64,000 bases of DNA from Anaeromyxobacter diazotrophicus. GTDB taxonomy: Bacteria; Myxococcota; Myxococcia; Myxococcales; Anaeromyxobacteraceae. The notes beneath the pieces were generated by a model. That model was not told where the DNA came from and did not search any database. It saw only the letters and a program-made list of their open reading frames with translations. Location of the stretch: positions 186,001 to 250,000 of the forward strand of contig NZ_BJTG01000004.1 of NCBI RefSeq assembly GCF_013340205.1. Reading direction: 5' to 3'. The first letter of the stretch is position 1. Each line of letters opens with the position of its first letter. This document shows, one piece after another, positions 1 through 64,000 of this stretch. The position numbers and the translations under genes were made by a program.

Positions 1-867
1 CCCCGCCACCAGCTGGCCGATGCCGGGCGCCTCCTCGCGGCCGTGCTTCGCGTCCTTCACGTCGATGTCGTGGACGATCTCCGCGATGGCTCGGAGCGCG
101 GGATCGTCGAGCCCGAACCGCCGCACCAGCACCTCGAAGGTGCACAGCTCGCCCTCGTGGGTGAACTCCGCCCCCTCGAACATGTCGAAGCGCAGCTCGC
201 CCGGCGCGGGCCGGTAGCCCTTCGCCGGCACGAACTTGAAGGTCGCCCGCGGGTCGATGAACCGGCGGATGAGCCAGGCGCTCGCCATCCGGTCCACCTT
301 GATCCCCGCGCGCGTCACCCAGGTGCGGCCCTGGTGCTGGGCCCGATCCAGCGCCGGCTTCGCCGGCTCCACGCCCTCGACGGTCCTCATGCGCGCCTCC
401 ATGCCGGACAGGAGGCCCTCGACGACCTCGCGCCCGGGTGCTCCGAAGAAGTCGATGGCGGCGAGCTCCACGGCGCGCTGGCGGAGCCGCGCCACCTGCC
501 CGGCCAGCTCGCCCCCGCGGGCGCGGGGGAGGGCGTCGCGCCGGGGCAGCGCCGCGGCCACCGCGCGCGCCTGCCCGGCCAGCTCCCGGTAGTCGGCCTC
601 GCGGGCCGCCTGGAAGAGCGCGGTGAGCTCCTCGTCGGTCAGGCCGTCGACGAAGCGGGCCTCGACCAGCGAGCCGTCCCCGCCGCCCTCCACGATCTCG
701 CGCAGGATCCACTGCAGGTCCTCCTGCGTCTCGTCGTTGTGCGGCAGGGCGTAGACCGAGTTCTTGATGGCCACCGCGCCCACCCGCGCGAGGTGCCGGC
801 CGACCTTCACCCGCAGGTAGGCGGGCACCGGTGGGATCTGGTGGATGAGCAGCATCCAGCGCGCCAC
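1..867 (-). CDS. chrB: ChrB-like chromate resistance protein (3' end beyond window)
   Basis: The minus strand carries 289 codons without a stop, running off the left edge, so the C-terminus is missing. The N-terminal part begins around W-M-L-L-I-H-Q-I-P-P and continues with an LRVKVGRHLARVGAVAIKNSVYALP stretch typical of the ChrB N-terminal domain. From about residue 180 the segment TWVTRAGIKVDRMASAWL followed by IRRFIDP matches the chromate-resistance C-terminal domain (PF09828-type). ChrB proteins act as chromate-responsive regulators of, or accessories to, the ChrA efflux pump; no chrA is visible in this window. GTG at 867 is chosen because family members have a Trp just before the first hydrophobic strand; ATG at 855 is the alternative. 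Confidence 0.8.
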   Translation of the reverse strand, partial: MARWMLLIHQIPPVPAYLRVKVGRHLARVGAVAIKNSVYALPHNDETQEDLQWILREIVEGGGDGSLVEARFVDGLTDEELTALFQAAREADYRELAGQARAVAAALPRRDALPRARGGELAGQVARLRQRAVELAAIDFFGAPGREVVEGLLSGMEARMRTVEGVEPAKPALDRAQHQGRTWVTRAGIKVDRMASAWLIRRFIDPRATFKFVPAKGYRPAPGELRFDMFEGAEFTHEGELCTFEVLVRRFGLDDPALRAIAEIVHDIDVKDAKHGREEAPGIGQLVAG

Positions 868-1123
868 GGAGCGGGCAGGGGAGTCGGGGGATCGCCTCGT
901 CGAAGGGCTCAACTGTATCGGAGATGTAGCAACCGCATCATGGCGCGGGAACCCCCGGCACGACGCACGGGGGGCCGGCCGCCAGCGCGCCCGGCCGCTT
1001 CCCCGCTCGCCGGGCGCACGGGCAGCGGCGCCCCTCGCTGGTGGTGCGCCCAACTGAGGATGGCTCCCGCGCCGCGCGGGCGCGAAGAGGCGGAGCGCAC
1101 CCTCACTCGCAGCGGAGGTCCCC

Positions 1124-1681
1124 ATGAAGATCGCAACGGCCCTCGCCCTCGCCCTCGCGGCCGCGGGCTGCAGTTCCTCGCGCTCGGCGGAGCGGACCAG
1201 CTCGGCGCCGCAGCCTGTGGCGACCGCGGCGCCGGCGCCGGCGCGCGCCTCGATGATGGACGTGTGCCCCATGGCCGTCCCAGGCACGACGGTGTCGGCG
1301 GCGGACACGCCGCAAGGCGAGGCGCTCACGTTCGTCACGAGCTCGGGTCAGGTGGACGACCTGCGCCGCCGCGTCCGCGCGATGGCCGACATGCACAACG
1401 AGCACCACGCCGGGATGCACGGCGGGATGCAGGGCGGGATGGGGGAGGGCGGGATGATGGGCGGCAGCGGCGAGGGCGGGATGGCCGGGATGGGGCACGG
1501 CGGGATGATGATGCCGCCGCCGTCCCGCGCCAGCGCCGAGGACACCGAGGGCGGCGCGCGCCTCACGCTGGTGCCCGAGGACCCCGCGCAGGCCGACCAG
1601 CTCCGCAGCGCGGTCCGGATGCACTCGGAGCGCATGCAGCAGGGCGGCTGCGCCGGGATGATGGACGGCCACGCGCAGTGA
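1124..1681 (+). CDS. Met/Gly/His-rich lipoprotein
   Basis: A 185-residue secreted lipoprotein. The first 16 residues form a lipoprotein signal ending in the lipobox A-A-G-C16. Residues ~85-130 hold repeated G-G-M / G-M units with interspersed histidines (HNEHHAGMHGGMQGGMGEGG and onward), a composition seen in periplasmic copper- or other soft-metal-binding proteins. A clear ribosome binding site (CGGAGGT) lies 5 nt upstream. It is divergent from the chrB-like gene. The metal-binding role is inferred from composition; I do not recognise a named family. Confidence 0.75.
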   Translation: MKIATALALALAAAGCSSSRSAERTSSAPQPVATAAPAPARASMMDVCPMAVPGTTVSAADTPQGEALTFVTSSGQVDDLRRRVRAMADMHNEHHAGMHGGMQGGMGEGGMMGGSGEGGMAGMGHGGMMMPPPSRASAEDTEGGARLTLVPEDPAQADQLRSAVRMHSERMQQGGCAGMMDGHAQ

Positions 1682-1926
1682 TCGCGCCTGCGGGCGACGG
1701 CCAGCGCGGGTGACCGGGAGCGGCAGCCCGGAGTGACAAATGTCGTCACCCGCGCGCGGCGGGGAGAGGTGGGCGGGGTGCGTGCCCGCGCCCACCTTCG
1801 AAACGGCAACGCGTCCGGCCGCTTGAGCGCAGGGTGGCCGCGACCCGGATCGGTGCGGGCGCGGCGTGGAACTTGCTGACTGCTCCGTGGCCGGGCGCGC
1901 CCCGCGCACCCCTCACGGAGGACGCC

Positions 1927-2148
1927 GTGTCCCTCGAACGCAAGCCGAGCAAGGTCGCAGGAGAGCCGCCCCCGGACGGGAAGCCGTTTCACGTCGGCGC
2001 GCACGTCGTCCGGGTGAGCTCCACGAACGCGCGCTGGCACGTCACGGTCGACGCGGCCGCCTTCGACCGCTGGTTCACCAGCGAGGCCGAGGCGTGGGCC
2101 GCCGGGGTGCGCGAGGCCGATCGGCTGCAGCGGCTGGCGGATAGCTGA
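1927..2148 (+). CDS. small hypothetical protein, 73 aa
   Basis: Short soluble protein beginning at GTG 1927, preceded by CACGGAGGA at 1914-1922 with ideal spacing. An in-frame ATG at 1834 exists but lacks a ribosome binding site. The sequence has a hydrophilic Lys/Pro-rich N-terminus, then HVVRVSSTNARWHVTVD and a WFTSEAEAWAAGVREADRLQ helix. No known domain is recognised. Codon use matches the neighbours, so it is probably real. Confidence 0.5.
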   Translation: MSLERKPSKVAGEPPPDGKPFHVGAHVVRVSSTNARWHVTVDAAAFDRWFTSEAEAWAAGVREADRLQRLADS

Positions 2149-2161
2149 CGCCGCGCGGCGC

Positions 2162-2626
2162 CTAGCGCGGCCCGGCGGGCGCGGGCGCGAACAGCCGGTG
2201 ATGGGCCCGGTCCTGCTGCGCCAGGGCCTCGAAGAACCCGCGGACGTCGGGGTCCGCGTCGCGCGCCATGCGCTCCGCGTGCAGGCCGAGCCGCTCCTCC
2301 ATCTCGAGCAGGCGAGGGTGGACGAGCGCGACCTCGGTGCCCCAGGCGCCGCGCGCGACCTCGTCGCGGAGCTCCCGCACGTAGCGGTCGACCGCGTCCA
2401 GGTCCTCCTCCAGCCACTCCATCCGCTCGAAGAGGGCGGGGTTGGTGCGGTACCGCTCGCGCATGAGGCGGATGCGGAGCGCGTGCTGCTGCTCCTCCTC
2501 GGCGAGGGCGCGGAAGGCGGCGCTGACCTCCTTGTCGGCGGCGAAGTCGCGCGCGAGCTGGGCGTAGATCTCCGCCGAGAGCTGCTCCACGCGCTCCGCC
2601 CGCCCGAAGTATTCGTAAGCCGTCAC
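2162..2626 (-). CDS. ferritin-like/rubrerythrin-type four-helix protein
   Basis: 154-residue all-helical protein. GTG 2626 is preferred because AGGAG sits 5 nt upstream; an in-frame upstream start at 2716 lacks one. E19 in the first helix and the E45-x-x-H48 motif in the second (EEEQQH) resemble half of a ferritin-like di-iron site; the second half contains EMEERLGLHAERM and QQDRAHHRLF. Such proteins bind iron or reduce peroxides in the cytoplasm. It converges with the small gene at 1927-2148 with a 13-nt gap. The di-iron function is inferred from the helix pattern and motifs. Confidence 0.65.
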   Translation of the reverse strand: MTAYEYFGRAERVEQLSAEIYAQLARDFAADKEVSAAFRALAEEEQQHALRIRLMRERYRTNPALFERMEWLEEDLDAVDRYVRELRDEVARGAWGTEVALVHPRLLEMEERLGLHAERMARDADPDVRGFFEALAQQDRAHHRLFAPAPAGPR

Positions 2627-2844
2627 GTGGGCTCCTGCTCGCTCGCTCCCCACCTTTCCTATAGGCCTGCCCGCGCGGAAGAGCCTGTGCCGCGTCCATG
2701 GCGGGTGCGATCCCATGCCACGCGGTCGGGGTGCCCGGGAGGCGATCGGGCGCCCTGCCCCCCTCGGCGTAGACGGACCGACGGTCGCGGAGCGCGCGCC
2801 CGCACGATCAGTGCAGATCGCCGGCGCAGGCGGCAGCTTGGGGG

Positions 2845-3213
2845 GTGGCCTGCGCGAAGATCCTGCTCCTCGAGACCGACGAGGACCTCAGCAGCTCGCT
2901 CACCGACGTCCTGGCGGGCGACGGCTTCCAGTGCTGTGTCGCGAGCTCCGCCGGAGACGCGCTGCGCCTGCTCGACCGGGGCTGCGCCCCGGCGGTCGCC
3001 ATCATCGACGTGCCCGAGCCTCCGGGCCGGACCGCCGAGCTCTTCCAGCGCCTCCGGACGGAGGAGCGCCTCCTGAAGGTGCCCGTGGTGGTGCTGACGG
3101 CGCGGGACGCCGAGCCGGTACCGGGCGCGGCGACCGTGCTGGCGAAGCCGTTCACCGTCGAGGAGATCGTCGAGGCGGCGCGGGCGTCCCTGCGGGCGGC
3201 CGGCCGGGGCTAG
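2845..3213 (+). CDS. single-domain response regulator (receiver only)
   Basis: 122 residues forming one CheY-like receiver domain and nothing else. Conserved residues are present: acidic cluster E10/D12/E13, phospho-acceptor D55 in AIIDV, switch T85 in VVLTA and K101 in LAKPF. GTG start, with a G-rich stretch before it. There is no output domain, so it probably acts through protein-protein contact or as a phosphate sink. No kinase is adjacent. Confidence 0.75.
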   Translation: MACAKILLLETDEDLSSSLTDVLAGDGFQCCVASSAGDALRLLDRGCAPAVAIIDVPEPPGRTAELFQRLRTEERLLKVPVVVLTARDAEPVPGAATVLAKPFTVEEIVEAARASLRAAGRG

Positions 3214-3287
3214 GAAGGCCCCCCCACGCGCTCCGTCCCGCGGCGGCGGAGTGGACAAACCCCGGCGCTGCTCCAGAATCGCGGGCC

Positions 3288-3803
3288 ATGAGCGCTCCGC
3301 GCCGGCACGCGCCACCCGACGACCTCGGGGCCGAGTTCGGCCCCGCGCTGAGCTTCCTGCGCGCGCTGTGGGAGCTCAACCACACCCTGGAGAGCGCCTC
3401 GAGGGCGATGAAGCGGCACCTGGGCGTGACCGGGCCGGAGCGCCTCTTCATCCGGATCGTCGGCCAGATCCCCGGGATCACGCCCGCCGCCGTCGCCGAG
3501 ATCCTGCACCTCGACCGCAGCAGCGTGACGCCGCTGCTCAAGCGCGTGGAGCGGCGTCGGCTGGTGAGGCGGGACCGGGACGCCGCGGACGGCCGGAGCT
3601 TCCACCTGACGCTCACCCCCGCCGGCGAGCGCATCGACGCCCTGCAGACCGGTACCATCGAGGCGGCCGTGGGCGCGGCGATCGCGGCCACCGCCGCGAG
3701 GGACGTCGACGTCACCGCGCGGACGCTCGGGCACGTCGCCGGCCGGCTCCGGGCGAGCGCCGCGCGCACCCGGCGTCGCGCGCCGCGGCGCCGGCCCCGC
3801 TGA
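3288..3803 (+). CDS. MarR-family transcriptional regulator
   Basis: 171-residue winged-helix protein. The core PGITPAAVAEILHLDRSSVT followed by PLLKRVERRRLVRRDRDAADGRS is the helix-turn-helix plus wing with the typical D-x-R-S/D-x-R signature of MarR proteins. The basic C-terminal tail (RTRRRAPRRRPR) is unusual and could add DNA affinity. It lies 129 nt upstream of a ClC transporter gene on the same strand, so control of that gene is possible but not shown. A -10-like CAGAAT lies 8 nt before the ATG. Confidence 0.8.
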   Translation: MSAPRRHAPPDDLGAEFGPALSFLRALWELNHTLESASRAMKRHLGVTGPERLFIRIVGQIPGITPAAVAEILHLDRSSVTPLLKRVERRRLVRRDRDAADGRSFHLTLTPAGERIDALQTGTIEAAVGAAIAATAARDVDVTARTLGHVAGRLRASAARTRRRAPRRRPR

Positions 3804-3932
3804 GGCGCGGGCCCGCGCGCGGGACGGCGAGCGCGCCGTGGACCGCGCCGCCGCACTTTGATATGCAACCATCGCCAGCGCCCGGAGGGCCTCCGCGTGC
3901 GCGGCGCTGGACAGCCCCCGAGCGTGAGCGAC

Positions 3933-5849
3933 ATGGACCGGCGAGACCAGGCGAAGCCTCCCCAGGGCGGAGTGCCGCCGGCCGCGGACTCCGGGCGCGG
4001 CGCCGGCTGGCGCAGCGCGCCGCCGCGGGCCTTCGCCCTGCTCGGCGAGGTCGCCCCCCTCGACCTCCGGATCGTGGGCCGCACCTTGCTGTACGCCGGC
4101 GTGGTGGGCGCCGTCGCGGGGCTCCTGGGCGCCGCCTTCTTCGCCTCGCTGGAACTCGCGCAGCGGGTGCTCCTCGGGCTGGCCGGGTTCGAGCCGCTCC
4201 GCGCGCGCGGCGAGACCTTCGTCGCGCCCGGCGTCGCGGCGCCGCTGCGCCCGTGGCTCCTGGCGCTCCTCCCGGCCGCGGGAGGGCTCGCCAGCGGGCT
4301 CCTGACCAGCCGCTTCGCCCCGGAGGCCGCGGGCGGTGGCGGGGACGCCGCCATCGAGGCCTATCACCACGGCGGCCTCGTGCGGCGGCGGGTGATCCCG
4401 GTGAAAGCGGCGGCGGCGATCCTGGCGCTGTCGTCGGGCGGCTCGGGCGGTCGCGAGGGGCCCACCATGCAGATCGGCGCCGCCATCGGGGCGGCGGTGG
4501 GGCGGCTCCTGCCCACGCGGCGCGCTGAGCGGCGCGTACTGCTCGTCGCCGGAATCGCCGCCGGCATCGCGGCCGTCTTCCGGACGCCGCTCGGCGCGGC
4601 GCTGCTCGCGACGGAGCTGCTGTACCGCGACGACTTCGAGGCGGACGCGCTCGTGCCCGCCATCTTCGCGAGCGTGGTGTCCTACTCGGTGGTCATCACC
4701 CTGTTCGGCGAGACGACCCTGTTCGGGCACCTGCCGCGGTTCGGCTTCCGCCCCGTCCACCTGCCGCTGTACGCGCTGGCGGCGCTGCTGGTGTCGATCG
4801 CAGCGGTCCTGTTCGTCCGGCTCCTCCGCGCCGTCCAGCGGGCGAGCGCCCGGAGCGGCCTCCCCGGCTGGCTTCGCCCCGCGGTAGGGGGCCTGCTCAT
4901 GGGCTGCGCCGGGGCGGCGCTCGTCGCCTTCATGCTCCGGCATCACGGGCCGGCGGCCGGCGCCTTCGGCGTCTTCGGCGGCGGGTACGGCGTGCTGCAG
5001 GTGGCGATCACCGGGGCGGACTGGCTGCCCGCGGGCGCGGGCGTGGTCGGCCTGCTCGCGGGCGTGGCGGCGCTCAAGATGCTGGCCTCCGCGCTCACCA
5101 TCGGCTCGGGAGCGGCGGCGGGGGACTTCGCCCCCTCGCTGGTCATGGGGGGGCTGCTCGGGAGCGCCTTCGGACACGGCGCCCGGCTGGCCCTCGCCGA
5201 CCCCTCGATCCAGCCGGGCGCGTTCGCGCTCATCGGCATGGGCACCTTCTACGGCGGGCTCGCGCATGCGCCGCTGTCGGCGCTGGTGCTCGTGGCGGAG
5301 CTGGCGGGGAGCTACGACCTGCTCGTCCCGATGATGCTCGCCATCGGGATCGCCTACGTCGCGCTCCGGAAGCACTCGCTCTATCCGGCCCAGGTCGCTA
5401 GCCGCGCCGCCTCGCCCAGGCACGCGCCGCGGCCCCTGCGCGAAGAGCTCGACGAGCTCGGGGGCCGCCCGGCTGCGCTGCTCGTCCCGTCCGAGCTCGC
5501 GCCCGTCGCGGAGCAGGCGCCGCTCGCGCAGCTCGCGGAGCCGGCGCGGGCGGGGCGGCGCCAGCGCGTCGTCCTTGTCCGGGACATGGCGGGGCCGCGC
5601 GGCCTCCTCGAGCTCGAGGTGCTGCAGCAGGTGCCCGCGGCGGAGCTCGCCTGGCTCCGGGCGGCCGACGCGATGGTGCCGTTCGCCGGGGTCGACCTGC
5701 GCGCGACCTGGAGCGAGGTGGCCGCCGTGCTCGAGCGGTGCGGGGTGAGCCAGGTCCCCGTCATGGAGGGAGGCGAGGTCGTCGGCTGGATCGGGGACCG
5801 CGAGCTGCGGCTCGCGCTCCTCGAGCGGAACCGGGCCGCGGGCGCCTGA
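3933..5849 (+). CDS. ClC-family chloride channel/antiporter with CBS region
   Basis: About 638 residues. Multiple hydrophobic segments span ~residues 45-490. Selectivity/gating signatures are visible: GGSGGREGPTMQIGAAIG (G-R-E-G-P, gating Glu) and GSGAAAGDFAPSLVMGG. The C-terminal ~130 residues form a CBS-type regulatory region ending VPVMEGGEVVGWIGDRELRL. ClC proteins move chloride, often in exchange for protons. ATG 3933 is chosen because the membrane part starts soon after; GTG 3924 or ATG 3858 are alternatives. The MarR gene upstream may be its regulator. Confidence 0.88.
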   Translation: MDRRDQAKPPQGGVPPAADSGRGAGWRSAPPRAFALLGEVAPLDLRIVGRTLLYAGVVGAVAGLLGAAFFASLELAQRVLLGLAGFEPLRARGETFVAPGVAAPLRPWLLALLPAAGGLASGLLTSRFAPEAAGGGGDAAIEAYHHGGLVRRRVIPVKAAAAILALSSGGSGGREGPTMQIGAAIGAAVGRLLPTRRAERRVLLVAGIAAGIAAVFRTPLGAALLATELLYRDDFEADALVPAIFASVVSYSVVITLFGETTLFGHLPRFGFRPVHLPLYALAALLVSIAAVLFVRLLRAVQRASARSGLPGWLRPAVGGLLMGCAGAALVAFMLRHHGPAAGAFGVFGGGYGVLQVAITGADWLPAGAGVVGLLAGVAALKMLASALTIGSGAAAGDFAPSLVMGGLLGSAFGHGARLALADPSIQPGAFALIGMGTFYGGLAHAPLSALVLVAELAGSYDLLVPMMLAIGIAYVALRKHSLYPAQVASRAASPRHAPRPLREELDELGGRPAALLVPSELAPVAEQAPLAQLAEPARAGRRQRVVLVRDMAGPRGLLELEVLQQVPAAELAWLRAADAMVPFAGVDLRATWSEVAAVLERCGVSQVPVMEGGEVVGWIGDRELRLALLERNRAAGA

Positions 5850-5867
5850 GCGTCCGGCCGGTGCCGG

Positions 5868-7736
5868 TCAGGCGTGGGTGAGCGCCGCGGTGGCTGTCAG
5901 GCGCCCGGCGGCGGTGCGGTAGGCGCGCAGGACGCCACGGGAGGTGAGGAGGCCCACCGCCCGGCCGGCCTCCACGACCGGGGCCGTGTCGGTGCCGGCG
6001 TCGGTGAGCACCTGCATGCCCTCCTCGAGCGTCTGGCCGGGCGCGAGCGCCACGCGCACCGTCGCGGTCGAGACCGGGGCCGTACGCTCGTCGGGGGCGA
6101 CGCGGCGGAGCGCATCGCGGCTGACGCTCCCCACGACCCGGCCGTCGTCGGCGGTGATCGCCGCGCCGTCGGCGCCGGCCTCGGCGAGCCGGGCCAGCGC
6201 GTCCTCGATCGGCGTCGCGTCGGACAGGCTGAGCGGGACCCGCTCCCACGCGTCGCGCACGGCGAGCGAGGCGAGGAGCGGGACGCTGAACCGCGCGCGG
6301 TGGAAGGCAGAGCTCGCGCGGTCACGGAGCTGGGCCCGGTAGATGGTCTCGTCCCCCACCATCGCGGTCGAGATCGCGACCGCGATCATGGCCGGCGCGA
6401 GCAGCGAGAGCGTCCCGGTCATCTCCGCCACCATGAGCATGACCGCCAGCGGCGCGTGGGCGATCCCGCCGAACAGCGCCATCATGCCGATGATGACGAA
6501 CGGCGCCGGCTCGGGCGGCAGGGAGGGGAGGCCAAGGGCGTGCCCGGCTAGCCACAGCGCCGCGCCGAGCATCCCGCCCACCACCATCCCAGGGCCGAAG
6601 ATGCCGCCCGAGCCCCCGGAGCCGATGCTGAGCGACGTCGCCACGATCTTCGCGATCGGGATGATCAGGATGAGCAGCGGCGAGAACGCGAGCAGGCCCT
6701 CCCGGCTCATGACGAGCTGGACCCAGCCGTACCCGGTGTGCAGCACCTGGGGTAGCGCGAGCCCGAGCAGGCCCACCGCGAGGCCGCCCAGCGCCGGCTT
6801 GAGCCAGCGCGGCAGGGCCAGCCGGTGGAACGCGTCGCCGACGCGGTAGAAGGTCCGCGCGTAGAGGAGGCCCCCGGCGCCGCTCAGGACCCCGAGCGCC
6901 GCGTAGTAGAGCAGCTGGATGGGCGCGCCGAGCTCGAGGGCGGGGTGAGCGCCGAAGATGGGCGCGAAGCCGTTCGCCGCGCCGTAGACCGTGTAGCCCA
7001 CGATCGAGGCGATGAGGGAGGGGATGATCGCCTCGACCTCCATGTCGTGCAGGTAGAGGATCTCGGCCGCGAGCAGCGCACCCCCCAGCGGCGCCCGGAA
7101 GATGGCGCCGATGCCGGCACCGATCCCCGCCGCCACCGCGATGCGCCGGTCCTGGGGACTCTTGAGCACGGCGTGGCCGAGGAGCGCTCCGAAGCCTGCC
7201 GAGATCTGCGCGGCCGGCCCCTCTCGCCCGGCGGAGCCGCCCGTCCCGATGGTGATGGCGGAGGCGACGAGCTTCACGAGCGGGATGCGCGGCCGGATCC
7301 AGCCGCCGCGGCGGTGGAAGGCCTCGATGGCGGCATCGGTCCCGTGCCCCTCCGCCTCGGGGGCGAGCCCGAAGACGAGGACCCCGGAGACGAGCCCGCC
7401 CAGGGTGGTGAGGACGGGGAGGAGCCAGGGACGGGCCATCCGGGACACGGCCGCGCCGCCTTCGCCGACCGGCCCCGGGGGCGCCCAGCCCACCAGGGTG
7501 CCGAGCCCGAGCTGCGTCACGCCGCGGATGGCCCAAGTGAAGGCGACCGCGCCCAGCCCCGCGACCGCCCCGATGGCGATGCCGACGAGGAGCCACTTGC
7601 CGAGCCGCCGCGAACTCTCATAGCCGCCGCCGGTGCCGAGCGGCGCGAGCCAGCGCACGAGGGGAGCCCAGGCGGGCGCGGCGGGGTGATCGCGGTCTTC
7701 CGGGGGTCGCGCTCCGGTGGCGGGGAAGGTCTGCAC
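5868..7736 (-). CDS. second ClC-family chloride channel/antiporter with CBS pair
   Basis: 622 residues from GTG 7736, which has GGAGAGG 6 nt upstream; a TTG at 7817 in the same frame has no good site. Contains the ClC motifs GTGGSAGREGPAAQISAG and GSGGSGGIFGPGMVVGG, about ten membrane segments, and a C-terminal pair of CBS domains (for example DGAAITADDGRVVGSVSRDA and APVVEAGRAVGLLTSRGVLR). It is clearly distinct in sequence from the ClC gene at 3933-5849, with which it converges with an 18-nt gap. Confidence 0.9.
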   Translation of the reverse strand: MQTFPATGARPPEDRDHPAAPAWAPLVRWLAPLGTGGGYESSRRLGKWLLVGIAIGAVAGLGAVAFTWAIRGVTQLGLGTLVGWAPPGPVGEGGAAVSRMARPWLLPVLTTLGGLVSGVLVFGLAPEAEGHGTDAAIEAFHRRGGWIRPRIPLVKLVASAITIGTGGSAGREGPAAQISAGFGALLGHAVLKSPQDRRIAVAAGIGAGIGAIFRAPLGGALLAAEILYLHDMEVEAIIPSLIASIVGYTVYGAANGFAPIFGAHPALELGAPIQLLYYAALGVLSGAGGLLYARTFYRVGDAFHRLALPRWLKPALGGLAVGLLGLALPQVLHTGYGWVQLVMSREGLLAFSPLLILIIPIAKIVATSLSIGSGGSGGIFGPGMVVGGMLGAALWLAGHALGLPSLPPEPAPFVIIGMMALFGGIAHAPLAVMLMVAEMTGTLSLLAPAMIAVAISTAMVGDETIYRAQLRDRASSAFHRARFSVPLLASLAVRDAWERVPLSLSDATPIEDALARLAEAGADGAAITADDGRVVGSVSRDALRRVAPDERTAPVSTATVRVALAPGQTLEEGMQVLTDAGTDTAPVVEAGRAVGLLTSRGVLRAYRTAAGRLTATAALTHA

Positions 7737-7910
7737 GACGGGCCTCTCCGGTGCACCGCGCGAGAGAGCCTGCGGGGGAGGGGCGAGGCGCGGAGCGAAC
7801 CGATAGTTGGAGAACAAAGTATATGCCCGCGGGCGGCGCCGCGCCGCCGCGGGACGCCGCCGCTGAGGGCCGCTGCCGGGCGGTCCTCAGGCAGGAGCGC
7901 CCTCCTCGGG

Positions 7911-8363
7911 TCAGCGCCCGAAGACGACCGCGAGCCGTCGGCGCAGCTCGTCCCGGACGTCCCGAAAGGCCTGGAGCCGCTCCTGCTCGTCCATCCCCGA
8001 GGCGGCCGGATCGGGCAGCCCCCAGTGGACCCGGTGGGCCTTCCCCAGGAACACCGGGCAGACCTCCTCGGCGCACAGCGTGACGACGGCGTCGACCCCG
8101 TCCGGCGAGATCGCGTCGAGGCCCTTCGAGCACTGGCCTCGGAGGTCGATCCCGAGCTCGTCGAGCGCGCGGACGGCGAGCGGGTTCACGCCCGTGGGGC
8201 GCGACCCGGCGGAGGAGATCGTGACCCCCGCCGGCGCGAGCGCGCGCGCGATCCCCTCCGCCATCTGGCTGCGGGCCGAGTTCGCGACGCACAGGAAGAG
8301 CACGTGGCGCGGCGCGAGCGCGCGCAGCTCCTCCGCCTGGCGCCGCCAGGCCTCGCTGCTCAC
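7911..8363 (-). CDS. arsC: arsenate reductase, thioredoxin-coupled (LMW-phosphatase type)
   Basis: 150 residues. The active-site P-loop is C25-V-A-N-S-A-R31 (CX5R), and a redox pair C97/C102 lies in [10 protein letters not shown], matching the three-cysteine relay of thioredoxin-dependent ArsC, which reduces arsenate to arsenite in the cytoplasm. It starts with GTG 8363, overlapping the stop of the upstream ACR3 gene in a GTGA overlap, so the two are translationally coupled. Confidence 0.92.
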
Positions 8364-9508
8364 CGGGTCGCCTCGCGCGAGGCCGGGAAGCGCCCGGCGC
8401 AGTTCTTGACGCCTGCGAGCTCCGCGGTCTCGCCGGGGAAGAAGCGGTCCCGCAGCCTGAGCGCCACGTGGACGAGCCCGATGAGGACCGGCACCTCGAC
8501 CAGCGGGCCGATGACGGCCGCGAACGCGGCGCCGTGGGACATCCCGAAGGTCGCGACCGCGACGGCGATGGCGAGCTCGAAGTTGTTCGAGGCGGCCGTG
8601 AACGACAGCGTCGCGGTCTGTCCGTAGGGCGCCCCGACCCGCCGGCTCATGAAGAAGGAGACGAAGAACATCACGACGAAGTAGACGAGGAGCGGGAGGG
8701 CGATGCGGACCACGTCGAGGGGGAGCTGGACGATGGTCTCGCCCTTCAGCGAGAACATGACGACGATGGTGAAGAGCAGCGCGATGAGCGTGATGGGGGA
8801 GATGCGCGGGATGAACTCGCGCCGGTACCACGCCTCGCCCTTCCAGGCGCGGAGGCCGAAGCGGCTCGCGACGCCGGCGAGGAAGGGGATGCCGAGGTAC
8901 ACGAAGACGCTCCTCGCGATCTCGCCGATGGTGATGTTCACCTGGGCGCCGTGGAGGCCGAGCCAGCCCGGCAGCACCGTGACGAAGATCCAGGCGTAGA
9001 CCGAGAAGAAGAACACCTGGAACAGCGAGTTGAAGGCGACCAGGCCGGCGCAGTACTCGGTGTCCCCCTTCGCCAGGTCGTTCCACACGATGACCATGGC
9101 GATGCAGCGCGCGAGCCCGATGAGGATGAGCCCGACCATGTACTCGGGCTTGTCGCGCAGGAAGATCACGGCCAGCCAGAACATCAGCACCGGGCCGATG
9201 AGCCAGTTCTGCACCAGCGACAGCGCGAGCACCTTGCCGTTCCTGAAGACGCGCGGGAGCTCCTCGTACCGGACCTTCGCCAGCGGCGGATACATCATGA
9301 GGACGAGGCCGACCGCGATGGGGAGCGAGGTCGTCCCGACGCTGAGCCGGTTCAGCGCCGGCACGACCCCGGGCACGAGCCAGCCGAGCGCCACGCCGGC
9401 GCCCATGGCGAGGAAGATCCAGAGCGTCAGGTAGCGATCCAGGAACGAGAGGTCGCGGGCGACGCCGGCGCGCGACGGAGCAGGGATGGCGGAGGTGGCT
9501 TCGGGCAC
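8360..9508 (-). CDS. acr3: ACR3-family arsenite efflux permease
   Basis: 382 residues with about ten membrane segments. Family hallmarks: [18 protein letters not shown] near the start, the [19 protein letters not shown] segment with the conserved Cys in a membrane helix, and [20 protein letters not shown] near the end. ACR3 pumps arsenite (and sometimes antimonite) out using the proton gradient. First gene of an acr3-arsC operon; a candidate promoter lies at 9560-9588. The divergent methyltransferase gene shares the 183-nt upstream region. Confidence 0.92.
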
Positions 9509-9559
9509 GGGGGCTCCGGGAGGGGCTTCCGACGAGCGCCTCGAGCGGCGCTGGTTGCG

Positions 9560-9588
9560 GCTCTACGATGAACCCGGCACCCGGTCAA
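9560..9588 (-). promoter_or_regulatory. candidate promoter of acr3-arsC
   Basis: On the minus strand TTGACC (9588-9583), a 17-nt spacer and TAGAGC (9565-9560). The -35 matches 5 of 6 consensus bases, the -10 only 3 of 6. It would start transcription about 45 nt before the acr3 ATG. Confidence 0.3.
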
Positions 9589-9691
9589 CCCGCGCGGCGG
9601 GCGAGCGAGGGGGGGGGCCGCGGGGCCGCGGCCGCCCGGGCGAACCTCCCCGGCCCGGGCGGGCTCGAACACCGCACCGGAGGGCGCGGCC

Positions 9692-10309
9692 ATGAGCGAG
9701 TTCGACGCGAAGGCGAGGACGTGGGACGACGACCCCCAGAAGGCCGAGCGCGCGAGGTGCGTCGCGGACGCGATCGCGGCGCGCGTGCCCGATCTCGCGC
9801 GCCGGAGGGCCCTCGAGTACGGGAGCGGCACCGGGCTCCTCGGGTTCGCGCTGCGGGGCCGCGTCGCAGCGCTGACGCTGGCCGACAGCTCCAGCGAGAT
9901 GACGCGGGTGGCGCGCGAGAAGATCGCGGCGCTCGGCGCCCGGGACGTCACCGCCGTGCAGCTCGACCTCACGACCGGTCCCGCGCCGGGCGAGGTCTAC
10001 GATCTCGTCTGCACCTTGCTCACCCTGCACCACGTGCCCGACGTGCCGGCGCTCCTGCGCAGGTTCCACGCGCTGGTCGCCCCCGCGGGATACGTTTGCG
10101 TCGCGGATCTCGACGAGGAGGACGGCTCGTTCCACGGCGCGGGCTTCGAGGGCCACCGCGGCTTCAGGCGTGAGGTGATGGCGTCCTGGCTCGCGGAGGC
10201 CGGCTTCTCCGCCATCGAGCTGCAGGGGGTGTTCGAGATCGAACGGCCGGGCCCGGGCGGGATCCGGCGCTACCCGGTCTTCCTGGCCGTCGGCCGTCGG
10301 GCCGCGTGA
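9692..10309 (+). CDS. class I SAM-dependent methyltransferase
   Basis: 205 residues. Motif I is ALEYGSGTGLLGFAL (about residues 40-54), followed by the acidic loop ADSSSEM and the CTLLTLHHVPDVPALLRRF segment, all typical of small Rossmann-type methyltransferases. The N-terminus FDAKARTWDDDP is common in this group. The substrate is unknown; it lies between two arsenic-related operons but lacks the cysteine set of ArsM arsenite methyltransferases, so an arsenic role is not supported by the sequence. Confidence 0.82.
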   Translation: MSEFDAKARTWDDDPQKAERARCVADAIAARVPDLARRRALEYGSGTGLLGFALRGRVAALTLADSSSEMTRVAREKIAALGARDVTAVQLDLTTGPAPGEVYDLVCTLLTLHHVPDVPALLRRFHALVAPAGYVCVADLDEEDGSFHGAGFEGHRGFRREVMASWLAEAGFSAIELQGVFEIERPGPGGIRRYPVFLAVGRRAA

Positions 10310-10360
10310 CCTGGTCGTAGGCGCGCGAGAGTGGCCGCGCCGCCGGCCCGCGCCCGGGGA

Positions 10361-10594
10361 TCACGGCGTGAGGAGCTGCCGGATGGCCTCGACGGTCAGC
10401 ACCTTGCCCGTCGACCGCACCTGGCCGTCGAGCACGAGCGCCGGCGTGCTCATCACCTTGAACTTCATGATCTCGCGGAGGTCCTCGACCTTCTCGACGC
10501 GCGCGTCGACGCCCGCGGCGCGCGCCGCGGCCTCCGCGTTGGCGGTGAGCGCCTTGCACTTCGCGCAACCCGTCCCCAGCACCTGGATGAGCAT
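10361..10594 (-). CDS. mini-thioredoxin (redox-active disulfide protein)
   Basis: 77 residues, a compact thioredoxin fold with C10-A-K-C13 in GTGCAKCKAL and a cis-Pro region STPALVLDGQV. A strong site (AGGAGAGG) precedes the ATG. Proteins of this size are commonly encoded next to ArsP-like permeases, as here. Likely reduces a cysteine of the permease or its substrate; that role is inferred from context. Last gene of the five-gene operon starting at 13192. Confidence 0.8.
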   Translation of the reverse strand: MLIQVLGTGCAKCKALTANAEAAARAAGVDARVEKVEDLREIMKFKVMSTPALVLDGQVRSTGKVLTVEAIRQLLTP

Positions 10595-10611
10595 GACCTC
10601 TCCTCTCGCGA

Positions 10612-11691
10612 TCAGAGGACCGCGTTGAACAGCCAGCCGACGAGCAGGATCCCGCCCGCCACCACGCCGAAGAAGGTCGCGATGAGCGGCGGCCGCAGGA
10701 CCTTGCGCAGGATGATCGCCTCCGGCGCGGACAGCCCGATGACCGCCATCATGAAGGCGAGCACGGTGCCGAGCGCCGCGCCCTTCTCGAGCAGCGCCTG
10801 CACCACCGGGATGATGCCGGCCGCGTTCGAGTACATGGGCACGCCGAGCACGACCGCGAGCGGCACCGACCACCAGGCGCCCTTGCCCAGGACGCCGGCC
10901 ATCAGGCCCGTCGGGACGTACCCGTGGACGCCGGCGCCGACCGCGATGCCCGCCACGACGTAGGGCCACACCTTCCCGACCACCTCGCGCACGGCTGTCA
11001 GCCCCTGGTCGAGGCGCTCCGCGAACGGGAGCGGCGGGGCGTCTTCCGCGGGCGCGGCCGCGGCCATCGACTCGTACACCCAGGGCTCCACCCAGCGCTC
11101 GAGCCCGAGGCGGCCCAGGATGAAGCCGGAGACGACCGCGACGAGGAGGCCGGTCGCGAGGTAGAGCGCCGCCACCTTCCAGCCGAAGAGCCCGAAGAGG
11201 AGGACGAGCGCCACCTCGTTCACCATGGGGGCCGAGACGAGGAACGAGAGGGTGACGCCGAGGGGGATCCCGACCTCGACGAAGCCCAGGAAGAGCGGCA
11301 CCGCCGAGCAGGAGCAGAAGGGCGTGACGACGCCGAGGAGCGCGGCGAGGACGTTGCCCGCCGACTCGCGCCGGCCGGAGAGGATGGCGCGCGTCCGCTC
11401 GGGCGTGAAGTAGGAGCGGACGACGCCCACGGCGAACACCACCAGCACGAGCAGCAGCAGGACCTTCGGCACCTCGAACAGGAAGAAGGCGACGGCGGAG
11501 CCGAGGTGCGTGGTCGGGTCGAGGCGCAGCAAGCGGCGCGTCACCAGCTCCGCGCCCGGCTCGATGAGGCGATAGAGCGCGTACCAGAGCACGAGCGCGC
11601 CGCCGAGCGCGCCGTAGAGGCGGGCGCGGCCGCGCGGCGGAGGCGCGACCGCCCGGGCGGACGCGGCGAGCTCGCGGGCGTGGGCGCTCAC
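10612..11691 (-). CDS. ArsP-type permease (PF03773-like)
   Basis: 359 residues with 8-10 hydrophobic helices. The hallmark TPFCSCSAVPLFLGFVEVGIP appears near residue 110 and the second half contains VLGVPMYSNAAGIIPVVQAL, both diagnostic of the ArsP/YraQ permease family, some members of which export trivalent organoarsenicals. GTG 11691 overlaps the arsR stop as GTGA, so it is translationally coupled. Its cargo here is inferred from the neighbouring arsR and not proven. Confidence 0.85.
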   Translation of the reverse strand: MSAHARELAASARAVAPPPRGRARLYGALGGALVLWYALYRLIEPGAELVTRRLLRLDPTTHLGSAVAFFLFEVPKVLLLLVLVVFAVGVVRSYFTPERTRAILSGRRESAGNVLAALLGVVTPFCSCSAVPLFLGFVEVGIPLGVTLSFLVSAPMVNEVALVLLFGLFGWKVAALYLATGLLVAVVSGFILGRLGLERWVEPWVYESMAAAAPAEDAPPLPFAERLDQGLTAVREVVGKVWPYVVAGIAVGAGVHGYVPTGLMAGVLGKGAWWSVPLAVVLGVPMYSNAAGIIPVVQALLEKGAALGTVLAFMMAVIGLSAPEAIILRKVLRPPLIATFFGVVAGGILLVGWLFNAVL

Positions 11692-12011
11692 GGCCGGCCC
11701 TCCACCCGGCGGGCGCGCTGCTTCACGTCCTCGGCCAGGACCGCCTCGATGCAGGCGAAGAGGCGCGTGATGCACGGCACCCGCAGCCGGTAATGGACGT
11801 TCGTCCCCTCGCGCCGGGCGGCGAGGAGCCCGGCGGCCTTCATGAGCGCGAGGTGGCGCGAGACGGTGGACATGTCCGACCCGACGACCTCTTGCAGCTC
11901 GCAGACGCACCGCTCGCCCTCGGCCAGCGCGTCCACGATCGCGAGCCGGCTCGGGTGCGCGAGCGCCTTCAGGATCTCGGCGCGGGCCTCGTACACGGTC
12001 TCTCGGTTCAT
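11688..12011 (-). CDS. arsR: ArsR-family metalloid-responsive repressor
   Basis: 107 residues, winged helix. The recognition-helix region carries E-R-C35-V-C37-E-L, the ELCVCDL-type metalloid site of classic ArsR proteins; two more cysteines (C80, C87) lie near the C-terminus and could extend the site. As(III) or Sb(III) binding would release DNA. GAGAGGG precedes the ATG. It is the third gene of the operon and may regulate both this operon and acr3-arsC. Confidence 0.92.
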   Translation of the reverse strand: MNRETVYEARAEILKALAHPSRLAIVDALAEGERCVCELQEVVGSDMSTVSRHLALMKAAGLLAARREGTNVHYRLRVPCITRLFACIEAVLAEDVKQRARRVEGRP

Positions 12012-12032
12012 CGGTCCCTCTCGGCCGGGTCT

Positions 12033-12737
12033 TCAGGCGGACCACAGGAAGTACGCGCCGACCGCGGCGACGGCCGCCCCGGCGCCGCGTCGGGCGCGCG
12101 CGGTCCACCGCGACCGCTCGCTCCAGCGGAGGTAGGTCTGCACGCTCCCTCCCGCGGCCCCCGCGAACGCGATGGCCGCCGCGTGCCCGATCCCGAACAG
12201 CGCCAGCAGCAGGGCGCCGTAGGCCCCCGCGGCTGCGCCGAGGCGGAAGGTGAGCGCCAGGAGCGGCGCCATGAACGCGAAGCTGCACGGGCCGAGCGCC
12301 ATGCCGAAGACGAGGCCGAGGAGGGCCGCTCCGGCGGGTCCCTTGCGCCGAAACGAGGCCGGCGCGAACCGGACCTGGGGGAGCGGGAGGAGGCCGGCCA
12401 GGTGGAGGCCCATCGCGATGAAGACCGCCGCGAGGAGGTAGCTCCCCGCCGGCCCGACGTCGCCGAGCATGCGGCCGGCGAGGGCCGTGGCCACGCCCAC
12501 CGCGGCGACGCTGGCGAGGATCCCGACCGCGAAGGCGCCCGAGATCCGGAGCGCCTGGCGTGGCGCCGGCGCCTCCTCCGCCGACCACAGGTAGCCGACG
12601 ACGAGCGGGATGCTGGCGAGGTGACACGGGCTGAGGGCGACGCTCAGCGCGCCCCAGGCCACGGCCGCGGCCATCGCGAGCGGCGCCGAGCCGGCGAAGG
12701 CGTGTGCGAACCCGGAGAGCAGCTCGCCCACGTTCAC
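12033..12737 (-). CDS. CcdA/DsbD-type thiol-disulfide membrane transporter
   Basis: 234 residues, six or so membrane segments. The paired redox cysteines sit in SPC38HLASIPLVVGYL and GPCSFAFMAPLLALTF, the signature of the CcdA/DsbD membrane domain that carries electrons from cytoplasmic thioredoxin to the periplasm. GTG 12737 overlaps the stop of the preceding thioredoxin gene (GTGA). With the exported thioredoxin-like partner it should form a two-part reducing pathway. Confidence 0.87.
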   Translation of the reverse strand: MNVGELLSGFAHAFAGSAPLAMAAAVAWGALSVALSPCHLASIPLVVGYLWSAEEAPAPRQALRISGAFAVGILASVAAVGVATALAGRMLGDVGPAGSYLLAAVFIAMGLHLAGLLPLPQVRFAPASFRRKGPAGAALLGLVFGMALGPCSFAFMAPLLALTFRLGAAAGAYGALLLALFGIGHAAAIAFAGAAGGSVQTYLRWSERSRWTARARRGAGAAVAAVGAYFLWSA

Positions 12738-13192
12738 TCCAGCGCGACGCCGAGGGACTCGAAGCGCGCGAGGATCTCCTCGCGGGAGATGAAGCCCTCG
12801 TGCCGCCCGAGCTCGCGCCCGTCCGCGGCGAGGAAGATCTGGGTCGGGATCATCGCGATGTGCCAGGGTTCGGCGGCGGCGCGGTCCTGCCAGACGTCGA
12901 CGAAGTCGACCTGGAGCTTGCCGGCGTAGTCGCTCCGCAGCCCCTCCAGCACCGGCGTCATCGCCTTGCATGAGACGCACTGGTTCGCGCCGAGGTCCAC
13001 CAGCCGCGGCAGCCGCCGTGCGGTCGAGGCCAGCGCGCGCTGCGCCGCGGGGGGAGGCGTCGCCTCGCCGGCCGAGCTCCTCGCGCATGAGGCGAGGGCG
13101 AGTGCGGCGGCTGCGAGGGCCATCCAGGGCGCGCCGGGCTTCTTCGGCGCCGCCCATCGCTTGCGGGGGAGCTCGCTCGGGCACGAGGACAT
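12734..13192 (-). CDS. exported thioredoxin-like lipoprotein
   Basis: 152 residues. A long n-region precedes a lipobox LASC36, then a thioredoxin fold with C72-V-S-C75 and the cis-proline loop MIPTQIFLAADG. AAGGA lies 7 nt before the ATG. It is predicted to be a lipid-anchored periplasmic reductant charged by the CcdA protein encoded immediately downstream with overlap. First gene of the operon thioredoxin-ccdA-arsR-permease-minithioredoxin. Confidence 0.83.
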   Translation of the reverse strand: MSSCPSELPRKRWAAPKKPGAPWMALAAAALALASCARSSAGEATPPPAAQRALASTARRLPRLVDLGANQCVSCKAMTPVLEGLRSDYAGKLQVDFVDVWQDRAAAEPWHIAMIPTQIFLAADGRELGRHEGFISREEILARFESLGVALE

Positions 13193-13339
13193 CGTTGCAT
13201 CCTTGCAGGAATAGCCAAGAACGCATGTGCGGCCGGTTGTCGCACCGTTGCCGGGGCGCTGTTGCCCGGCCCTCGCGTCGCCTCGGCCACGCGTGGCGAC
13301 GTGGATGGACGGCGGTGCCGGCTTGGGTCGTTCCCGTAG

Positions 13340-13360
13340 GGCGGGGGCTCGTCCCCCGCC
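13340..13360. repeat. dispersed palindromic repeat, copy 1
   Basis: GGCGGGGG-CTCGT-CCCCCGCC, a perfect 8-bp inverted repeat flanked by CCCGTAG. The same unit occurs in inverse orientation at 59662-59682 and in part at 53134-53152. It lies between two convergent-free intergenic ends and could fold in RNA. Confidence 0.6.
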
Positions 13361-13392
13361 GCGGCGCGCACGGCGGCGGGGCTCCCGAGGCG

Positions 13393-14349
13393 CTAGTGGA
13401 TCCGCAGCGCGAGCTTGCCGAGATGGTGCTGGCCGAGCTCCCGGTGGGCCTGGGCCGCGTCCTCGAGCCGGTACGATCGGCCGACCTCGACGTGGAACGG
13501 GCCGGCGGAGACGAGCCGGTTGAGCCGCTCCAGCACGTCGCGGCCCGGCTCGCCGTCGTAGGCCAGGACCGAGACGCCCGGGGGGCCCTTCGGCGCCGGC
13601 TCGACGCCGTTCGGGTGCGCGATGCGGCCGCCCTTGCGGACCGTCCTGAGGGCCGACTCGAGGCTCTCGCCCTGGACCAGCACGAGCGCCGCGTCGAGCC
13701 CGCCCGGCGCGAAGTCGCGAGCCGCTCGCGCCACGTCGTCCCGCTTGCCGTCGACCGCCGCGTCGGCGCCGAGCTTGCGCACGAGCTCGACGCCGTCAGG
13801 CCCCGACGCGACCGCCAGGACCGCTCCGCCCATCCGCTTCGCGAGCTGGACCGCGAGGTGGCCGATCCCTCCGCTCGCGCCGTAGATCATCAGGGTCTGC
13901 CCCGCCGACAGGTGCAGCTGATCGTCCAGGCCCCGCAGCGCCGTCACACCGTCCGCGCCGAGCGGGCCCGCCTCCTGGGTGCTCAGCCCCTGCGGGAGCG
14001 GCGCGATCGTCTCCTCCTCCAGCGCCACGTACTCTGCGTAGAAGCCACCCGCGAACGAGTACGCGTACACGCGATCCCCGACGCGAAAGCGCCGCACGCC
14101 GGCTCCGACCGCGACCACCTCGCCCGCGCCGTCGTTGCCGAGGACCTGCGGGAAGCGGCTCGGTCCGAGCTTGAGCTCGCCCGTGCGGACGTACGGGTCC
14201 CACACGCCGATCCCCGCGCAGTCCAGGCGGACGAGGGCCTGGGTCGGCCCCGGCCGCGGGACCGGCAGCGTCTCGGCGTGCAGGACCTCGGGCCCTCCGT
14301 ACCGGTCGAAGGCGGCGGCCTTCATCTGCGCAGGAATGGGTGCAGGCAT
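13393..14349 (-). CDS. NADPH:quinone oxidoreductase-like MDR dehydrogenase
   Basis: 318 residues of the zinc-independent medium-chain dehydrogenase type. N-terminal GroES-like domain (MKAAAFDRYGGPEVLHAETL) and a Rossmann domain with IYGASGGIGHLAVQLAKRMG. The usual catalytic zinc ligand motif GHE is replaced by GND, consistent with the quinone oxidoreductase/zeta-crystallin branch. It would reduce quinones or enones with NADPH; the substrate cannot be read from sequence. It stands alone. Confidence 0.85.
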   Translation of the reverse strand: MPAPIPAQMKAAAFDRYGGPEVLHAETLPVPRPGPTQALVRLDCAGIGVWDPYVRTGELKLGPSRFPQVLGNDGAGEVVAVGAGVRRFRVGDRVYAYSFAGGFYAEYVALEEETIAPLPQGLSTQEAGPLGADGVTALRGLDDQLHLSAGQTLMIYGASGGIGHLAVQLAKRMGGAVLAVASGPDGVELVRKLGADAAVDGKRDDVARAARDFAPGGLDAALVLVQGESLESALRTVRKGGRIAHPNGVEPAPKGPPGVSVLAYDGEPGRDVLERLNRLVSAGPFHVEVGRSYRLEDAAQAHRELGQHHLGKLALRIH

Positions 14350-14538
14350 GACGCGTGTCCCCCGAGTGGTGTTGGAGGAAGCGCGATAAGCGAGGACCGG
14401 GGCCGATGCACGGTCGCGGTTCACGTCGGGCCGGCGAGGCGGCGTGCCCTCCCACTGCGACCGGGCCGCCTCACGAACCCGCGGGGGCGGCGCGCCGGAG
14501 GTCCGCCTCCTCGCGCTCGTCCCTGGGGCACAGAGGTG

Positions 14539-14547
14539 TGCTATACC
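14539..14547 (+). promoter_or_regulatory. extended -10 element upstream of tRNA-Arg
   Basis: TGCTATACC: a TG extension plus TATACC, 41 nt before the tRNA 5' end. No convincing -35 is seen, as is usual for extended -10 promoters. Confidence 0.45.
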
Positions 14548-14588
14548 GCCGCCCCGTGGTGCAGCTTCGCGAGCTGGATGAAATGCTT

Positions 14589-14665
14589 GGCCCCGTAGCT
14601 CAGCCGGATAGAGCGGCGGTTTCCTAAACCGCAGGTCCCGTGTTCGAGTCACGGCGGGGTCACCA
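14589..14665 (+). tRNA. tRNA-Arg (anticodon CCT)
   Basis: Complete cloverleaf: acceptor GGCCCCG pairs with CGGGGTC; D arm GCTC..GAGC; anticodon stem GCGGT/ACCGC enclosing loop TTCCTAA (anticodon CCT, reads AGG); T arm CCGTG-TTCGAGT-CACGG; discriminator A at 14662 and an encoded CCA at 14663-14665. No integrase gene is nearby. Confidence 0.95.
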
Positions 14666-14766
14666 TCCATCGCGGGTGAGGCTCGCGCTACGCCGGGGCC
14701 GCCGGGGCGTGCTCGCCGCCCCGCCGCTCGCCGGAGGCGGGCAGGGCGCCAGCGCCGGAGAACGCG

Positions 14767-15249
14767 ATGAGCAAGACCCCCTCAACACCCGCCACCCGGC
14801 TGCTCCGCCAGCACGGGGTGGCCTACACCGAGCACCCCTACCGCTACGAGGAGCACGGCGGGACGGCGGTCTCGGCGCGGGAGCTCGGCGTCGACGAGCA
14901 CGCGGTGGTGAAGACGCTCGTCATGGAGGACGACGGCGGCGCGCCGCTCGTCGTCCTCATGCACGGCGATCGCGAGGTGTCGACCAAGGCGCTCGCGCGC
15001 CAGCTCGGCAAGCGGTCGGTCCAGATCTGCAAGCCCGAGGTGGCGCAGCGCCACAGCGGCTACCTCGTCGGCGGCACGAGCCCCTTCGGCACCCGCAAGG
15101 CCATGCCCGTCTACGTGGAGAAGGGCGTGCTCGCCCTCGAGCGCATCTACATCAACGGCGGCTCGCGCGGCTTCCTGGTCGGGATCGCCCCGGCGGAGCT
15201 GGTGCGGGTCCTCGCCGCGACGCCGGTCGAGGTCGCCATCCAGGCGTGA
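14767..15249 (+). CDS. ybaK: YbaK/EbsC-family Cys-tRNA(Pro) deacylase
   Basis: 160 residues covering the whole YbaK/ProX-like editing domain: TRLLRQHGVAYTEHPYRYEE, VVKTLVMEDDGGAPLVVLMHGD, the conserved Lys in VSTKALARQLG, and GGTSPFGTRKAMPVYVEKG. It hydrolyses Cys mischarged onto tRNA-Pro in the cytoplasm. It begins 101 nt after the tRNA-Arg gene on the same strand. Confidence 0.9.
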   Translation: MSKTPSTPATRLLRQHGVAYTEHPYRYEEHGGTAVSARELGVDEHAVVKTLVMEDDGGAPLVVLMHGDREVSTKALARQLGKRSVQICKPEVAQRHSGYLVGGTSPFGTRKAMPVYVEKGVLALERIYINGGSRGFLVGIAPAELVRVLAATPVEVAIQA

Positions 15250-15341
15250 CCTCCGGGCGGGCGCGGGCTCGCGCGGGCCTTGTGGATCGCCGGGCGGGTC
15301 CGCAGATCGCCCGTGCACGCACCGTGCGATCCGGAGGATCC

Positions 15342-16214
15342 ATGCGACGCACCTCGCCTTCGAGCTCGGGCCCGCTCGCCCTGGATCGCCGGCGCTTCCT
15401 CGCCGGGCTCGGCCTGGGAGGGGCGCTCGCGGCGGCGCGGCTGGGCGGGGTCGCGCGCGCGGTCGAGAGCGCCGGGAAGGGCGAGGTGCTGCCCGCCCCG
15501 GTGGGCGGCTCCGCCGAGCCCTCGGCCATCCCCTGGCTGGACAAGAACGGCAGCCACAACCAGTCGCCCGGACCGCGCGCCGAGCCGTCGTCCATCTTCC
15601 ACTTCAAGGGGCGGATCGCGCGGGCCAACGACTTCGAGGGCACCGGCCAGGACGGGCAGGGGAACGCGCTCCCCTGGGGTGAGCCCTCCACCGACTTCTC
15701 CTTCATGGACGGCGTGTACTGGCCGACCACCCGGATCGAGCGGCGGGGCACCTTCTCGCACCTCTGACTCACGCTCTTCAAGGGCCAGTTGGCCCCCGAG
15801 CTGAAGGTGCACGACTTCCACCCCGCCATCCGCCCGAACGGCCTCTACTGGATCGCCGACGTGCCGTCGGGCGGGCTCACCGTCTCGCAGGACGGGCGCA
15901 AGGCGACCCTGAAGCTCGCGGCGCTCGCCGTCATCGACCAGCCGCGCTGGCCGGCGCCGGACGCGGAGGCGCGCCGCGCCCGGCTCGACGTCACGGTGGT
16001 GTGGACCGCCACCGACGAGCCGGTGACCCTCGACGACCCCGCCCACCAGTTCCGGTTCAAGGGGTGGAAGGCGATCGCGCAGGCCGAGTGCCGGGCCGAG
16101 GTCCCGTCGCTCGGGTTCACCTGGCGCTCGGGCCCGCTCGCCACCTCCCGCGCCAGCTTCGCGGTCATCGGCGAGGAGGCGAACGGCAAGTACTACGGGG
16201 CCTCCTCGCCGTAG
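15342..16214 (+). CDS. Tat-exported protein with in-frame TGA (candidate selenoprotein or nonsense-interrupted gene)
   Basis: CGGAGGATC sits 5 nt before ATG 15342. Residues ~16-40 are a twin-arginine signal (DRRRFLAGLGLGG). Coding runs to TGA at 15765-15767 (codon 142) and continues in the same frame, with identical codon bias, to a normal stop at 16214, giving 290 residues if the TGA is read. Sequence around it: RRGTFSHL-(TGA)-LTLFKGQLAPELK. A hairpin GGGCC-AGTT-GGCCC lies 15 nt after the TGA (loop 19 nt away), within the usual bacterial SECIS range. Either selenocysteine insertion, a Trp TGG-to-TGA mutation, or a sequencing error explains it. I do not recognise the family. Its 3' end overlaps the convergent GGDEF gene by 22 nt. 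Confidence 0.5.
15782..15795 (+). other. SECIS-like hairpin after the in-frame TGA at 15765
   Basis: GGGCC (15782-15786), loop AGTT, GGCCC (15791-15795). The loop starts 19 nt after the TGA and has G at its second position, as bacterial SECIS loops usually do. The stem is short and such hairpins are common in GC-rich DNA. Confidence 0.3.
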
Positions 16215-17275
16215 CCGCCCAGGGCCACCCGGTCGCGGCCGGCCGCCTTGGCGGCGTAGAGGCCGCGGTCGGCCCGCTCCAGCCAGCGCCGGACGTCGTC
16301 GCCGCGCTCGAGGGCCGCCACGCCCACCGAGACCTGGACCGCGATCGTCTGCTCGCCGGCGGGGACGCGGAGCGACCGCACCCGCCCGACCAGGCGCTCG
16401 GCGAGCCGGGCCGCGTCGGCCAGCGCCGTCTCGCGCAGCACCACCGTGAACTCGTCGCCGCCGTAGCGGCCGACGAAGTCGCTCCGGCGCATGAACACGC
16501 GCGCCAGCGCGTCCGCGACCTCGCGCAGCACGGCGTCGCCCACCACGTGGCCCCGCCCGTCGTTGATCTCCTTGAACCGGTCGACGTCGACGAGCAGCAG
16601 GCTGGCCGGCTCGCGGAACGCCTCGAACATCCGGACGGTCTCCTCCAGGTAGGCGTCGAGCGCCTTGCGGTTCGCGAGCCGCGTGAGGGGGTCGGTCTCC
16701 CCGTCCCGGCGCGCCGTGGCGAGCTCGTCGCCGAGCGACCGCACCGTCGCGCCCAGGGTCGCCATCTGCGCCTGCTGCCGCGCGCGCCGCTCCTCCAGCG
16801 CCTGGGTCAGCGCGCCCACCGTCTCCACCACCTCGCGCTTCAGCTCCGAGGCGGCGCTCGCCTCGACCAGCCGGCCCAGCCGCGCGATCTGCTGCCGCAG
16901 CCGCTCGTCGCTCGCCTCCTCGGTCGCGAAGGCCTGGGTGAAGTTCCGGACGAAGACCCAGATCACCTCGCGCAGGTCGGCCGCCACGCCCTGCGCGTGG
17001 GCCGCGCTCGACCGGCAGTACTCGCGCACGAAGCGCCGCACGCCGTGCCAGTCGCGGCGGCCGCCGGGCGCGGGCGCGCCCGCCGGCGCGCCGGGCGCCG
17101 GCGCGGCCACGACGACGTGCTGGGCCCACGCCTCGGCCTGGAGGCGGAAGCCCTCGAGCTCCACTCCTTCCTGCTCCTGCGCGAACTCCGCCATGCTGCG
17201 GAGCGCGGCCGCGAGCGTGTCGAGCGCCAGCTCCGGGCTCTCGGGCGGCTCGGTGGAGGTCGGGGGAGCCCTCAT
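16193..17275 (-). CDS. GGDEF diguanylate cyclase with helical N-terminal region
   Basis: About 360 residues from ATG 17275 (an upstream in-frame start gives 378). Residues 1-190 are soluble and helical with a coiled-coil stretch (EERRARQQAQMATLGATVRS). The C-terminal GGDEF domain has DPLTRLANRKALDAYL, LLLVDVDRFKEINDGRGHVVGD and the active site G272-G-D-E-F276, with an inhibitory I-site R263-R-S-D266 at the canonical 5-residue spacing. It should make c-di-GMP and be product-inhibited. No transmembrane segment. A PilZ effector gene lies at 32136. Confidence 0.9.
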   Translation of the reverse strand: MRAPPTSTEPPESPELALDTLAAALRSMAEFAQEQEGVELEGFRLQAEAWAQHVVVAAPAPGAPAGAPAPGGRRDWHGVRRFVREYCRSSAAHAQGVAADLREVIWVFVRNFTQAFATEEASDERLRQQIARLGRLVEASAASELKREVVETVGALTQALEERRARQQAQMATLGATVRSLGDELATARRDGETDPLTRLANRKALDAYLEETVRMFEAFREPASLLLVDVDRFKEINDGRGHVVGDAVLREVADALARVFMRRSDFVGRYGGDEFTVVLRETALADAARLAERLVGRVRSLRVPAGEQTIAVQVSVGVAALERGDDVRRWLERADRGLYAAKAAGRDRVALGGYGEEAP

Positions 17276-17464
17276 GCCCGGCGGGGAAGGCACGGCGCAT
17301 GCCACGGCGCAGGGGCGACGGGCCGCCACCCGCGCGGGGCGGACGGGGTGTCGCGACGGACCCGCGGTCGAGCCGCCCCGGGTCAGGCGCGCGGGGCAGG
17401 GCCGCTCGCCGGGGCGGGAGCGGGCGCGGCGGAGGTGCTGCCCGCCGCGCCGCCCGCCGGCGGA

Positions 17465-17920
17465 TCACTTCTGCTTGTAGGCGCCGGCCACGATCACGAG
17501 GTCGTCGACGCGCTCGATGTACGAGACCTTGGTCTCCACCTTGTTCGTGGCCGGGTTGCGGTAGCCGTACTCCTGCCAGCCCGAGCCCTTGGTCTTCGCG
17601 ATCTCCAGCCGCTCCTGGACGTAGAGCTTGCCGTTGGGGTCCTTCGCCTTCGACACGTCCATCCCGATGCGCTCGGGGTCGGTCGGGTGCACCAGCGTCT
17701 TGCCCTCGATGCTGTTCACGAAGACGTAGAGGTCCTTGTAGACGAACGGACCGTTGAGCTTCTGGAACTCCTTGAACGCCTTCTCGCGGCCGTGGCGCTT
17801 CAGGTAGGCGACCGCGTTCTTCACCAGCGCCTCGGCGTCGGCGGGGGTGGCGCGCTCGTCCGCGAAGGCGGGGGCGGCGAGGAGGAAGGCGGCGCCGAGC
17901 GCCGCGAGCAGCTTCTTCAT
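17465..17920 (-). CDS. secreted single-Cache (sCache) sensor-domain protein
   Basis: 151 residues: a cleavable signal peptide ([20 protein letters not shown]) then a Cache fold: [46 protein letters not shown] and [22 protein letters not shown], matching the sCache_2/Cache signature (VYD..G..LAHP..P...G). It has no membrane anchor or output domain. The ATG overlaps the chemoreceptor stop in an ATGA overlap, so the two are co-translated; it may present a small ligand to the receptor in the periplasm (inference). Confidence 0.8.
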
Positions 17921-20034
17921 GACGTGTGGACCTCCGGACGGTGGGTGGGTCGATCCGCGGGTGGAGCGCCGAGCCAGGGCGACGGGATCGACCCGGCCTG
18001 GGCGGCCGCGGCTCGGGGTGGGCTCGAGGCGAGCTCGAGCTGGAACGACGCGATGAGCCCCGCCAGCTCGGAGGCCTGCGAGGACAGCTCGGCGGCCGCC
18101 GACGACGACTCCTCGGCGCTGGCGGCGTTCTGCTGCGTGACCTGGTCCATCTGGCCGACCGCGCGGGTGACCTGCTCGATCCCGGCCGCCTGCTCCTTGG
18201 CGCCGGCCACGATCTCGGCCACCACCGCGGTGACCTTCTGCACGCCGCCCGCGATCTCGCCGAGCTTGTCGGAGACGTGGCTCGACGTCCGCTCGCCCGC
18301 GGCCGCCTCGTTCACCGACTGGCGGATGAGCTCCTCGGTCCGGTTCGCGGCCTCCTTCGAGCGGAGCGCCAGCGAGCGCACCTCCTCCGCGACCACGGCG
18401 AAGCCGCGCCCCGCCTCGCCGGCGCGGGCGGCCTCGACCGCCGCGTTGAGCGCGAGCAGGTTGGTCTGGAACGCGATCTCGTTGATGTCCTTGATGATCT
18501 GCGAGGTGCCCTCGGCCGAGGCGCGGATCTTGGCCATGGCCGCGGCCATCTGCGCCATGGCGGAGGTGCCCTCGCCGGCGGCTGCGCGCGCCGCGTCGGC
18601 GAGCCCGTTCGCCTCCTGGGCGCTGTCGGCCGAGTGCTGGGTCATCGACGAGATGGACTCGAGCGAGGCGCTGGTCTCCTCGAGCGAGCTGGCCTGCTCG
18701 GAGGCACCGCCGGCCACCGCCTGGCTGGTGGAGGCGATCTGCTCGGCGGCGTTCGACACCTCGGTCACCGCCCGCGCCACCTGCGCCAGCGCGTCGTGGA
18801 GCGAGCCGGCGGTGGCGTTGAGCGCGGTCTTCATCTTCGCGTGGTCGCCGCGGTAGGCGCCGGTCATCCGGGCCGTCAGGTCGCGCTCGGCGAGCTGGCT
18901 CAGCACGCGGGTCGCCTCCTCGACGGGCGCGAGCAGCGCGGCGAGCGTCGTGTTCACGCCGTCCAGGATCCGGCGCGCCTCGTGCTGGTACCGGCCTGTG
19001 TCGCAGCGCGCGGCCAGATCGCCGCCGGCCAGCCGGTCGAGCGCGGCCGCCAGGTCACGGATGGGCGCCAGCAGCGCGTCCAGCGTGTCGTTCACCCCGG
19101 CCATGATCTTCGCGTAGTCGCCGCGGTGGCGCGCGGGGTCGGCGCGCACGTCGAACCGGCCCTCCACGGCCGCGCGCGCCAGGTCCCCGGCGTCGCCGAT
19201 GAGCGCCTGCACCGCCGCCACCACCGCGTTGAGGCTGTCCCGCACCGCGTTGAAGTCCTGCCCGCGCACCTCCGCGATGGGCTCGGGCATGTCGCCGGCG
19301 GCGATCCGGTCGAGGTGGCCGCCCACCAGCGTGAAGACGCGCGTGATGTCCTTCGCCACCAGCGCGCCGATCACCAGCACGAGCGCGATCACCGCCGCGA
19401 TGGCGAGGCAGAGCGCGACCGTCGCGCCCTGGGCGGCGGCGCTGGCGCGGTGGCCGTCGACCGCGACCTGCGCCTCCACCGCCTCCTTCGCCTTCCGCAG
19501 CAGCTCGACCGAGGCGTCGTAGGCGTCGCGGTGCATCATCAGGGCGCCCAGGATGCGCTGCTGCGCGAACTCGACCCGCGGGCTGTCCGCGGGGGCGCCG
19601 GAGGCGAGCAGCGCGTCGCGCGCCTTCTCCTGCTCGACCGTCTTCCGCACCTCCTCGCGCCAGGCCTGCAGCGCCGGGCCGACCTTGCTCCAGGCCTCGG
19701 CGGTGGCGGCGCTCTTCCTGCGGCCCTGCAGCGCCGCGATCTCGGCGTCGATGCGCTGGAGCCCCTTCTCGACGTCGGCGTGGAGCGCCGCCCGGTAGTC
19801 GTCGTCGAAGCGCGCGTTGGAGAGGGCGTGGATGGCGCGCGAGACGTCGGTCTCGGCCTGCTCGATCTGCTGCATCGAGAGGAGGTTCGGCACCCGCACC
19901 TCGACGAAGGTGACGGAGATCCCGCTCAGCATGCGCAGGGCGACCACGGTCCCGGCGAGGAGCAGGCCCAGCAGCGCCGCGGTCACGACGTAGCCACCGA
20001 TGACCTTGGTCCCGAGCTTCATTCGACGCAGCAT
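17917..20034 (-). CDS. methyl-accepting chemotaxis protein with tandem HAMP domains
   Basis: 705 residues. TM1 ~11-33, a periplasmic four-helix-bundle region (~35-190), TM2 ~205-228 ([20 protein letters not shown]), then three or more HAMP-like repeats ([47 protein letters not shown]) and the signalling hairpin [39 protein letters not shown]. No C-terminal CheR-tethering pentapeptide is seen. GGGAG lies 8 nt before ATG 20034. It is followed by the overlapping sCache gene. Confidence 0.92.
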
Positions 20035-20273
20035 GGGAACGGCTCCCGAGAGGAGGACGGCCTGGTTTCAGGCCGCTCGTGACGCGCCGCGGCGACCGCT
20101 CGGGTCACCCGCGCGGGGAGGGTGTTCAGCACGTCCCGTGCCCAGTGGGCGCCGCGGGCGGATCGCCCAGGAACCGAGGCGCGGACCGTCCCGCGGCCGC
20201 GTGACGCGGGACGAGAGGTGCGGGTCGCCGGGGTCCCAGGGTCGGCCGCCGACCCCAGGCTGAACCGCCCGCG

Positions 20274-21218
20274 TCAGGCGGGGTAGCGCGCCGGCTCCCC
20301 GCCGAGGACGCGCAGCACGTCCTCTGCGACCAGCTCGGCCGTCCGGTCCTGCGCCTCGGCGGTGAGCCCGGCGACGTGCGGCGTGAGCAGCACGTTCTCG
20401 AGGCCGGCCAGCGCGTCGGGGGCGGGCGTCGGCTCGCGGTGGCGCACGTCCAGCGCGGCCCCGGCGATCGCGCCGCGGGCCAGGGCGGCCCGCAGCGCCT
20501 CCTCGTCGACCACCTCGCCGCGGGAGGTGTTGACGAGCCACGCGTCGCGGCGCATGCGCGCGAGCTGCGGCGCGCCGATGAGCCCCCGGGTGGCGGGCGT
20601 GAGCGGCACGTGCAGGGAGACGAAGTGGCTGCGCGCGAGCAGCTCGTCGAGCGGCACGCGGCGCGCCAGGCCCGCGGCCGCGTCCGGCCAGTCCGGCGAG
20701 GTGGCCAGGACCTCGAGCTCCAGCGCGGCGGCCCGGCGCGCCAGCCGCAGGCCGATGTCGCCCAGGCCCACGATGCCGAGCGTCTTGCCCGCCAGCTCGA
20801 CGCCGGTGAAGCCGCGCCGGTCCCACTCGCCGGCGCGGACGGAGCGGCTGGCCGCCTCGACCCGGCGGGCGATGGCGAAGAGGCATGCGAGGACGTGCTC
20901 GGCCACCGCCACGGCGTTCGCGCCCCGCGCGACGACCACGGCGATCCCGCGCGCGCGGCAGGCGGGAAGGTCGATGTTGTCGAGGCCCACGCCGAGCCGG
21001 CCGACCACGCGCAGGCGCGGGGCGCGCGCGAGCAGCGCCGCGTCGACGCGCGTCTGGTTGCGCACCACCAGCGCCTCCGCCGAGGCCAGCTCCGCCTCGA
21101 GCCGCGCCCGGTCCTTCCACAGCCCGTCGTCGGCGGTGACGGCCGCGTGCCCGGCGAAGATCTGGTGCGCGCGCTCCGCGACGAACTCGGTGACGACGAC
21201 GCGCGGGAGCTCGGGCAT
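20274..21218 (-). CDS. D-2-hydroxyacid dehydrogenase
   Basis: 314 residues from ATG 21218 (MPELPRVVVTEFV). NAD-binding motif TLGIVGLGDIGLRLARRAAA, catalytic Arg in VNTSRGEVVDEEAL, Glu in DVRHREPTP and His in LLTPHVAGLT, so the full Arg-Glu-His triad is present. Related to phosphoglycerate and phosphonate/hydroxyacid dehydrogenases, but lacks an ACT domain, so it is not a full-length SerA. It is divergent from an anion transporter gene with a 164-nt gap, perhaps serving the transported acid. Confidence 0.87.
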   Translation of the reverse strand: MPELPRVVVTEFVAERAHQIFAGHAAVTADDGLWKDRARLEAELASAEALVVRNQTRVDAALLARAPRLRVVGRLGVGLDNIDLPACRARGIAVVVARGANAVAVAEHVLACLFAIARRVEAASRSVRAGEWDRRGFTGVELAGKTLGIVGLGDIGLRLARRAAALELEVLATSPDWPDAAAGLARRVPLDELLARSHFVSLHVPLTPATRGLIGAPQLARMRRDAWLVNTSRGEVVDEEALRAALARGAIAGAALDVRHREPTPAPDALAGLENVLLTPHVAGLTAEAQDRTAELVAEDVLRVLGGEPARYPA

Positions 21219-21382
21219 GCGGCGCAGGGTCCTCGCGAGGTGGGATCGTGTCAAGGTGCGACCCGCACCCTCCGTGGTCCCCCCGCACGTACGTCGTGGG
21301 CGCGCGGGGAGCCGCGGCGGCGCGGTGCGGCGCTTGCAGCGACCACGGTGCCGTCGACCACAACCAGCCGCGGAGCCGCGCC

Positions 21383-22855
21383 ATGCCTAGCCTCGTCGTC
21401 GAGAGCCTCCCCTCCCGCGCCGCACCGCCGCCCGCGCCGCCGGCCTGGTGGCGGCGGCGCGGCGCCCGGCTGGCCTTGCCCGCTGCGCTCGCCGCCAGCT
21501 GCTTCGTGCTGCCGGCGCCGGCCGGGCTGACCGGCCCGGCGTGGCGGCTGCTCGGCATCTTCGTCGCGACCGTGCTCCTCATCCTCCTGAACGCGCTGCC
21601 CGAGCCGAGCGCGGTCCTGCTCGGCGTCACCGCCGCGGCGCTCACTGCGGTGCCGCTCAAGGCCGTCCTGGCGGGCTACGCCGACTCGACGTTCTGGCTC
21701 ATCATCACCGCCGTCATGATGAGCGTCGGCTTCCGCAAGAGCGGGCTGGCCGGCCGGGTGGGGCTCCTGCTGCTGCGCGCCTTCGGCCGCACGCCGCTCG
21801 GGCTGGCGTACGTCTTCGGCGCGCTCGACCTGCTGCTCGCGACCTCCATCCCGGCGGCCCCGGCGCGGACGGGCGGGCTCGTCTACCCGCTCGCGCGCGG
21901 AGTGCTCGACGTGACCGAGGCCAAGGGCGGGGAGGGGGGGCGACGCCTCGGCGCGTACCTCACGGTCTCGCTCTACATGCTGAGCATGGTGACGGGCAGC
22001 CTCTTCCTGACCGGCATGGCGCCGAACGTCCTCAACGCCTCGCTCGCCGCGAAGATCCTGGGGGTGCAGCTCACCTGGCCGCTCTGGACGCTGGCGGCCG
22101 CGCCCGGATTCCTCCTCTTCCTCGGGTTGCCGGTGCTGGTGAGCCGCCTCGCCCCGCCCGGCGTCCTCCCGGTCGCCGCGGCGCGCGAGCGGTCCCGCGC
22201 GGCGCTGGCGGCGCTCGGCCCCATGAAGCCCCGCGAGTGGATCGTCGCGGCGACGTTCTCGCTGGCCCTGGGCCTCTGGGCGACGAGCTCGCTCACCGGA
22301 GTGAACATCGCGGTGGTCGCCTTCGCGGGCGTCTCCGTCCTCCTCGTCACGCACGTCATCGAGTGGAAGGACCTGGCCGACTCCAAGGAGACCTGGTCGG
22401 CCCTCGTCTGGTTCGGAGGCATCCTGGGGCTCGCCTCGGCCCTGGACGGCACCGGCTTCTTCAAGTGGTTGACGGCCGCCATCCAGGGGTGCCTCCCGCC
22501 GGGCCGCATGGGGACCGGCGCGGCGTTTCTGCTCATCGCGCTCCTCGCCACCTTGCCGCACTACCTGTTCCCGTCGCTGGTGGCCTACGTCGCGACCTTC
22601 TCGCCGGTGGTGTTCAGCTTCATCGCCGCCACCGGCGCGCCGCGCTACCCGGCCGCGCTGCTCGCCTGCTTCCTCATGACCATCTCCTCGACCCTCACGC
22701 ACTACGGGAACGGGCTCGGCCCGATGCTCTTCGACACCGGCTACGTCGGGAAGGCGACCTGGTGGAAGGTGGGGCTCGCCGTCACCGCCCTGGCGGCCGC
22801 GCTGTACCTCGCGGTGGGCCTCCCGTACTGGAGGCTGGTGGGCCTCTATCGCTGA
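21383..22855 (+). CDS. DASS-family (SLC13) anion/dicarboxylate symporter
   Basis: 490 residues, ~12 membrane segments. Features of the divalent anion:Na+ symporter family include STFWLIITAVMMSVGFRKSG, the SIPAAPARTGGLVYPLARG segment, TGMAPNVLNASLAAKILG, VWFGGILGLASALDGTGFF and a C-terminal SSTLTHYGNGLGPMLFDTGY. The last resembles the citrate/malate/2-oxoglutarate translocator branch. It imports or exchanges di- or tricarboxylates; exact substrate unknown. Confidence 0.88.
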   Translation: MPSLVVESLPSRAAPPPAPPAWWRRRGARLALPAALAASCFVLPAPAGLTGPAWRLLGIFVATVLLILLNALPEPSAVLLGVTAAALTAVPLKAVLAGYADSTFWLIITAVMMSVGFRKSGLAGRVGLLLLRAFGRTPLGLAYVFGALDLLLATSIPAAPARTGGLVYPLARGVLDVTEAKGGEGGRRLGAYLTVSLYMLSMVTGSLFLTGMAPNVLNASLAAKILGVQLTWPLWTLAAAPGFLLFLGLPVLVSRLAPPGVLPVAAARERSRAALAALGPMKPREWIVAATFSLALGLWATSSLTGVNIAVVAFAGVSVLLVTHVIEWKDLADSKETWSALVWFGGILGLASALDGTGFFKWLTAAIQGCLPPGRMGTGAAFLLIALLATLPHYLFPSLVAYVATFSPVVFSFIAATGAPRYPAALLACFLMTISSTLTHYGNGLGPMLFDTGYVGKATWWKVGLAVTALAAALYLAVGLPYWRLVGLYR

Positions 22856-22874
22856 GCCCGGCTCCCGGGCGCTC

Positions 22875-22883
22875 TGCTAGGCT
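22875..22883 (+). promoter_or_regulatory. extended -10 element upstream of the CCA-adding/poly(A) polymerase-family gene
   Basis: TGCTAGGCT: TG extension plus TAGGCT, about 110 nt before the GTG start. It falls just after the stop of the preceding transporter gene. Confidence 0.35.
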
Positions 22884-22993
22884 CCGGGGGCGGCGCGCGC
22901 GCCGCCGTCCTCCTCTCGACCTGGTGCTCGCCCCGTGACCTCGCGCCGCCTCGCCCTCGCCCTCGACCGCAACCCCTGCGCGGGGGCGGGCCG

Positions 22994-24379
22994 GTGACCC
23001 GGCGCCCGTCCCGGGTGCCGGCCGCGCTGCGGCGCGCCCGCTTCGCGCCGGCCGTCCTGGAGGTGCTGCGCCGGCTCGACGCCGCCGGGCACCGCTCCTG
23101 GCTGGTGGGCGGGGCGGTGCGCGACCTGCTCCTGCGGCGGCGGCGGCTCGATCCGGCCGACCTCGACGTGGCGACGCCGGCCCGTCCGGAGCAGGTGAGC
23201 GCGCTCTTCGAGAAGGTGATCCCCACCGGCGTCGAGCACGGCACCGTGACGGTGCTGGGCCCGGGCGGCGTGCCGGTCGAGGTGACGACCTTCCGCGGCG
23301 AGGGCGCCTACCTCGACGGCCGGCGGCCCTCGTCGGTCGTGTTCCTCTCCGAGGTGGACGAGGACCTGTCCCGCCGCGACTTCACCGTGAACGCGCTCGC
23401 GTACGACCCCCTCGGCGGCGAGCTGCGCGATCCGTTCGGCGGCCAGGACGACCTGCGCCGGCGGCGCCTGCGCGCCGTCGGCGACCCGGCCGCGCGCTTC
23501 GCGGAGGACGGGCTCCGGCCGCTGCGCGCGGCCCGCTTCGCGGCGCAGCTCGGGTTCGCGCTCGATCCCGCCACCCGGCGCGCCATCCGCCCGGCGCTGG
23601 CGGTCACCGCCAAGGTCTCCGCGGAGCGGGTGATGGCGGAGCTCTCGAAGCTCCTGCTGGCGGCCCACCCGGCGGCCGGGCTCGCGCTCCTAGACGCGAC
23701 CGGCCTGCTCGAGGTGGTGCTGCCCGAGCTCGCGGTCCGCCCCCCCGCCGCGCGCCGCCACGCCTACGAGGTCGTGCGGCGCGCCCCCCGCGAGCTGCCG
23801 CTCCGCCTCGCGGCGCTGCTGCACGTCCTGCCGCGCGGCGGCGATCCGGCCGGCGGCGCCGAGGCCGCGGCGCGCGCGCGCCAGCTCCTCGTCCGGATGC
23901 GCTTCCCGGGCGCGGTGGCGGAGCTCGCGGCGGCGCTCGCCGCCGCCCAGGGGTGCGTGCTCGCGGCGCCGAGGCCGGCCGCCCCCCGCTCGCCGGCCGA
24001 GGTGCGCCGGTTCGTCGCAGGCGTGGGGCGGGAGCGCCTGGCGCCGCTCCTCGCCCTGTGGGAGGCCGACGCCTCGGCCGCCCGCCCGCCCGCTCGCTCG
24101 CGGAGGGAGCTGGCGACGCTCCGCGCGCTCCGAGCCCGGATCGCGCGCGTGGAGCGGACGCGCCCCCCGCTCACCTCGGCCGAGCTCGCCCTGGACGGCC
24201 GCGCGGTCATGGAGGCGCTGGGCCTCGCGCCGGGGCGCGAGGTGGGCGAGGCGCTGCGGCATCTGCTCGAGCGCGCGCTGGAGGACCCGGGCCTGAATAC
24301 GGCCGAGGCGCTCACGTCCGAGCTGCGGACCTGGTGGGCGAGGCGGCCCGGCCGGGCAGCGCCCGGCGCCCCAGGGTGA
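22994..24379 (+). CDS. tRNA CCA-adding enzyme / poly(A) polymerase family
   Basis: 461 residues. The class II nucleotidyltransferase head is complete: WLVGGAVRDLLLRRRRLDPA followed by DLDVATPA (GG..RD..L plus the DxD catalytic pair), VEVTTFRGEG, LSRRDFTVNALAYDP and the RFAEDGLRPLRAARFAAQLGF motif. The C-terminal half is Ala/Arg-rich helical. It either finishes tRNA 3' ends with CCA or adds poly(A); the two activities cannot be told apart here. GTG start. Confidence 0.85.
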   Translation: MTRRPSRVPAALRRARFAPAVLEVLRRLDAAGHRSWLVGGAVRDLLLRRRRLDPADLDVATPARPEQVSALFEKVIPTGVEHGTVTVLGPGGVPVEVTTFRGEGAYLDGRRPSSVVFLSEVDEDLSRRDFTVNALAYDPLGGELRDPFGGQDDLRRRRLRAVGDPAARFAEDGLRPLRAARFAAQLGFALDPATRRAIRPALAVTAKVSAERVMAELSKLLLAAHPAAGLALLDATGLLEVVLPELAVRPPAARRHAYEVVRRAPRELPLRLAALLHVLPRGGDPAGGAEAAARARQLLVRMRFPGAVAELAAALAAAQGCVLAAPRPAAPRSPAEVRRFVAGVGRERLAPLLALWEADASAARPPARSRRELATLRALRARIARVERTRPPLTSAELALDGRAVMEALGLAPGREVGEALRHLLERALEDPGLNTAEALTSELRTWWARRPGRAAPGAPG

Positions 24380-24429
24380 GCGGCGGGCGAGCCCGGCGCG
24401 CCTCCTTATACTTGGCGCGAGGCGAGCCG

Positions 24430-25245
24430 ATGGCGCAGCAACTCCGGAAGGGTGACGAGCTCGGGGACGGCGAGGCGGTGGAGCGCGACCGGCGCCGGTC
24501 CGCGTTCATGAAGGAACTGGCGCACGAGCTCGCGACCCCCCTCACGCCGCTCGCCGGTTACCTGAAGCTCCTCCAGGGAGGGCGGCTGGGCGACCTCTCG
24601 CCGGCGCAGCGCAAGGCGATCGACGCCATGTCGGGCGCGGTGGCTCGCCTGACCCGGATGGTCGACAACCTGGCCGACTTCGCGAGCCTCGCGCCGGGCG
24701 AGGCGGCGCTCTCGACCGCGACCCTCGACCCCGACGCGCTGGCGGAGGACGTGGCGGCCGAGGTGCAGCCGTACGTGAAGGACGCGAGGCTCCACCTCGA
24801 GATCCGGCGCGCGGGGGGCGGCCCGGTGCTGGCCGACCCGAAGAAGCTCCGGCAGGCGCTCGCGAACGTGCTGCAGAACGCCGTCAAGTACTCGCCGCAC
24901 GGCGGAGAGGTGCTGCTGGAGGTGACGCGCGACGGCGGCCGGCTCCGGTTCGCCGTCTACGACCAGGGGCCCGGGCTCTCGGCGGCGGAGGTGGAGCGCA
25001 TCTTCGAGCCGTTCCAGCACCCTTATCGCCCGGAGGAGAGCCGCCGGCCGGGGTCCGGGCTGGGCCTCCCAGTGGCGCGGCGCATCGCCGAGGCGCACGG
25101 CGGCGGCGTCACGGTGGAGAGCCCACCGCGCGCGCAACCCCCCGGCGGCAGGCAGTTCACCGGCTCCAAGTTCGTCATCGACGTCGCGCTGCGGAGCGGC
25201 GCGCCCGCGGCCGCCTCGGCGGCGCCCGCCTCGTTCCCGGGCTAG
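24430..25245 (+). CDS. soluble sensor histidine kinase (HisKA + HATPase)
   Basis: 271 residues with only the kinase core. H-box FMKELAHELATPLTPLAGYL (phospho-His in AHELATP), N-box QALANVLQNAVKYSPHGGEV, G1 VYDQGPGLSAAEVERIFEPF and G2 RRPGSGLGLPVARRIAEAHG. There is no sensing domain beyond ~30 N-terminal residues and no membrane helix. No response regulator is adjacent; the receiver-only protein at 2845 is one possible partner elsewhere in the window. A TATACT -10-like element lies at 24407-24412. Confidence 0.9.
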   Translation: MAQQLRKGDELGDGEAVERDRRRSAFMKELAHELATPLTPLAGYLKLLQGGRLGDLSPAQRKAIDAMSGAVARLTRMVDNLADFASLAPGEAALSTATLDPDALAEDVAAEVQPYVKDARLHLEIRRAGGGPVLADPKKLRQALANVLQNAVKYSPHGGEVLLEVTRDGGRLRFAVYDQGPGLSAAEVERIFEPFQHPYRPEESRRPGSGLGLPVARRIAEAHGGGVTVESPPRAQPPGGRQFTGSKFVIDVALRSGAPAAASAAPASFPG

Positions 25246-25248
25246 AAT
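25243..25248 (+). promoter_or_regulatory. -10-like element 9 nt before mnmA
   Basis: TAGAAT preceded by GGC; only 9 nt separate it from the ATG and no Shine-Dalgarno sequence is present, suggesting a leaderless mRNA. Confidence 0.4.
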
Positions 25249-25257
25249 CGCGCTCCC

Positions 25258-26310
25258 ATGCGCGTCCTCGTCGCCATGTCGGGCGGCGTCGACTCCTCCG
25301 TCGCCGCCGCGCTCCTCCAGGAATCCGGGCACGAGGTGCTCGGCGTGTCGATGCGCGTCTTCGACTACGCCGACCCGGCCCGGGGCCGCTCCTGCTGCGC
25401 GCCGGACGACCTGGACGACGCGCGGGCGGCGGCCCGGGCCCTCGGGATCCCGTTCTACGTGGCGAACCTCGAGGAGCACTTCGGCCGCGCGGTGATCGAC
25501 CGCTTCGTCGAGGACTACGTCGCCGGCCGGACTCCGAACCCGTGCGTCGCCTGCAACGGCGAGGTCAAGTTCGGGTGGCTGCTGCAGCGCGCCCGGGCGC
25601 TGGGCGCGAAGCTCGCCACCGGGCACTACGCGCGGGTGGAGCGGCGCGGGGGGCGCCTGGCGCTCTGCGCCTCGCCCCACGCGAAGGACCAGAGCTACTT
25701 CCTGTACGGCCTGGGGCAGGACGCGCTCGCCGACGTGCTGTTCCCGGTGGGAGAGCTGGAGAAGGCCGAGGTGCGGCGCATCGCGGCCCGGCGCGGGCTG
25801 CCGGTGGCGGAGAAGCCCGAGTCGCAGGAGATCTGCTTCGTCACGCGCGGCGACGCGGGCGACTTCGTGGCGCTGCGCGCGCCGGGGCGGGTGCGCGCGG
25901 GCGAGGTGGTCTCGACGCGAGGGGAGGTGCTGGCGCGGCACCCGGGCGTGCACCGGTTCACGGTGGGGCAGCGCCGCGGCCTCGGGCTCGGGGGCGGCGC
26001 GCCGCGCTACGTGGTGCGCCTCGAGGCGGAGGCGGGGAGGGTGGTGGTGGGGAGCGCCGCCGAGGCGTCGCGGCGGGCCTTCCGGGTGGGCGAGGTGAGC
26101 TGGGTGGCGGGCCGCGCCCCGGCCGGCGAGGTGGTGGTGCGGGTGCGGGTGCGGCACCGGCACGAGGGCGCCGCGGCCACCGTGCGGCCCGCCGGCGCGG
26201 AGGCGGAGGTGGAGCTCGAGGCCCCGGTGCGCGGCGTCGCGCCCGGGCAGGCGGCGGTGTTCTACGACGGGGACGAGGTGCTGGGCGGAGGGAGGATCCT
26301 CGCGGAGTGA
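25258..26310 (+). CDS. mnmA: tRNA-specific 2-thiouridylase MnmA
   Basis: 350 residues. PP-loop [20 protein letters not shown] at the N-terminus, catalytic Cys pair in [14 protein letters not shown] and in ESQEICFV, and the tRNA-binding LATGHYARV and [12 protein letters not shown] segments. It thiolates U34 of Lys, Glu and Gln tRNAs. The inner cysteine-containing [20 protein letters not shown] insert is normal for the family. The start has no Shine-Dalgarno sequence but a TAGAAT 9 nt upstream. Confidence 0.95.
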
Positions 26311-26346
26311 ACGTTCCGAGGGGGGCAGGGCGCGGGGCGCTCAGCT

Positions 26347-26371
26347 CCCTCTCCCCCACCGGGGGAGAGGG
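26347..26371. repeat. perfect inverted repeat CCCTCTCCCCC-ACC-GGGGGAGAGGG
   Basis: An 11-bp perfect stem with a 3-nt loop in the mnmA-oxidoreductase gap. No T-tract follows, so it is not a standard terminator. A related CCTCTCC...GGGGAGAGG unit lies at 52110-52140; such units are common dispersed repeats in GC-rich bacteria. Confidence 0.6.
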
Positions 26372-26405
26372 CCAGGGAGAGGGGGCCGCACCGTGAGGAA
26401 CCAGC

Positions 26406-27536
26406 TTGGACGCCTGTGACCTCCTCGTCGTCGGCGCCGGACCCGCCGGCTGCGCCGCGGCGGTCGCGGCGCGGCGGGCGGCGCCCGGCCTCGACGTCCG
26501 CGTCGTCGACGCCGCCCGCTTCCCGCGGGAGAAGCCCTGCGGCGGCGCGCTCACCGGGGGCGCGCAGCGGGAGCTGGCGCTGGCGGGGCTCGAGCTGCGG
26601 GTCCGGCACGCGGTGGTGACGCACGCGCTCCTCCGCGTCGAGGGGCTCGCGCGGCGGGTGGAGCTCCCCCGGCCCGCCGCGGTGGTCCGCCGGATCGAGC
26701 TCGACCACGACCTCGTGCTGCAGGCGCGGGCGGCGGGGGCGCGGGTGGACGAGGAGGCGCCGCTCCTGGCGCTCGAGCCCGGCCTGGCGCGGACCGGCGC
26801 CGGGCCGCTCCGGTTCCGCGCCGCGGTGGCGGCCGACGGGGTGGGGGGCCCATCGCGGCGCGCGCTCGGGCTCGGGCCGGGCCGGCGCGCCCCCCTGCGC
26901 GAGACGCAGCTCGAGGCGGCCGGGCAGGGGGATCTCCTCTTCGACCTCGACGCCGCTGGCGCCGGCTACGCCTGGCGCTTCCCGTGCTTCGTGGAGGGCC
27001 GCCCCGCGGAGAGCTGCGGCGTCTACGCGCTCGCGGGCGGGGCGGCGCTCACGGGCGCGCTGCGCGAGTTCGCCCGGCGCGAGGGGGTCCTGCCGGCCGC
27101 GCCGGCCACCCCGAGCGCGCTCCGGCTCTTCGAGCCCGGCGGCCCGGTCGGCGCGGGCGCGGCGCTGCTCGCCGGCGACGCCCTCGGCGCCGACCCGCTG
27201 GCGGGCGAGGGGCTCCGGTACGCGCTCTGGTCGGGCCGGATCGCCGGGGCGCTCGCCGCGCGCGCGCTCGCCCGCGGCGGCGCGCCCTCGCTGCGCGCCT
27301 ACCGCGCCCGGCTTGCGGGCTCTCGCTCGGGGCTCCTCCTGCAGCTCACCGCGAGGCTCGCGCCGCGCCTCTACGCCGGCCAGGGCCGCTGGCGGCGCGC
27401 CGCGGCCGATCCGCGCGTGGCCGAGGCGCTCGCGGCGCTCGTCTCCGGCGCGGCGCCGGCGGGGCCGCTCCTCGCACTCACCGTGCGGCTGGCCGCGGGC
27501 GCCCCCGCGCTCGTTTCGCGCTCCGGCCCCGCCTAG
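26406..27536 (+). CDS. FAD-dependent oxidoreductase, geranylgeranyl-reductase-like
   Basis: 376 residues from TTG 26406 with GAGGA 7 nt upstream. N-terminal dinucleotide motif DLLVVGAGPAGCAAAVAARR, the PREKPCGGALTGGAQREL motif (K-x-C-G-G) characteristic of the GGR/FixC-like group, and the FAD-binding LLAGDALGADPLAGEGLRYAL near residue 260. The family reduces isoprenoid double bonds or acts as flavin monooxygenases; substrate unknown. Confidence 0.82.
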   Translation: MDACDLLVVGAGPAGCAAAVAARRAAPGLDVRVVDAARFPREKPCGGALTGGAQRELALAGLELRVRHAVVTHALLRVEGLARRVELPRPAAVVRRIELDHDLVLQARAAGARVDEEAPLLALEPGLARTGAGPLRFRAAVAADGVGGPSRRALGLGPGRRAPLRETQLEAAGQGDLLFDLDAAGAGYAWRFPCFVEGRPAESCGVYALAGGAALTGALREFARREGVLPAAPATPSALRLFEPGGPVGAGAALLAGDALGADPLAGEGLRYALWSGRIAGALAARALARGGAPSLRAYRARLAGSRSGLLLQLTARLAPRLYAGQGRWRRAAADPRVAEALAALVSGAAPAGPLLALTVRLAAGAPALVSRSGPA

Positions 27537-27575
27537 TTCCTTGCGGGGAGGTCCGGGCGGGCCTATCAAGCCGCC

Positions 27576-29147
27576 ATGCGCCTCGCCGACGGGAGGATCG
27601 TCCCCGACCTGCCGCTCGACGCCGGCAAGGTCGAGCGCTGCCGGGCGCTCGCGGACCGCGTCACTGCCCAGGTGCTGCAGCTCGTCGGCCGCCACACCAC
27701 CACCTCCATCGAGCGCACCGTGCTGCGGATGTTCGGGTTCCACGGCGCCGGGCCGCGCGGGGTGCCGTGGGTGAACCTCATGGTGGACGAGCTCCACGCG
27801 CGCGGGCTGCTCGCGCAGGGCGCGGCGTACTGGCTCGGGTACGTGCTGCGCGCCGGGGCGCGCGATCCGGCCGAGGTCGCCGCGCGCTTCGCGGCGCTGC
27901 CGCGGTCGCCCGCGCCGCTCGCGCCGGCCGAGGAGGCGGCGCTGCGGGCCGAGGTGGCGGACGAGGCGCGGGCCGCCGCCCGCGAGCTGCGCCGCCGGGT
28001 CGAGGCGCGCGAGGCGCTGAAGCGCGAGCTGGGGGTGGGCGCCCGGCCGCACCGGTACGTCATCGTGGCCACCGGCAACATCCACGACGACGTGGAGCAG
28101 GCGCGGGCCGCCGCCGAGGCCGGCGCGGACGTGATCGCGGTGATCCGGTCCACCGCCCAGTCGCTGCTCGACTACGTGCCGGACGGCGCCACCACCGAGG
28201 GTTACGGCGGCACCTACGCCACCCAGGAGAACTTCCGCATCATGCGGGAGGCGCTGGACGAGGAGTCGCGCAAGCTCGGGCGCTACCTGCACCTCACCAA
28301 CTACTCGTCCGGCCTGTGCATGAGCGAGATCGCCTTCGCGGCGGCCTGGGAGCGGCTCGACATGCTCCTCAACGACGCCATGTACGGCATCCTCTTCCGC
28401 GACATCAACATGAAGCGGACCCTCTGCGACCAGCACTTCTCGCGCCGGATCTGCGCCTTCGCCGGGATCGTCATCAACACCGGCGAGGACAACTACATCA
28501 CCACCGCCGACGCCGACGAGGCGGCGCACACCGTCATCGCCTCGCAGTTCGTGAACGAGAGCTTCGCCCACCGCGCGGGGCTGCCCGACCGCCTCATCGG
28601 CCTCGGCCACAGCTTCGAGATCGACCCCGCCCGCGAGGACACCATCGCCCGCGAGCTGGCGCAGGCGCTCCTCGTCCGGACGCTCTTCCCGGACGCGCCC
28701 ATCAAGTACATGCCCCCCACCAAGCACAAGCAGGGCGACATCTTCTTCAGCCACGTCTACGACGTGATGGCCGACGTGGTGGGGCAGGTGACCGGGCAGT
28801 CCATCCAGCTCCTCGGCATGATGACCGAGGCCATGCACAACCCCTTCCTCCTCGATCGCTACGAGGCGCTCAAGGGCGCCGCCTACGTCTACCGGGCCTG
28901 GCGCAGCATGGGGGCCGAGATCCAGCTCCGCCCGGACGGGCTCGTGGCGCGCCGCGCCGACGAGACCCTCTCGAAGGCGCTCGCGCTCCTCGAGGAGGTG
29001 GCGGAGGATGGGCTCATGAAGGCCATCGGCCAGGCGCGCTTCGGCGACGTGGCGCGGCGCGAGGACGGCGGCAAGGGCCTCTCCGGCGTCGTCGAGCGCG
29101 CGCCCGGCTACCTCAACCCTTTCCTCGACGTGCTGGAGGCCCCATGA
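27576..29147 (+). CDS. kamD: D-lysine 5,6-aminomutase alpha subunit
   Basis: 523 residues aligning by eye with KamD over the full length: VPDLPLDAGKVERCRALADRVT, HTTTSIERTVLRMFG, the YVIVATGNIHDDVEQARAAAE domain, GYGGTYATQENFRIMREALD, HLTNYSSGLCMSEIAFAAAW and KYMPPTKHKQGDIFFSHVYD. With KamE it moves the 6-amino group of lysine or beta-lysine to C5 using adenosylcobalamin and PLP, an early step in lysine fermentation. First gene of a five-gene operon. TATCAA lies 6 nt before the ATG. Confidence 0.93.
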   Translation: MRLADGRIVPDLPLDAGKVERCRALADRVTAQVLQLVGRHTTTSIERTVLRMFGFHGAGPRGVPWVNLMVDELHARGLLAQGAAYWLGYVLRAGARDPAEVAARFAALPRSPAPLAPAEEAALRAEVADEARAAARELRRRVEAREALKRELGVGARPHRYVIVATGNIHDDVEQARAAAEAGADVIAVIRSTAQSLLDYVPDGATTEGYGGTYATQENFRIMREALDEESRKLGRYLHLTNYSSGLCMSEIAFAAAWERLDMLLNDAMYGILFRDINMKRTLCDQHFSRRICAFAGIVINTGEDNYITTADADEAAHTVIASQFVNESFAHRAGLPDRLIGLGHSFEIDPAREDTIARELAQALLVRTLFPDAPIKYMPPTKHKQGDIFFSHVYDVMADVVGQVTGQSIQLLGMMTEAMHNPFLLDRYEALKGAAYVYRAWRSMGAEIQLRPDGLVARRADETLSKALALLEEVAEDGLMKAIGQARFGDVARREDGGKGLSGVVERAPGYLNPFLDVLEAP

Positions 29148-29716
29148 ACCAAAGCGAACGCTCCGCCCCGCGGGCGCGGGGGAGGCCCGGGACGAGGGCG
29201 GCCGTCGCCCTCGCGCTGGCGCTCGCCGGCTGCACCCTCGTCCACGAGCGGGCCCAGGAGCGCGGGCCCGTCTCCCGGCCCGCCGGCGACGAGGGGATGC
29301 TGCTCTACACGGTCGGGCGGCTCACCTTCGAGGCGCCCGCTGCGTGGCAGGCGCGCGGCGACGACCGGCACGTGCTCCTGGTGAGCGTGCGCGACGACGC
29401 CCGCATCGACGCCCAGGTGGCGGACCGCGCCTTCAAGGACGACGCCGAGTGCCTGGCGCAGGCCGAGCAGGCGCTGGCGCGCGGCGCCGAGAAGCTCCAG
29501 AACGTGCGCCGCCACCCGACCACGCTCGCCGGGAAGAAGGCGCTGGTGCAGGAGGCCGACCAGCAGGGCTGGCACGGCTGGGCCTGGGCGGTCTGCGACG
29601 GCGGCGAGCAGTACCGCGTCTTCTTCACCGGCCGCTCGCCGCTGGGCGAGGAGGCGCTGCGCGCCTCCCGGCTCATCCCGTCCTCGTCCACCCTGGCGGG
29701 GAGGCCCGTCTCTTGA
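29144..29716 (+). CDS. lipoprotein of unknown function inside the kam operon
   Basis: 190 residues. Signal peptide with lipobox LAGC (around residue 27), then a small globular domain (MLLYTVGRLTFEAPAAWQAR, HVLLVSVRDDARIDAQVADR, GHPTTLAGKKALVQEADQQG-like segment). The ATG overlaps the kamD stop (ATGA) and its own stop overlaps the kamE TTG (TTGA), so it is locked into the operon. No family recognised; it does not resemble an aminomutase reactivase. Confidence 0.7.
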   Translation: MNQSERSAPRARGRPGTRAAVALALALAGCTLVHERAQERGPVSRPAGDEGMLLYTVGRLTFEAPAAWQARGDDRHVLLVSVRDDARIDAQVADRAFKDDAECLAQAEQALARGAEKLQNVRRHPTTLAGKKALVQEADQQGWHGWAWAVCDGGEQYRVFFTGRSPLGEEALRASRLIPSSSTLAGRPVS

Positions 29717-30474
29717 CCGCCGCCCCCGCGCCGCAGCTCGTCCGGCCCTACGGCGACCGCCGCGACGACGGGGTGGTGCAGCTCGCCTTCACGCTGCCGC
29801 TCGCCGCCGGCGAGCGCGCGCGCGAGGCGGCGGCGGAGCTGGTGCGGCGGATGGGGCTCGAGCAGGTGCTGGTGGCGTCGATGGAGCGCGCCGCCGACGG
29901 CTTCACCTGCTTCGTCGTCTACGGGCGGACTCCGGTGGCGGTGGACGCGGCGGCGCTCGACGTCCCGGAGGTCGTCTCGCGCAAGAAGGGGTTCGACGAG
30001 CTCAACGCGCTGGTGGCGCGCGAGGTGGGCCGCCGGATCGTCGTGCTGGGGGCGTGCACCGGCTCCGACGCGCACGCGGTGGGCATCGACGCCATCATGA
30101 ACATGAAGGGGTACGCGGGGGACTACGGCCTCGAGCGCTACCCCATGTTCGACGCCCGCAACCTGGGGGCGCAGGTGGAGAACGCCACCCTGGCGCGCCT
30201 GGCGAAGGAGGCGCACGCCGACGCGGTGCTGGTGTCGCAGGTGGTGACCCAGCGCGACGTCCACAAGGAGAACGCCCGCCAGCTCCTCGACGAGCTCGCG
30301 CGGCTGGGCGTGCGGGAGCGGGTGATCACGCTGCTGGGCGGGCCGCGCATCGACCACCGCACCGCGCTGGAGCTCGGGTTCGACGCCGGGTTCGGCCCGG
30401 GGACCCGGCCCTCCGACGTGGCGAACTTCCTCGTCGGCGAGGTGCTGCGGCGCATGGGGAAGACCTGGACCTGA
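29713..30474 (+). CDS. kamE: lysine 5,6-aminomutase beta subunit, cobalamin-binding
   Basis: 253 residues from TTG 29713, overlapping the preceding stop. The B12-binding Rossmann domain contains the base-off motif D-A-H-A-V-G in [20 protein letters not shown], then [20 protein letters not shown] and [22 protein letters not shown]. The N-terminal part ([34 protein letters not shown]) matches KamE. It forms the active complex with KamD. Confidence 0.93.
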
Positions 30475-30484
30475 GGAGGGCGGG

Positions 30485-30877
30485 ATGGCGGACGTGGGCA
30501 AGGTGACGCTGCGGCTCCGCCTCTCGCAGGCGGACGCGCACTACGGCGGCGACCTCGTCGACGGGGCGCGGGTGCTGGCGCTCTTCGGCGACGTGGCGAC
30601 CGAGCTGCTGGTGCGCCACGACGGCGACGAGGGGCTCTTCCGCGCCTACGACGCGATCGAGTTCCTGGCGCCGGTGCACGCCGGCGACTTCCTGGAGGTG
30701 TCCGGCGAGATCGTGCGGACCGGGGCCAGCTCGCGCGCGATGCGCTTCGAGGCGCGCAAGGTCATCGCCCCGCGCCGCGACCTCTCCGACAGCGCGGCCG
30801 AGGTGCTGGCCGAGCCGGTGCTGGTGTGCCGCGCCAGCGGCACGTGCGTGGTGCCCAGGGAGAAGCAGCGCAGGTGA
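30485..30877 (+). CDS. kal: 3-aminobutyryl-CoA ammonia-lyase (hotdog fold)
   Basis: 130 residues, single hotdog domain: [62 protein letters not shown] and [12 protein letters not shown]. The HYGG...GA start and ATELLVR segment are typical of the lysine-pathway enzyme that converts 3-aminobutyryl-CoA to crotonyl-CoA and ammonia. GGAGGG lies 5 nt before the ATG, 10 nt after kamE. Confidence 0.88.
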
Positions 30878-30894
30878 GCCGAGGAGGGCGCGGC

Positions 30895-31731
30895 ATGGCG
30901 GACCCGGTCATCATCACCGCGGCGGTGGTCGGCGCCGAGGTCACGCGCGCGCAGAGCCCGCACGTCCCGTACACGCCGGCCGAGATCGCGCAGGCGGCGG
31001 TGGACGCCTGGCGCGCCGGGGCGGCGGCGGTGCACCTGCACGCGCGCTGGCCCGACGGCCGGCCCTCCCAGGAGGCGGCGCACTTCCGCGAGATCCTCGA
31101 TCGCGTCCGCGCCGCGGGCTGCGACGCGGTGCTCCAGTGCTCCACCGGCGGCGCGGTCGGCATGGGCCTGGAGGAGCGCCTCGGCTCGCTCGTCGAGGGG
31201 GCCGAGATGGGCACGCTCAACCTCGGCACCATGAACTTCGGCGACGAGGTCTTCCTGAACTCGCGCCCGGACATCGTCCGGGTCGCGGCGCGGTTGCGCG
31301 AGCGCGGGCTCGTCGCGGAGTGCGAGGTCTACGACGCCGGCATGCTCGACACGCTGCGCTGGCTGCTCGCGCACGGGCACCTGGCGGCGCCCTATCACGT
31401 CCAGTTCGTGCTGGGGGTCCCCGGTGGCCTCGGCGCCAGCGAGCGGAACCTGCGCTTCCTGGTGGAGGGGCTGCCCGAGCCGGCGCACTGGACGGCCGCC
31501 GGCGTCGGCCGGGCGCAGCTCGAGCTGGCGGCGCTCGCGCTGCGGCTCGGGGGCCACGTGCGCGTGGGGCTGGAGGACAACCTGTACCTCTCGAAGGGCG
31601 TGCTGGCGCGCGGCTCGCACGAGCTCGTCGCCCGGGCGGTGGAGCTGGCGCGCGACGCCGGCCGCACCCCGGCCACGCCGGCGGAGGCCCGCCGGCTGCT
31701 CGGATTGGCGCCCTGTCCCGTCCCCGTTTGA
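30895..31731 (+). CDS. kce: 3-keto-5-aminohexanoate cleavage enzyme (BKACE)
   Basis: 278 residues. TIM barrel with metal ligands in AAVHLHARWPDG (two His) and a late Glu in VRVGLEDNLYLSKG. Also VIITAAVVGAEVTRAQSPHV at the start, AVLQCSTGGAVGMGLEERL and VLGVPGGLGASERNLRF, all typical of Kce/BKACE enzymes, which condense a beta-keto acid with acetyl-CoA. It releases acetoacetate and 3-aminobutyryl-CoA, the substrate of the upstream kal product. Start chosen for GAGGAG at 8 nt. Confidence 0.9.
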   Translation: MADPVIITAAVVGAEVTRAQSPHVPYTPAEIAQAAVDAWRAGAAAVHLHARWPDGRPSQEAAHFREILDRVRAAGCDAVLQCSTGGAVGMGLEERLGSLVEGAEMGTLNLGTMNFGDEVFLNSRPDIVRVAARLRERGLVAECEVYDAGMLDTLRWLLAHGHLAAPYHVQFVLGVPGGLGASERNLRFLVEGLPEPAHWTAAGVGRAQLELAALALRLGGHVRVGLEDNLYLSKGVLARGSHELVARAVELARDAGRTPATPAEARRLLGLAPCPVPV

Positions 31732-31779
31732 CACTGCGGCAAGGCGCACCCCTGCGCGCCTGAGCGCATCAGGCGAGCC

Positions 31780-31809
31780 TTGACGCCCACCCGAGCGGGG
31801 CGCTAGGTT
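31780..31809 (+). promoter_or_regulatory. candidate sigma-70-type promoter of the HU gene
   Basis: TTGACG (31780-31785), 18-nt spacer, TAGGTT (31804-31809), about 46 nt before the HU ATG. Confidence 0.35.
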
Positions 31810-31855
31810 CCCGCGGTTCGCGACGGCGCCGCCGAGCAGCAGGGGGAAGGCTCCA

Positions 31856-32128
31856 ATGACGAAGGCTGACCTCATCGAGAAGGTGCAGGCGACGCGCCCG
31901 GATCTCTCGAAGCGGCAGGTGGCCGAGCTGGTCGACACGGTCTTCGAGCACCTCGCGCGCGCCATCCGCAAGGACAAGCGCTTCTCCATGCCGGGGTTCG
32001 GGACGTTCGTGGTGAAGCGGCGGGCCGGCCGCGTGGGGCGCAACCCGCAGACCGGCGCCGCGATCGAGATCGCCCCGACCAAGACGGTGGGCTTCAAGCC
32101 CGCGCCCGAGCTGAAGAAGGCGCTCTAG
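31856..32128 (+). CDS. HU/IHF-family DNA-binding protein
   Basis: 90 residues, complete: MTKADLIEKVQATRPDLSKR helices, then the beta-arm region RFSMPGFGTFVVKRRAGRVG followed by RNPQTGAAIEIAPTKTVGFK with the RNPQTG tip and the C-terminal FKPAPELKKAL. It bends and compacts DNA. RBS AGGGGGAAGG upstream. It is followed by a PilZ gene 7 nt later. Confidence 0.95.
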   Translation: MTKADLIEKVQATRPDLSKRQVAELVDTVFEHLARAIRKDKRFSMPGFGTFVVKRRAGRVGRNPQTGAAIEIAPTKTVGFKPAPELKKAL

Positions 32129-32135
32129 GCCACCG

Positions 32136-32624
32136 ATGAGCTTCGCCGACTGGCTCCGCGAGTTCCGCGCCCTTCACGAAAAGTCGAAGCAGGGGGCGCT
32201 GCGCGCGGGGGAGCTGGCGGCCTATCGGGCCGGCCGGGACGAGCTGGCCCGGGCCTTCCTCGCGGCCCAGCGGATGGCGCTGCCGGCGGGGGTCCTGCCG
32301 CGGCACGCGCTGCGGGTCCCGCGAGCGCTGCAGGTCGATCTCGAGTTCATGGACGGCACCGTGCGCGCCATGACGGTGGACGTGTCGGCGGGCGGGTTCG
32401 GCGCGCTCCTCGCGAAGCCGCCCCGGGTCGGCGAGGAGCTCAAGGTCAGCCTGCGCGTCCCCGGGGGCGGCGAGCCGCTCAAGGCGGAGGCGCGCGTCGT
32501 CGACGTGAAGTCCCAGGTCGGGACCGCGCGCGCCTCCTTCCAGCTCGGGCGGCTGGAGGAGGCGGACGCGGAGCGGCTGGAGACGCTGGTGTTCGACGCC
32601 GTGCTCGAGCGGCTGCAGGGCTAG
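32136..32624 (+). CDS. PilZ-domain protein
   Basis: 162 residues. A helical N-terminal ~55 residues precedes a PilZ domain with RHALRVPRALQVDLEF (R-x-x-x-R), the D-V-S-A-G-G motif in MTVDVSAGGFGALL and the closing LGRLEEADAERLETLVFD. The c-di-GMP-binding residues are intact, so it is a likely c-di-GMP effector. Transcribed with HU (7-nt gap). It overlaps the convergent beta-barrel gene by 4 nt. Confidence 0.85.
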   Translation: MSFADWLREFRALHEKSKQGALRAGELAAYRAGRDELARAFLAAQRMALPAGVLPRHALRVPRALQVDLEFMDGTVRAMTVDVSAGGFGALLAKPPRVGEELKVSLRVPGGGEPLKAEARVVDVKSQVGTARASFQLGRLEEADAERLETLVFDAVLERLQG

Positions 32625-33424
32625 CGCGAGGCCACTTTCGCCGGCCGCAGGTCGAAGTCGACGTCGAGCTGGACCGTCCAGAGGAAGTCGGGGCGGTTGG
32701 CGCCCGGCGCGATCCCCGGCCCGGCGAGCTGGGTGGTGGCGTTCGAGTCGAAGAAGAACACCGGGCCGGTCAGGAGATCGATCGAGGGCGTGAAGTAGAG
32801 CCCGATCCCGCCGCCCACCGCGCCGAAGGCGTTCTTCCCCGTCTGGACGTCGGCCATGAAGGTGATCTTGTTGAGGCCGGTGAGGTTCAGCACGAGGTCG
32901 GGGCTCGTCCAGGCGGCGAGGAGGCCCGCCCGCTGCTTGTCGCCCGTCGAGCTCACGAGGAGCTTGTCGTTGAGGCCATAGTAGCCGCCCACCACCAGGT
33001 TGCCGACGATCGGGAAGGTCTTGCCGATCTCCAGGTGGAGGATGTCGAAGTCGCTCACGTCGGACTTGAAGCCGACGCCGAGGATGCCCGCCGAGAGGCC
33101 CGGGGCCCAGTCGCCCAGCGCGCCCTCCGGCACGCCGAGCTTGGCGTTCAGGTAGAGGTTCGTCTGGGCGAGGCCCGGCATGAACGAGTCGATCCCGACC
33201 TCGCCCTGGAGCTTCTCGAACGGGAGGAAGCCGACCGTGAGCCCGTAGTCGTTCTGGAAGGCCGACCGCTCCGAGACGTACGTGTCGTACGTGACGTGCG
33301 GCACGAGGTAAGGCTGGACGTACGTGGTGGCGGGCGTCCAGAACGTGGTGGAGGGCGTCGCGTGGGCGGCGGTCGAGGCGAGCGCGAGCGCGCACGCGGC
33401 GACGGCGCGGAGGACCTGCTTCAT
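32621..33424 (-). CDS. secreted outer-membrane beta-barrel-like protein
   Basis: 267 residues with a signal peptide (MKQVLRAVAACALALASTAAHA). The mature part alternates hydrophobic and polar residues with many aromatic/Gly turns (YDTYVSERSAFQNDYGLTVGF, VGGYYGLNDKLLVS, VGGGIGLYFTPSIDLLTGPV) and ends in charged residues. Consistent with a beta-barrel of unknown function. A clean single gene with its own upstream gap of 270 nt on the right, in which no gene is seen. Confidence 0.65.
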   Translation of the reverse strand: MKQVLRAVAACALALASTAAHATPSTTFWTPATTYVQPYLVPHVTYDTYVSERSAFQNDYGLTVGFLPFEKLQGEVGIDSFMPGLAQTNLYLNAKLGVPEGALGDWAPGLSAGILGVGFKSDVSDFDILHLEIGKTFPIVGNLVVGGYYGLNDKLLVSSTGDKQRAGLLAAWTSPDLVLNLTGLNKITFMADVQTGKNAFGAVGGGIGLYFTPSIDLLTGPVFFFDSNATTQLAGPGIAPGANRPDFLWTVQLDVDFDLRPAKVASR

Positions 33425-33694
33425 CGAGTGTTCTCCTGATCGGGTGGAGTGCGGCGGCGAGCTGTGCAGCGAGCGTGCCGCGGGCCGCCTCCTCGCAGAA
33501 GCCCCTCCATCCGCCGCGATCGGCCGGCGCGCCGCGGGCGGCGCGCGCCGCCGGGCGCCGGGTGCCCGCCGGGAGGGCAGGCGTGTGCACCCGGCCAGGG
33601 CACCCTCGGCCAGCCCCCGCCACGCCGCGCGCCGCCGGCGGCCGCGTGGCGAGGGAGGAGCGAGGGCGGGGCGGGGGGAGGCCGGCGGGGCGCG

Positions 33695-35065
33695 CTACTC
33701 GGCGGTCGCCCGGTGCAGCTCGGGCGCGTGCGGGCGGGGCGCGTCCGGGCGCTGCCCGAACGCCGACTCGTCGGCGTTGAGGTACGCCCGCTCGCCGGAC
33801 TCGGCGATGTCGAGGCCCGACCACTCGTCCTGCTCGTCCGAGCGGAGCGGCGTGACGAGCGCGACCAGCCGCAGGATGCCGTAGGAGAGGCCGCCCGACC
33901 AGGCGTAGGTGGCGGCGACCCCCAGGAGCTGGACGCCCAGCAGCCGCAGGCTGCCGTCGGCGCCGTCCGGGTTCACGGCGCGGGTGGCGAGGACGCCCGT
34001 GAGGAGCGCGCCCAGCGTGGCGGCCACGCCGTGCACCGCGAAGACGTCGAGCGCGTCGTCGAGCCCGAGCCGCGGGCGCACCCGCACCGCCAGCAGCGAG
34101 GCGAGGCCCGCCACGGCGCCGAGGCCCATCGAGGCGAGGGGGGTGACGAAGCCGGCGGCGGGCGTCACCGCCACCAGCCCGGCGACCGCGCCGGAGGCGA
34201 GGCCGACGCCCGACATCTTGCCGTGGAAGAAGAACAGCTCTGCGAGGCCCCAGGCCAGGGAGGCGGCGGCCGGCGCGAAGAAGGTGTTGGCGAAGGCGGT
34301 GGCGGCGAGGCCGTTGGCGGCGAGCGCGCTGCCGCCGTTGAAGCCGAGCCAGCCGAACCAGAGCAGGCCGGCGCCGAGGATGGCGAACGGCACGTTGTGC
34401 GGGAGGACGGTGGGGACCCGCAGGCCGCGGCGGCGGCCGAGCACGATGGCGAAGACCAGAGCGGCCGCGGCGGCGTTGATGTGCACGACGGTCCCGCCCG
34501 CGAAGTCCAGCGCGCCGAGCTGGCGCAGCCAGCCCCCGGGGGCCCACACCCAGTGCGCGACGGGCGTGTAGACGACCACGCTCCAGACGGCCACGAACAG
34601 GAGGAAGGCCTTCACCCGGACGCGCTCGACGATGGCGCCCGAGATGAGCGCCGGCGTGATGACCGCGAACATCGCCTGGAAGAGCATGAACGCCCCGTGC
34701 GGCACGGTCGGGGCGAGATCCTTCGCCACCTCGCCCCCGACGCCGCGCAGGCCGGCGAAGCCGAGGCCGCCGACGAAGCGGTCGAGGGCGCCCGGGCCGG
34801 GCGCGAACGCGAGGCTGTAGGAGACGAGCCCCCACAGCACGCCCACCAGCGCCATGCAGGCGAGCGACAGGATCATCGTGTGCACGACGTTCTTGGCGCG
34901 GACGAGGCCGCCGTAGAAGAAGGCGAGCCCGGGCGTCATGAGCAGCACCAGGCCGGCGCTGACGAGGACCAGGGCGGTGTCGCCGGAATCGACCGTGCCC
35001 GGCGCGGCGGCGAGGGCGGTGGCGGGCGCAACGAGCGCGAGAGCCAGGGCGAGCAGCTTTCTCAA
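33695..35065 (-). CDS. amtB: ammonium transporter Amt
   Basis: 456 residues from TTG 35065 with GGAGG 7 nt upstream. Signal-like N-terminus, then 11 membrane segments: GLAFFYGGLVRAKNVVHTMI, AVWSVVVYTPVAHWVWAPGG with LGALDFAGGTVVHINAAAAA, the His-pair regions HINAAA and DVFAVHGVAATLG, and a C-terminal tail GLDIAESGERAY like the GlnK-binding tail of AmtB. It imports ammonium. No glnK lies beside it. A sigma-54-type promoter at 35104-35120 fits nitrogen control. Confidence 0.93.
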   Translation of the reverse strand: MRKLLALALALVAPATALAAAPGTVDSGDTALVLVSAGLVLLMTPGLAFFYGGLVRAKNVVHTMILSLACMALVGVLWGLVSYSLAFAPGPGALDRFVGGLGFAGLRGVGGEVAKDLAPTVPHGAFMLFQAMFAVITPALISGAIVERVRVKAFLLFVAVWSVVVYTPVAHWVWAPGGWLRQLGALDFAGGTVVHINAAAAALVFAIVLGRRRGLRVPTVLPHNVPFAILGAGLLWFGWLGFNGGSALAANGLAATAFANTFFAPAAASLAWGLAELFFFHGKMSGVGLASGAVAGLVAVTPAAGFVTPLASMGLGAVAGLASLLAVRVRPRLGLDDALDVFAVHGVAATLGALLTGVLATRAVNPDGADGSLRLLGVQLLGVAATYAWSGGLSYGILRLVALVTPLRSDEQDEWSGLDIAESGERAYLNADESAFGQRPDAPRPHAPELHRATAE

Positions 35066-35662
35066 GGGGCTTCCTCCGAAGGGGGCGGGCGTCCGGCGGT
35101 GGGTTGCAGCCCGTGTGCCGTGCAGGCGCGGGCCCGTTTCCGAGGCACCCGCGGCCCCGCGCCGCGGCGCTGCTCGGGAGGGAGGCAGGGCGCTGCCCGC
35201 CGGCCGGGCACGGCGCAGGCCCGCGGGAGGTCCGCAGGGCGCTCCCGGGACCGGAGCCCCTCGGCCCTTCTCGCGCCAGGCCGACGGGCGGCGCGCGGTC
35301 CCACGGCCCGGCGACTTGCCGGAGCTCGGCCGGCGCACCCACCGTCGACCTCACCGGGCCGAGCCTGGAGCGTGACCGTGCGTGAGTGCCGCAGGTGCGC
35401 CCGCGCGGGGAGCGCGGTGCGCGAGTAAACGGTTGCTTCACGTACCGTGAGCAAGGGAGCCCCGCGGAGGGAGGATGCGACTCGAAGGCACGCCCTGCCA
35501 GAGCGCTTGCTGGCCCGCCCGCGGAGCGTGGACGATGCCCGGCATACTTAGCTGTGCGTTGAACGTCCGGCGGCTCGAGAGAGGGGAAACCACGTCGTGA
35601 GAGGTCCGCGGCAGGGTCCGCGGCCTCGCAGCACCGCGGGGAATCGCAGGAGGGGGTCTCAC
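35066..35662. other. 597-nt divergent intergenic region (amtB / multicopper oxidase)
   Basis: No credible gene. It holds the sigma-54-like promoter for amtB near its left end and, at 35433-35454, an imperfect inverted repeat TTGCTTCACG-TAC-CGTGAGCAA (arms match apart from one extra T and centre bases) that could be an operator. No clear sigma-70 promoter for the oxidase is seen, though ATACTTAG at 35543-35551 resembles a -10. Confidence 0.5.
35104..35120 (-). promoter_or_regulatory. sigma-54-type promoter of amtB
   Basis: On the minus strand CGGCACACGGGCTGCAA: GG and GC separated by exactly 10 nt, matching TGGCAC-N5-TTGCA with two mismatches. It lies 39 nt upstream of the amtB start codon, and amtB is a classic RpoN/NtrC-dependent gene. 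Confidence 0.5.
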
Positions 35663-38557
35663 GTGAAGAACATGTGGAAGTGCGCCGGCGCGCTCGCCGT
35701 CGCTTGTTGCGTCGCGCCCGCGTGGGCGCAGCCGTATCCTCCGCAGAACTGGCCCAACGCGCCGACCGGGAGTGCCTGGCAGGCGCTGTACCCGTATGCC
35801 GGGCAGTGCTCGACGACGTCGTTCGCGGGCCTGCCGGCGTGCACGCTCTCCAACGCCCCGTCGTTCGCCTGCGACGCGGGCGGCACGTCGAACCAGACCG
35901 CCGCGCCGTGGGGCAAGTGCGGGACGATCGCGCCGCCGGTTCTGAACCAGCCGCTCCTCACCGGCGACACCCAGCGCGCGAACAAGTACACGTGGGAGGT
36001 GCTGAACCCGCTCGACTACACGCCGGACACGACCACCTACCCGGGCGCCGATTACTACCAGATCGGCGTTCACGAAGCGTGGGGGTTCCAGGGCATCGCC
36101 TCGGCCGGCCTGTTCCCGAACCCGAAGCCGCTCGACCCGGCGGGCGTGCCGAACGGCAAGCAGTGGACCGGCCTCACCGACGCGAGCGGGAAGCCGCTCT
36201 ACACGCCGGTGTGGGGCGTCGGCCAGATCAACGTGAAGGGCGGCCCGATCACGACGACGCTGCAGTCCCTCGGCCTGTTCCCCAAGACCTCGTCGCCGTC
36301 CTCCTGGTCGCGCAACGACTACGTCGCCACCTGGCCCTCCATCAGCATCCGCGGCACGACCGGCCGCCCGGTGGTGGTGAAGTGGACGAACGAGTTCCCC
36401 AACAACCACCTCTTCTGCCCGCACCCGGAGGCCGCGGACTGGCCCTGCGCCATCGACCGTACGTTCATGGGGGTGAAGTCCGAGATCGACCCGCAGAAGG
36501 CGCCGGCGACCTTCCAGAACAACCCGCTGCCCTACAACGGCGTGAACCAGTTCGGCAGCCCGATGCAGCCCGACAACTCCTGGGTGACGCACCTCCACGG
36601 CGGGGAGATCCCGCCGCAGACGGACGGCTTCGCCGAGAAGTGGTTCGGCAACAAGAACACCGGCAAGCTCTACAGCCCGCAGCCGTGGCCGCTCGATCCC
36701 GCCTTCTTCCCGCCCCGGGGCGCGCTCCACGAGTACAAGGTCGGCACGGAGTTCTCCAACATCTTCCGGCCGGGCGGCGACCCCTCGGCCAACGGGCTCA
36801 CCTCCTGGTACTACGACACGTACGCCTACCCGATGGTCAACCGTGAGTCGACGATCTGGTTCCACGACCACACCCTCGGCAAGACCCACCACAACGTGGT
36901 GGCCGGGCCGGCCGGCTTCTTCCCGGTCAAGGATCCCTCGCGCCACCACGCCATCCAGGGCGGGAGGTGCACCGGCCCGGCCGGCGGCTGCGACTTCACC
37001 TGGGTGGACGTGCTGACCGAGCCGCGCGACGGGCTGGGGATCCCCAAGTACGACCTCTTCCTGGCGGTGCAGGATCGCGACTTCAACGCCGACGGCTCCC
37101 TCAACTTCCCGAACGGCATGGCGAGCGTGCCGGGCGCCTCCGGCTACGCCGTGGCCCCGGGCAACACCTCCTTCGCCCCGGGTCCGAACCCGCAGGTCCA
37201 CCCGGTGTGGGTGCCCGAGTACTTCGCCTCGAACGCGGTGGTGAACGGCGTCCTCTGGCCGAAGAAGAGCGTGGTGCCGGGCAACTACCGGATCCGGTTC
37301 GTCGACGGCTCGGACGCGCGCTGCTACAACGTGAGCTTCAGCACCCAGGACCCGTGGGCGAACCCGGTCATCGACCCCCTCACGAACGCGCCGGCGCCGA
37401 CGCGGCCCGATCCGAGCACGCTCCTCACGTTCACGATGATCGCGAACGAGCAGGGCTACCTGCCGCGGCCGGTGGCGACCCAGTCGTTCGCGATGTGCCC
37501 CGGCGAGCGGTACGAGATCGTGCTCGACTTCGAGGGGTTCGCCCCCGGCGCGCGCGTGTACATGGTGAACGACGCGGCGGCGCCGTTCCCCGGCGGCGGT
37601 AACGGCCCGTTCGATCCGGGGAGCCCGTACCCCGACATGGCCACCATCATGCGCTTCGACGTCGTCGCGCCGTCGAGCGCCGTCCCGGCCGTCCCGACCT
37701 GCGGCAGCGCCGCCCTGGCCGCGAACCAGCCGGCGAGCTGCCTCGCCATCCCGGCGGTCCTCGACTCGAGCTTCGACGACATCACCCATCTGCCGACGTG
37801 CGCCTCGCAGAGCGCGGCCGACACGGTGGGCAAGCGGTGCATCGCGGCGGTGCGTAACCTCTACCTCAACGAGCGCATCGACGGGACCACCGGCGCGTCC
37901 CTCGGCCTGCAGATCAACGGCGTGCCCTTCGAGTACGACGTCACCGAGACCCCGCGGGAGGGCACGTACGAGAAGTGGAACATCGTCAACCTGACCGTGG
38001 ACGCGCACCCCATCCACCCGCACCTCGTGAAGGCGCAGATCGTGCAGCGGCAGCTCTTCGACGTGACCGGCTACCGGCTCGCGCTCTGTCAGGGCGACCC
38101 GGCCGACAACGCCTGCACGCCGGGCACGACGCCGGGCGGGGTCATGCAGCTCATCCCCGACCCGACGCCCTTCCTGGCGAGCGCGTTCGATCCGGTCCCG
38201 CTCTCCGAGAAGGGCTGGAAGGACGCCATGCGCGCCATGCCGGGCGAGGTCCTCACCTTCGTCGCCAAGTGGGAGGGGAGCTGGAGGCAGGGCACGAGCG
38301 CGAAGGGCACGGACGTCACCGCGCCGGGCGCCGGGAACCCGAACTGCATGGTCCAGAGCACCTGCAACGTCACCAGCGGCGCCTACGGCTCGTCCGTGAG
38401 CTGCTCCAGCAGCTCGGCGAACACCTCCGCCTGCGGCGCGGGCAACGCCAGCACCTGGGTGTTCCCGAACGTCACCTCCGGCCCGTACGTGTGGCACTGC
38501 CACATCAACTCCCACGAGGACTCGGAGATGATGCGGTCGAGCCTGGTCGTGAAGTGA
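35663..38557 (+). CDS. large secreted multicopper oxidase
   Basis: 964 residues from GTG 35663 with AGGAGGGGG upstream and a signal peptide ending AWA-QPYPPQ. All four copper motifs are present: H310-L-H312-G-G, WFH401-D-H403-TLG, H782-P-I-H-P-H787 and H945-C-H-I-N-S-H951 with M956 as the likely type 1 axial ligand, so a complete T1 plus T2/T3 site. It is much longer than ordinary laccases (~500 aa); extra length lies in the first ~300 residues and in Cys-rich inserts (for example TCNVTSGAYGSSVSCSSSSA). Substrate (metal, phenol or other) unknown. Transcribed alone. Confidence 0.9.
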   Translation: MKNMWKCAGALAVACCVAPAWAQPYPPQNWPNAPTGSAWQALYPYAGQCSTTSFAGLPACTLSNAPSFACDAGGTSNQTAAPWGKCGTIAPPVLNQPLLTGDTQRANKYTWEVLNPLDYTPDTTTYPGADYYQIGVHEAWGFQGIASAGLFPNPKPLDPAGVPNGKQWTGLTDASGKPLYTPVWGVGQINVKGGPITTTLQSLGLFPKTSSPSSWSRNDYVATWPSISIRGTTGRPVVVKWTNEFPNNHLFCPHPEAADWPCAIDRTFMGVKSEIDPQKAPATFQNNPLPYNGVNQFGSPMQPDNSWVTHLHGGEIPPQTDGFAEKWFGNKNTGKLYSPQPWPLDPAFFPPRGALHEYKVGTEFSNIFRPGGDPSANGLTSWYYDTYAYPMVNRESTIWFHDHTLGKTHHNVVAGPAGFFPVKDPSRHHAIQGGRCTGPAGGCDFTWVDVLTEPRDGLGIPKYDLFLAVQDRDFNADGSLNFPNGMASVPGASGYAVAPGNTSFAPGPNPQVHPVWVPEYFASNAVVNGVLWPKKSVVPGNYRIRFVDGSDARCYNVSFSTQDPWANPVIDPLTNAPAPTRPDPSTLLTFTMIANEQGYLPRPVATQSFAMCPGERYEIVLDFEGFAPGARVYMVNDAAAPFPGGGNGPFDPGSPYPDMATIMRFDVVAPSSAVPAVPTCGSAALAANQPASCLAIPAVLDSSFDDITHLPTCASQSAADTVGKRCIAAVRNLYLNERIDGTTGASLGLQINGVPFEYDVTETPREGTYEKWNIVNLTVDAHPIHPHLVKAQIVQRQLFDVTGYRLALCQGDPADNACTPGTTPGGVMQLIPDPTPFLASAFDPVPLSEKGWKDAMRAMPGEVLTFVAKWEGSWRQGTSAKGTDVTAPGAGNPNCMVQSTCNVTSGAYGSSVSCSSSSANTSACGAGNASTWVFPNVTSGPYVWHCHINSHEDSEMMRSSLVVK

Positions 38558-38631
38558 CCGGGGTCGGCTGACGCTTCACCAGGGGCGGCGCCGTCCGGCG
38601 CCGCCCCTTCGCGTTCCGGGCTCGCGGCGCG

Positions 38632-39273
38632 TCACTTCCCGCGCTGCCGCCGGAAGGCGCGCGGTGGGCCGTGCGGTGCCGGCGCGGCGGCGCCGGAGGG
38701 CGCGGGCCCGGCGGAGGCCGGGGCGGGTCCCGCGCCGACCTCCCAGGTGGTGTCGAGGAGCTCGCCGGGCGCGAAGCCGGGCGCGTCGAGGCGCGCGCCT
38801 TGGACCGCGTCGCGCGCGCAGGCGATGAGCGAGGGGTCCGCGCCGCCGTCCGAGGCGACCTCGGCTCCGGTGACCTCCGCGCCGCCGGCGAAGGCGCGGA
38901 GCTGCAGCGCCAGCACGGTGGGGCCGGTCCCGCCGAGCCCGCCGCCGCGCAGGCATCGCGCGACCGGGGCGGTCAGCTCGGCCAGCGCGCGCGGCGGGAG
39001 CTGGACCGCGCGAGGCGCGGCCGCCTCCAGCGCCGGCGCGGGCGAAGGGAGCGCGGGAGCCGGCGGGGCGTCGGCCCGCGCCGCGCCGGCCTGGGCGAGC
39101 GGGGAGGGCGAGGGGACGCCGCCGCGGTCCTGCTCCACCGGCTCGGGCGCGAGGAGCGGCGCGGGGCGCGGCGCGCTCGAGGAGGAGCTGGTCGCTGCCA
39201 CCACCAACCCGACCGCGGCCGCTCCCAGGGCGACGATGGCTCCGGCCGCGAGCCAGGGCGCGCGCGGCCTCAC
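38632..39273 (-). CDS. membrane-anchored protein, TonB/AgmX-C-terminal-like
   Basis: 213 residues: short N-terminus, one TM helix (PWLAAGAIVALGAAAVGLVVAAT), a Ser/Pro/Ala-rich linker, and a C-terminal domain (VARCLRGGGLGGTGPTVLAL, ADPSLIACARDAVQGARLDAPG) with two cysteines reminiscent of the AgmX/TonB-C-like domains common in myxobacteria. GTG 39273 overlaps the upstream stop (GTGA). Function unknown. Confidence 0.6.
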   Translation of the reverse strand: MRPRAPWLAAGAIVALGAAAVGLVVAATSSSSSAPRPAPLLAPEPVEQDRGGVPSPSPLAQAGAARADAPPAPALPSPAPALEAAAPRAVQLPPRALAELTAPVARCLRGGGLGGTGPTVLALQLRAFAGGAEVTGAEVASDGGADPSLIACARDAVQGARLDAPGFAPGELLDTTWEVGAGPAPASAGPAPSGAAAPAPHGPPRAFRRQRGK

Positions 39274-39905
39274 GGCGCCTGCTCCGGCGCGCCACCCGCG
39301 GGAGGCGCTGCGGGGCCGGCGTGCGCCGCCTGCGGCGCCCCCGGGGCGGTGCCGGCCGCGCCGGCGAGCAGCGCGCGGGCCTCCCCGTCGGCCGCGAGGA
39401 GGGCCGCGTTGGCCGTCTCGAGCGGCGTGAGCACCGAGGTCTGCCGCGCCAGGCAGCGGCGGGCCGCTGCGCGGGCCGCCTCCACGCGGCGCGCGCGAGC
39501 GGGGTCGGCCGCGCTGGCCATCACCACCTCGAGCTCGATCCCCTCGGCGCGGCAGCCGAGGCGCGGGTCGACCGGCCACGGGCGCGCGAGGAGCTCGCGG
39601 TCGGCGTCCCAGGCGCGCCGGAGTCGCTCGCGCACGGCGGCGCCGCGCGCGTCCAGCGCGGGGGCGGCTGCCGCCTGGCGCTCCAGCCGGCCGAGGACGT
39701 CCTCCTCGTGCAGGCGCTTCATGGTGCGGATGGCGAGCATCCTGCCGTCGAGGAGCCGCGCGTGCGTGGAGAGCATCGAGCCGAGCAGCGCCTGATCCTC
39801 CGGCGGCCCCGGGGGCGGGAAAGGTCGCCCGACGAAGGTGGTGGTGGACGCCGTCGCTGCGCAGAGGACGAGCGCCTGGACTGCCGTCAGGAGAGGGAGC
39901 GGCAT
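39270..39905 (-). CDS. hypothetical secreted helical protein
   Basis: 211 residues with a signal-like start (MPLPLLTAVQALVLCAATAS) and a mostly helical body rich in Ala/Arg (RTMKRLHEEDVLGRLERQAA, ARRVEAARAAARRCLARQTS). Two cysteines may pair. No domain recognised. It is translationally coupled to the membrane protein encoded next. Confidence 0.55.
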   Translation of the reverse strand: MPLPLLTAVQALVLCAATASTTTFVGRPFPPPGPPEDQALLGSMLSTHARLLDGRMLAIRTMKRLHEEDVLGRLERQAAAAPALDARGAAVRERLRRAWDADRELLARPWPVDPRLGCRAEGIELEVVMASAADPARARRVEAARAAARRCLARQTSVLTPLETANAALLAADGEARALLAGAAGTAPGAPQAAHAGPAAPPAGGAPEQAP

Positions 39906-39974
39906 GTGCGCATGATACCCCCGGCGCCGGCGCTCCTCGCACGGCGCGGCGCGCCGCCACAGGGCCCAGGCGGG

Positions 39975-41291
39975 TCAGGGCCGGGTCGTGCGCGGGGCCG
40001 CCTTCTTCTTGGCCTTCGCGTGCGGCGCGCTCTTCTTCACGTGCTTCGCGGCCGCGCCGTGGCCCCGCTGCGGCGCCTTCCTGGGAGCGTCGTGCACCTT
40101 GAACCCGTGCAGCACCTGCTGCTGCGGGGCCTCGACGCGGGGCGGCGGAGGGGGCGGCGGCGGCACGTACGGATCGTCGTCGCTGGCGGAGACGAGCGCC
40201 GCCGGCGTGCCGTCCGGCACGCGATACCGGTCGCGCTCGACCTCGAGCTGCCCCGAGGCCCGCTGCAGCCAGGCGCGGTTTCCGGCGTCGAGCCCGGTCG
40301 CCTCGAGGGTGGCGGCGGCGCCGGCGCGATCCCCGGCGCGCGCCTGGAGCGCGGAGAGGTAGAGCGCGGCGCGCGCGCGCTCGACCTGCGGGCTGCCGGC
40401 GGCGTCGCCCGCGAGGCGGCGCAGCGGCGCCAGCGCCTCCTCGGGCGGGAGCTCGCGCGACAGGGCGAGCTTGGCGAGCCCGAAGGTCGCGCGGGCGTGG
40501 GGCCCGTCGCCCGCGGCGTCTCCGCCCGACCGTCCGGCGGCGAGCGCCTTGGCCGAGGCGTCGAGCGCGGCGGCGTAGGCGACGCGCGCGTCGGCGGCGC
40601 GGCCGGAGCGGCGCAGGAGGTCGCCGCGGAGCGCGAGGGCGGCCGGCAGCTCGGGGTCGGCGGCGAGCGCGCGCTCGAGCGACTCCGCGGCGGCGGCGCC
40701 GTTGCCGGCGACGAGGGCGACGCGCGCCGAGATCACGTCCGCGAGGCCGCCCGGGCCCGCGCGGTTCGCGTACTCGAGCGCGGTGCCCGCCTTGCCGTCG
40801 CGCAGCGCGAGCCACGCGACCGCCAGCTGCGCCTCCGCGGGCACGCGCGAGGCGCGCATGGGCTCGACGAGCAGCGCGTTCGCCTCGGCCGCCGCCGGGC
40901 TCTCCCGGAAGTCCGCGGCGAGGAGGGCGAGCGCGAGCGCGCGGAGCGAGCCGGCCCGCTGCGGATCGAGGCGCGCCGCGCGGACTCCGAGCAGGTCCGC
41001 GGCGCGCTGCGCGCCGAGCCAGGTGTCCGCGCGCACGAGCTGGCGGGCGCGCGCCAGCGAGAGCTCGACGATGCGCTGGTCCTGGTGCGACCGGTAAGCG
41101 TAGACGCCGAGGGCGGCCGCGGCGGCCAGCGCCAGGGCGAGCGCTACCTTGGCCCAGCGCGGAAAGCCCCGCCCGCCGGGCGCGCGTCCGGCGGGGAGGC
41201 CTTCCTGGATGTCCTCGGGATCGACCTCGACCGGCTCGTCACCGGGAGGAGAGCCAGGGTCGTGGGGCCCGGGCGCGGCGGGAGGTGCCAT
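39975..41291 (-). CDS. membrane-anchored TPR-repeat protein
   Basis: 438 residues: cytoplasmic acidic N-terminus, one TM helix (~46-66, WAKVALALALAAAAALGVYA), then TPR-like helical repeats (ARQLVRADTWLGAQRAADLL, AAESLERALAADPELPAALA and LRGDLLRRSGRAADARVAYA). The tail is a poly-Pro stretch followed by a very basic Lys/His/Ala end. A scaffold role is likely but unproven. The start lacks a clear RBS and is uncertain. Confidence 0.6.
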   Translation of the reverse strand: MAPPAAPGPHDPGSPPGDEPVEVDPEDIQEGLPAGRAPGGRGFPRWAKVALALALAAAAALGVYAYRSHQDQRIVELSLARARQLVRADTWLGAQRAADLLGVRAARLDPQRAGSLRALALALLAADFRESPAAAEANALLVEPMRASRVPAEAQLAVAWLALRDGKAGTALEYANRAGPGGLADVISARVALVAGNGAAAAESLERALAADPELPAALALRGDLLRRSGRAADARVAYAAALDASAKALAAGRSGGDAAGDGPHARATFGLAKLALSRELPPEEALAPLRRLAGDAAGSPQVERARAALYLSALQARAGDRAGAAATLEATGLDAGNRAWLQRASGQLEVERDRYRVPDGTPAALVSASDDDPYVPPPPPPPPRVEAPQQQVLHGFKVHDAPRKAPQRGHGAAAKHVKKSAPHAKAKKKAAPRTTRP

Positions 41292-41312
41292 CCGCAGCTG
41301 CGGCCGGGAACG

Positions 41313-41537
41313 CTACGGCGTGCCCTGGCCCTTGATCTCGCGCTCGTCCTCGCGGGCGACGCCGGAGAGCACGTCATTCACGGACGGGAACCGCATGATC
41401 TCGCCGCGAGCGATGCGCCACGCCTGCTGCACGATCCACGAGAGGGAGCGGTCCTGACGGTTCGCCTCTGCCTGGATCTCGTTGAGCATGTCCTCGGGAA
41501 AGTACAGGGACTGCTTGCGCTTGTCGGTACCGGGCAT
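41313..41537 (-). CDS. ribbon-helix-helix protein, TIGR04563-like
   Basis: 74 residues from ATG 41537 (GGAG 5 nt upstream; a GTG at 41543 is the alternative). MPGTDKRKQSLYFPEDMLNE followed by IQAEANRQDRSLSWIVQQAW reads as a ribbon strand plus two helices, a small DNA-binding fold that I recall as a myxobacterial family. No toxin gene is adjacent, so an antitoxin role is not supported. It lies 21 nt before the TPR gene. Confidence 0.7.
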   Translation of the reverse strand: MPGTDKRKQSLYFPEDMLNEIQAEANRQDRSLSWIVQQAWRIARGEIMRFPSVNDVLSGVAREDEREIKGQGTP

Positions 41538-41575
41538 CGCCACTCCGTCCCCCTTGGGGTAAGTGTGTTGGGTAG

Positions 41576-41605
41576 CTTGTACGTTAGGCTCGGCCGCCTG
41601 GTCAA
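41576..41605 (-). promoter_or_regulatory. candidate promoter of the RHH gene
   Basis: Minus strand TTGACC (41605-41600), 18-nt spacer, TACAAG (41581-41576); 5/6 and 4/6 consensus matches, about 40 nt before the ATG. Confidence 0.4.
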
Positions 41606-41651
41606 GTTACCGGCGATCGAGGCACATTGTGCGACAGACTGCCGCAGGCTC

Positions 41652-41685
41652 AAAAAAATGAGGAGCCGGCATTGCTGCCGGCTCC
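41652..41685 (-). terminator. rho-independent terminator (minus strand)
   Basis: A perfect 10-bp stem GGAGCCGGCA / TGCCGGCTCC (41662-41671 and 41676-41685) with a 4-nt loop, followed on the minus strand by TCATTTTTTT (the A-tract at 41652-41658 of the plus strand). It can only end transcripts running leftward, and no recognised gene reads into it from the right. Confidence 0.85.
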
Positions 41686-41690
41686 CCGGT

Positions 41691-41725
41691 GGGCCTAGAG
41701 GGGGAGGGGGGGGACCCCTAGGCCC
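41691..41725. repeat. hairpin with G-rich loop
   Basis: GGGCCTAG (41691-41698) pairs with CTAGGCCC (41718-41725); the 19-nt loop is purine-rich with G5 and G7 runs on the plus strand. It adjoins the terminator and may be part of the same minus-strand RNA. Confidence 0.6.
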
Positions 41726-41932
41726 AGCACCACGTAATCTTCACTCAACAACGAGGAACCCTACCATCGCATTCCCGACTCGACCGGGCAACAATGCGGC
41801 CACCGGAATCGGCCTTCGCCGGATGGGTTCGTCGCCAGCCACCCTTGAACGGCTCGCCCCGCCCGAGCATTCCCCGCGTCGCGCGCCGACCGGTTCACGG
41901 CGCCGCGGCTCGCGAAAAGACGAGGGACGACG

Positions 41933-42946
41933 GTGAAGCCCAGCTCGCTCCTCCCGTTCGAGGCCGCCGTCCTCGGCACCGTGCGCCGCCGCGCCCTGGT
42001 CCCGCCGGGCGCCTCGGTGCTCGTGGCGCTGTCCGGAGGCCCCGACTCCACGGCGCTCTTGCGGGCGCTCGCGGCGCTCCGCGGCGCCGGCGAGCTGGCG
42101 GCGCTCCACGCCTGTCACGTCGACCACCAGCTGCGGGCCGGGAGCGCCGCGGACGCGGACTTCTGCGCCGCCACCTGCGACGCGCTGCGCGTCCCGCTCC
42201 TCCGGCGGGCGGTCGAGGTCGGGGCGCGCGGCGGGCTGCAGGAGGCCGCCCGGCGCGCGCGCTACCGGGCGCTCGCCGGCGCGGCCGAGGCCTGCGGCGC
42301 GGCCTGGATCGCCACCGGCCACACGCTCACGGACCAGGCCGAGACGGTGCTCCTCCGGCTGCTGCGCGGCGCCGGCGCCCGCGGCCTCGCCGGCATCCCG
42401 GCGCGGCGCGGGCGGTTCGTCCGGCCGCTCCTCGATCGGACCCGGCGCGAGGTGCTCGACTACCTGGCGGCGAGCGGCGCCGCCTTCCTCTCGGACCCGA
42501 GCAACGCGTCGCCGCGCTTCCTGCGCAACCGCGTGCGGCACGAGCTCGCGCCGCTCCTCGAATCCCTGGCGCCCGGCGCGGCGCGGCGGCTGGCGCGGGT
42601 GGCGGACCTCCTGCGCGACGACGACCGGGCGCTCGAGCGGGCGGCGCGCCGGCTCGCCCCCCGCGGCGCGACGGCGGTGGAGGCCGGCCGGCTCGCCGCG
42701 GCGCCGCTCGCGGTGCAGCGCCGCGCCGTGCGCAGGCTGTGGCGCGCCGCGACCGGATCGCGGCGCGCGCTGGAGGCGGTGCACGTGGAGGCGGCGCTGC
42801 GCCTCCTGGCGGGCGGCCGCCGGGTGGCGGGGCCGGTCGCGCTGCCAGGCGGGCGGGCGGCGTGGTGCGCGGGCGGGCGCCTCCAGCTCGGCGTCACCGC
42901 GACGCGGCGCGGCTTCCCGGTGCGGCCGCGCGCCGGCGCTCGCTGA
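41933..42946 (+). CDS. tilS: tRNA(Ile)-lysidine synthetase TilS
   Basis: 337 residues, GTG start. PP-loop VLVALSGGPDSTALLRALAA, CHVDHQLRAGSAADADFC, WIATGHTLTDQAETVLLRLL and the RPLLDRTRREVLDYLAASGA / SNASPRFLRNRVRHELAPLL segments. It makes lysidine at C34 of tRNA-Ile(CAU). The C-terminal domain is short, as in compact TilS proteins. It precedes ftsH, as in many bacteria. Confidence 0.93.
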   Translation: MKPSSLLPFEAAVLGTVRRRALVPPGASVLVALSGGPDSTALLRALAALRGAGELAALHACHVDHQLRAGSAADADFCAATCDALRVPLLRRAVEVGARGGLQEAARRARYRALAGAAEACGAAWIATGHTLTDQAETVLLRLLRGAGARGLAGIPARRGRFVRPLLDRTRREVLDYLAASGAAFLSDPSNASPRFLRNRVRHELAPLLESLAPGAARRLARVADLLRDDDRALERAARRLAPRGATAVEAGRLAAAPLAVQRRAVRRLWRAATGSRRALEAVHVEAALRLLAGGRRVAGPVALPGGRAAWCAGGRLQLGVTATRRGFPVRPRAGAR

Positions 42947-43014
42947 GGGTGCGCTCCCGCGCCCGCCAGGCGAGCGAGACGGCGTGCGTGAGCCCTGCGG
43001 GCGCCCGCAGGCCC

Positions 43015-43023
43015 TGCTATAAC
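43015..43023 (+). promoter_or_regulatory. extended -10 element upstream of ftsH
   Basis: TGCTATAAC, 102 nt before the TTG start and just past the tilS stop. Confidence 0.45.
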
Positions 43024-43125
43024 CATCGAGCCTGAGCGGCGCGAGGCCCTCGCCCGGATCCCGGAAGAGACCGGGCACCCCGGGGGTTCTGCGGACCAGC
43101 GTCTTCTCGGAAGGGGAACAGAGCC

Positions 43126-45048
<1,923 letters not shown>

Positions 45049-45096
45049 GCGCGGCTCCCCGGCGGGGACGGCCCCCGCCCTGCGGCCGCGCTGGCC

Positions 45097-45963
45097 GTGC
45101 GAGGCATCGTGAATCCGCTGCGCATCGGGGCCCGCGTCTTCGACGGGCCGGGCCCCTTCCTCATGGGCGTCGTGAACGCGACGCCCGACTCGTTCTCGGA
45201 CGGCGGCCGCTTCCTCGACCCCGAGGCGGCGCGGGCGCACGCGCTGCGGCTCGTGGCCGAGGGCGCCGACCTGCTCGACCTGGGAGGCGAGTCCACCCGC
45301 CCCGGCGCGGCGGAGGTCTCGGTCGCGGAGGAGCTCCGGCGGGTGGTGCCGGTGGTGGAGGCGATCCGCGCGGCGGGCTGCACGGCCCCGATCTCCGTCG
45401 ACACCCGCAAGGCGGCGGTGGCGCGGGCGGCGCTCGCCGCCGGGGCGGACCTGGTGAACGACGTCTCGGCGCTGGCCGACCCCGCCATGGCGGAGGTGGT
45501 GGCCGCGACCGGCGCCCCGGTGGTGCTCATGCACATGCGGGGCACCCCGGCCGACATGGCGTCGCGCGCCGTGTACGCGGACGTGGGGGCCGAGGTGGAG
45601 CGCGAGCTGGCGGAGGCGCTCGCGCGCGCGGTGCGGCTCGGGATCCCGGAGGCGCGTGTCGTGCTCGACCCGGGGCTCGGCTTCGCGAAGCGCCCCGAGC
45701 ACGACCTCCGCCTGCTGGCGGAGCTGCCCCGGCTCCGGCGGCTGGGGCGCCCCCTCCTGGTGGGGCCTTCCCGGAAGAGCTTCATCGGGCGGACGACCGG
45801 CGCCGCGGTGGCCGACCGGCTCCCGGGCACGCTCGCCGCCGTGACCGCCTGCGTGCTGGCGGGGGTCGAGCTGGTGCGCGTGCACGACGTCGCCGCGGCC
45901 CGCCAGGCCGCGCAGGTGGCCGCCGCCATCCGGTCCGCTTCCAGTTCCGCCGGAGAGGGCTAA
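45097..45963 (+). CDS. folP: dihydropteroate synthase
   Basis: 288 residues. TIM barrel with LMGVVNATPDSFSDGGRFLD, LLDLGGESTRPGAAEVSVAE, ISVDTRKAAVARAALAAGAD, LVNDVSAL, VLMHMRGTPADM and LLVGPSRKSFIGRT, the full pterin and pABA sites. It condenses pABA with hydroxymethyl-dihydropterin diphosphate for folate. GTG 45109 (GAGG 4 nt upstream) is an alternative start. Confidence 0.95.
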   Translation: MRGIVNPLRIGARVFDGPGPFLMGVVNATPDSFSDGGRFLDPEAARAHALRLVAEGADLLDLGGESTRPGAAEVSVAEELRRVVPVVEAIRAAGCTAPISVDTRKAAVARAALAAGADLVNDVSALADPAMAEVVAATGAPVVLMHMRGTPADMASRAVYADVGAEVERELAEALARAVRLGIPEARVVLDPGLGFAKRPEHDLRLLAELPRLRRLGRPLLVGPSRKSFIGRTTGAAVADRLPGTLAAVTACVLAGVELVRVHDVAAARQAAQVAAAIRSASSSAGEG

Positions 45964-46010
45964 ACTGACGTGCGTGCGAGCCACCGACGAGCAGCCGGAG
46001 CGCCCCTGAG

Positions 46011-46907
46011 ATGACGGCCCTCGCGGTGGCCGTGCCGGGCTTCGTGCAGTACCTCCTGGGCCCGGGGTCCACCTGGCGCGAGGTGGGGCTCGCCCTGGCG
46101 GACCTCGCCGTGGTGGGCTTCCTCGTCTACCGCGTGCTCCTCCTCATCCGGGGCACGCGCGCCATCAACGTCCTCGTCGGCCTGTTCCTGCTCGGCATCG
46201 GCTACCTCGCCTCGCAGTGGGCGAACCTGGTCGCGCTCAACTGGGTCCTCGGGCACTTCCTCAGCTACTCGTTCATCTTCGGCGTCATCGTCCTGTTCCA
46301 GGCGGACATCCGCCGCGGGCTCGCCCACCTCGGGCGCGGCACCTTCCTGGTGGGCCTCAGCGTCGACGAGCGCCACGCGCAGGTCGGGGTGGTGGACGCC
46401 GTCGCGCGCGCCGCGGTCGAGCTGGCGCGCCGGCGGCACGGCGCGCTCATCGCGGTGGAGCGCATCGGCGACCTCTCCGAGATCGCCGAGACGGGCGTCC
46501 GGATCGACGCCGCCGCCTCCGCCGAGCTCCTCCTGGCGCTGTTCCAGCCGGGCGGCGCGCTCCACGACGGGGCGGTCGTGCTGCAGCGCGGGCGCCTGGC
46601 CGCGGCGCGCTGCCTGCTCCCGCTCACCGTCTCCCCGAAGCTGCGCGACGTGGGGACGCGCCACCGGGCCGCCGTCGGCCTCGCCGAGGAGGTGGACGCG
46701 GCGGTGGTGGTGGTCTCCGAGGAGCGGGGCGAGATCTCGCTCGCGGTGGAGGGCGTGCTGCACCGCAGGCTGGACGAGGGCGCCCTGCGCCAGCTCCTGG
46801 CGCGGCTGCTCGTCGAGCCCGAGCCGCGGGGCCTGGCGGGGCTCCTCGCGCGCGTCGCGCGCCCGCCCTCGCAGGACCCGCCGGAGGATCGCCGTGCAGC
46901 AGTCTAA
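46011..46907 (+). CDS. cdaA: diadenylate cyclase CdaA (c-di-AMP synthase)
   Basis: 298 residues: three N-terminal membrane helices (~25-105), then the DAC domain with [20 protein letters not shown], the D-G-A motif in [19 protein letters not shown] and the RHR motif in [20 protein letters not shown]. It makes c-di-AMP, a signal for potassium and cell-wall homeostasis. Coupled with cdaR and glmM as in Firmicutes. TAAACT at 45961-45966 (overlapping the folP stop) could be its -10. Confidence 0.95.
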
Positions 46908-47265
46908 CCTCGGGCTGCGGCTCCTCTCGCTCGCCATGGCGGCGGCGCTGCTCTTCGTGGTGCACGGCGAGCGGCGCGCCTCGTTCACGGTGGTGGTGCC
47001 CATCGAGGCGAAGCTGCCGGCGGGGCTCGAGCCGGCCTCGCCGCTGCCCCAGAGCCTGCGCGTCTCGCTCTCCGGCCCCTGGGCGCGGCTGCGCTCGCTC
47101 GACGCCGGCGACGTCGGGCCCGTCACCATCGACCTCTCCCGCACGGGCCCGGGCGTCGCCTCCTGGTTCGTCCGGCCCGAGTCGCTGCGGCTGCCCGCCG
47201 GCGTGCGGGTCGAGTCGCTCTACCCCTCGCAGGGCGCCGTGCAGCTGGAGCGCGACCGCCCCTGA
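46894..47265 (+). CDS. cdaR: CdaR/YbbR-like regulator, single YbbR repeat
   Basis: 123 residues, GTG start, overlapping cdaA by 14 nt. N-terminal membrane anchor ([20 protein letters not shown]) and one YbbR-like extracytoplasmic repeat ([60 protein letters not shown]). Firmicute CdaR has several repeats; this is a minimal form. Its place between cdaA and glmM supports a CdaA-regulator role. Confidence 0.8.
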
Positions 47266-47302
47266 GCGGCCCCCGGATCAACCCCATCACCGAGCTCCCA
47301 CC

Positions 47303-48733
47303 ATGAACGAGAAAGCGCTCTCCCGCCCTCCCTCCGGCGGCGCCCCCGAGGCGGCCGCCGCGCGCCGGCTGTTCGGCACCGACGGCGTGCGCGGCGTCGC
47401 GAACGTCTACCCGATGACGGCGGAGATGGCGCTCCAGCTCGGCCGCGCCCTCGCCTACCTGGTGCGGAGCGGCCCGCACCGGCACCGCATCGTCATCGGC
47501 AAGGACACCCGGCTCTCCGGCTACCTGCTCGAGCAGGCCATCGCCTCCGGGATCTGCAGCATGGGCGTGGACGTGATGCTGTGCGGCCCGCTGCCCACCC
47601 CCGGCATCGCGTTCATCACCGAGTCGATGCGCGCCGACGCGGGCGTGGTCATCAGCGCCAGCCACAACCCGTACCAGGACAACGGCATCAAGTTCTTCTC
47701 GCGCGACGGGTACAAGCTCCCGGACGAGATGGAGCTGCGCATCGAGCGCCTCGTGCTCGGCACGCCCGGGGACGGCAACGGCTCGGACGACTTCCACGCG
47801 CTCCGCCCCACCGCCAACCGCATCGGCAAGGCCAAGCGGATCGACGACGCGGGCGGCCGGTACATCGTCTTCCTGAAGTCGCTCTTCCCGCGCGAGCTGA
47901 CGCTCGACGGCCTCACCGTCGTGGTCGACTGCGGCCACGGCGCCGCCTACAAGGTCGCCCCGGCGGTGTTCGAGGAGCTGGGCGCGAAGGTGGTGCGGCT
48001 CGGCGTGAAGCCGGACGGCAAGAACATCAACGACGCCTGCGGCGCGGTGCACCCGGAGGCGATGGCGAAGGCGGTCGAGAAGCACGGGGCGCAGCTCGGC
48101 ATCGCGCTCGACGGGGACGCCGACCGCGTCATCGTCTCCGACGAGCACGGGCACATCGTGGACGGCGACGCCATCATGGCCATCGTGGGGCGCGACATGG
48201 TGCGCGCCCGCACGCTCGCCAAGAAGACGGTGGTGGCGACGGTGATGAGCAACGTCGGCCTGGAGCGCTCGCTGCGCGAGGTGGGCGGCCGGGTGGTGCG
48301 GACGGCGGTGGGCGACCGGTACGTGGTCGAGGAGATGCGCCGCTCCGGGTACAACTTCGGCGGCGAGCAGTCGGGCCACCTGCTCTTCCTCGACCACGTC
48401 ACCACCGGCGACGGCGTGTGCGCGGCCCTCAACCTGCTGGCGGTGATGCTGCGGGAGCAGCGCCCGGTGTCGGAGCTGGCCCGCTGCTTCGAGCCGGTGC
48501 CGCAGGTGCAGCTCAACGTGCCGGTGCGCGAGAAGCGGCCGCTGGAGCAGCTACCGGAGGTCCAGAAGGCGGTGGCGGCGGTCGAGAAGGCGCTCGCCGG
48601 GGACGGCCGGGTGCTGGTGCGCTACTCGGGGACCGAGAACAAGGCGCGCGTGCTGGTGGAGGGGCCGGACGCCAAGGTCATCGCCGCCCACGCCGAGGGG
48701 ATCGCCGGCGCGCTCCGGCGCGCCCTGGCCTGA
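47303..48733 (+). CDS. glmM: phosphoglucosamine mutase
   Basis: 476 residues. Catalytic phospho-Ser S120 in [20 protein letters not shown], substrate motifs [12 protein letters not shown], the metal-binding [24 protein letters not shown] and the phosphate loop [16 protein letters not shown]. It converts GlcN-6-P to GlcN-1-P for peptidoglycan precursors, and in other bacteria binds CdaA. Length is slightly above the usual 445-450. Confidence 0.95.
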
Positions 48734-48792
48734 CCGGAGGGGCGGGGGCCGCGGCGCGCGGCCGCACTCCGCTCGGCAGCGGGGCGCGGGGC

Positions 48793-48801
48793 TGCTAGAT
48801 T
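48793..48801 (+). promoter_or_regulatory. extended -10 element 9 nt before pdxJ
   Basis: TGCTAGATT, ending 9 nt before the ATG; no Shine-Dalgarno sequence lies between, so transcription probably starts within a few nucleotides of the ATG. Confidence 0.5.
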
Positions 48802-48810
48802 GCGCCTCCC

Positions 48811-49536
48811 ATGGCACCCCGCCTCGGCGTCAACGTCGATCACGTCGCGACCCTGCGCCAGTCGCGCCGCACCACCTACCCCGACCCGGTCCAGGCCGCG
48901 ATGCTGGCCGAGCTGGCCGGCGCCGACCAGATCACCATCCACCTGCGGGAGGACCGCCGCCACATCCAGGAGCGCGACCTCGCGGTCCTGCGCAAGACGG
49001 TCCAGACGCGGCTGAACCTCGAGATGGCGGCCACCCAGGAGATGGTGAAGCTGGCCTTCGAGACCAAGCCCGACTCCTGCACGCTGGTGCCCGAGCGGCG
49101 CGAGGAGCTCACCACCGAGGGCGGGCTCGACGTGGCCGGCAACCGCGACGCCCTGCGCAAGGTGGTGCGGACGCTCAAGGACGCCGACATCACGGTGTCG
49201 CTCTTCCTCGACCCGGACATGGACCAGATCCGCGCCGCGCACCGGGTCGAGGCGGACGTGGTCGAGATCCACACCGGCCGCTACGCCGACGCGCGGCTGG
49301 CCCAGGACCGGCGGCGCGAGCTGGCGCGGGTGGTGGACGTGGCGAAGGCGGCGGCCAAGCTCGGGCTGCAGGTGGCGGCCGGGCACGGCCTCAACTATCA
49401 GAACGTCCTGCCGGTGGCCGCGGTGGCGGAGATCGAGGAGCTCAACATCGGCCACGCCATCGTCGGCCACGCCATCATGGTCGGGATGGAGCGGGCGGTG
49501 CGCGAGATGCAGGAGCTCCTGGCGCGGGCGCGGTGA
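48811..49536 (+). CDS. pdxJ: pyridoxine 5'-phosphate synthase
   Basis: 241 residues, complete. [91 protein letters not shown] and [20 protein letters not shown] match the family throughout. It makes vitamin B6 phosphate from aminoacetone derivative and DXP. Overlaps with the next reading region; no RBS but an extended -10 close upstream. Confidence 0.96.
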
Positions 49537-49592
49537 TTCGGGAAGCTCCCGCTCCGCCGATCGGAGCGGGGCAGGGGAGAGGATCGGCGAGC

Positions 49593-49979
49593 ATGGTGGT
49601 CGGCTTCGGCCTCGACGTGGTCGAGATCGCGCGCATCGCGCGCCAGCTCGGCTCGCCCACCGCGGACCGCTTCCTCGCGCGCTGCTTCACGGCCGGCGAG
49701 CGCGACTTCTGCGATCGCTTCCAGGACCGCGCGGCCCGGTACGCGGCGCGCTTCGCGGCCAAGGAGGCCGCCTCCAAGGCGCTGGGCGTGCCGGACGGGA
49801 TCGGCTTTCACGACGTCGAGGTGCTGCGCGAGCGCGGCGCCCCCGCGCTCGCCCTCAGCGGCGCGGCGCAGCGCCGCGCCGCCGAGCTGGGCGTCTCCCG
49901 CGTGCACGTGACGCTCTCCCACGACGGGGGGGTGGCGGTGGCCGGGGTGGTGCTCGAGGCCGCGGAGCCCGCGCGATGA
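49593..49979 (+). CDS. acpS: holo-[acyl-carrier-protein] synthase
   Basis: 128 residues from ATG 49593, chosen because the family begins VVGFGLDVVEIARIARQL; GAGAGGA is upstream. A GTG at 49533 overlapping pdxJ is in frame. D8-type metal ligand in GLDVVEI and the conserved RFAAKEAASKALG (Glu and Lys of the active site) are present. It transfers 4'-phosphopantetheine from CoA to ACP. The stop overlaps the next ATG (ATGA). Confidence 0.93.
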   Translation: MVVGFGLDVVEIARIARQLGSPTADRFLARCFTAGERDFCDRFQDRAARYAARFAAKEAASKALGVPDGIGFHDVEVLRERGAPALALSGAAQRRAAELGVSRVHVTLSHDGGVAVAGVVLEAAEPAR

Positions 49980-51505
49980 GGGTCGTGACCGCCGCCGAGA
50001 TGCGCGCCATCGACGGGGCCGCGATCGCGGGCGGCGTGCCGGGCATGGCGCTCATGGAGCGGGCCGGCGCGGCGGTCGCGCGCGCGGCGCTGGTGCTGCG
50101 CGGCCCAGGCGGGCGCGTGGTGGCGCTCTGCGGCGGCGGGAACAACGGCGGGGACGGCTACGTCGCGGCGCGGGTGCTCGCCGAGGCCGGCGTGCCCGTG
50201 AGCGCGGTGGCGATCGCCGCGCCGGACGCGCTGCGGGGCGACGCGCGCGCGGCCCACGAGGCGGCGGTGCGCGGCGGGGTGGGCGTGGCGCCCGGCGCGG
50301 AGCTGGCCGCGCTGCGCGCCGGGCCGGGCGACGTCCTCCTCGACGCGCTCCTCGGCACCGGGCTCGCGCGCGCCGCCGGCGGCGCCTTCGCGGCGGCCAT
50401 CGCGCGGCTGGCGGAGCTCCGCGCGGGCGGCGCCAAGGTGCTGGCGGTCGATCTGCCCTCCGGGCTCTCGGCCGACACCGGCCGGCCGCTCGGGCCGTGT
50501 GTCCAGGCCGACGCCACGGTCACCTTCGGCTTCCTGAAGCGCGGGCTCGTGCTGCACCCCGGCGCGGAGCTGGCGGGGGCGGTCGAGGTGGTGGACATCG
50601 GCCTGCCGCGCGCCGCGGCGGAGGCGGTGCCGCCGACGGCCGAGCTCCTGACGGAGGAGGAGGCGCGGGCGCTCGTGCCGCCGAGGCCCCCGGAGGCGCA
50701 CAAGGGCGACGCGGGGAGGCTCCTCGTGGTGGCCGGCTCGCCCGGCAAGAGCGGCGCGGCGCACCTCGCGCTGGCGGGCGCGCTGCGCGGAGGGGCGGGG
50801 CTCGTCACCCTCGCCGCGCGCGCCGAGGTGCTGCCCTTCGCGCTGGCGGGCCGCCCGGAGGCGATGAGCCTGGCGCTGCCGGGCGAGGGGCCGCTCGGGC
50901 CGGGCGACCTCGAGGCGCTCCTCGCCGCCGCGCACGGGATGGACGCGGTGGTGATCGGCCCGGGGATCCCGCGCGGGCCGGAGACCGCCGCCGCGCTGCA
51001 CGCGTTCCTGGCGCGGGCGCGCCTGCCGGCGGTGCTGGACGCCGACGCGCTGAACGCGCTCGCCGAGCGCCCGGACCTGCTCGCCGCGCTGCCCGCGCCG
51101 GTCGTCCTCACGCCGCACCCCGGCGAGATGGCGCGCCTGGCGGGGACCACCATCGCGGAGGTGCAGCGGGATCGCCTGGCCGTCGCGGCGGCGCGGGCGC
51201 GCGCCTGGGGCTGCGCCGTGGTGCTGAAGGGGGCGCGGACGGTGGTGGCCGCGCCGTCCGGGGCGCCCGCGATCGTGCCCGCCGGGAACCCGGGCCTCGC
51301 CACCGGCGGGACGGGCGACGTGCTGGCGGGGCTCACCGGCGCGCTCCTCGCCGGGCACCTGCCGCCCTTCGACGCCGCGCGCGCCGCCGCCTTCGCGCAC
51401 GCGCTGGCCGGGGACCTCTGCGCCGCGCGGCTGGGGCAGCGCGGGCTGCTCGCCTCGGACGTCGCCGGCGCGCTCGGCGAGGTCTGGGCGCGGTGGGGCC
51501 GGTGA
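49976..51505 (+). CDS. nnr: bifunctional NAD(P)HX epimerase/dehydratase
   Basis: 509 residues. N-terminal YjeF_N epimerase domain (1-~215; MRVVTAAEMRAIDGAAIAGG, VALCGGGNNGGDGYVAARVL, VLAVDLPSGLSADTG) fused to the C-terminal ADP-dependent dehydratase/kinase-like domain (HKGDAGRLLVVAGSPGKSGA, VIGPGIPRGP, LTPHPGEMARLAG, NPGLATGGTGDVLAGLTGAL). It repairs hydrated NAD(P)H. Overlaps acpS and tsaE. Confidence 0.94.
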   Translation: MRVVTAAEMRAIDGAAIAGGVPGMALMERAGAAVARAALVLRGPGGRVVALCGGGNNGGDGYVAARVLAEAGVPVSAVAIAAPDALRGDARAAHEAAVRGGVGVAPGAELAALRAGPGDVLLDALLGTGLARAAGGAFAAAIARLAELRAGGAKVLAVDLPSGLSADTGRPLGPCVQADATVTFGFLKRGLVLHPGAELAGAVEVVDIGLPRAAAEAVPPTAELLTEEEARALVPPRPPEAHKGDAGRLLVVAGSPGKSGAAHLALAGALRGGAGLVTLAARAEVLPFALAGRPEAMSLALPGEGPLGPGDLEALLAAAHGMDAVVIGPGIPRGPETAAALHAFLARARLPAVLDADALNALAERPDLLAALPAPVVLTPHPGEMARLAGTTIAEVQRDRLAVAAARARAWGCAVVLKGARTVVAAPSGAPAIVPAGNPGLATGGTGDVLAGLTGALLAGHLPPFDAARAAAFAHALAGDLCAARLGQRGLLASDVAGALGEVWARWGR

Positions 51506-51984
51506 TGGCCCCGCCGCCGCGCCACGAGGCGCGCCGCACCACCCGCTCGGCGCGCGCGACGTTCGAGCTGGGCGTGCGGCTCGGCGCCGCGCTCCAGCCC
51601 GGCGACGTGGTGGCCCTGGTGGGCGAGCTCGGCGCGGGCAAGACCCAGCTCGTGCGCGGGCTCTGCCGCGGCGCGGGCGTGCCCGACGCCGAGGTCGCGA
51701 GCCCCACCTTCGCCATCGTCGCGAGCTACCGCGGCCGGCTCCCGGTGCACCACGCCGACCTGTACCGCCTGGCGGACGAGGACGAGCTCTACGCCACCGG
51801 CTTCTCCGAGCTGCCGGGCGGGGAGGGCGCGCTGGTGGTGGAGTGGGCGGACCGCATCCCCGGCGCGCTCCCCGCCGAACGGCTGGAGGTGCGCCTCGAG
51901 CACGACGACCGCGCCCCCGGCACGCGCCACCTCACGCTGGTGGGCGTGGGCGAGCGGCACGCGGCGCTGGCGCGGGTGGTCTGA
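51505..51984 (+). CDS. tsaE: tRNA threonylcarbamoyladenosine biosynthesis ATPase TsaE
   Basis: 159 residues, ATG overlapping the nnr stop (TGATG). Walker A in VVALVGELGAGKTQLVRGLC, then VASPTFAIVASY, VHHADLYRLADEDELYATGF and the ALVVEWADRIPGALP motif. It works with TsaB/TsaD to make t6A37 in ANN-decoding tRNAs. Last gene of the housekeeping run. Confidence 0.95.
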   Translation: MAPPPRHEARRTTRSARATFELGVRLGAALQPGDVVALVGELGAGKTQLVRGLCRGAGVPDAEVASPTFAIVASYRGRLPVHHADLYRLADEDELYATGFSELPGGEGALVVEWADRIPGALPAERLEVRLEHDDRAPGTRHLTLVGVGERHAALARVV

Positions 51985-52628
51985 AGGGCGCCGTCGCTGC
52001 GCTCGAAGCTCGCCGGCGGGTCCTCTCCCTCTGCCCGCGGAGCTTCGGAAGCGCGCTGGGTCCACCGCTCGCTCGCCCCGCGGAGCTTCCGGGAGGCGCC
52101 CTGGCTCCTCCTCTCCCTCGCCCCGCGGAACGGGGAGAGGGCCGGGGCTCATCATTCATCACATCTCGAGGAGGGTATGCATCTCAGCGGCCGTCGGTGG
52201 GCTTGGCGGGCCGGCGGACTGCGGGCATAGAGGGGCGCGGCAGGATGGGCGGCCAGGCCCGCGCTGGCGGCCCGGCCTCGGACGCCGGGCGCTCCACGCG
52301 CGGCGGAGCCGCGCGTTCGAGACGGTTGCGCGTGCCAGGCTCACGACGGTGCTCTGACGGTGAACCACGGTGCGGCCGGCGGCGGCGCACGCCCCAACGG
52401 TGAACGCTTTCGCGCTTGACCGAGTCACGGCTGAATCGCGCGCGCGGCCCGGCAATGCAACAGGATCGCCCGCCAGCGCGCCGCGCCCTGCGCCTGCGGG
52501 GTGCTCGGCGCCGTCGAAGGCGAAGTCGGCGGGCACATCACGAGAAGGGCCAGGAGTGGCGGCCAGGGGCCTTCCCGGAGGCTCGAAAAGTGCGTGTTAC
52601 CTTCGGCGAACACGTACCGGAGGTCTCC
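51985..52628. other. 644-nt repeat-rich intergenic region
   Basis: No credible gene on either strand. The left half contains a direct repeat of a GCCC(C)GCGGAGCTTC unit (around 52034 and 52075) and a CCTCTCC...GGGGAGAGG palindrome (52110-52140). The right half is plain GC-rich sequence leading to the HNH gene RBS. Confidence 0.5.
52110..52140. repeat. imperfect palindrome CCTCT...CCCCG-CGGAA-CGGGG-AGAGG
   Basis: Arms CCCCG/CGGGG with an outer CCTCT/AGAGG pair and a one-sided bulge. Resembles the unit at 26347-26371 and belongs to the same loose repeat class. Confidence 0.5.
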
Positions 52629-53846
52629 ATGCCCGACGCCGCGCCAGCTTCCCTCGATACCGTCGCCCTCCTCCACCGCCTGGCCGAGCTGGCCGGCCAC
52701 GAGCGCCACACCCAGGTCGAGTTCCTGCTCCACCTCGACGTCTTCGACCAGCGCCGGGCTTGGGCCGAGGCCGGATATCCCTCTCTCTGGGAGTGGTGTG
52801 TCCGCGCCCTCCACTTGAGCGAGGGCGCCGCCGGTCGGCGCATCGCCGCCATGCGCGTGCTGCGCCGATTCCCCGGGCTCGCGGAGCCGCTGCGCGACGG
52901 GCGCCTCTCCCTGTCCACCGCGGCTGTGCTCTCTCCCGTGCTCACGGAGGGGAACTGGGAGGAGCTCGTCGGGCGAGCCGCGTACAAGACGAAGGTGGAG
53001 ACGGAGCAGCTCGTCGCGTCGCTGCAGCCGCGGCCAGCGCCGCGGGAGGGGCTGCGGCGGCTCCCGAGGCCGGAAAAGGCGCCGGCTACCCTCGCGAAGC
53101 CGATCGAGGCGGGCTGCGTCGAGGTCGACGGAGCCGGGGAACGAGCCCCCGCCCTACGGCCCGAGGCGACGTCGGTGGAGCCTCTGACGCTCGAAGGGTC
53201 TGCGGCGCAGGCATGCCCGCGGGAGCTTCACGCGGCGCAGTCCGCACCTGCGCGTCGGGCCACGCTCGAGCCGGTCGACGCCGATACCTACTCGCTGCGG
53301 GTCACCGTCGACGCCGAGCTGAAGAAGGATCTCGACCAGCTGAAGTCGCTCCTCGCCCACAAGGTCCGGAACGGCGACCTCGGCGCGCTCCTCCGGGAAG
53401 CGGTGAAGTGCGCGCTGGAGAAGCATGGCAAGCGCCGGGGCGCCGTCGAGCCCTCCCGGAAGCGAAACATCACCGCGCCGGCGGAGAATGCACCCCCTCC
53501 GACCCCTGGCGAGCGCGAGCCCATCCCGGCCGCGGTGCGGCGGGAGGTCTGGAAGCGGGACGGCGGGCGCTGCGCCTGGTGCTCGCCGGATGGCCGCCGC
53601 TGCGGGAGCACCTGGATGCTGGAGCTCGACCACATCGAGCCCGTGGCGCTCGGCGGGCGCAGCACTGTCGACAACCTGAGACTGTGTTGCCGCAGTCACA
53701 ATTCGCTGCACGCGGAGCACGTCTTCGGGAGGGAGCGCATGGATCGGTTCCGGAAGGGCGCTGACCGGAGCGCTCCACCTACCGCCGCCAGCGGAAGCAC
53801 TTCTGGGGCGTGCGGCACGCGCGCTCAGGCCGCTGGCTCGACGTGA
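52629..53846 (+). CDS. HNH endonuclease-domain protein
   Basis: 405 residues, CGGAGG 5 nt before ATG 52629. N-terminal helical part (FLLHLDVFDQRRAWAEAGYP, SLSTAAVLSPVLTEGNWEEL) is of the DUF222-like type seen before bacterial HNH domains, the middle has DTYSLRVTVDAELKKDLDQL, and the C-terminal HNH zinc site is C-A-W-C...LELDHIEPVALGG...NLRLCCRSHNSLHAE. Such genes are multi-copy in myxobacteria. It contains a partial copy of the dispersed palindrome at 53134-53152 (encoding GERAPAL). Nuclease target unknown. Confidence 0.82.
   Translation: MPDAAPASLDTVALLHRLAELAGHERHTQVEFLLHLDVFDQRRAWAEAGYPSLWEWCVRALHLSEGAAGRRIAAMRVLRRFPGLAEPLRDGRLSLSTAAVLSPVLTEGNWEELVGRAAYKTKVETEQLVASLQPRPAPREGLRRLPRPEKAPATLAKPIEAGCVEVDGAGERAPALRPEATSVEPLTLEGSAAQACPRELHAAQSAPARRATLEPVDADTYSLRVTVDAELKKDLDQLKSLLAHKVRNGDLGALLREAVKCALEKHGKRRGAVEPSRKRNITAPAENAPPPTPGEREPIPAAVRREVWKRDGGRCAWCSPDGRRCGSTWMLELDHIEPVALGGRSTVDNLRLCCRSHNSLHAEHVFGRERMDRFRKGADRSAPPTAASGSTSGACGTRAQAAGST
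53134..53152. repeat. dispersed palindromic repeat, partial copy inside the HNH gene
   Basis: CCGGGGAACGAGCCCCCGC then CCTACGG, sharing GGGGxACGAGCCCCCGCCCTAC with the copies at 13340 and 59662 but with a shortened left arm. It keeps the HNH reading frame open. Confidence 0.5.
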
Positions 53847-54018
53847 ACGCTGGGGCAGTGCGGCACCGGATCGTGAGCCGATCTTGCGGCCGACGCCGCC
53901 GGGGAGTGACGCCTCGCTGGCGCCGCTCGCCGGACGGTGCCGTGCCTCGACGAGGCGGCGGCCGCGAGACCCCACGCAGCGGCAATGAAGGCCGCGCGGC
54001 CTCGGCAAAACTGACGCG

Positions 54019-54777
54019 TCAGGCCTCGAGGACGCGGTGGTCCGGATCGATCCCGACGAAGCCGCCCTCGGGGACCTCGCGCCAGGGGCCCGCGCCGATG
54101 GGCTCGCTGGCGATGGCGAAGACGCCGCTCGTCGCGATGTGCGGCGCGACGTGCAGCGTGCGGCCTCGGCGGCAGACCGCCAGCACCTCGCCGTTCGTGA
54201 CGAGCAGGTTGAGCGAGGAAGGCCGCGCGGGGCGGCGGTCGGCGAGGCGGGCCACGGTCTCGACCGTCGCGGAGAGCGCGCGGCGCACGTCCTCCAGATC
54301 GGGGGCGGCGCCGGCGCCGAGGTGGGCGTCGAGCAGGGTGAGGAAGAGGAAGAAGCACCGCTCGCTGTCGGTGTCGCCCGCGAGGAGGGCGCGGTAGCGC
54401 GGGTCGATCTCCGCCTCCAGCGCGCGCCGCACCGCCGGCGCGCGGCGGAAGCGGCTCACCGTGCCGTTGTGCGCGAAGAGCCAGCGCCCGTGGCTGAAGG
54501 GGTGGGTGTTCTCCTCGACCACCTCGCCGACGCTGGCGTCCCGCACGTGCGCGAGCACGATCTCCGAGCGCGCCTCGCGCGCCGCCGCGGCGAACGCCTC
54601 GTCGGCGTGGGCCGGCATGACCCCGCGCCGGAGCTGGACGCCGGACGCGTCGTACCAGCCGATGCCCCAGCCGTGACGGTGGCGGTGCGACTGCACGCGC
54701 AGCGCGTTGTGCGCGACGCAGAGCGGCTCGTGCGGGAGGTGGAGCGGATCGGCGTGCTGGGCGAAGAGGCGGCACAT
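54019..54777 (-). CDS. class II glutamine amidotransferase (YafJ-like)
   Basis: 252 residues from ATG 54777, which places the nucleophile Cys2 right after Met as the Ntn family requires (MCRLFAQHADPL). Also HGWGIGWYDASGVQLRRG, IVLAHVRDASVGEV, NTHPFSHGRWLFAHNGTVSR (catalytic Asn/Gly pair) and GDTDSERCFFLFL. It releases ammonia from glutamine; no synthase domain is fused, so the acceptor is unknown. Third in a minus-strand run after a phosphodiesterase and a rhodanese. Confidence 0.88.
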   Translation of the reverse strand: MCRLFAQHADPLHLPHEPLCVAHNALRVQSHRHRHGWGIGWYDASGVQLRRGVMPAHADEAFAAAAREARSEIVLAHVRDASVGEVVEENTHPFSHGRWLFAHNGTVSRFRRAPAVRRALEAEIDPRYRALLAGDTDSERCFFLFLTLLDAHLGAGAAPDLEDVRRALSATVETVARLADRRPARPSSLNLLVTNGEVLAVCRRGRTLHVAPHIATSGVFAIASEPIGAGPWREVPEGGFVGIDPDHRVLEA

Positions 54778-54889
54778 CGCGGCGGCCCCGGAGCTTAGCA
54801 CTCCGGGGCGAGGTCTCAAACGGACCGCCGCCCGGCCGGTGAGGGGCGCCGCGTGGAGCGCGCGTGCGACCTGGCGGCCCGGGCGAGCG

Positions 54890-55270
54890 TCACATCGGCT
54901 GGTGCTGGTTGCCCGTCTCGTGCGCCTCGGCCGCGCGGAGCGGCTCGAGCGGCAGGTGGGCCTGGCGCCACGCGTCGAAGCCGCCCGTGAGGGCGTACGC
55001 CTGCTGGAAACCCTGCCGCCGGAGCTGGAGCGCCACCCGGGCGCTCGAGTGCTCGGCGGTTCAGGTGCAGTAGGCGACGACCAGACCTTCCCGCGGCAAT
55101 CGGCCGGAGAGCTGGGCGACGTCGGCGTCGGGCGGGATGCGCACCGATCCAGGCAGCTGCTCGGTGGCGGTCTCGTAGGCGTGAGCGCTGCGCGCGTCGA
55201 CGAAGGTGACGCGCGCGCCGTGCGCCAGGCGCGCGCCGACCTCGGCGACGCTGATGCGGGGGATCTCCAT
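54890..55270 (-). CDS. rhodanese-domain protein with in-frame TGA (candidate selenoprotein)
   Basis: GGAGG lies 6 nt before ATG 55270. The first 69 residues form the front half of a rhodanese domain (VTFVDARSAHAYETATEQLP, LPREGLVVAYC68T). TGA at 55063-55061 is codon 70; the same frame continues with intact rhodanese back-half sequence (SSARVALQLRRQGFQQAYAL, TGGFDAWRQAHLPLEPL) to a stop at 54890, 126 residues in all. The TGA thus sits in the active-site loop as C68-T-U70-T, where many relatives have C-x-C-P. A 7-bp hairpin (55028-55046) begins 14 nt after it. Read as Sec, it is a periplasmic- or cytosol-located sulfurtransferase/redox protein (no signal peptide seen). A conventional caller would report only a truncated 69-residue protein. 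Confidence 0.75.
55028..55046 (-). other. SECIS-like stem-loop in the rhodanese gene
   Basis: On the minus strand GAGCGCC-CGGGT-GGCGCTC: a perfect 7-bp stem with a 5-nt loop that has G at its second position. The loop begins 21 nt after the TGA, within the 16-37 nt window I know for bacterial SECIS elements. Two further pairs form beyond a single C-C mismatch. Confidence 0.6.
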
Positions 55271-55310
55271 GGCGGCCTCCGCCGGAGAAGCTAAGCCGAG
55301 GGGCGCGGCC

Positions 55311-55832
55311 TCACACCTCCACCGACAGGGGCGCTTGCAGCAGGGGCAGCCCGGCCTGCGCCAGGTCGAAGAGGCGCACCTCGGCCCGGCGGCCCCGCAC
55401 CACCAGGAGCCCGGCGGCCCGGGGCAGGCTGAAGCGGCGGGGGCCCGCCGCGCCCGGGTTCACGTACAGGATCCCGTCCCGCACCGCCGCCGCCGGCCGG
55501 TGCGAGTGGCCGTGGACGACCACCCGGGCGCCGGAGCGCGCCAGCGCCTGGCGGACCGGCGGGAGCGGCCGCCCGCGGGCGCCGAGCTCGTGCACCAGGA
55601 TCGCCCGCAGCTCGCCCAGCGCGACCTCGGCCAGCTCGGGCAGCGCGTCGAAGGCCGGCCCGAGGTCGTTGTTGCCGCGCACCGCCGTCACCGGCGCGAG
55701 GCCCGCCAGCGCCTCGAGCACGGCCGGCCGGACCACGTCGCCGGCGTGCAGGATGAGGTCGCAGCCGCGGAACAGCTCGTCGAGGCGCGGCTCGACGAGG
55801 CCGTGGCTGTCCGAGACGAGGCCGACGCGCAC
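55311..55832 (-). CDS. YfcE/MJ0936-type metallophosphoesterase
   Basis: 173 residues from GTG 55832 (GGAGAAGGG upstream). The metal motifs are complete: VGLVSDSHGLVEPRL (D-x-H), LILHAGDVV (G-D), AVRGNNDLG (G-N-N-D), ILVHEL and VVHGHSHRPAA (G-H-x-H). It hydrolyses phosphodiesters; substrate unknown. The rhodanese follows 40 nt later on the same strand. Confidence 0.9.
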   Translation of the reverse strand: MRVGLVSDSHGLVEPRLDELFRGCDLILHAGDVVRPAVLEALAGLAPVTAVRGNNDLGPAFDALPELAEVALGELRAILVHELGARGRPLPPVRQALARSGARVVVHGHSHRPAAAVRDGILYVNPGAAGPRRFSLPRAAGLLVVRGRRAEVRLFDLAQAGLPLLQAPLSVEV

Positions 55833-55912
55833 CCCTTCTCCGTGCCCGGCGGACCGCCCGGCGTCAACGCCCCAGGACCGAATCAGGTGATCGCGCCGCC
55901 GCCGCTCTCGTC

Positions 55913-55918
55913 TACACT
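55913..55918 (+). promoter_or_regulatory. -10-like element 8 nt before psd
   Basis: TACACT, 8 nt before the ATG with no Shine-Dalgarno sequence between; one of the candidate leaderless starts. Confidence 0.35.
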
Positions 55919-55926
55919 CTCGCGCC

Positions 55927-56784
55927 ATGCTGGAACGCGCCGTCCTCGCCGCCCTGCGCGGCGTCCCCAAGAACGCCCTCTCGCGGCTGGTGGGAGGGCT
56001 CACCCGCGCCCGCGCGCCGCGCCCGGTGCGGCTCGCCGCCATGCGCGCCTTCGCGGCCCGCTACGGGATCGACCTGTCGGAGTGCGGGGAGCTCGAGACC
56101 TTCCGCACCTTCGGCGAGTTCTTCGCCCGGCCGCTCCGGGCGGGGGCGCGCCCCGTCGCCCCCGGCGACGAGGTGCTCGTCTCGCCGGTGGACGGCGTGG
56201 TCTCGCAGGCGGGGCTCGCCGAGGGCGGCCGCCTCGTCCAGGCCAAGGGGCTCGACTACACCCTGGAGGCGCTGCTCGCCGACCCCGCGCTCGCCGCCCG
56301 CTTCCGCGGCGGGCCCTTCGCGACGATCTACCTCTCCCCGCGCGACTACCACCGCATCCACTTCCCGCTGGGGGGCGCGGTCACCGGCTACCGCTACGTG
56401 CCGGGCCGGCTCTGGCCGGTGAACCCCGCCTCGGTGCGCGGGGTGCCGGGGCTCTTCACGGTGAACGAGCGGCTCGTCACCTCGCTCGAGACCCCCCTCG
56501 GCGCCTGCGCGGTGATCGCGGTCGGCGCCACCATCGTGGGCCGCATCCGCGCCTTCTACGACCCCACCATCCCGGTCTCGAACCTGCCGCGCGCCACCCC
56601 GGTCGCGCGCGAGTACCCGACCCCCATGCCGGTCGAGAAGGGCCAGGAGCTGGGCGCCTTCGAGATGGGCTCGACGGTGATCCTCCTGCTCGAGCGCGGC
56701 CGCGCCGCGCTGCGCCCGGGGCTCGCGGAGGGGACGCGGGTGCGGGTCGGCGAGGCGATCGGCGGCCCCGCGGCCTCCGCCTAG
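55927..56784 (+). CDS. psd: phosphatidylserine decarboxylase
   Basis: 285 residues. [64 protein letters not shown] and the self-cleavage site EMGSTVIL near residue 252. The usual L-G-S-T is M-G-S-T here, but the G-S cleavage pair that forms the pyruvoyl group is intact. It makes phosphatidylethanolamine at the inner membrane. Divergent from the phosphodiesterase gene (94-nt gap). Confidence 0.94.
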
Positions 56785-56793
56785 CGGGCCGGC

Positions 56794-58365
56794 GTGACGA
56801 GGGGCGAGCGCGCCGCCGCGGTCCTCCTGCTCGCCGGCGCGGCGCTGCCGTTCTGGGCCGGGCGCTTCCTGCCGCTGCTCGACCTCCCGCAGCACCTCGG
56901 CCTGGCCGCGGTGATCGCCCGCGCCGGCGACCCGGCGAGCCCGTTCGGGCGCTACTACCTCCTCGACGGCGGCGTCACGCCGTACTGGGGGTACTACGGC
57001 GCGATGTGGCTGCTCACCCGCGCGCTCCCGGTGGAGCTCGCCAGCCGCGTGCTCCTCTCCGCCTACGCGGCCGGCCTTCCGCTCGCCGCCGCCTACCTGC
57101 TGCGGAGCTTCGGGCGCGACGCGCGCTGGGCCGCGTTCGCGCTCCCGCTCGTGTGGAGCACGAACCTCTTCCTCGGCTTCGCCACCTTCCTGCTGTCGCT
57201 GCCGCTCTTCCTCCTCGCGCTCGGCCTGGTCGAGCGGCACCTCGCGGCGGAGCGGACCGGGGCGGCGCGGAGCCTGGCGGTCGCGCTCGCCGCCGCGCTC
57301 GTCTTCCTCTGCCACGCGCAGGCGTACCTGCTGCTCGGGCTCGGCGCGCTCGTGCTCCTCGCCGCCCACGCCCGCGGCCCGCGCTGGCTCGCCGCCCGCG
57401 GCGCCGCCTTCGTCCCCTCGCTGGCGCTCTTCGCCGCCTGGTTCGGGCCGCGCTTCGCGGCCGGCGCGGCGAGCGTCGAGGAGCACACGGCGCGGCACCG
57501 CACCTACGGCGGCCTCGCGCGGCTCGGCGCCGTCTGGGAGCCGTGGCGGACCGTGCTGGGCGCCGCCCCGGAGCGGCTCTTCGGGTCCTTCACCGACCGG
57601 TCCGACCAGCTCCTCGGGGCGGCGGCCGGGGCGCTGTTCCTGGCCGCGCTGGCGTCCTCCTGGGGGCCGGCCCCGCTCCCGGCCCCGCGGGGGGAGGCGG
57701 GCGCCGCGCCGGGCAGGCCGCGCCGCTGGCTCCTCGCGCACCGCTGTGACCTCCTCGCCGCGGCGCTCGCGCTCGCCTACCTCCTCGCGCCGATCGAGAT
57801 CTCGGGGCAGTGGTACGTCGGCCCGCGCCACCTCGTCTTCGCGGCGCTGGCGCTGCCCCTCCTCCTGGCGCGGCCCCCCAGCGGCCGCCGCCGGTGGCTG
57901 GCCGGGGGCGCGGCGGCGGCGGGGCTCCTCCTGGCCGGCGACGCGGCGCTCCAGATCCGCGCCTTCCAGCGGCAGGTGGGCGACTTCGGCGCCCTCGCGC
58001 GCGCGCTGCCGCTGGGCGGGCGCGTGCTGGGGCTGCCCTTCGACCTCGGCGCCGCCGGGCCGGTGCGGCTCTGGCCGCTCCTCCACTTCGCCTGCTACGA
58101 GCAGGTGCTCGCCGGGGGCGACGTCGGCTTCAGCTTCGCCGGGCTGCCCTCGATCCCGGTCCGCTACCGCCCCGGCATGCAGGCGCCGCATCCGTACGAG
58201 TGGCGGCCGGAGGAGCTCGACTGGGCGGCGATGGGCGCCGCCTACGACGCCTTCCTGGTGAGCGGCGCGCCGCGCGGGCGCGGCGGGGCGGAGCTCGTCC
58301 GGCACGCCGAGCCGGTGGCGCGGGCCGGCCCGTTCACGCTGTGGCGCCCGCGGCGGCCGCGCTGA
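56794..58365 (+). CDS. polytopic membrane protein, glycosyltransferase-39-like topology
   Basis: 523 residues, GTG start, ~10-11 membrane segments up to ~residue 395 followed by a ~125-residue soluble tail. The first periplasmic loop carries acidic residues (PLLDLPQHLGLAAV, DGGVTPYWGYY) as in lipid-linked-sugar or polyprenyl transferases, but no family signature is clear. It starts 9 nt after psd, so may be co-transcribed with it; a role in envelope lipid or glycan is an inference. Confidence 0.6.
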   Translation: MTRGERAAAVLLLAGAALPFWAGRFLPLLDLPQHLGLAAVIARAGDPASPFGRYYLLDGGVTPYWGYYGAMWLLTRALPVELASRVLLSAYAAGLPLAAAYLLRSFGRDARWAAFALPLVWSTNLFLGFATFLLSLPLFLLALGLVERHLAAERTGAARSLAVALAAALVFLCHAQAYLLLGLGALVLLAAHARGPRWLAARGAAFVPSLALFAAWFGPRFAAGAASVEEHTARHRTYGGLARLGAVWEPWRTVLGAAPERLFGSFTDRSDQLLGAAAGALFLAALASSWGPAPLPAPRGEAGAAPGRPRRWLLAHRCDLLAAALALAYLLAPIEISGQWYVGPRHLVFAALALPLLLARPPSGRRRWLAGGAAAAGLLLAGDAALQIRAFQRQVGDFGALARALPLGGRVLGLPFDLGAAGPVRLWPLLHFACYEQVLAGGDVGFSFAGLPSIPVRYRPGMQAPHPYEWRPEELDWAAMGAAYDAFLVSGAPRGRGGAELVRHAEPVARAGPFTLWRPRRPR

Positions 58366-58392
58366 GCGTTTGACCGGCCCGACCCTTTCCTC

Positions 58393-58398
58393 TAGATC
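58393..58398 (+). promoter_or_regulatory. -10-like element 8 nt before hisS
   Basis: TAGATC, 8 nt before the ATG; no Shine-Dalgarno sequence between. Confidence 0.35.
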
Positions 58399-58406
58399 CC
58401 GCGCCC

Positions 58407-59654
58407 ATGAAGATCTCGGGCGTGAAGGGCATGAACGACCTCTTGCCGGGCGTCGTCGGCCGCTGGCAGGAGATGGAGCGCGTCGCGCGGGAGGTGTTCG
58501 CGCTCTACGGCTACCGCGAGGTGCGCACCCCGGCGGTCGAGCCGGCGGCGCTCTTCGCCCGCGGGGTGGGCGAGGCCACCGACATCGTGAAGAAGGAGAT
58601 GTACGTCTTCGAGGACAAGGGCGAGGAGCGCCTGGCCCTGCGCCCCGAGGCGACCGCCGGGCTCGTCCGCGCCTACATCGAGCACGGCTGCCACGTCGAC
58701 GGCGTCCAGAAGTGGTTCCTGATGGGCCCGATGTTCCGGCGCGAGCGCCCGCAGAAGGGCCGCTACCGCCAGTTCCACCAGATCGACTGCGAGTGCTTCG
58801 GGGTGGCGGAGCCCGGCATCGACGTGGAGCAGATCGCCATGCTCCACGACTACCTCGGCCGCCTGGGCGTGAAGGCCGAGCTCAAGCTCAACACCGTGGG
58901 CGACGGGCAGTGCCGCCCCGCCTACCTGGCCGACCTCAAGGCGTGGCTCACCGAGCGCAAGGGCCAGCTCTGCGCCGACTGCAACGAGCGCATCGAGCGC
59001 AACCCCCTGCGCGTCCTCGACTGCAAGGTGGAGAGCTGCCAGCCGGTGCTGGCGCAGGCGCCGCGGCTCCTCGACCGGCTGTGCGACGGCTGCCGCGACC
59101 ACTTCGCGGCGGTCCGGAGCGGTCTCGACGCCCTGGGGGTGGAGTACCGGCTCGACCCGCGCCTCGTGCGCGGGCTCGACTACTACGTCCGCACCGCCTA
59201 CGAGTTCTCGAGCGACGCGCTCGGCTCCCAGTCGGCGGTGGCCGGCGGCGGCCGCTACGACGGGCTCGTCGAGACGCTCGGCGGGCAGCCGACGCCCGGC
59301 ATCGGCTACGCGCTCGGGCAGGAGCGGCTCGCGCTCATCCTGGAGGCGATCGGGCGCCCCATCCCCGAGGCGCGCCCGCAGGTGTTCTTCGTGGCGGCCG
59401 ACGAGGCCGGCGCGCGCGAGGCGCCGGTGTGGGCGGCCCGGCTGCGCAAGGCGGGCGTGCCGTGCGAGCTCGACCCGCGAGGCGGAAAGCTGGCGCGGCA
59501 GTTCAAGCAGGCGGAGCGGGTGCGGGCGCGCTACGCGGTCGTGCTGGGCGGGAACGAGGTCGCGAGCGGGCAGGCGAAGCTGAAGGACCTCGACACCCGC
59601 GAGGAGACCCCCGTCGCCCTGGCGGAGCTGGCGAGCCGGCTTGCCTCGCGGTGA
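58407..59654 (+). CDS. hisS: histidyl-tRNA synthetase
   Basis: 415 residues. Class II motifs: motif 1 EVRTPAVEPAALFARGVGEA, motif 2 GPMFRRERPQKGRYRQFHQI, the histidine-specific GLDYYVRTAYEFSSDALGSQ and motif 3 PGIGYALGQERLALILEAIG. C-terminal anticodon-binding domain with LARQFKQAERVRARYAVVLG. It charges tRNA-His. ATG lies 41 nt past the membrane protein stop. Confidence 0.96.
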   Translation: MKISGVKGMNDLLPGVVGRWQEMERVAREVFALYGYREVRTPAVEPAALFARGVGEATDIVKKEMYVFEDKGEERLALRPEATAGLVRAYIEHGCHVDGVQKWFLMGPMFRRERPQKGRYRQFHQIDCECFGVAEPGIDVEQIAMLHDYLGRLGVKAELKLNTVGDGQCRPAYLADLKAWLTERKGQLCADCNERIERNPLRVLDCKVESCQPVLAQAPRLLDRLCDGCRDHFAAVRSGLDALGVEYRLDPRLVRGLDYYVRTAYEFSSDALGSQSAVAGGGRYDGLVETLGGQPTPGIGYALGQERLALILEAIGRPIPEARPQVFFVAADEAGAREAPVWAARLRKAGVPCELDPRGGKLARQFKQAERVRARYAVVLGGNEVASGQAKLKDLDTREETPVALAELASRLASR

Positions 59655-59661
59655 CCTCCGC

Positions 59662-59682
59662 GGCGGGGGACGAGCCCCCGCC
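59662..59682. repeat. dispersed palindromic repeat, copy 2
   Basis: GGCGGGGG-ACGAG-CCCCCGCC followed by CTACCGGAAC, in the hisS-miaA gap; the inverse of the copy at 13340-13360. Confidence 0.65.
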
Positions 59683-59735
59683 CTACCGGAACCGGAGCGC
59701 CGCGGGGCGGGGGCCCGCCCGCGGGGGGGCGCGCC

Positions 59736-60656
59736 GTGATCTCCGTCCTCTGCATCGCCGGCCCGACCGCCTCGGGCAAGACCGCGCTCGCGGTGGCGCT
59801 CGCGCGCCGGCTGGGCGGCGAGATCGTGAGCGCGGACTCGCAGCAGGTGTACCGGGGGCTCGACGCGGGCACCGCCAAGCCCACCCCCGAGGAGCGCGCC
59901 GCCGTTCCGCACCACCTGCTCGACGTGGCCGAGCCGGGGGAGGGGATGGACGCCGCGCGCTGGGCGGCGCTCGCGGACGAGGCCATCGCCGGCATCGCCG
60001 CGCGCGGGCGGCTCCCCATCGTGGCGGGCGGGACCGGCCTCTACCTGCGGGCGCTCCTGCGCGGGGTGGCCGAGGCGCCCGGGCGCGACCCGGCGCTGCG
60101 GGCGCGGCTGGAGGAGGAGGCGGCGCGCGAGGGCCGGCCGGCGCTGCACCGGCGGCTGGCGGAGGTCGACCCGGCGGCCGCGGCCCGGATCGGCCCCAAC
60201 GACCTCGTCCGCGTGGTGCGCGCCCTCGAGATCGCGGCCGGGGGGCGGACGCAGACGGAGGTGTTCGCCGGCCACGCCTTCGCCGCGGCGCGTTACCGGT
60301 ACCGGCTCCTGGCGCTCGATCCGCCCCGCGCCGAGCTCCACGCCCGCATCGACGCCCGGGTGCCCCTCCTGTTCTCGCGCGGGCTGCTCGCCGAGACCGC
60401 CGCGCTCCTCGCGCGCCATGGCGGACGGCTCCCGGCCAAGCTCCCCCTCGGCTACGCCGAGGCGGCCGAGGTGCTGGCGGGCCGGCTCGAGCCGGGCGAG
60501 GCGACGCGGCGGGTCCAGGTGGCCCACCGGCGCTACGCGCGGCGGCAGGTGGTCTGGCTCCGCGGCGAGCGCGAGGTGGAGTGGCTCGCACCACCCGTCG
60601 ACCCGGACGCGCTCGCCGCCGGGCTCGCGGCATGGCGCGCCGCGGCAGCGCCCTGA
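59736..60656 (+). CDS. miaA: tRNA dimethylallyltransferase
   Basis: 306 residues, GTG start. P-loop CIAGPTASGKTALAVALARR, EIVSADSQQVYRGLDAGTAK, HHLLDVAEPGEGMDAARWAA, PIVAGGTGLYLRALLRG, RIGPNDLVRVVRALEIAAGG and YARRQVVWLRGE. It adds the isopentenyl group to A37 of tRNAs reading UNN codons. Confidence 0.96.
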   Translation: MISVLCIAGPTASGKTALAVALARRLGGEIVSADSQQVYRGLDAGTAKPTPEERAAVPHHLLDVAEPGEGMDAARWAALADEAIAGIAARGRLPIVAGGTGLYLRALLRGVAEAPGRDPALRARLEEEAAREGRPALHRRLAEVDPAAAARIGPNDLVRVVRALEIAAGGRTQTEVFAGHAFAAARYRYRLLALDPPRAELHARIDARVPLLFSRGLLAETAALLARHGGRLPAKLPLGYAEAAEVLAGRLEPGEATRRVQVAHRRYARRQVVWLRGEREVEWLAPPVDPDALAAGLAAWRAAAAP

Positions 60657-60708
60657 CGCGCCGCGCCGGGCGCGAACGCCTGGGGCGCATGCCGGGCGCG
60701 AGGGAGCG

Positions 60709-60717
60709 TGCTATAAG
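60709..60717 (+). promoter_or_regulatory. extended -10 element 11 nt before accA
   Basis: TGCTATAAG, the best match to consensus of this set in the window, 11 nt before the ATG with no Shine-Dalgarno sequence between. Confidence 0.5.
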
Positions 60718-60728
60718 CGCCCGCACCC

Positions 60729-61697
60729 ATGGCACGACCCGCCTACGTCATCGACTTCGAGCGGCCGCTCATCGCCCTCGAGTCCAAGATCGCCGAGCTG
60801 AAGCAGCTCTCCGGTGGCGCCGCCGTCGACTTCACCGAGGAGATCGTCAAGCTCGAGAAGAAGGCGAAGAAGCTGCAGGCCGAGATCTTCAGCGACCTCA
60901 CCCGCTGGCAGACGGTCCAGCTCGCCCGCCACCCGAACCGGCCCTACTTCCTCGACTACCTCGGCGCGCTGTTCACCGACTTCTTCGAGGTGGAGGGCGA
61001 CCGCCGCTTCGCCGCCGACCACGCCATCGTCGGCGGGTTCGCGCGCTTCGACGGCGAGCCGGTGGTGGTGCTGGGCCAGCAGAAGGGGCGCAACACCAAG
61101 GAGAACCTGCACCGCAACTTCGGGATGGTCCGGCCCGAGGGCTACCGCAAGGCGCGGCGGCTCTTCGACCTGGCGGAGCGCTTCCGGCGGCCGGTGCTGT
61201 GCTTCATCGACACGCCCGGCGCCTACCCCGGCATCGGTGCCGAGGAGCGCGGCCAGGCCGAGGCGATCGCGGTGAACCTCGAGGTCATGTCGAGCCTCTC
61301 GGTGCCGAGCATCTCGGTCGTCATCGGCGAGGGTGCCTCCGGCGGCGCCATCGGCATCGGCGTCACGAACCGCATCCTGATGCTCCAGTACGCCTGGTAC
61401 AACGTCATCTCCCCGGAGAGCTGCAGCTCGATCCTCTACCGCGACGCCACCAAGGCACAGAAGAGCGCCGAGGCGCTCCGGCTCACCGCGCGCGACCTCA
61501 AGGAGTTCGGCATCATCGACGAGATCGTGAAGGAGTCGGCGGGCGGCGCCCACCGCGATCCCGCCGAGACCGCCGGCTTCGTGCAGGACGCGCTGCGCCG
61601 CCACCTGGCCGAGCTGAAGCAGCTCTCGCCCGAGGGCCTGGTCGAGGATCGCTACCGGAAGTTCCGCGCCATGGGCGTCTTCACCAGCGAGGCCTGA
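60729..61697 (+). CDS. accA: acetyl-CoA carboxylase carboxyltransferase alpha subunit
   Basis: 322 residues, AccA-type crotonase fold: FERPLIALESKIAELKQLSG coiled N-terminus, RPYFLDYLGALFTDFFEVEG, GRNTKENLHRNFGMVRPEGY, CFIDTPGAYPGIGAEERGQA and the oxyanion segment VIGEGASGGAIGIGVTNRIL with YNVISPESCSSILYRDATKA. No zinc finger, as that belongs to AccD, which is not in this window. It makes malonyl-CoA for fatty acid synthesis. Confidence 0.97.
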   Translation: MARPAYVIDFERPLIALESKIAELKQLSGGAAVDFTEEIVKLEKKAKKLQAEIFSDLTRWQTVQLARHPNRPYFLDYLGALFTDFFEVEGDRRFAADHAIVGGFARFDGEPVVVLGQQKGRNTKENLHRNFGMVRPEGYRKARRLFDLAERFRRPVLCFIDTPGAYPGIGAEERGQAEAIAVNLEVMSSLSVPSISVVIGEGASGGAIGIGVTNRILMLQYAWYNVISPESCSSILYRDATKAQKSAEALRLTARDLKEFGIIDEIVKESAGGAHRDPAETAGFVQDALRRHLAELKQLSPEGLVEDRYRKFRAMGVFTSEA

Positions 61698-61736
61698 GGT
61701 ACCGCTCGGGGCGGGGGGAGAGGTATATAGATCGGC

Positions 61737-62828
61737 ATGCTCCCGGTCCCGCCGTACGTCGCCGCGCTGCAGCCCTACGTCCCCGGCAAGCCCATCGAGG
61801 AGGTCGAGCGGGAGTACGGCGTCTCGAACGTCGCGAAGCTCGCCTCGAACGAGAACGCGCTCGGCCCCTCACCCCGCGCGGTCGCGGCGGCGCGCGAGGC
61901 GTGCGCCAAGGTGCACCTCTATCCGGACGGCTCCGCCTTCGCGCTGCGCGGCGCGCTGGCGAGGAAGCTCGGCGTCACCCCCGAGGAGCTCGCGGTCGGG
62001 AACGGCTCCAACGAGCTGCTCGAGCTCGTGGTCCGCACCTTCGTGGCCGAGGGCGAGGAGACGCTCACGGCCGAGGGGAGCTTCGTGGTGTACCGGCTCG
62101 CCAGCCAGGCCCACGGGCGGCGCTGCGTCGAGGCCCCCATGCGCGAGCGCCGGTACGACCTGCGCGCGCTGGCCGAGCGGCTCTCGCGCCGGACCCGTGT
62201 CGTCTTCCTCGCCAACCCCGACAACCCCAACGGCACCTACTTCTCCGAGGCGGAGCTGCGCGCGTTCCTGGAGGCCGTCCCGCGCGACGTGCTGGTGGTG
62301 CTGGACGAGGCGTACGTCGAGTTCGTCGACGCGAAGGACTTCCCCGACGCGCTGGCGCTGCGCCGCCGCTTCCCGCAGCTCGCCGTCTCGCGCACCTTCT
62401 CCAAGATCTACGGGCTGGCCGGGCTGCGCCTCGGCTACCTGGTGGCGAGCCCGGAGGTGGTGGCCTTCCTCGACCGCGTGCGCGCCCCGTTCAACACCAG
62501 CCTGCCGGCGCAGGCGGCGGGCGTGGCGGCGCTCGAGGACGAGGAGCACCTGGCCCGCAGCCGCGCGCTGGTGGCGAGCGAGCGGCCCTTCCTCTCCGCC
62601 GGCCTGCGCGCGCTCGGCGCGACCGTGTGGCCGTCGCAGACGAACTTCGTGCTGGCCGACTTCCCCGGCCGCCCCGGCGGCGCGCTCTTCGAGGCGCTCC
62701 TGCGCGAGGGCGTGGTGGTGCGGCCCATGGGCGGCTACGGGATGCCCACCGGCCAGCGGATCACCCTCGGCCTGCGCGCGGAGAACGAGAAGCTGCTCGG
62801 CGCGCTGAAGAAGCTCCTCCGCGCATGA
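61737..62828 (+). CDS. hisC: histidinol-phosphate aminotransferase
   Basis: 363 residues, fold-type I PLP enzyme. NVAKLASNENALGPSPRAVA, VGNGSNELLELVVRTFVAEG, FLANPDNPNGTYFSEAELRA, VVLDEAYVEFVD and the Schiff-base Lys in VSRTFSKIYGLAGLRLGYLV. The last segment GMPTGQRITLGLRAENEKLL is typical of HisC. It converts imidazole acetol phosphate and glutamate. TATATAG lies just upstream. Confidence 0.93.
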   Translation: MLPVPPYVAALQPYVPGKPIEEVEREYGVSNVAKLASNENALGPSPRAVAAAREACAKVHLYPDGSAFALRGALARKLGVTPEELAVGNGSNELLELVVRTFVAEGEETLTAEGSFVVYRLASQAHGRRCVEAPMRERRYDLRALAERLSRRTRVVFLANPDNPNGTYFSEAELRAFLEAVPRDVLVVLDEAYVEFVDAKDFPDALALRRRFPQLAVSRTFSKIYGLAGLRLGYLVASPEVVAFLDRVRAPFNTSLPAQAAGVAALEDEEHLARSRALVASERPFLSAGLRALGATVWPSQTNFVLADFPGRPGGALFEALLREGVVVRPMGGYGMPTGQRITLGLRAENEKLLGALKKLLRA

Positions 62829-63619
62829 CGAAGCGAACGGCGAGCGGAGGCGGAGCCGGAGGAGGCTCTGCCGGAGCGAGCGGGGGGCATGGGGGGGCAG
62901 CAGGCCCCCCCATCTCCAGACGTCCTTTCATCGTCGCCATCGACGGGCCGGCCGGCGCCGGCAAGAGCACCGCCGCCCGCCGGCTGGCGGGGCGGCTCGG
63001 GTTCGCCATGGTGGACACCGGCGCCATCTACCGCGCGGTGGCGCTGGCGGCGACCCGCGCCGGGGTCGCGTTCGACGACGACGCCCGCCTCGGTGACCTC
63101 CTGCCGGGGTTGGCCATCCGCTTCGAGCCCGCGCCCGGGGGCGGCCAGTGCGTGCTGCTCGATGGCGAGGACGTCTCGGCGGAGATCCGGACCGCCCCCA
63201 TCTCGCTCGGCGCGAGCGCCGTCTCCGCCCGGCCGGTGGTGCGCGCCGCGCTCCTCGGCCTGCAGCAGCGGCTCGCCACCGCCGCCGGCCACCGCGGGGC
63301 CGTGCTCGAGGGCCGCGACATCGGGACGGTGGTCTTCCCCGACGCCGACGTGAAGTTCTTCCTCACCGCGACGCCCGAGGTGCGGGCGCGCCGCCGCCAC
63401 GACGAGCTGGTGGCGAAGGGCCAGCCGAGCACGCTCGCGCAGGTGCTCGCGGACCAGCAGAAGCGCGACCGCGACGACAGCGAGCGGGCGGTGGCGCCCC
63501 TGCGTCCGGCGGACGACGCGCTGCTCGTGGACACGAGCGGGCTGCCGCTCGACGGGGTAGTGGAGGCGCTGGCGGACGAGGTCCGGGCCCGGCTGGCCGC
63601 GCGGGCCCAGCCCGGCTAG
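62825..63619 (+). CDS. cmk: cytidylate kinase
   Basis: 264 residues, ATG overlapping the hisC stop (ATGA). A low-complexity Gly/Ala/Ser-rich N-terminus (~35 residues) precedes the kinase core: P-loop IVAIDGPAGAGKSTAARRLA, VDTGAIYRAVALAATRAGVA, AVLEGRDIGTVVFPDADVKF, RARRRHDELVAKGQP and KRDRDDSERAVAPLRPADDA. It phosphorylates CMP/dCMP. The extended N-terminus is not typical; ATG/GTG codons downstream in that stretch are possible true starts. Confidence 0.94.
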   Translation: MTKRTASGGGAGGGSAGASGGHGGAAGPPISRRPFIVAIDGPAGAGKSTAARRLAGRLGFAMVDTGAIYRAVALAATRAGVAFDDDARLGDLLPGLAIRFEPAPGGGQCVLLDGEDVSAEIRTAPISLGASAVSARPVVRAALLGLQQRLATAAGHRGAVLEGRDIGTVVFPDADVKFFLTATPEVRARRRHDELVAKGQPSTLAQVLADQQKRDRDDSERAVAPLRPADDALLVDTSGLPLDGVVEALADEVRARLAARAQPG

Positions 63620-63631
63620 GATGCGCCGCGG

Positions 63632-64000
63632 ATGGACGGGCTGGAGCGCGCCTACGGACCGAAGGAGTGCGGGAGCTGCCGGCTGTGGCGCCCCATCCTG
63701 GAGGACGAGCGCGGGCCGATCGGCCCCTGCCGCCTGCGCGTCCGCACCGGCGACTTCCCTGGCTCGGCGCCCCGCTGCGAGCGCTACCTGGCGCGGGACG
63801 AGGCGCTGCCGGCCAGGCCCCCGCCGCCCCCGACCCGCCGCCACGCCGCGGCGCCACCGCGCGTGCACCACGCCGAGCCTCTCGCCCCCGGGCAAGGACC
63901 GGGTGGGGCCGCGCTGGACCACGACATCCCCGAGGAGATCCTCCACATGACGCGCGAGGAGTTCGCCCAGGCCATCCGCGACGTGCTGCGCGAGGAGCAG
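63632..64000 (+). CDS. Cys-rich hypothetical protein (3' end beyond window)
   Basis: 123 residues visible with no stop before the window edge. ATG 63632 starts 12 nt after cmk. Four cysteines lie in the first 50 residues (KECGSCRLW...IGPCRLRV...APRCERYL), resembling a small zinc- or iron-binding knuckle, followed by a Pro-rich linker and a helical acidic region (DIPEEILHMTREEFAQAIRD). Family not recognised. Confidence 0.6.
   Translation, partial: MDGLERAYGPKECGSCRLWRPILEDERGPIGPCRLRVRTGDFPGSAPRCERYLARDEALPARPPPPPTRRHAAAPPRVHHAEPLAPGQGPGGAALDHDIPEEILHMTREEFAQAIRDVLREEQ

Follow-up and report, generated by a model that had tools for sequence, protein, structure and literature searches.

A predicted CxU rhodanese selenoprotein of Anaeromyxobacter diazotrophicus and the conserved hairpin downstream of its in-frame UGA

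The window, i.e. the entire stretch of 64,000 nucleotides of Anaeromyxobacter diazotrophicus DNA that was analyzed, contains on its minus strand a rhodanese gene of 126 residues (54890..55270), defined by its reading frame, its Pfam match and the predicted fold of its product. The frame starts at an ATG at position 55270 and ends with a TGA at 54892-54890, with a Shine-Dalgarno-like GGAGG located 5 nt 5' of the start codon (55276..55280, minus strand) by direct reading of the sequence. The only internal stop is another TGA, codon 70 (55061..55063, minus strand), which is the predicted Sec70 codon, and the same codon is TGA in genome G003 and in further relatives from the order. Two codons upstream lies the codon for Cys68 (55067..55069, minus strand), which is invariant in both of our alignments (A1 and A2) and is the partner in the C-x-U motif, so that the active site reads Y-C68-T-U70 (AYCTUT). 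The sequence-only reading had proposed exactly this frame, from the ATG through codon 70 to position 54890, and had predicted that gene callers would report a 69-residue fragment; the open reading frame listing with translation table 11 indeed shows only a 69-residue piece at the locus. Other CxU rhodanese genes of this type are likely to be called as truncated fragments.

The upstream neighbor on the same strand encodes a YfcE/calcineurin-like phosphodiesterase (55311..56042) and is separated from the rhodanese gene by a gap of 40 nt; the two genes possibly form one operon. Downstream, also on the minus strand, is a gene for a class II glutamine amidotransferase (54019..54819), which is EgtC-like although it scores below the cut-off of the EgtC model. 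The two neighbors give no clear hint to the function of the rhodanese.

When read through the TGA, the product matched the Pfam Rhodanese family (PF00581) over residues 9-103 with 42.4 bits (cut-off 22.2; E = 1e-10), and its predicted fold was that of a complete rhodanese (pLDDT 91.6, pTM 0.83, based on 64 homologues and with Sec modelled as Cys). The structures nearest to the model were 3tp9 (Z 15.8), 3flh, 3gk5, the persulfide dioxygenase-rhodanese 5ve3 and GlpE (1gmx, Z 13.1). The rhodanese domains of GlpE and 3tp9 have the same fold as the window protein, but in their sequences the active-site loop is shorter and contains an ordinary Cys, with neither a CxC/CxU pair nor Sec. In the model, the strand formed by residues 63-67 ends immediately before Cys68 and the next helix starts at residue 74. 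Counted on the sequences, two more residues lie between this strand and the conserved Gly that follows the helix than in ordinary rhodaneses. Because of this longer loop region, the canonical catalytic Cys corresponds in the sequence comparison to Cys68 if counted from the strand and to residue 70 if counted from the helix, and an ungapped profile alignment to 6mxv matched residue 70 with the catalytic Cys. The TGA had earlier been described as lying two residues after the catalytic Cys68. The spacing C68-T-U70 is correct, and the strand count agrees with Cys68 as the catalytic residue, whereas the helix count favors Sec70.

We searched the genome (G000; 4.83 Mb in 17 contigs, 100% complete) for the Sec decoding genes selA, selB, selC and selD, the check that had been suggested for the locus, and all four are present with matches above the curated cut-offs. 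These are tRNA-Sec (76.3 bits; ARAGORN also calls SeC(tca)), selB (337 bits, C8:2153-4075), selA (523 bits joined, C8:13533-14972) and selD (L049; 395 bits, C2:35154-36080). The selD gene contains one in-frame TGA of its own, as do other SelD proteins of the selenoprotein type. Every genome with a CxU relative from the order also contains selB, which is consistent with Sec decoding but weak as evidence, since 78 of the 99 related genomes have selB anyway. The genus mate G001, for which the assembly is 92% complete, has neither a selB match nor a close rhodanese match, which may reflect loss or an assembly gap.

The best match outside the genome itself, among the 99 related genomes, was found in G003 of the same bacterial family, with 52% identity, the motif YCTUPNE and a TGA at the same codon. 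Protein and profile searches recovered another seven members of the order with CxU (L056, L057, L059, L060, L061, L063 and L065), in which the motif is YCSU, FCSU, ACDU or TCDU, followed by PNE or PSE. Three relatives from the order (L012, L058 and L067) carry CxC at this site, in the form of YCAC, YCGC or CCSC, and the sequence C[AGS]CPNE, with Cys at the Sec position, is present in L012, L016 and L017 as well as in copies from Burkholderiales and Xanthomonas. Thus, the Sec position exchanges with Cys, as had been expected for residue 70, while Cys68 is constant across the aligned Sec and Cys homologues. The window copy has T-A after the Sec residue, where most homologues have P-N; a T at this place is also seen in several other Sec homologues. 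With the looser pattern Y-C-x-UGA-[P/T]-x-E-x-x-x-A-R, we obtained at least 100 stretches from the GTDB representative genomes, and among the matches listed, 79 of 80 loci read as rhodaneses, the exception being L130.

The hairpin downstream of the TGA (55028..55046, minus strand) consists of a 5' arm at 55046-55040, the loop CGGGU at 55039-55035 and a 3' arm at 55034-55028 (GAGCGCC-CGGGU-GGCGCUC). It starts 14 nt past the UGA and has seven base pairs and a loop of 5 nt containing G, which bears out the perfect stem seen in the first inspection of the locus. The folding energy is -14.1 kcal/mol for 40 nt, and the spacing from the UGA to the loop is 21 nt. The published bSECIS constraints are a loop of 3-9 nt, a stem of 4-16 bp, a G in the first two loop positions, a spacing of 16-37 nt and a minimum free energy of -7.5 or lower (PMC13188914), and the window hairpin lies within all of them. 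On its own, the hairpin is weak evidence, because 26% of synonymous reshuffles (protein fixed, local codon usage) gave a stem of at least seven pairs in an allowed place, and we therefore rejected the window hairpin alone as proof of a SECIS element. Folding of the 48-nt region gave an energy with z = -2.05.

Compared across genomes, the hairpin is strong evidence at the level of the sequences. The exact pattern of C-x-UGA plus hairpin was found in 10 of the 195 genomes of the phylum, two of the ten copies (L114 and L115) having been found by the hairpin pattern itself, and the reversed control pattern gave 0. A stem was present at the same place in 89 Sec genes from several phyla. Columns fixed by the search pattern (the UGA, the GC of Ala77 and the CG of Arg78) do not count as evidence. 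Three pairs of the stem are formed by synonymous third positions, and all three covary. Pair 20-32 was CG in 67 genes, UA in 8, GC in 8, UG in 3 and GU in 1, with UA occurring in Gammaproteobacteria, Desulfobacterales, Pyrinomonadaceae and SAR324, among others. For pair 23-29 the counts were 82 CG, 6 GC and 1 UA, and pair 17-35 was GC in 27 genes and CG in 17, in addition to others. Pairing was observed in 48 genes at 17-35 (32.2 in shuffles), in 87 of 89 at 20-32 (64.4) and in 89 of 89 at 23-29 (76.9), levels never reached in 2000 shuffles, which ignore relatedness. When the 3' partners were slid by whole codons, pairing dropped from 84% to 22-55%; one unrelated third-position pair reached 94%, and the percentages for single pairs should therefore not be over-read. 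The outer pairs are variable, with 18-34 and 17-35 not formed in roughly half of the genes, so that the constant part is the inner four to five pairs.

The codon for Arg78 in the loop was CGU in 72 genes and CGG in 19, that is, in all 91 genes counted. Elsewhere in the same domains, these two codons make up 41% of the CGN codons, with CGC and CGA accounting for 59% (Fisher 6e-33, a statistic that ignores relatedness). The third base of this codon is constrained neither by the protein nor by the search pattern, and the choice of CGU or CGG places G[G/U] at loop positions 2 and 3, which the published bSECIS model requires in the loop (PMC13188914). Thus, the earlier description of the hairpin as SECIS-like agrees both with the published constraints and with its conservation across genomes. 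The covarying stem and the invariant G[G/U] loop codon form an unusually clear SECIS signature, on which a search model could be built.

A scan of the phylum with a Cys version of the pattern gave 0 exact matches, and the Cys controls were for this reason taken from loci of the protein search and from plasmid records; two of the six plasmid Cys copies fell outside the motif expression and were left out of the pairing score. We did not find a complete SECIS element in the Cys homologues examined. The loop and most of the pairs are missing in L012, L058 and the scored Burkholderiales/Xanthomonas copies. The Cys copy L067 (G018, same bacterial family) retains the residues SSARV but has AGG instead of CGN, and its lower stem is broken. 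In the tree it is nested among Sec copies and its hairpin looks partly decayed, making it a candidate for a Sec-to-Cys change.

In the sequences of independent genomes, the frame downstream of the TGA, the TGA codon and the hairpin are all conserved to a degree that is clearly beyond chance. We consider it very probable that the window gene is a selenoprotein gene in which TGA70 is read as Sec. Translation with Sec70 had been suggested from the locus alone, and the decoding machinery, the conserved TGA, the exchange with Cys and the covariation of the hairpin all support it at the sequence level. The product would be a single-domain selenoprotein with a rhodanese fold. SelB, bound to the hairpin 14 nt downstream, would deliver Sec-tRNA(Sec) at UGA70, and translation would then run on through all 126 residues, giving the motif Y-C68-T-U70.

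The chemistry is a more balanced matter. Within the active-site loop, Sec70 and Cys68 may work as a redox-active pair: Sec70 would attack the substrate, whether a sulfane-sulfur, a persulfide or a peroxide, and the product would be resolved by Cys68 as a selenenyl-sulfide. Such a pair would make the protein a thiol/selenol oxidoreductase or a persulfide-transfer enzyme. We give this CxU redox function about an even chance. Redox roles of such selenoproteins are considered likely, though untested, in a review (PMC9312934). Somewhat less probable, and equally compatible with a selenoprotein, is a role as an ordinary sulfurtransferase or sensor, which would fit the rhodanese fold and the presence of persulfide dioxygenase-rhodanese and CoA-disulfide reductase-rhodanese fusions among the nearest structures. 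The canonical C-x4-R loop is, however, absent from the window protein, and the invariant Cys68 together with Sec or Cys at position 70 suggests a dithiol-like pair.

Explanations in which no Sec is inserted fare far worse. If the TGA were a genuine stop, the gene would be a pseudogene or encode a fragment of 69 residues, with the similarity downstream of the stop in decay. We regard this as very unlikely, although the dN/dS ratio for the pair G000 and G003, which carries little information, is not low (0.77 before the UGA and 0.94 after it, by a simple method applied to GC-rich DNA with few sites) and, of these two copies, the one in the window has diverged further, with a branch length of 0.61 versus 0.25. 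The same TGA is followed by an intact frame in many independent genomes, and in the alignment of G000 with G003 the similarity past the TGA is at least as good as before it. Decay is also at odds with the covarying stem and the codon bias at the loop Arg, and half a rhodanese domain would be unable to fold as the family does. Insertion of Trp or some other standard amino acid at the UGA, or a role for the short product alongside the long one, is less probable still. Bacteria are able to read through UGA codons, but the genome contains the full Sec machinery, the exchange partner at position 70 is Cys, and UGA is also the terminal stop of this very gene. A sequencing or assembly error in a TGC (Cys) or TGG codon is the least credible of all, since the one base needed, even with Cys homologues in existence, would have to be wrong at the same codon in more than 80 genes from many projects, while the window copy itself has the SECIS-specific codon choice and none of the true Cys copies examined showed the complete element.

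A selenoprotein of this kind is not new, since CxU rhodaneses are already catalogued. A 2005 study reported rhodanese-related selenoproteins from the Sargasso Sea (PMC1088965), and "Rhodanese-like form 3, CxU" appears among the predicted selenoproteins in published tables (PMC13188914, PMC9312934). For Anaeromyxobacter dehalogenans, 11 selenoproteins have been listed, none of which is a rhodanese (PMC1794560). The model for form 3 is NCBIfam NF041203 (rhodanese_LYCAU; cut-off 115 bits; representative TKB26178.1), which was the best NCBIfam hit of the window protein, covering residues 2-109. Both have a single rhodanese domain with C-x-U in the same loop, and C68-T-U70 falls in the same columns as the motifs of the CxU and CxC homologues; the motif itself differs, being LYCAU in NF041203 and AYCTUT in the window protein. 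The score of 80.7 bits (76.2 in the genome search) is below the cut-off of 115, and annotation pipelines therefore probably miss the window protein. Of eight CxU homologues from other genomes, two passed the cut-off (120.5 and 155 bits) and six were below it (67-96 bits). NF041203 thus seems to capture only part of the CxU rhodanese group, to which the window gene contributes a well-supported selenoprotein for its bacterial family.

In the tree, which is based on few columns and has many unresolved forks, the window protein and its G003 orthologue cluster with two copies from Acidobacteria (gp4/Pyrinomonadaceae; 98/94), apart from a group rich in Desulfobacterota. The half of the tree that holds the window protein (100/99) also holds both homologues that pass the NF041203 cut-off, and the DedA/VTT-fused forms examined fall in the other half. 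In these fusions, annotated for example as "DedA family protein/thiosulfate sulfurtransferase GlpE" (WP_043095768.1), a C-terminal rhodanese with CxC or CxU that is homologous to the window protein follows an N-terminal membrane domain, whereas the window protein consists of the rhodanese domain alone. The Sec versions have the same hairpin as the window gene. A C-terminal CxU Sec rhodanese on a DedA/VTT-like membrane frame was observed in L056, L057, L059, L060, L061, L063, L065, L114 and L115; the VTT match of L059, at 31.9 bits, is just under the Pfam cut-off. Our literature search found no paper linking selenoprotein, DedA and rhodanese. The fused Sec forms and the wide range of members scoring under the curated cut-off add somewhat to the significance of the group. 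We tentatively suggest, as a reading with somewhat less than an even chance, that stand-alone and DedA-fused CxU rhodaneses constitute one large multi-phylum selenoprotein superfamily, most of which the curated model does not cover, and that they use a distinct, as yet undescribed Cys-x-Sec chemistry in an enlarged rhodanese loop.

Two further types of rhodanese with in-frame TGA codons were observed. The first is encoded in the same genome (L083; G000:C4:392209-392544, minus strand) and has an N-terminal signal-like segment and the motif FYCSGPKUMASH (C-x4-U, UxxS). It resembles rhodanese selenoprotein form 1 (UxxS; PMC13188914), which shares with the window protein the Sec in the rhodanese loop but belongs to a separate subfamily, distinguished by its C-x4-U spacing and signal-like N-terminus. 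About a dozen relatives of L083 have the TGA at the same place, many of them with a similar hairpin. The other type has the motif YCW[SN]xxU, with the in-frame TGA in L097, L098 and L099, and occurs with Cys in L101 (YCYSQTCHLA).
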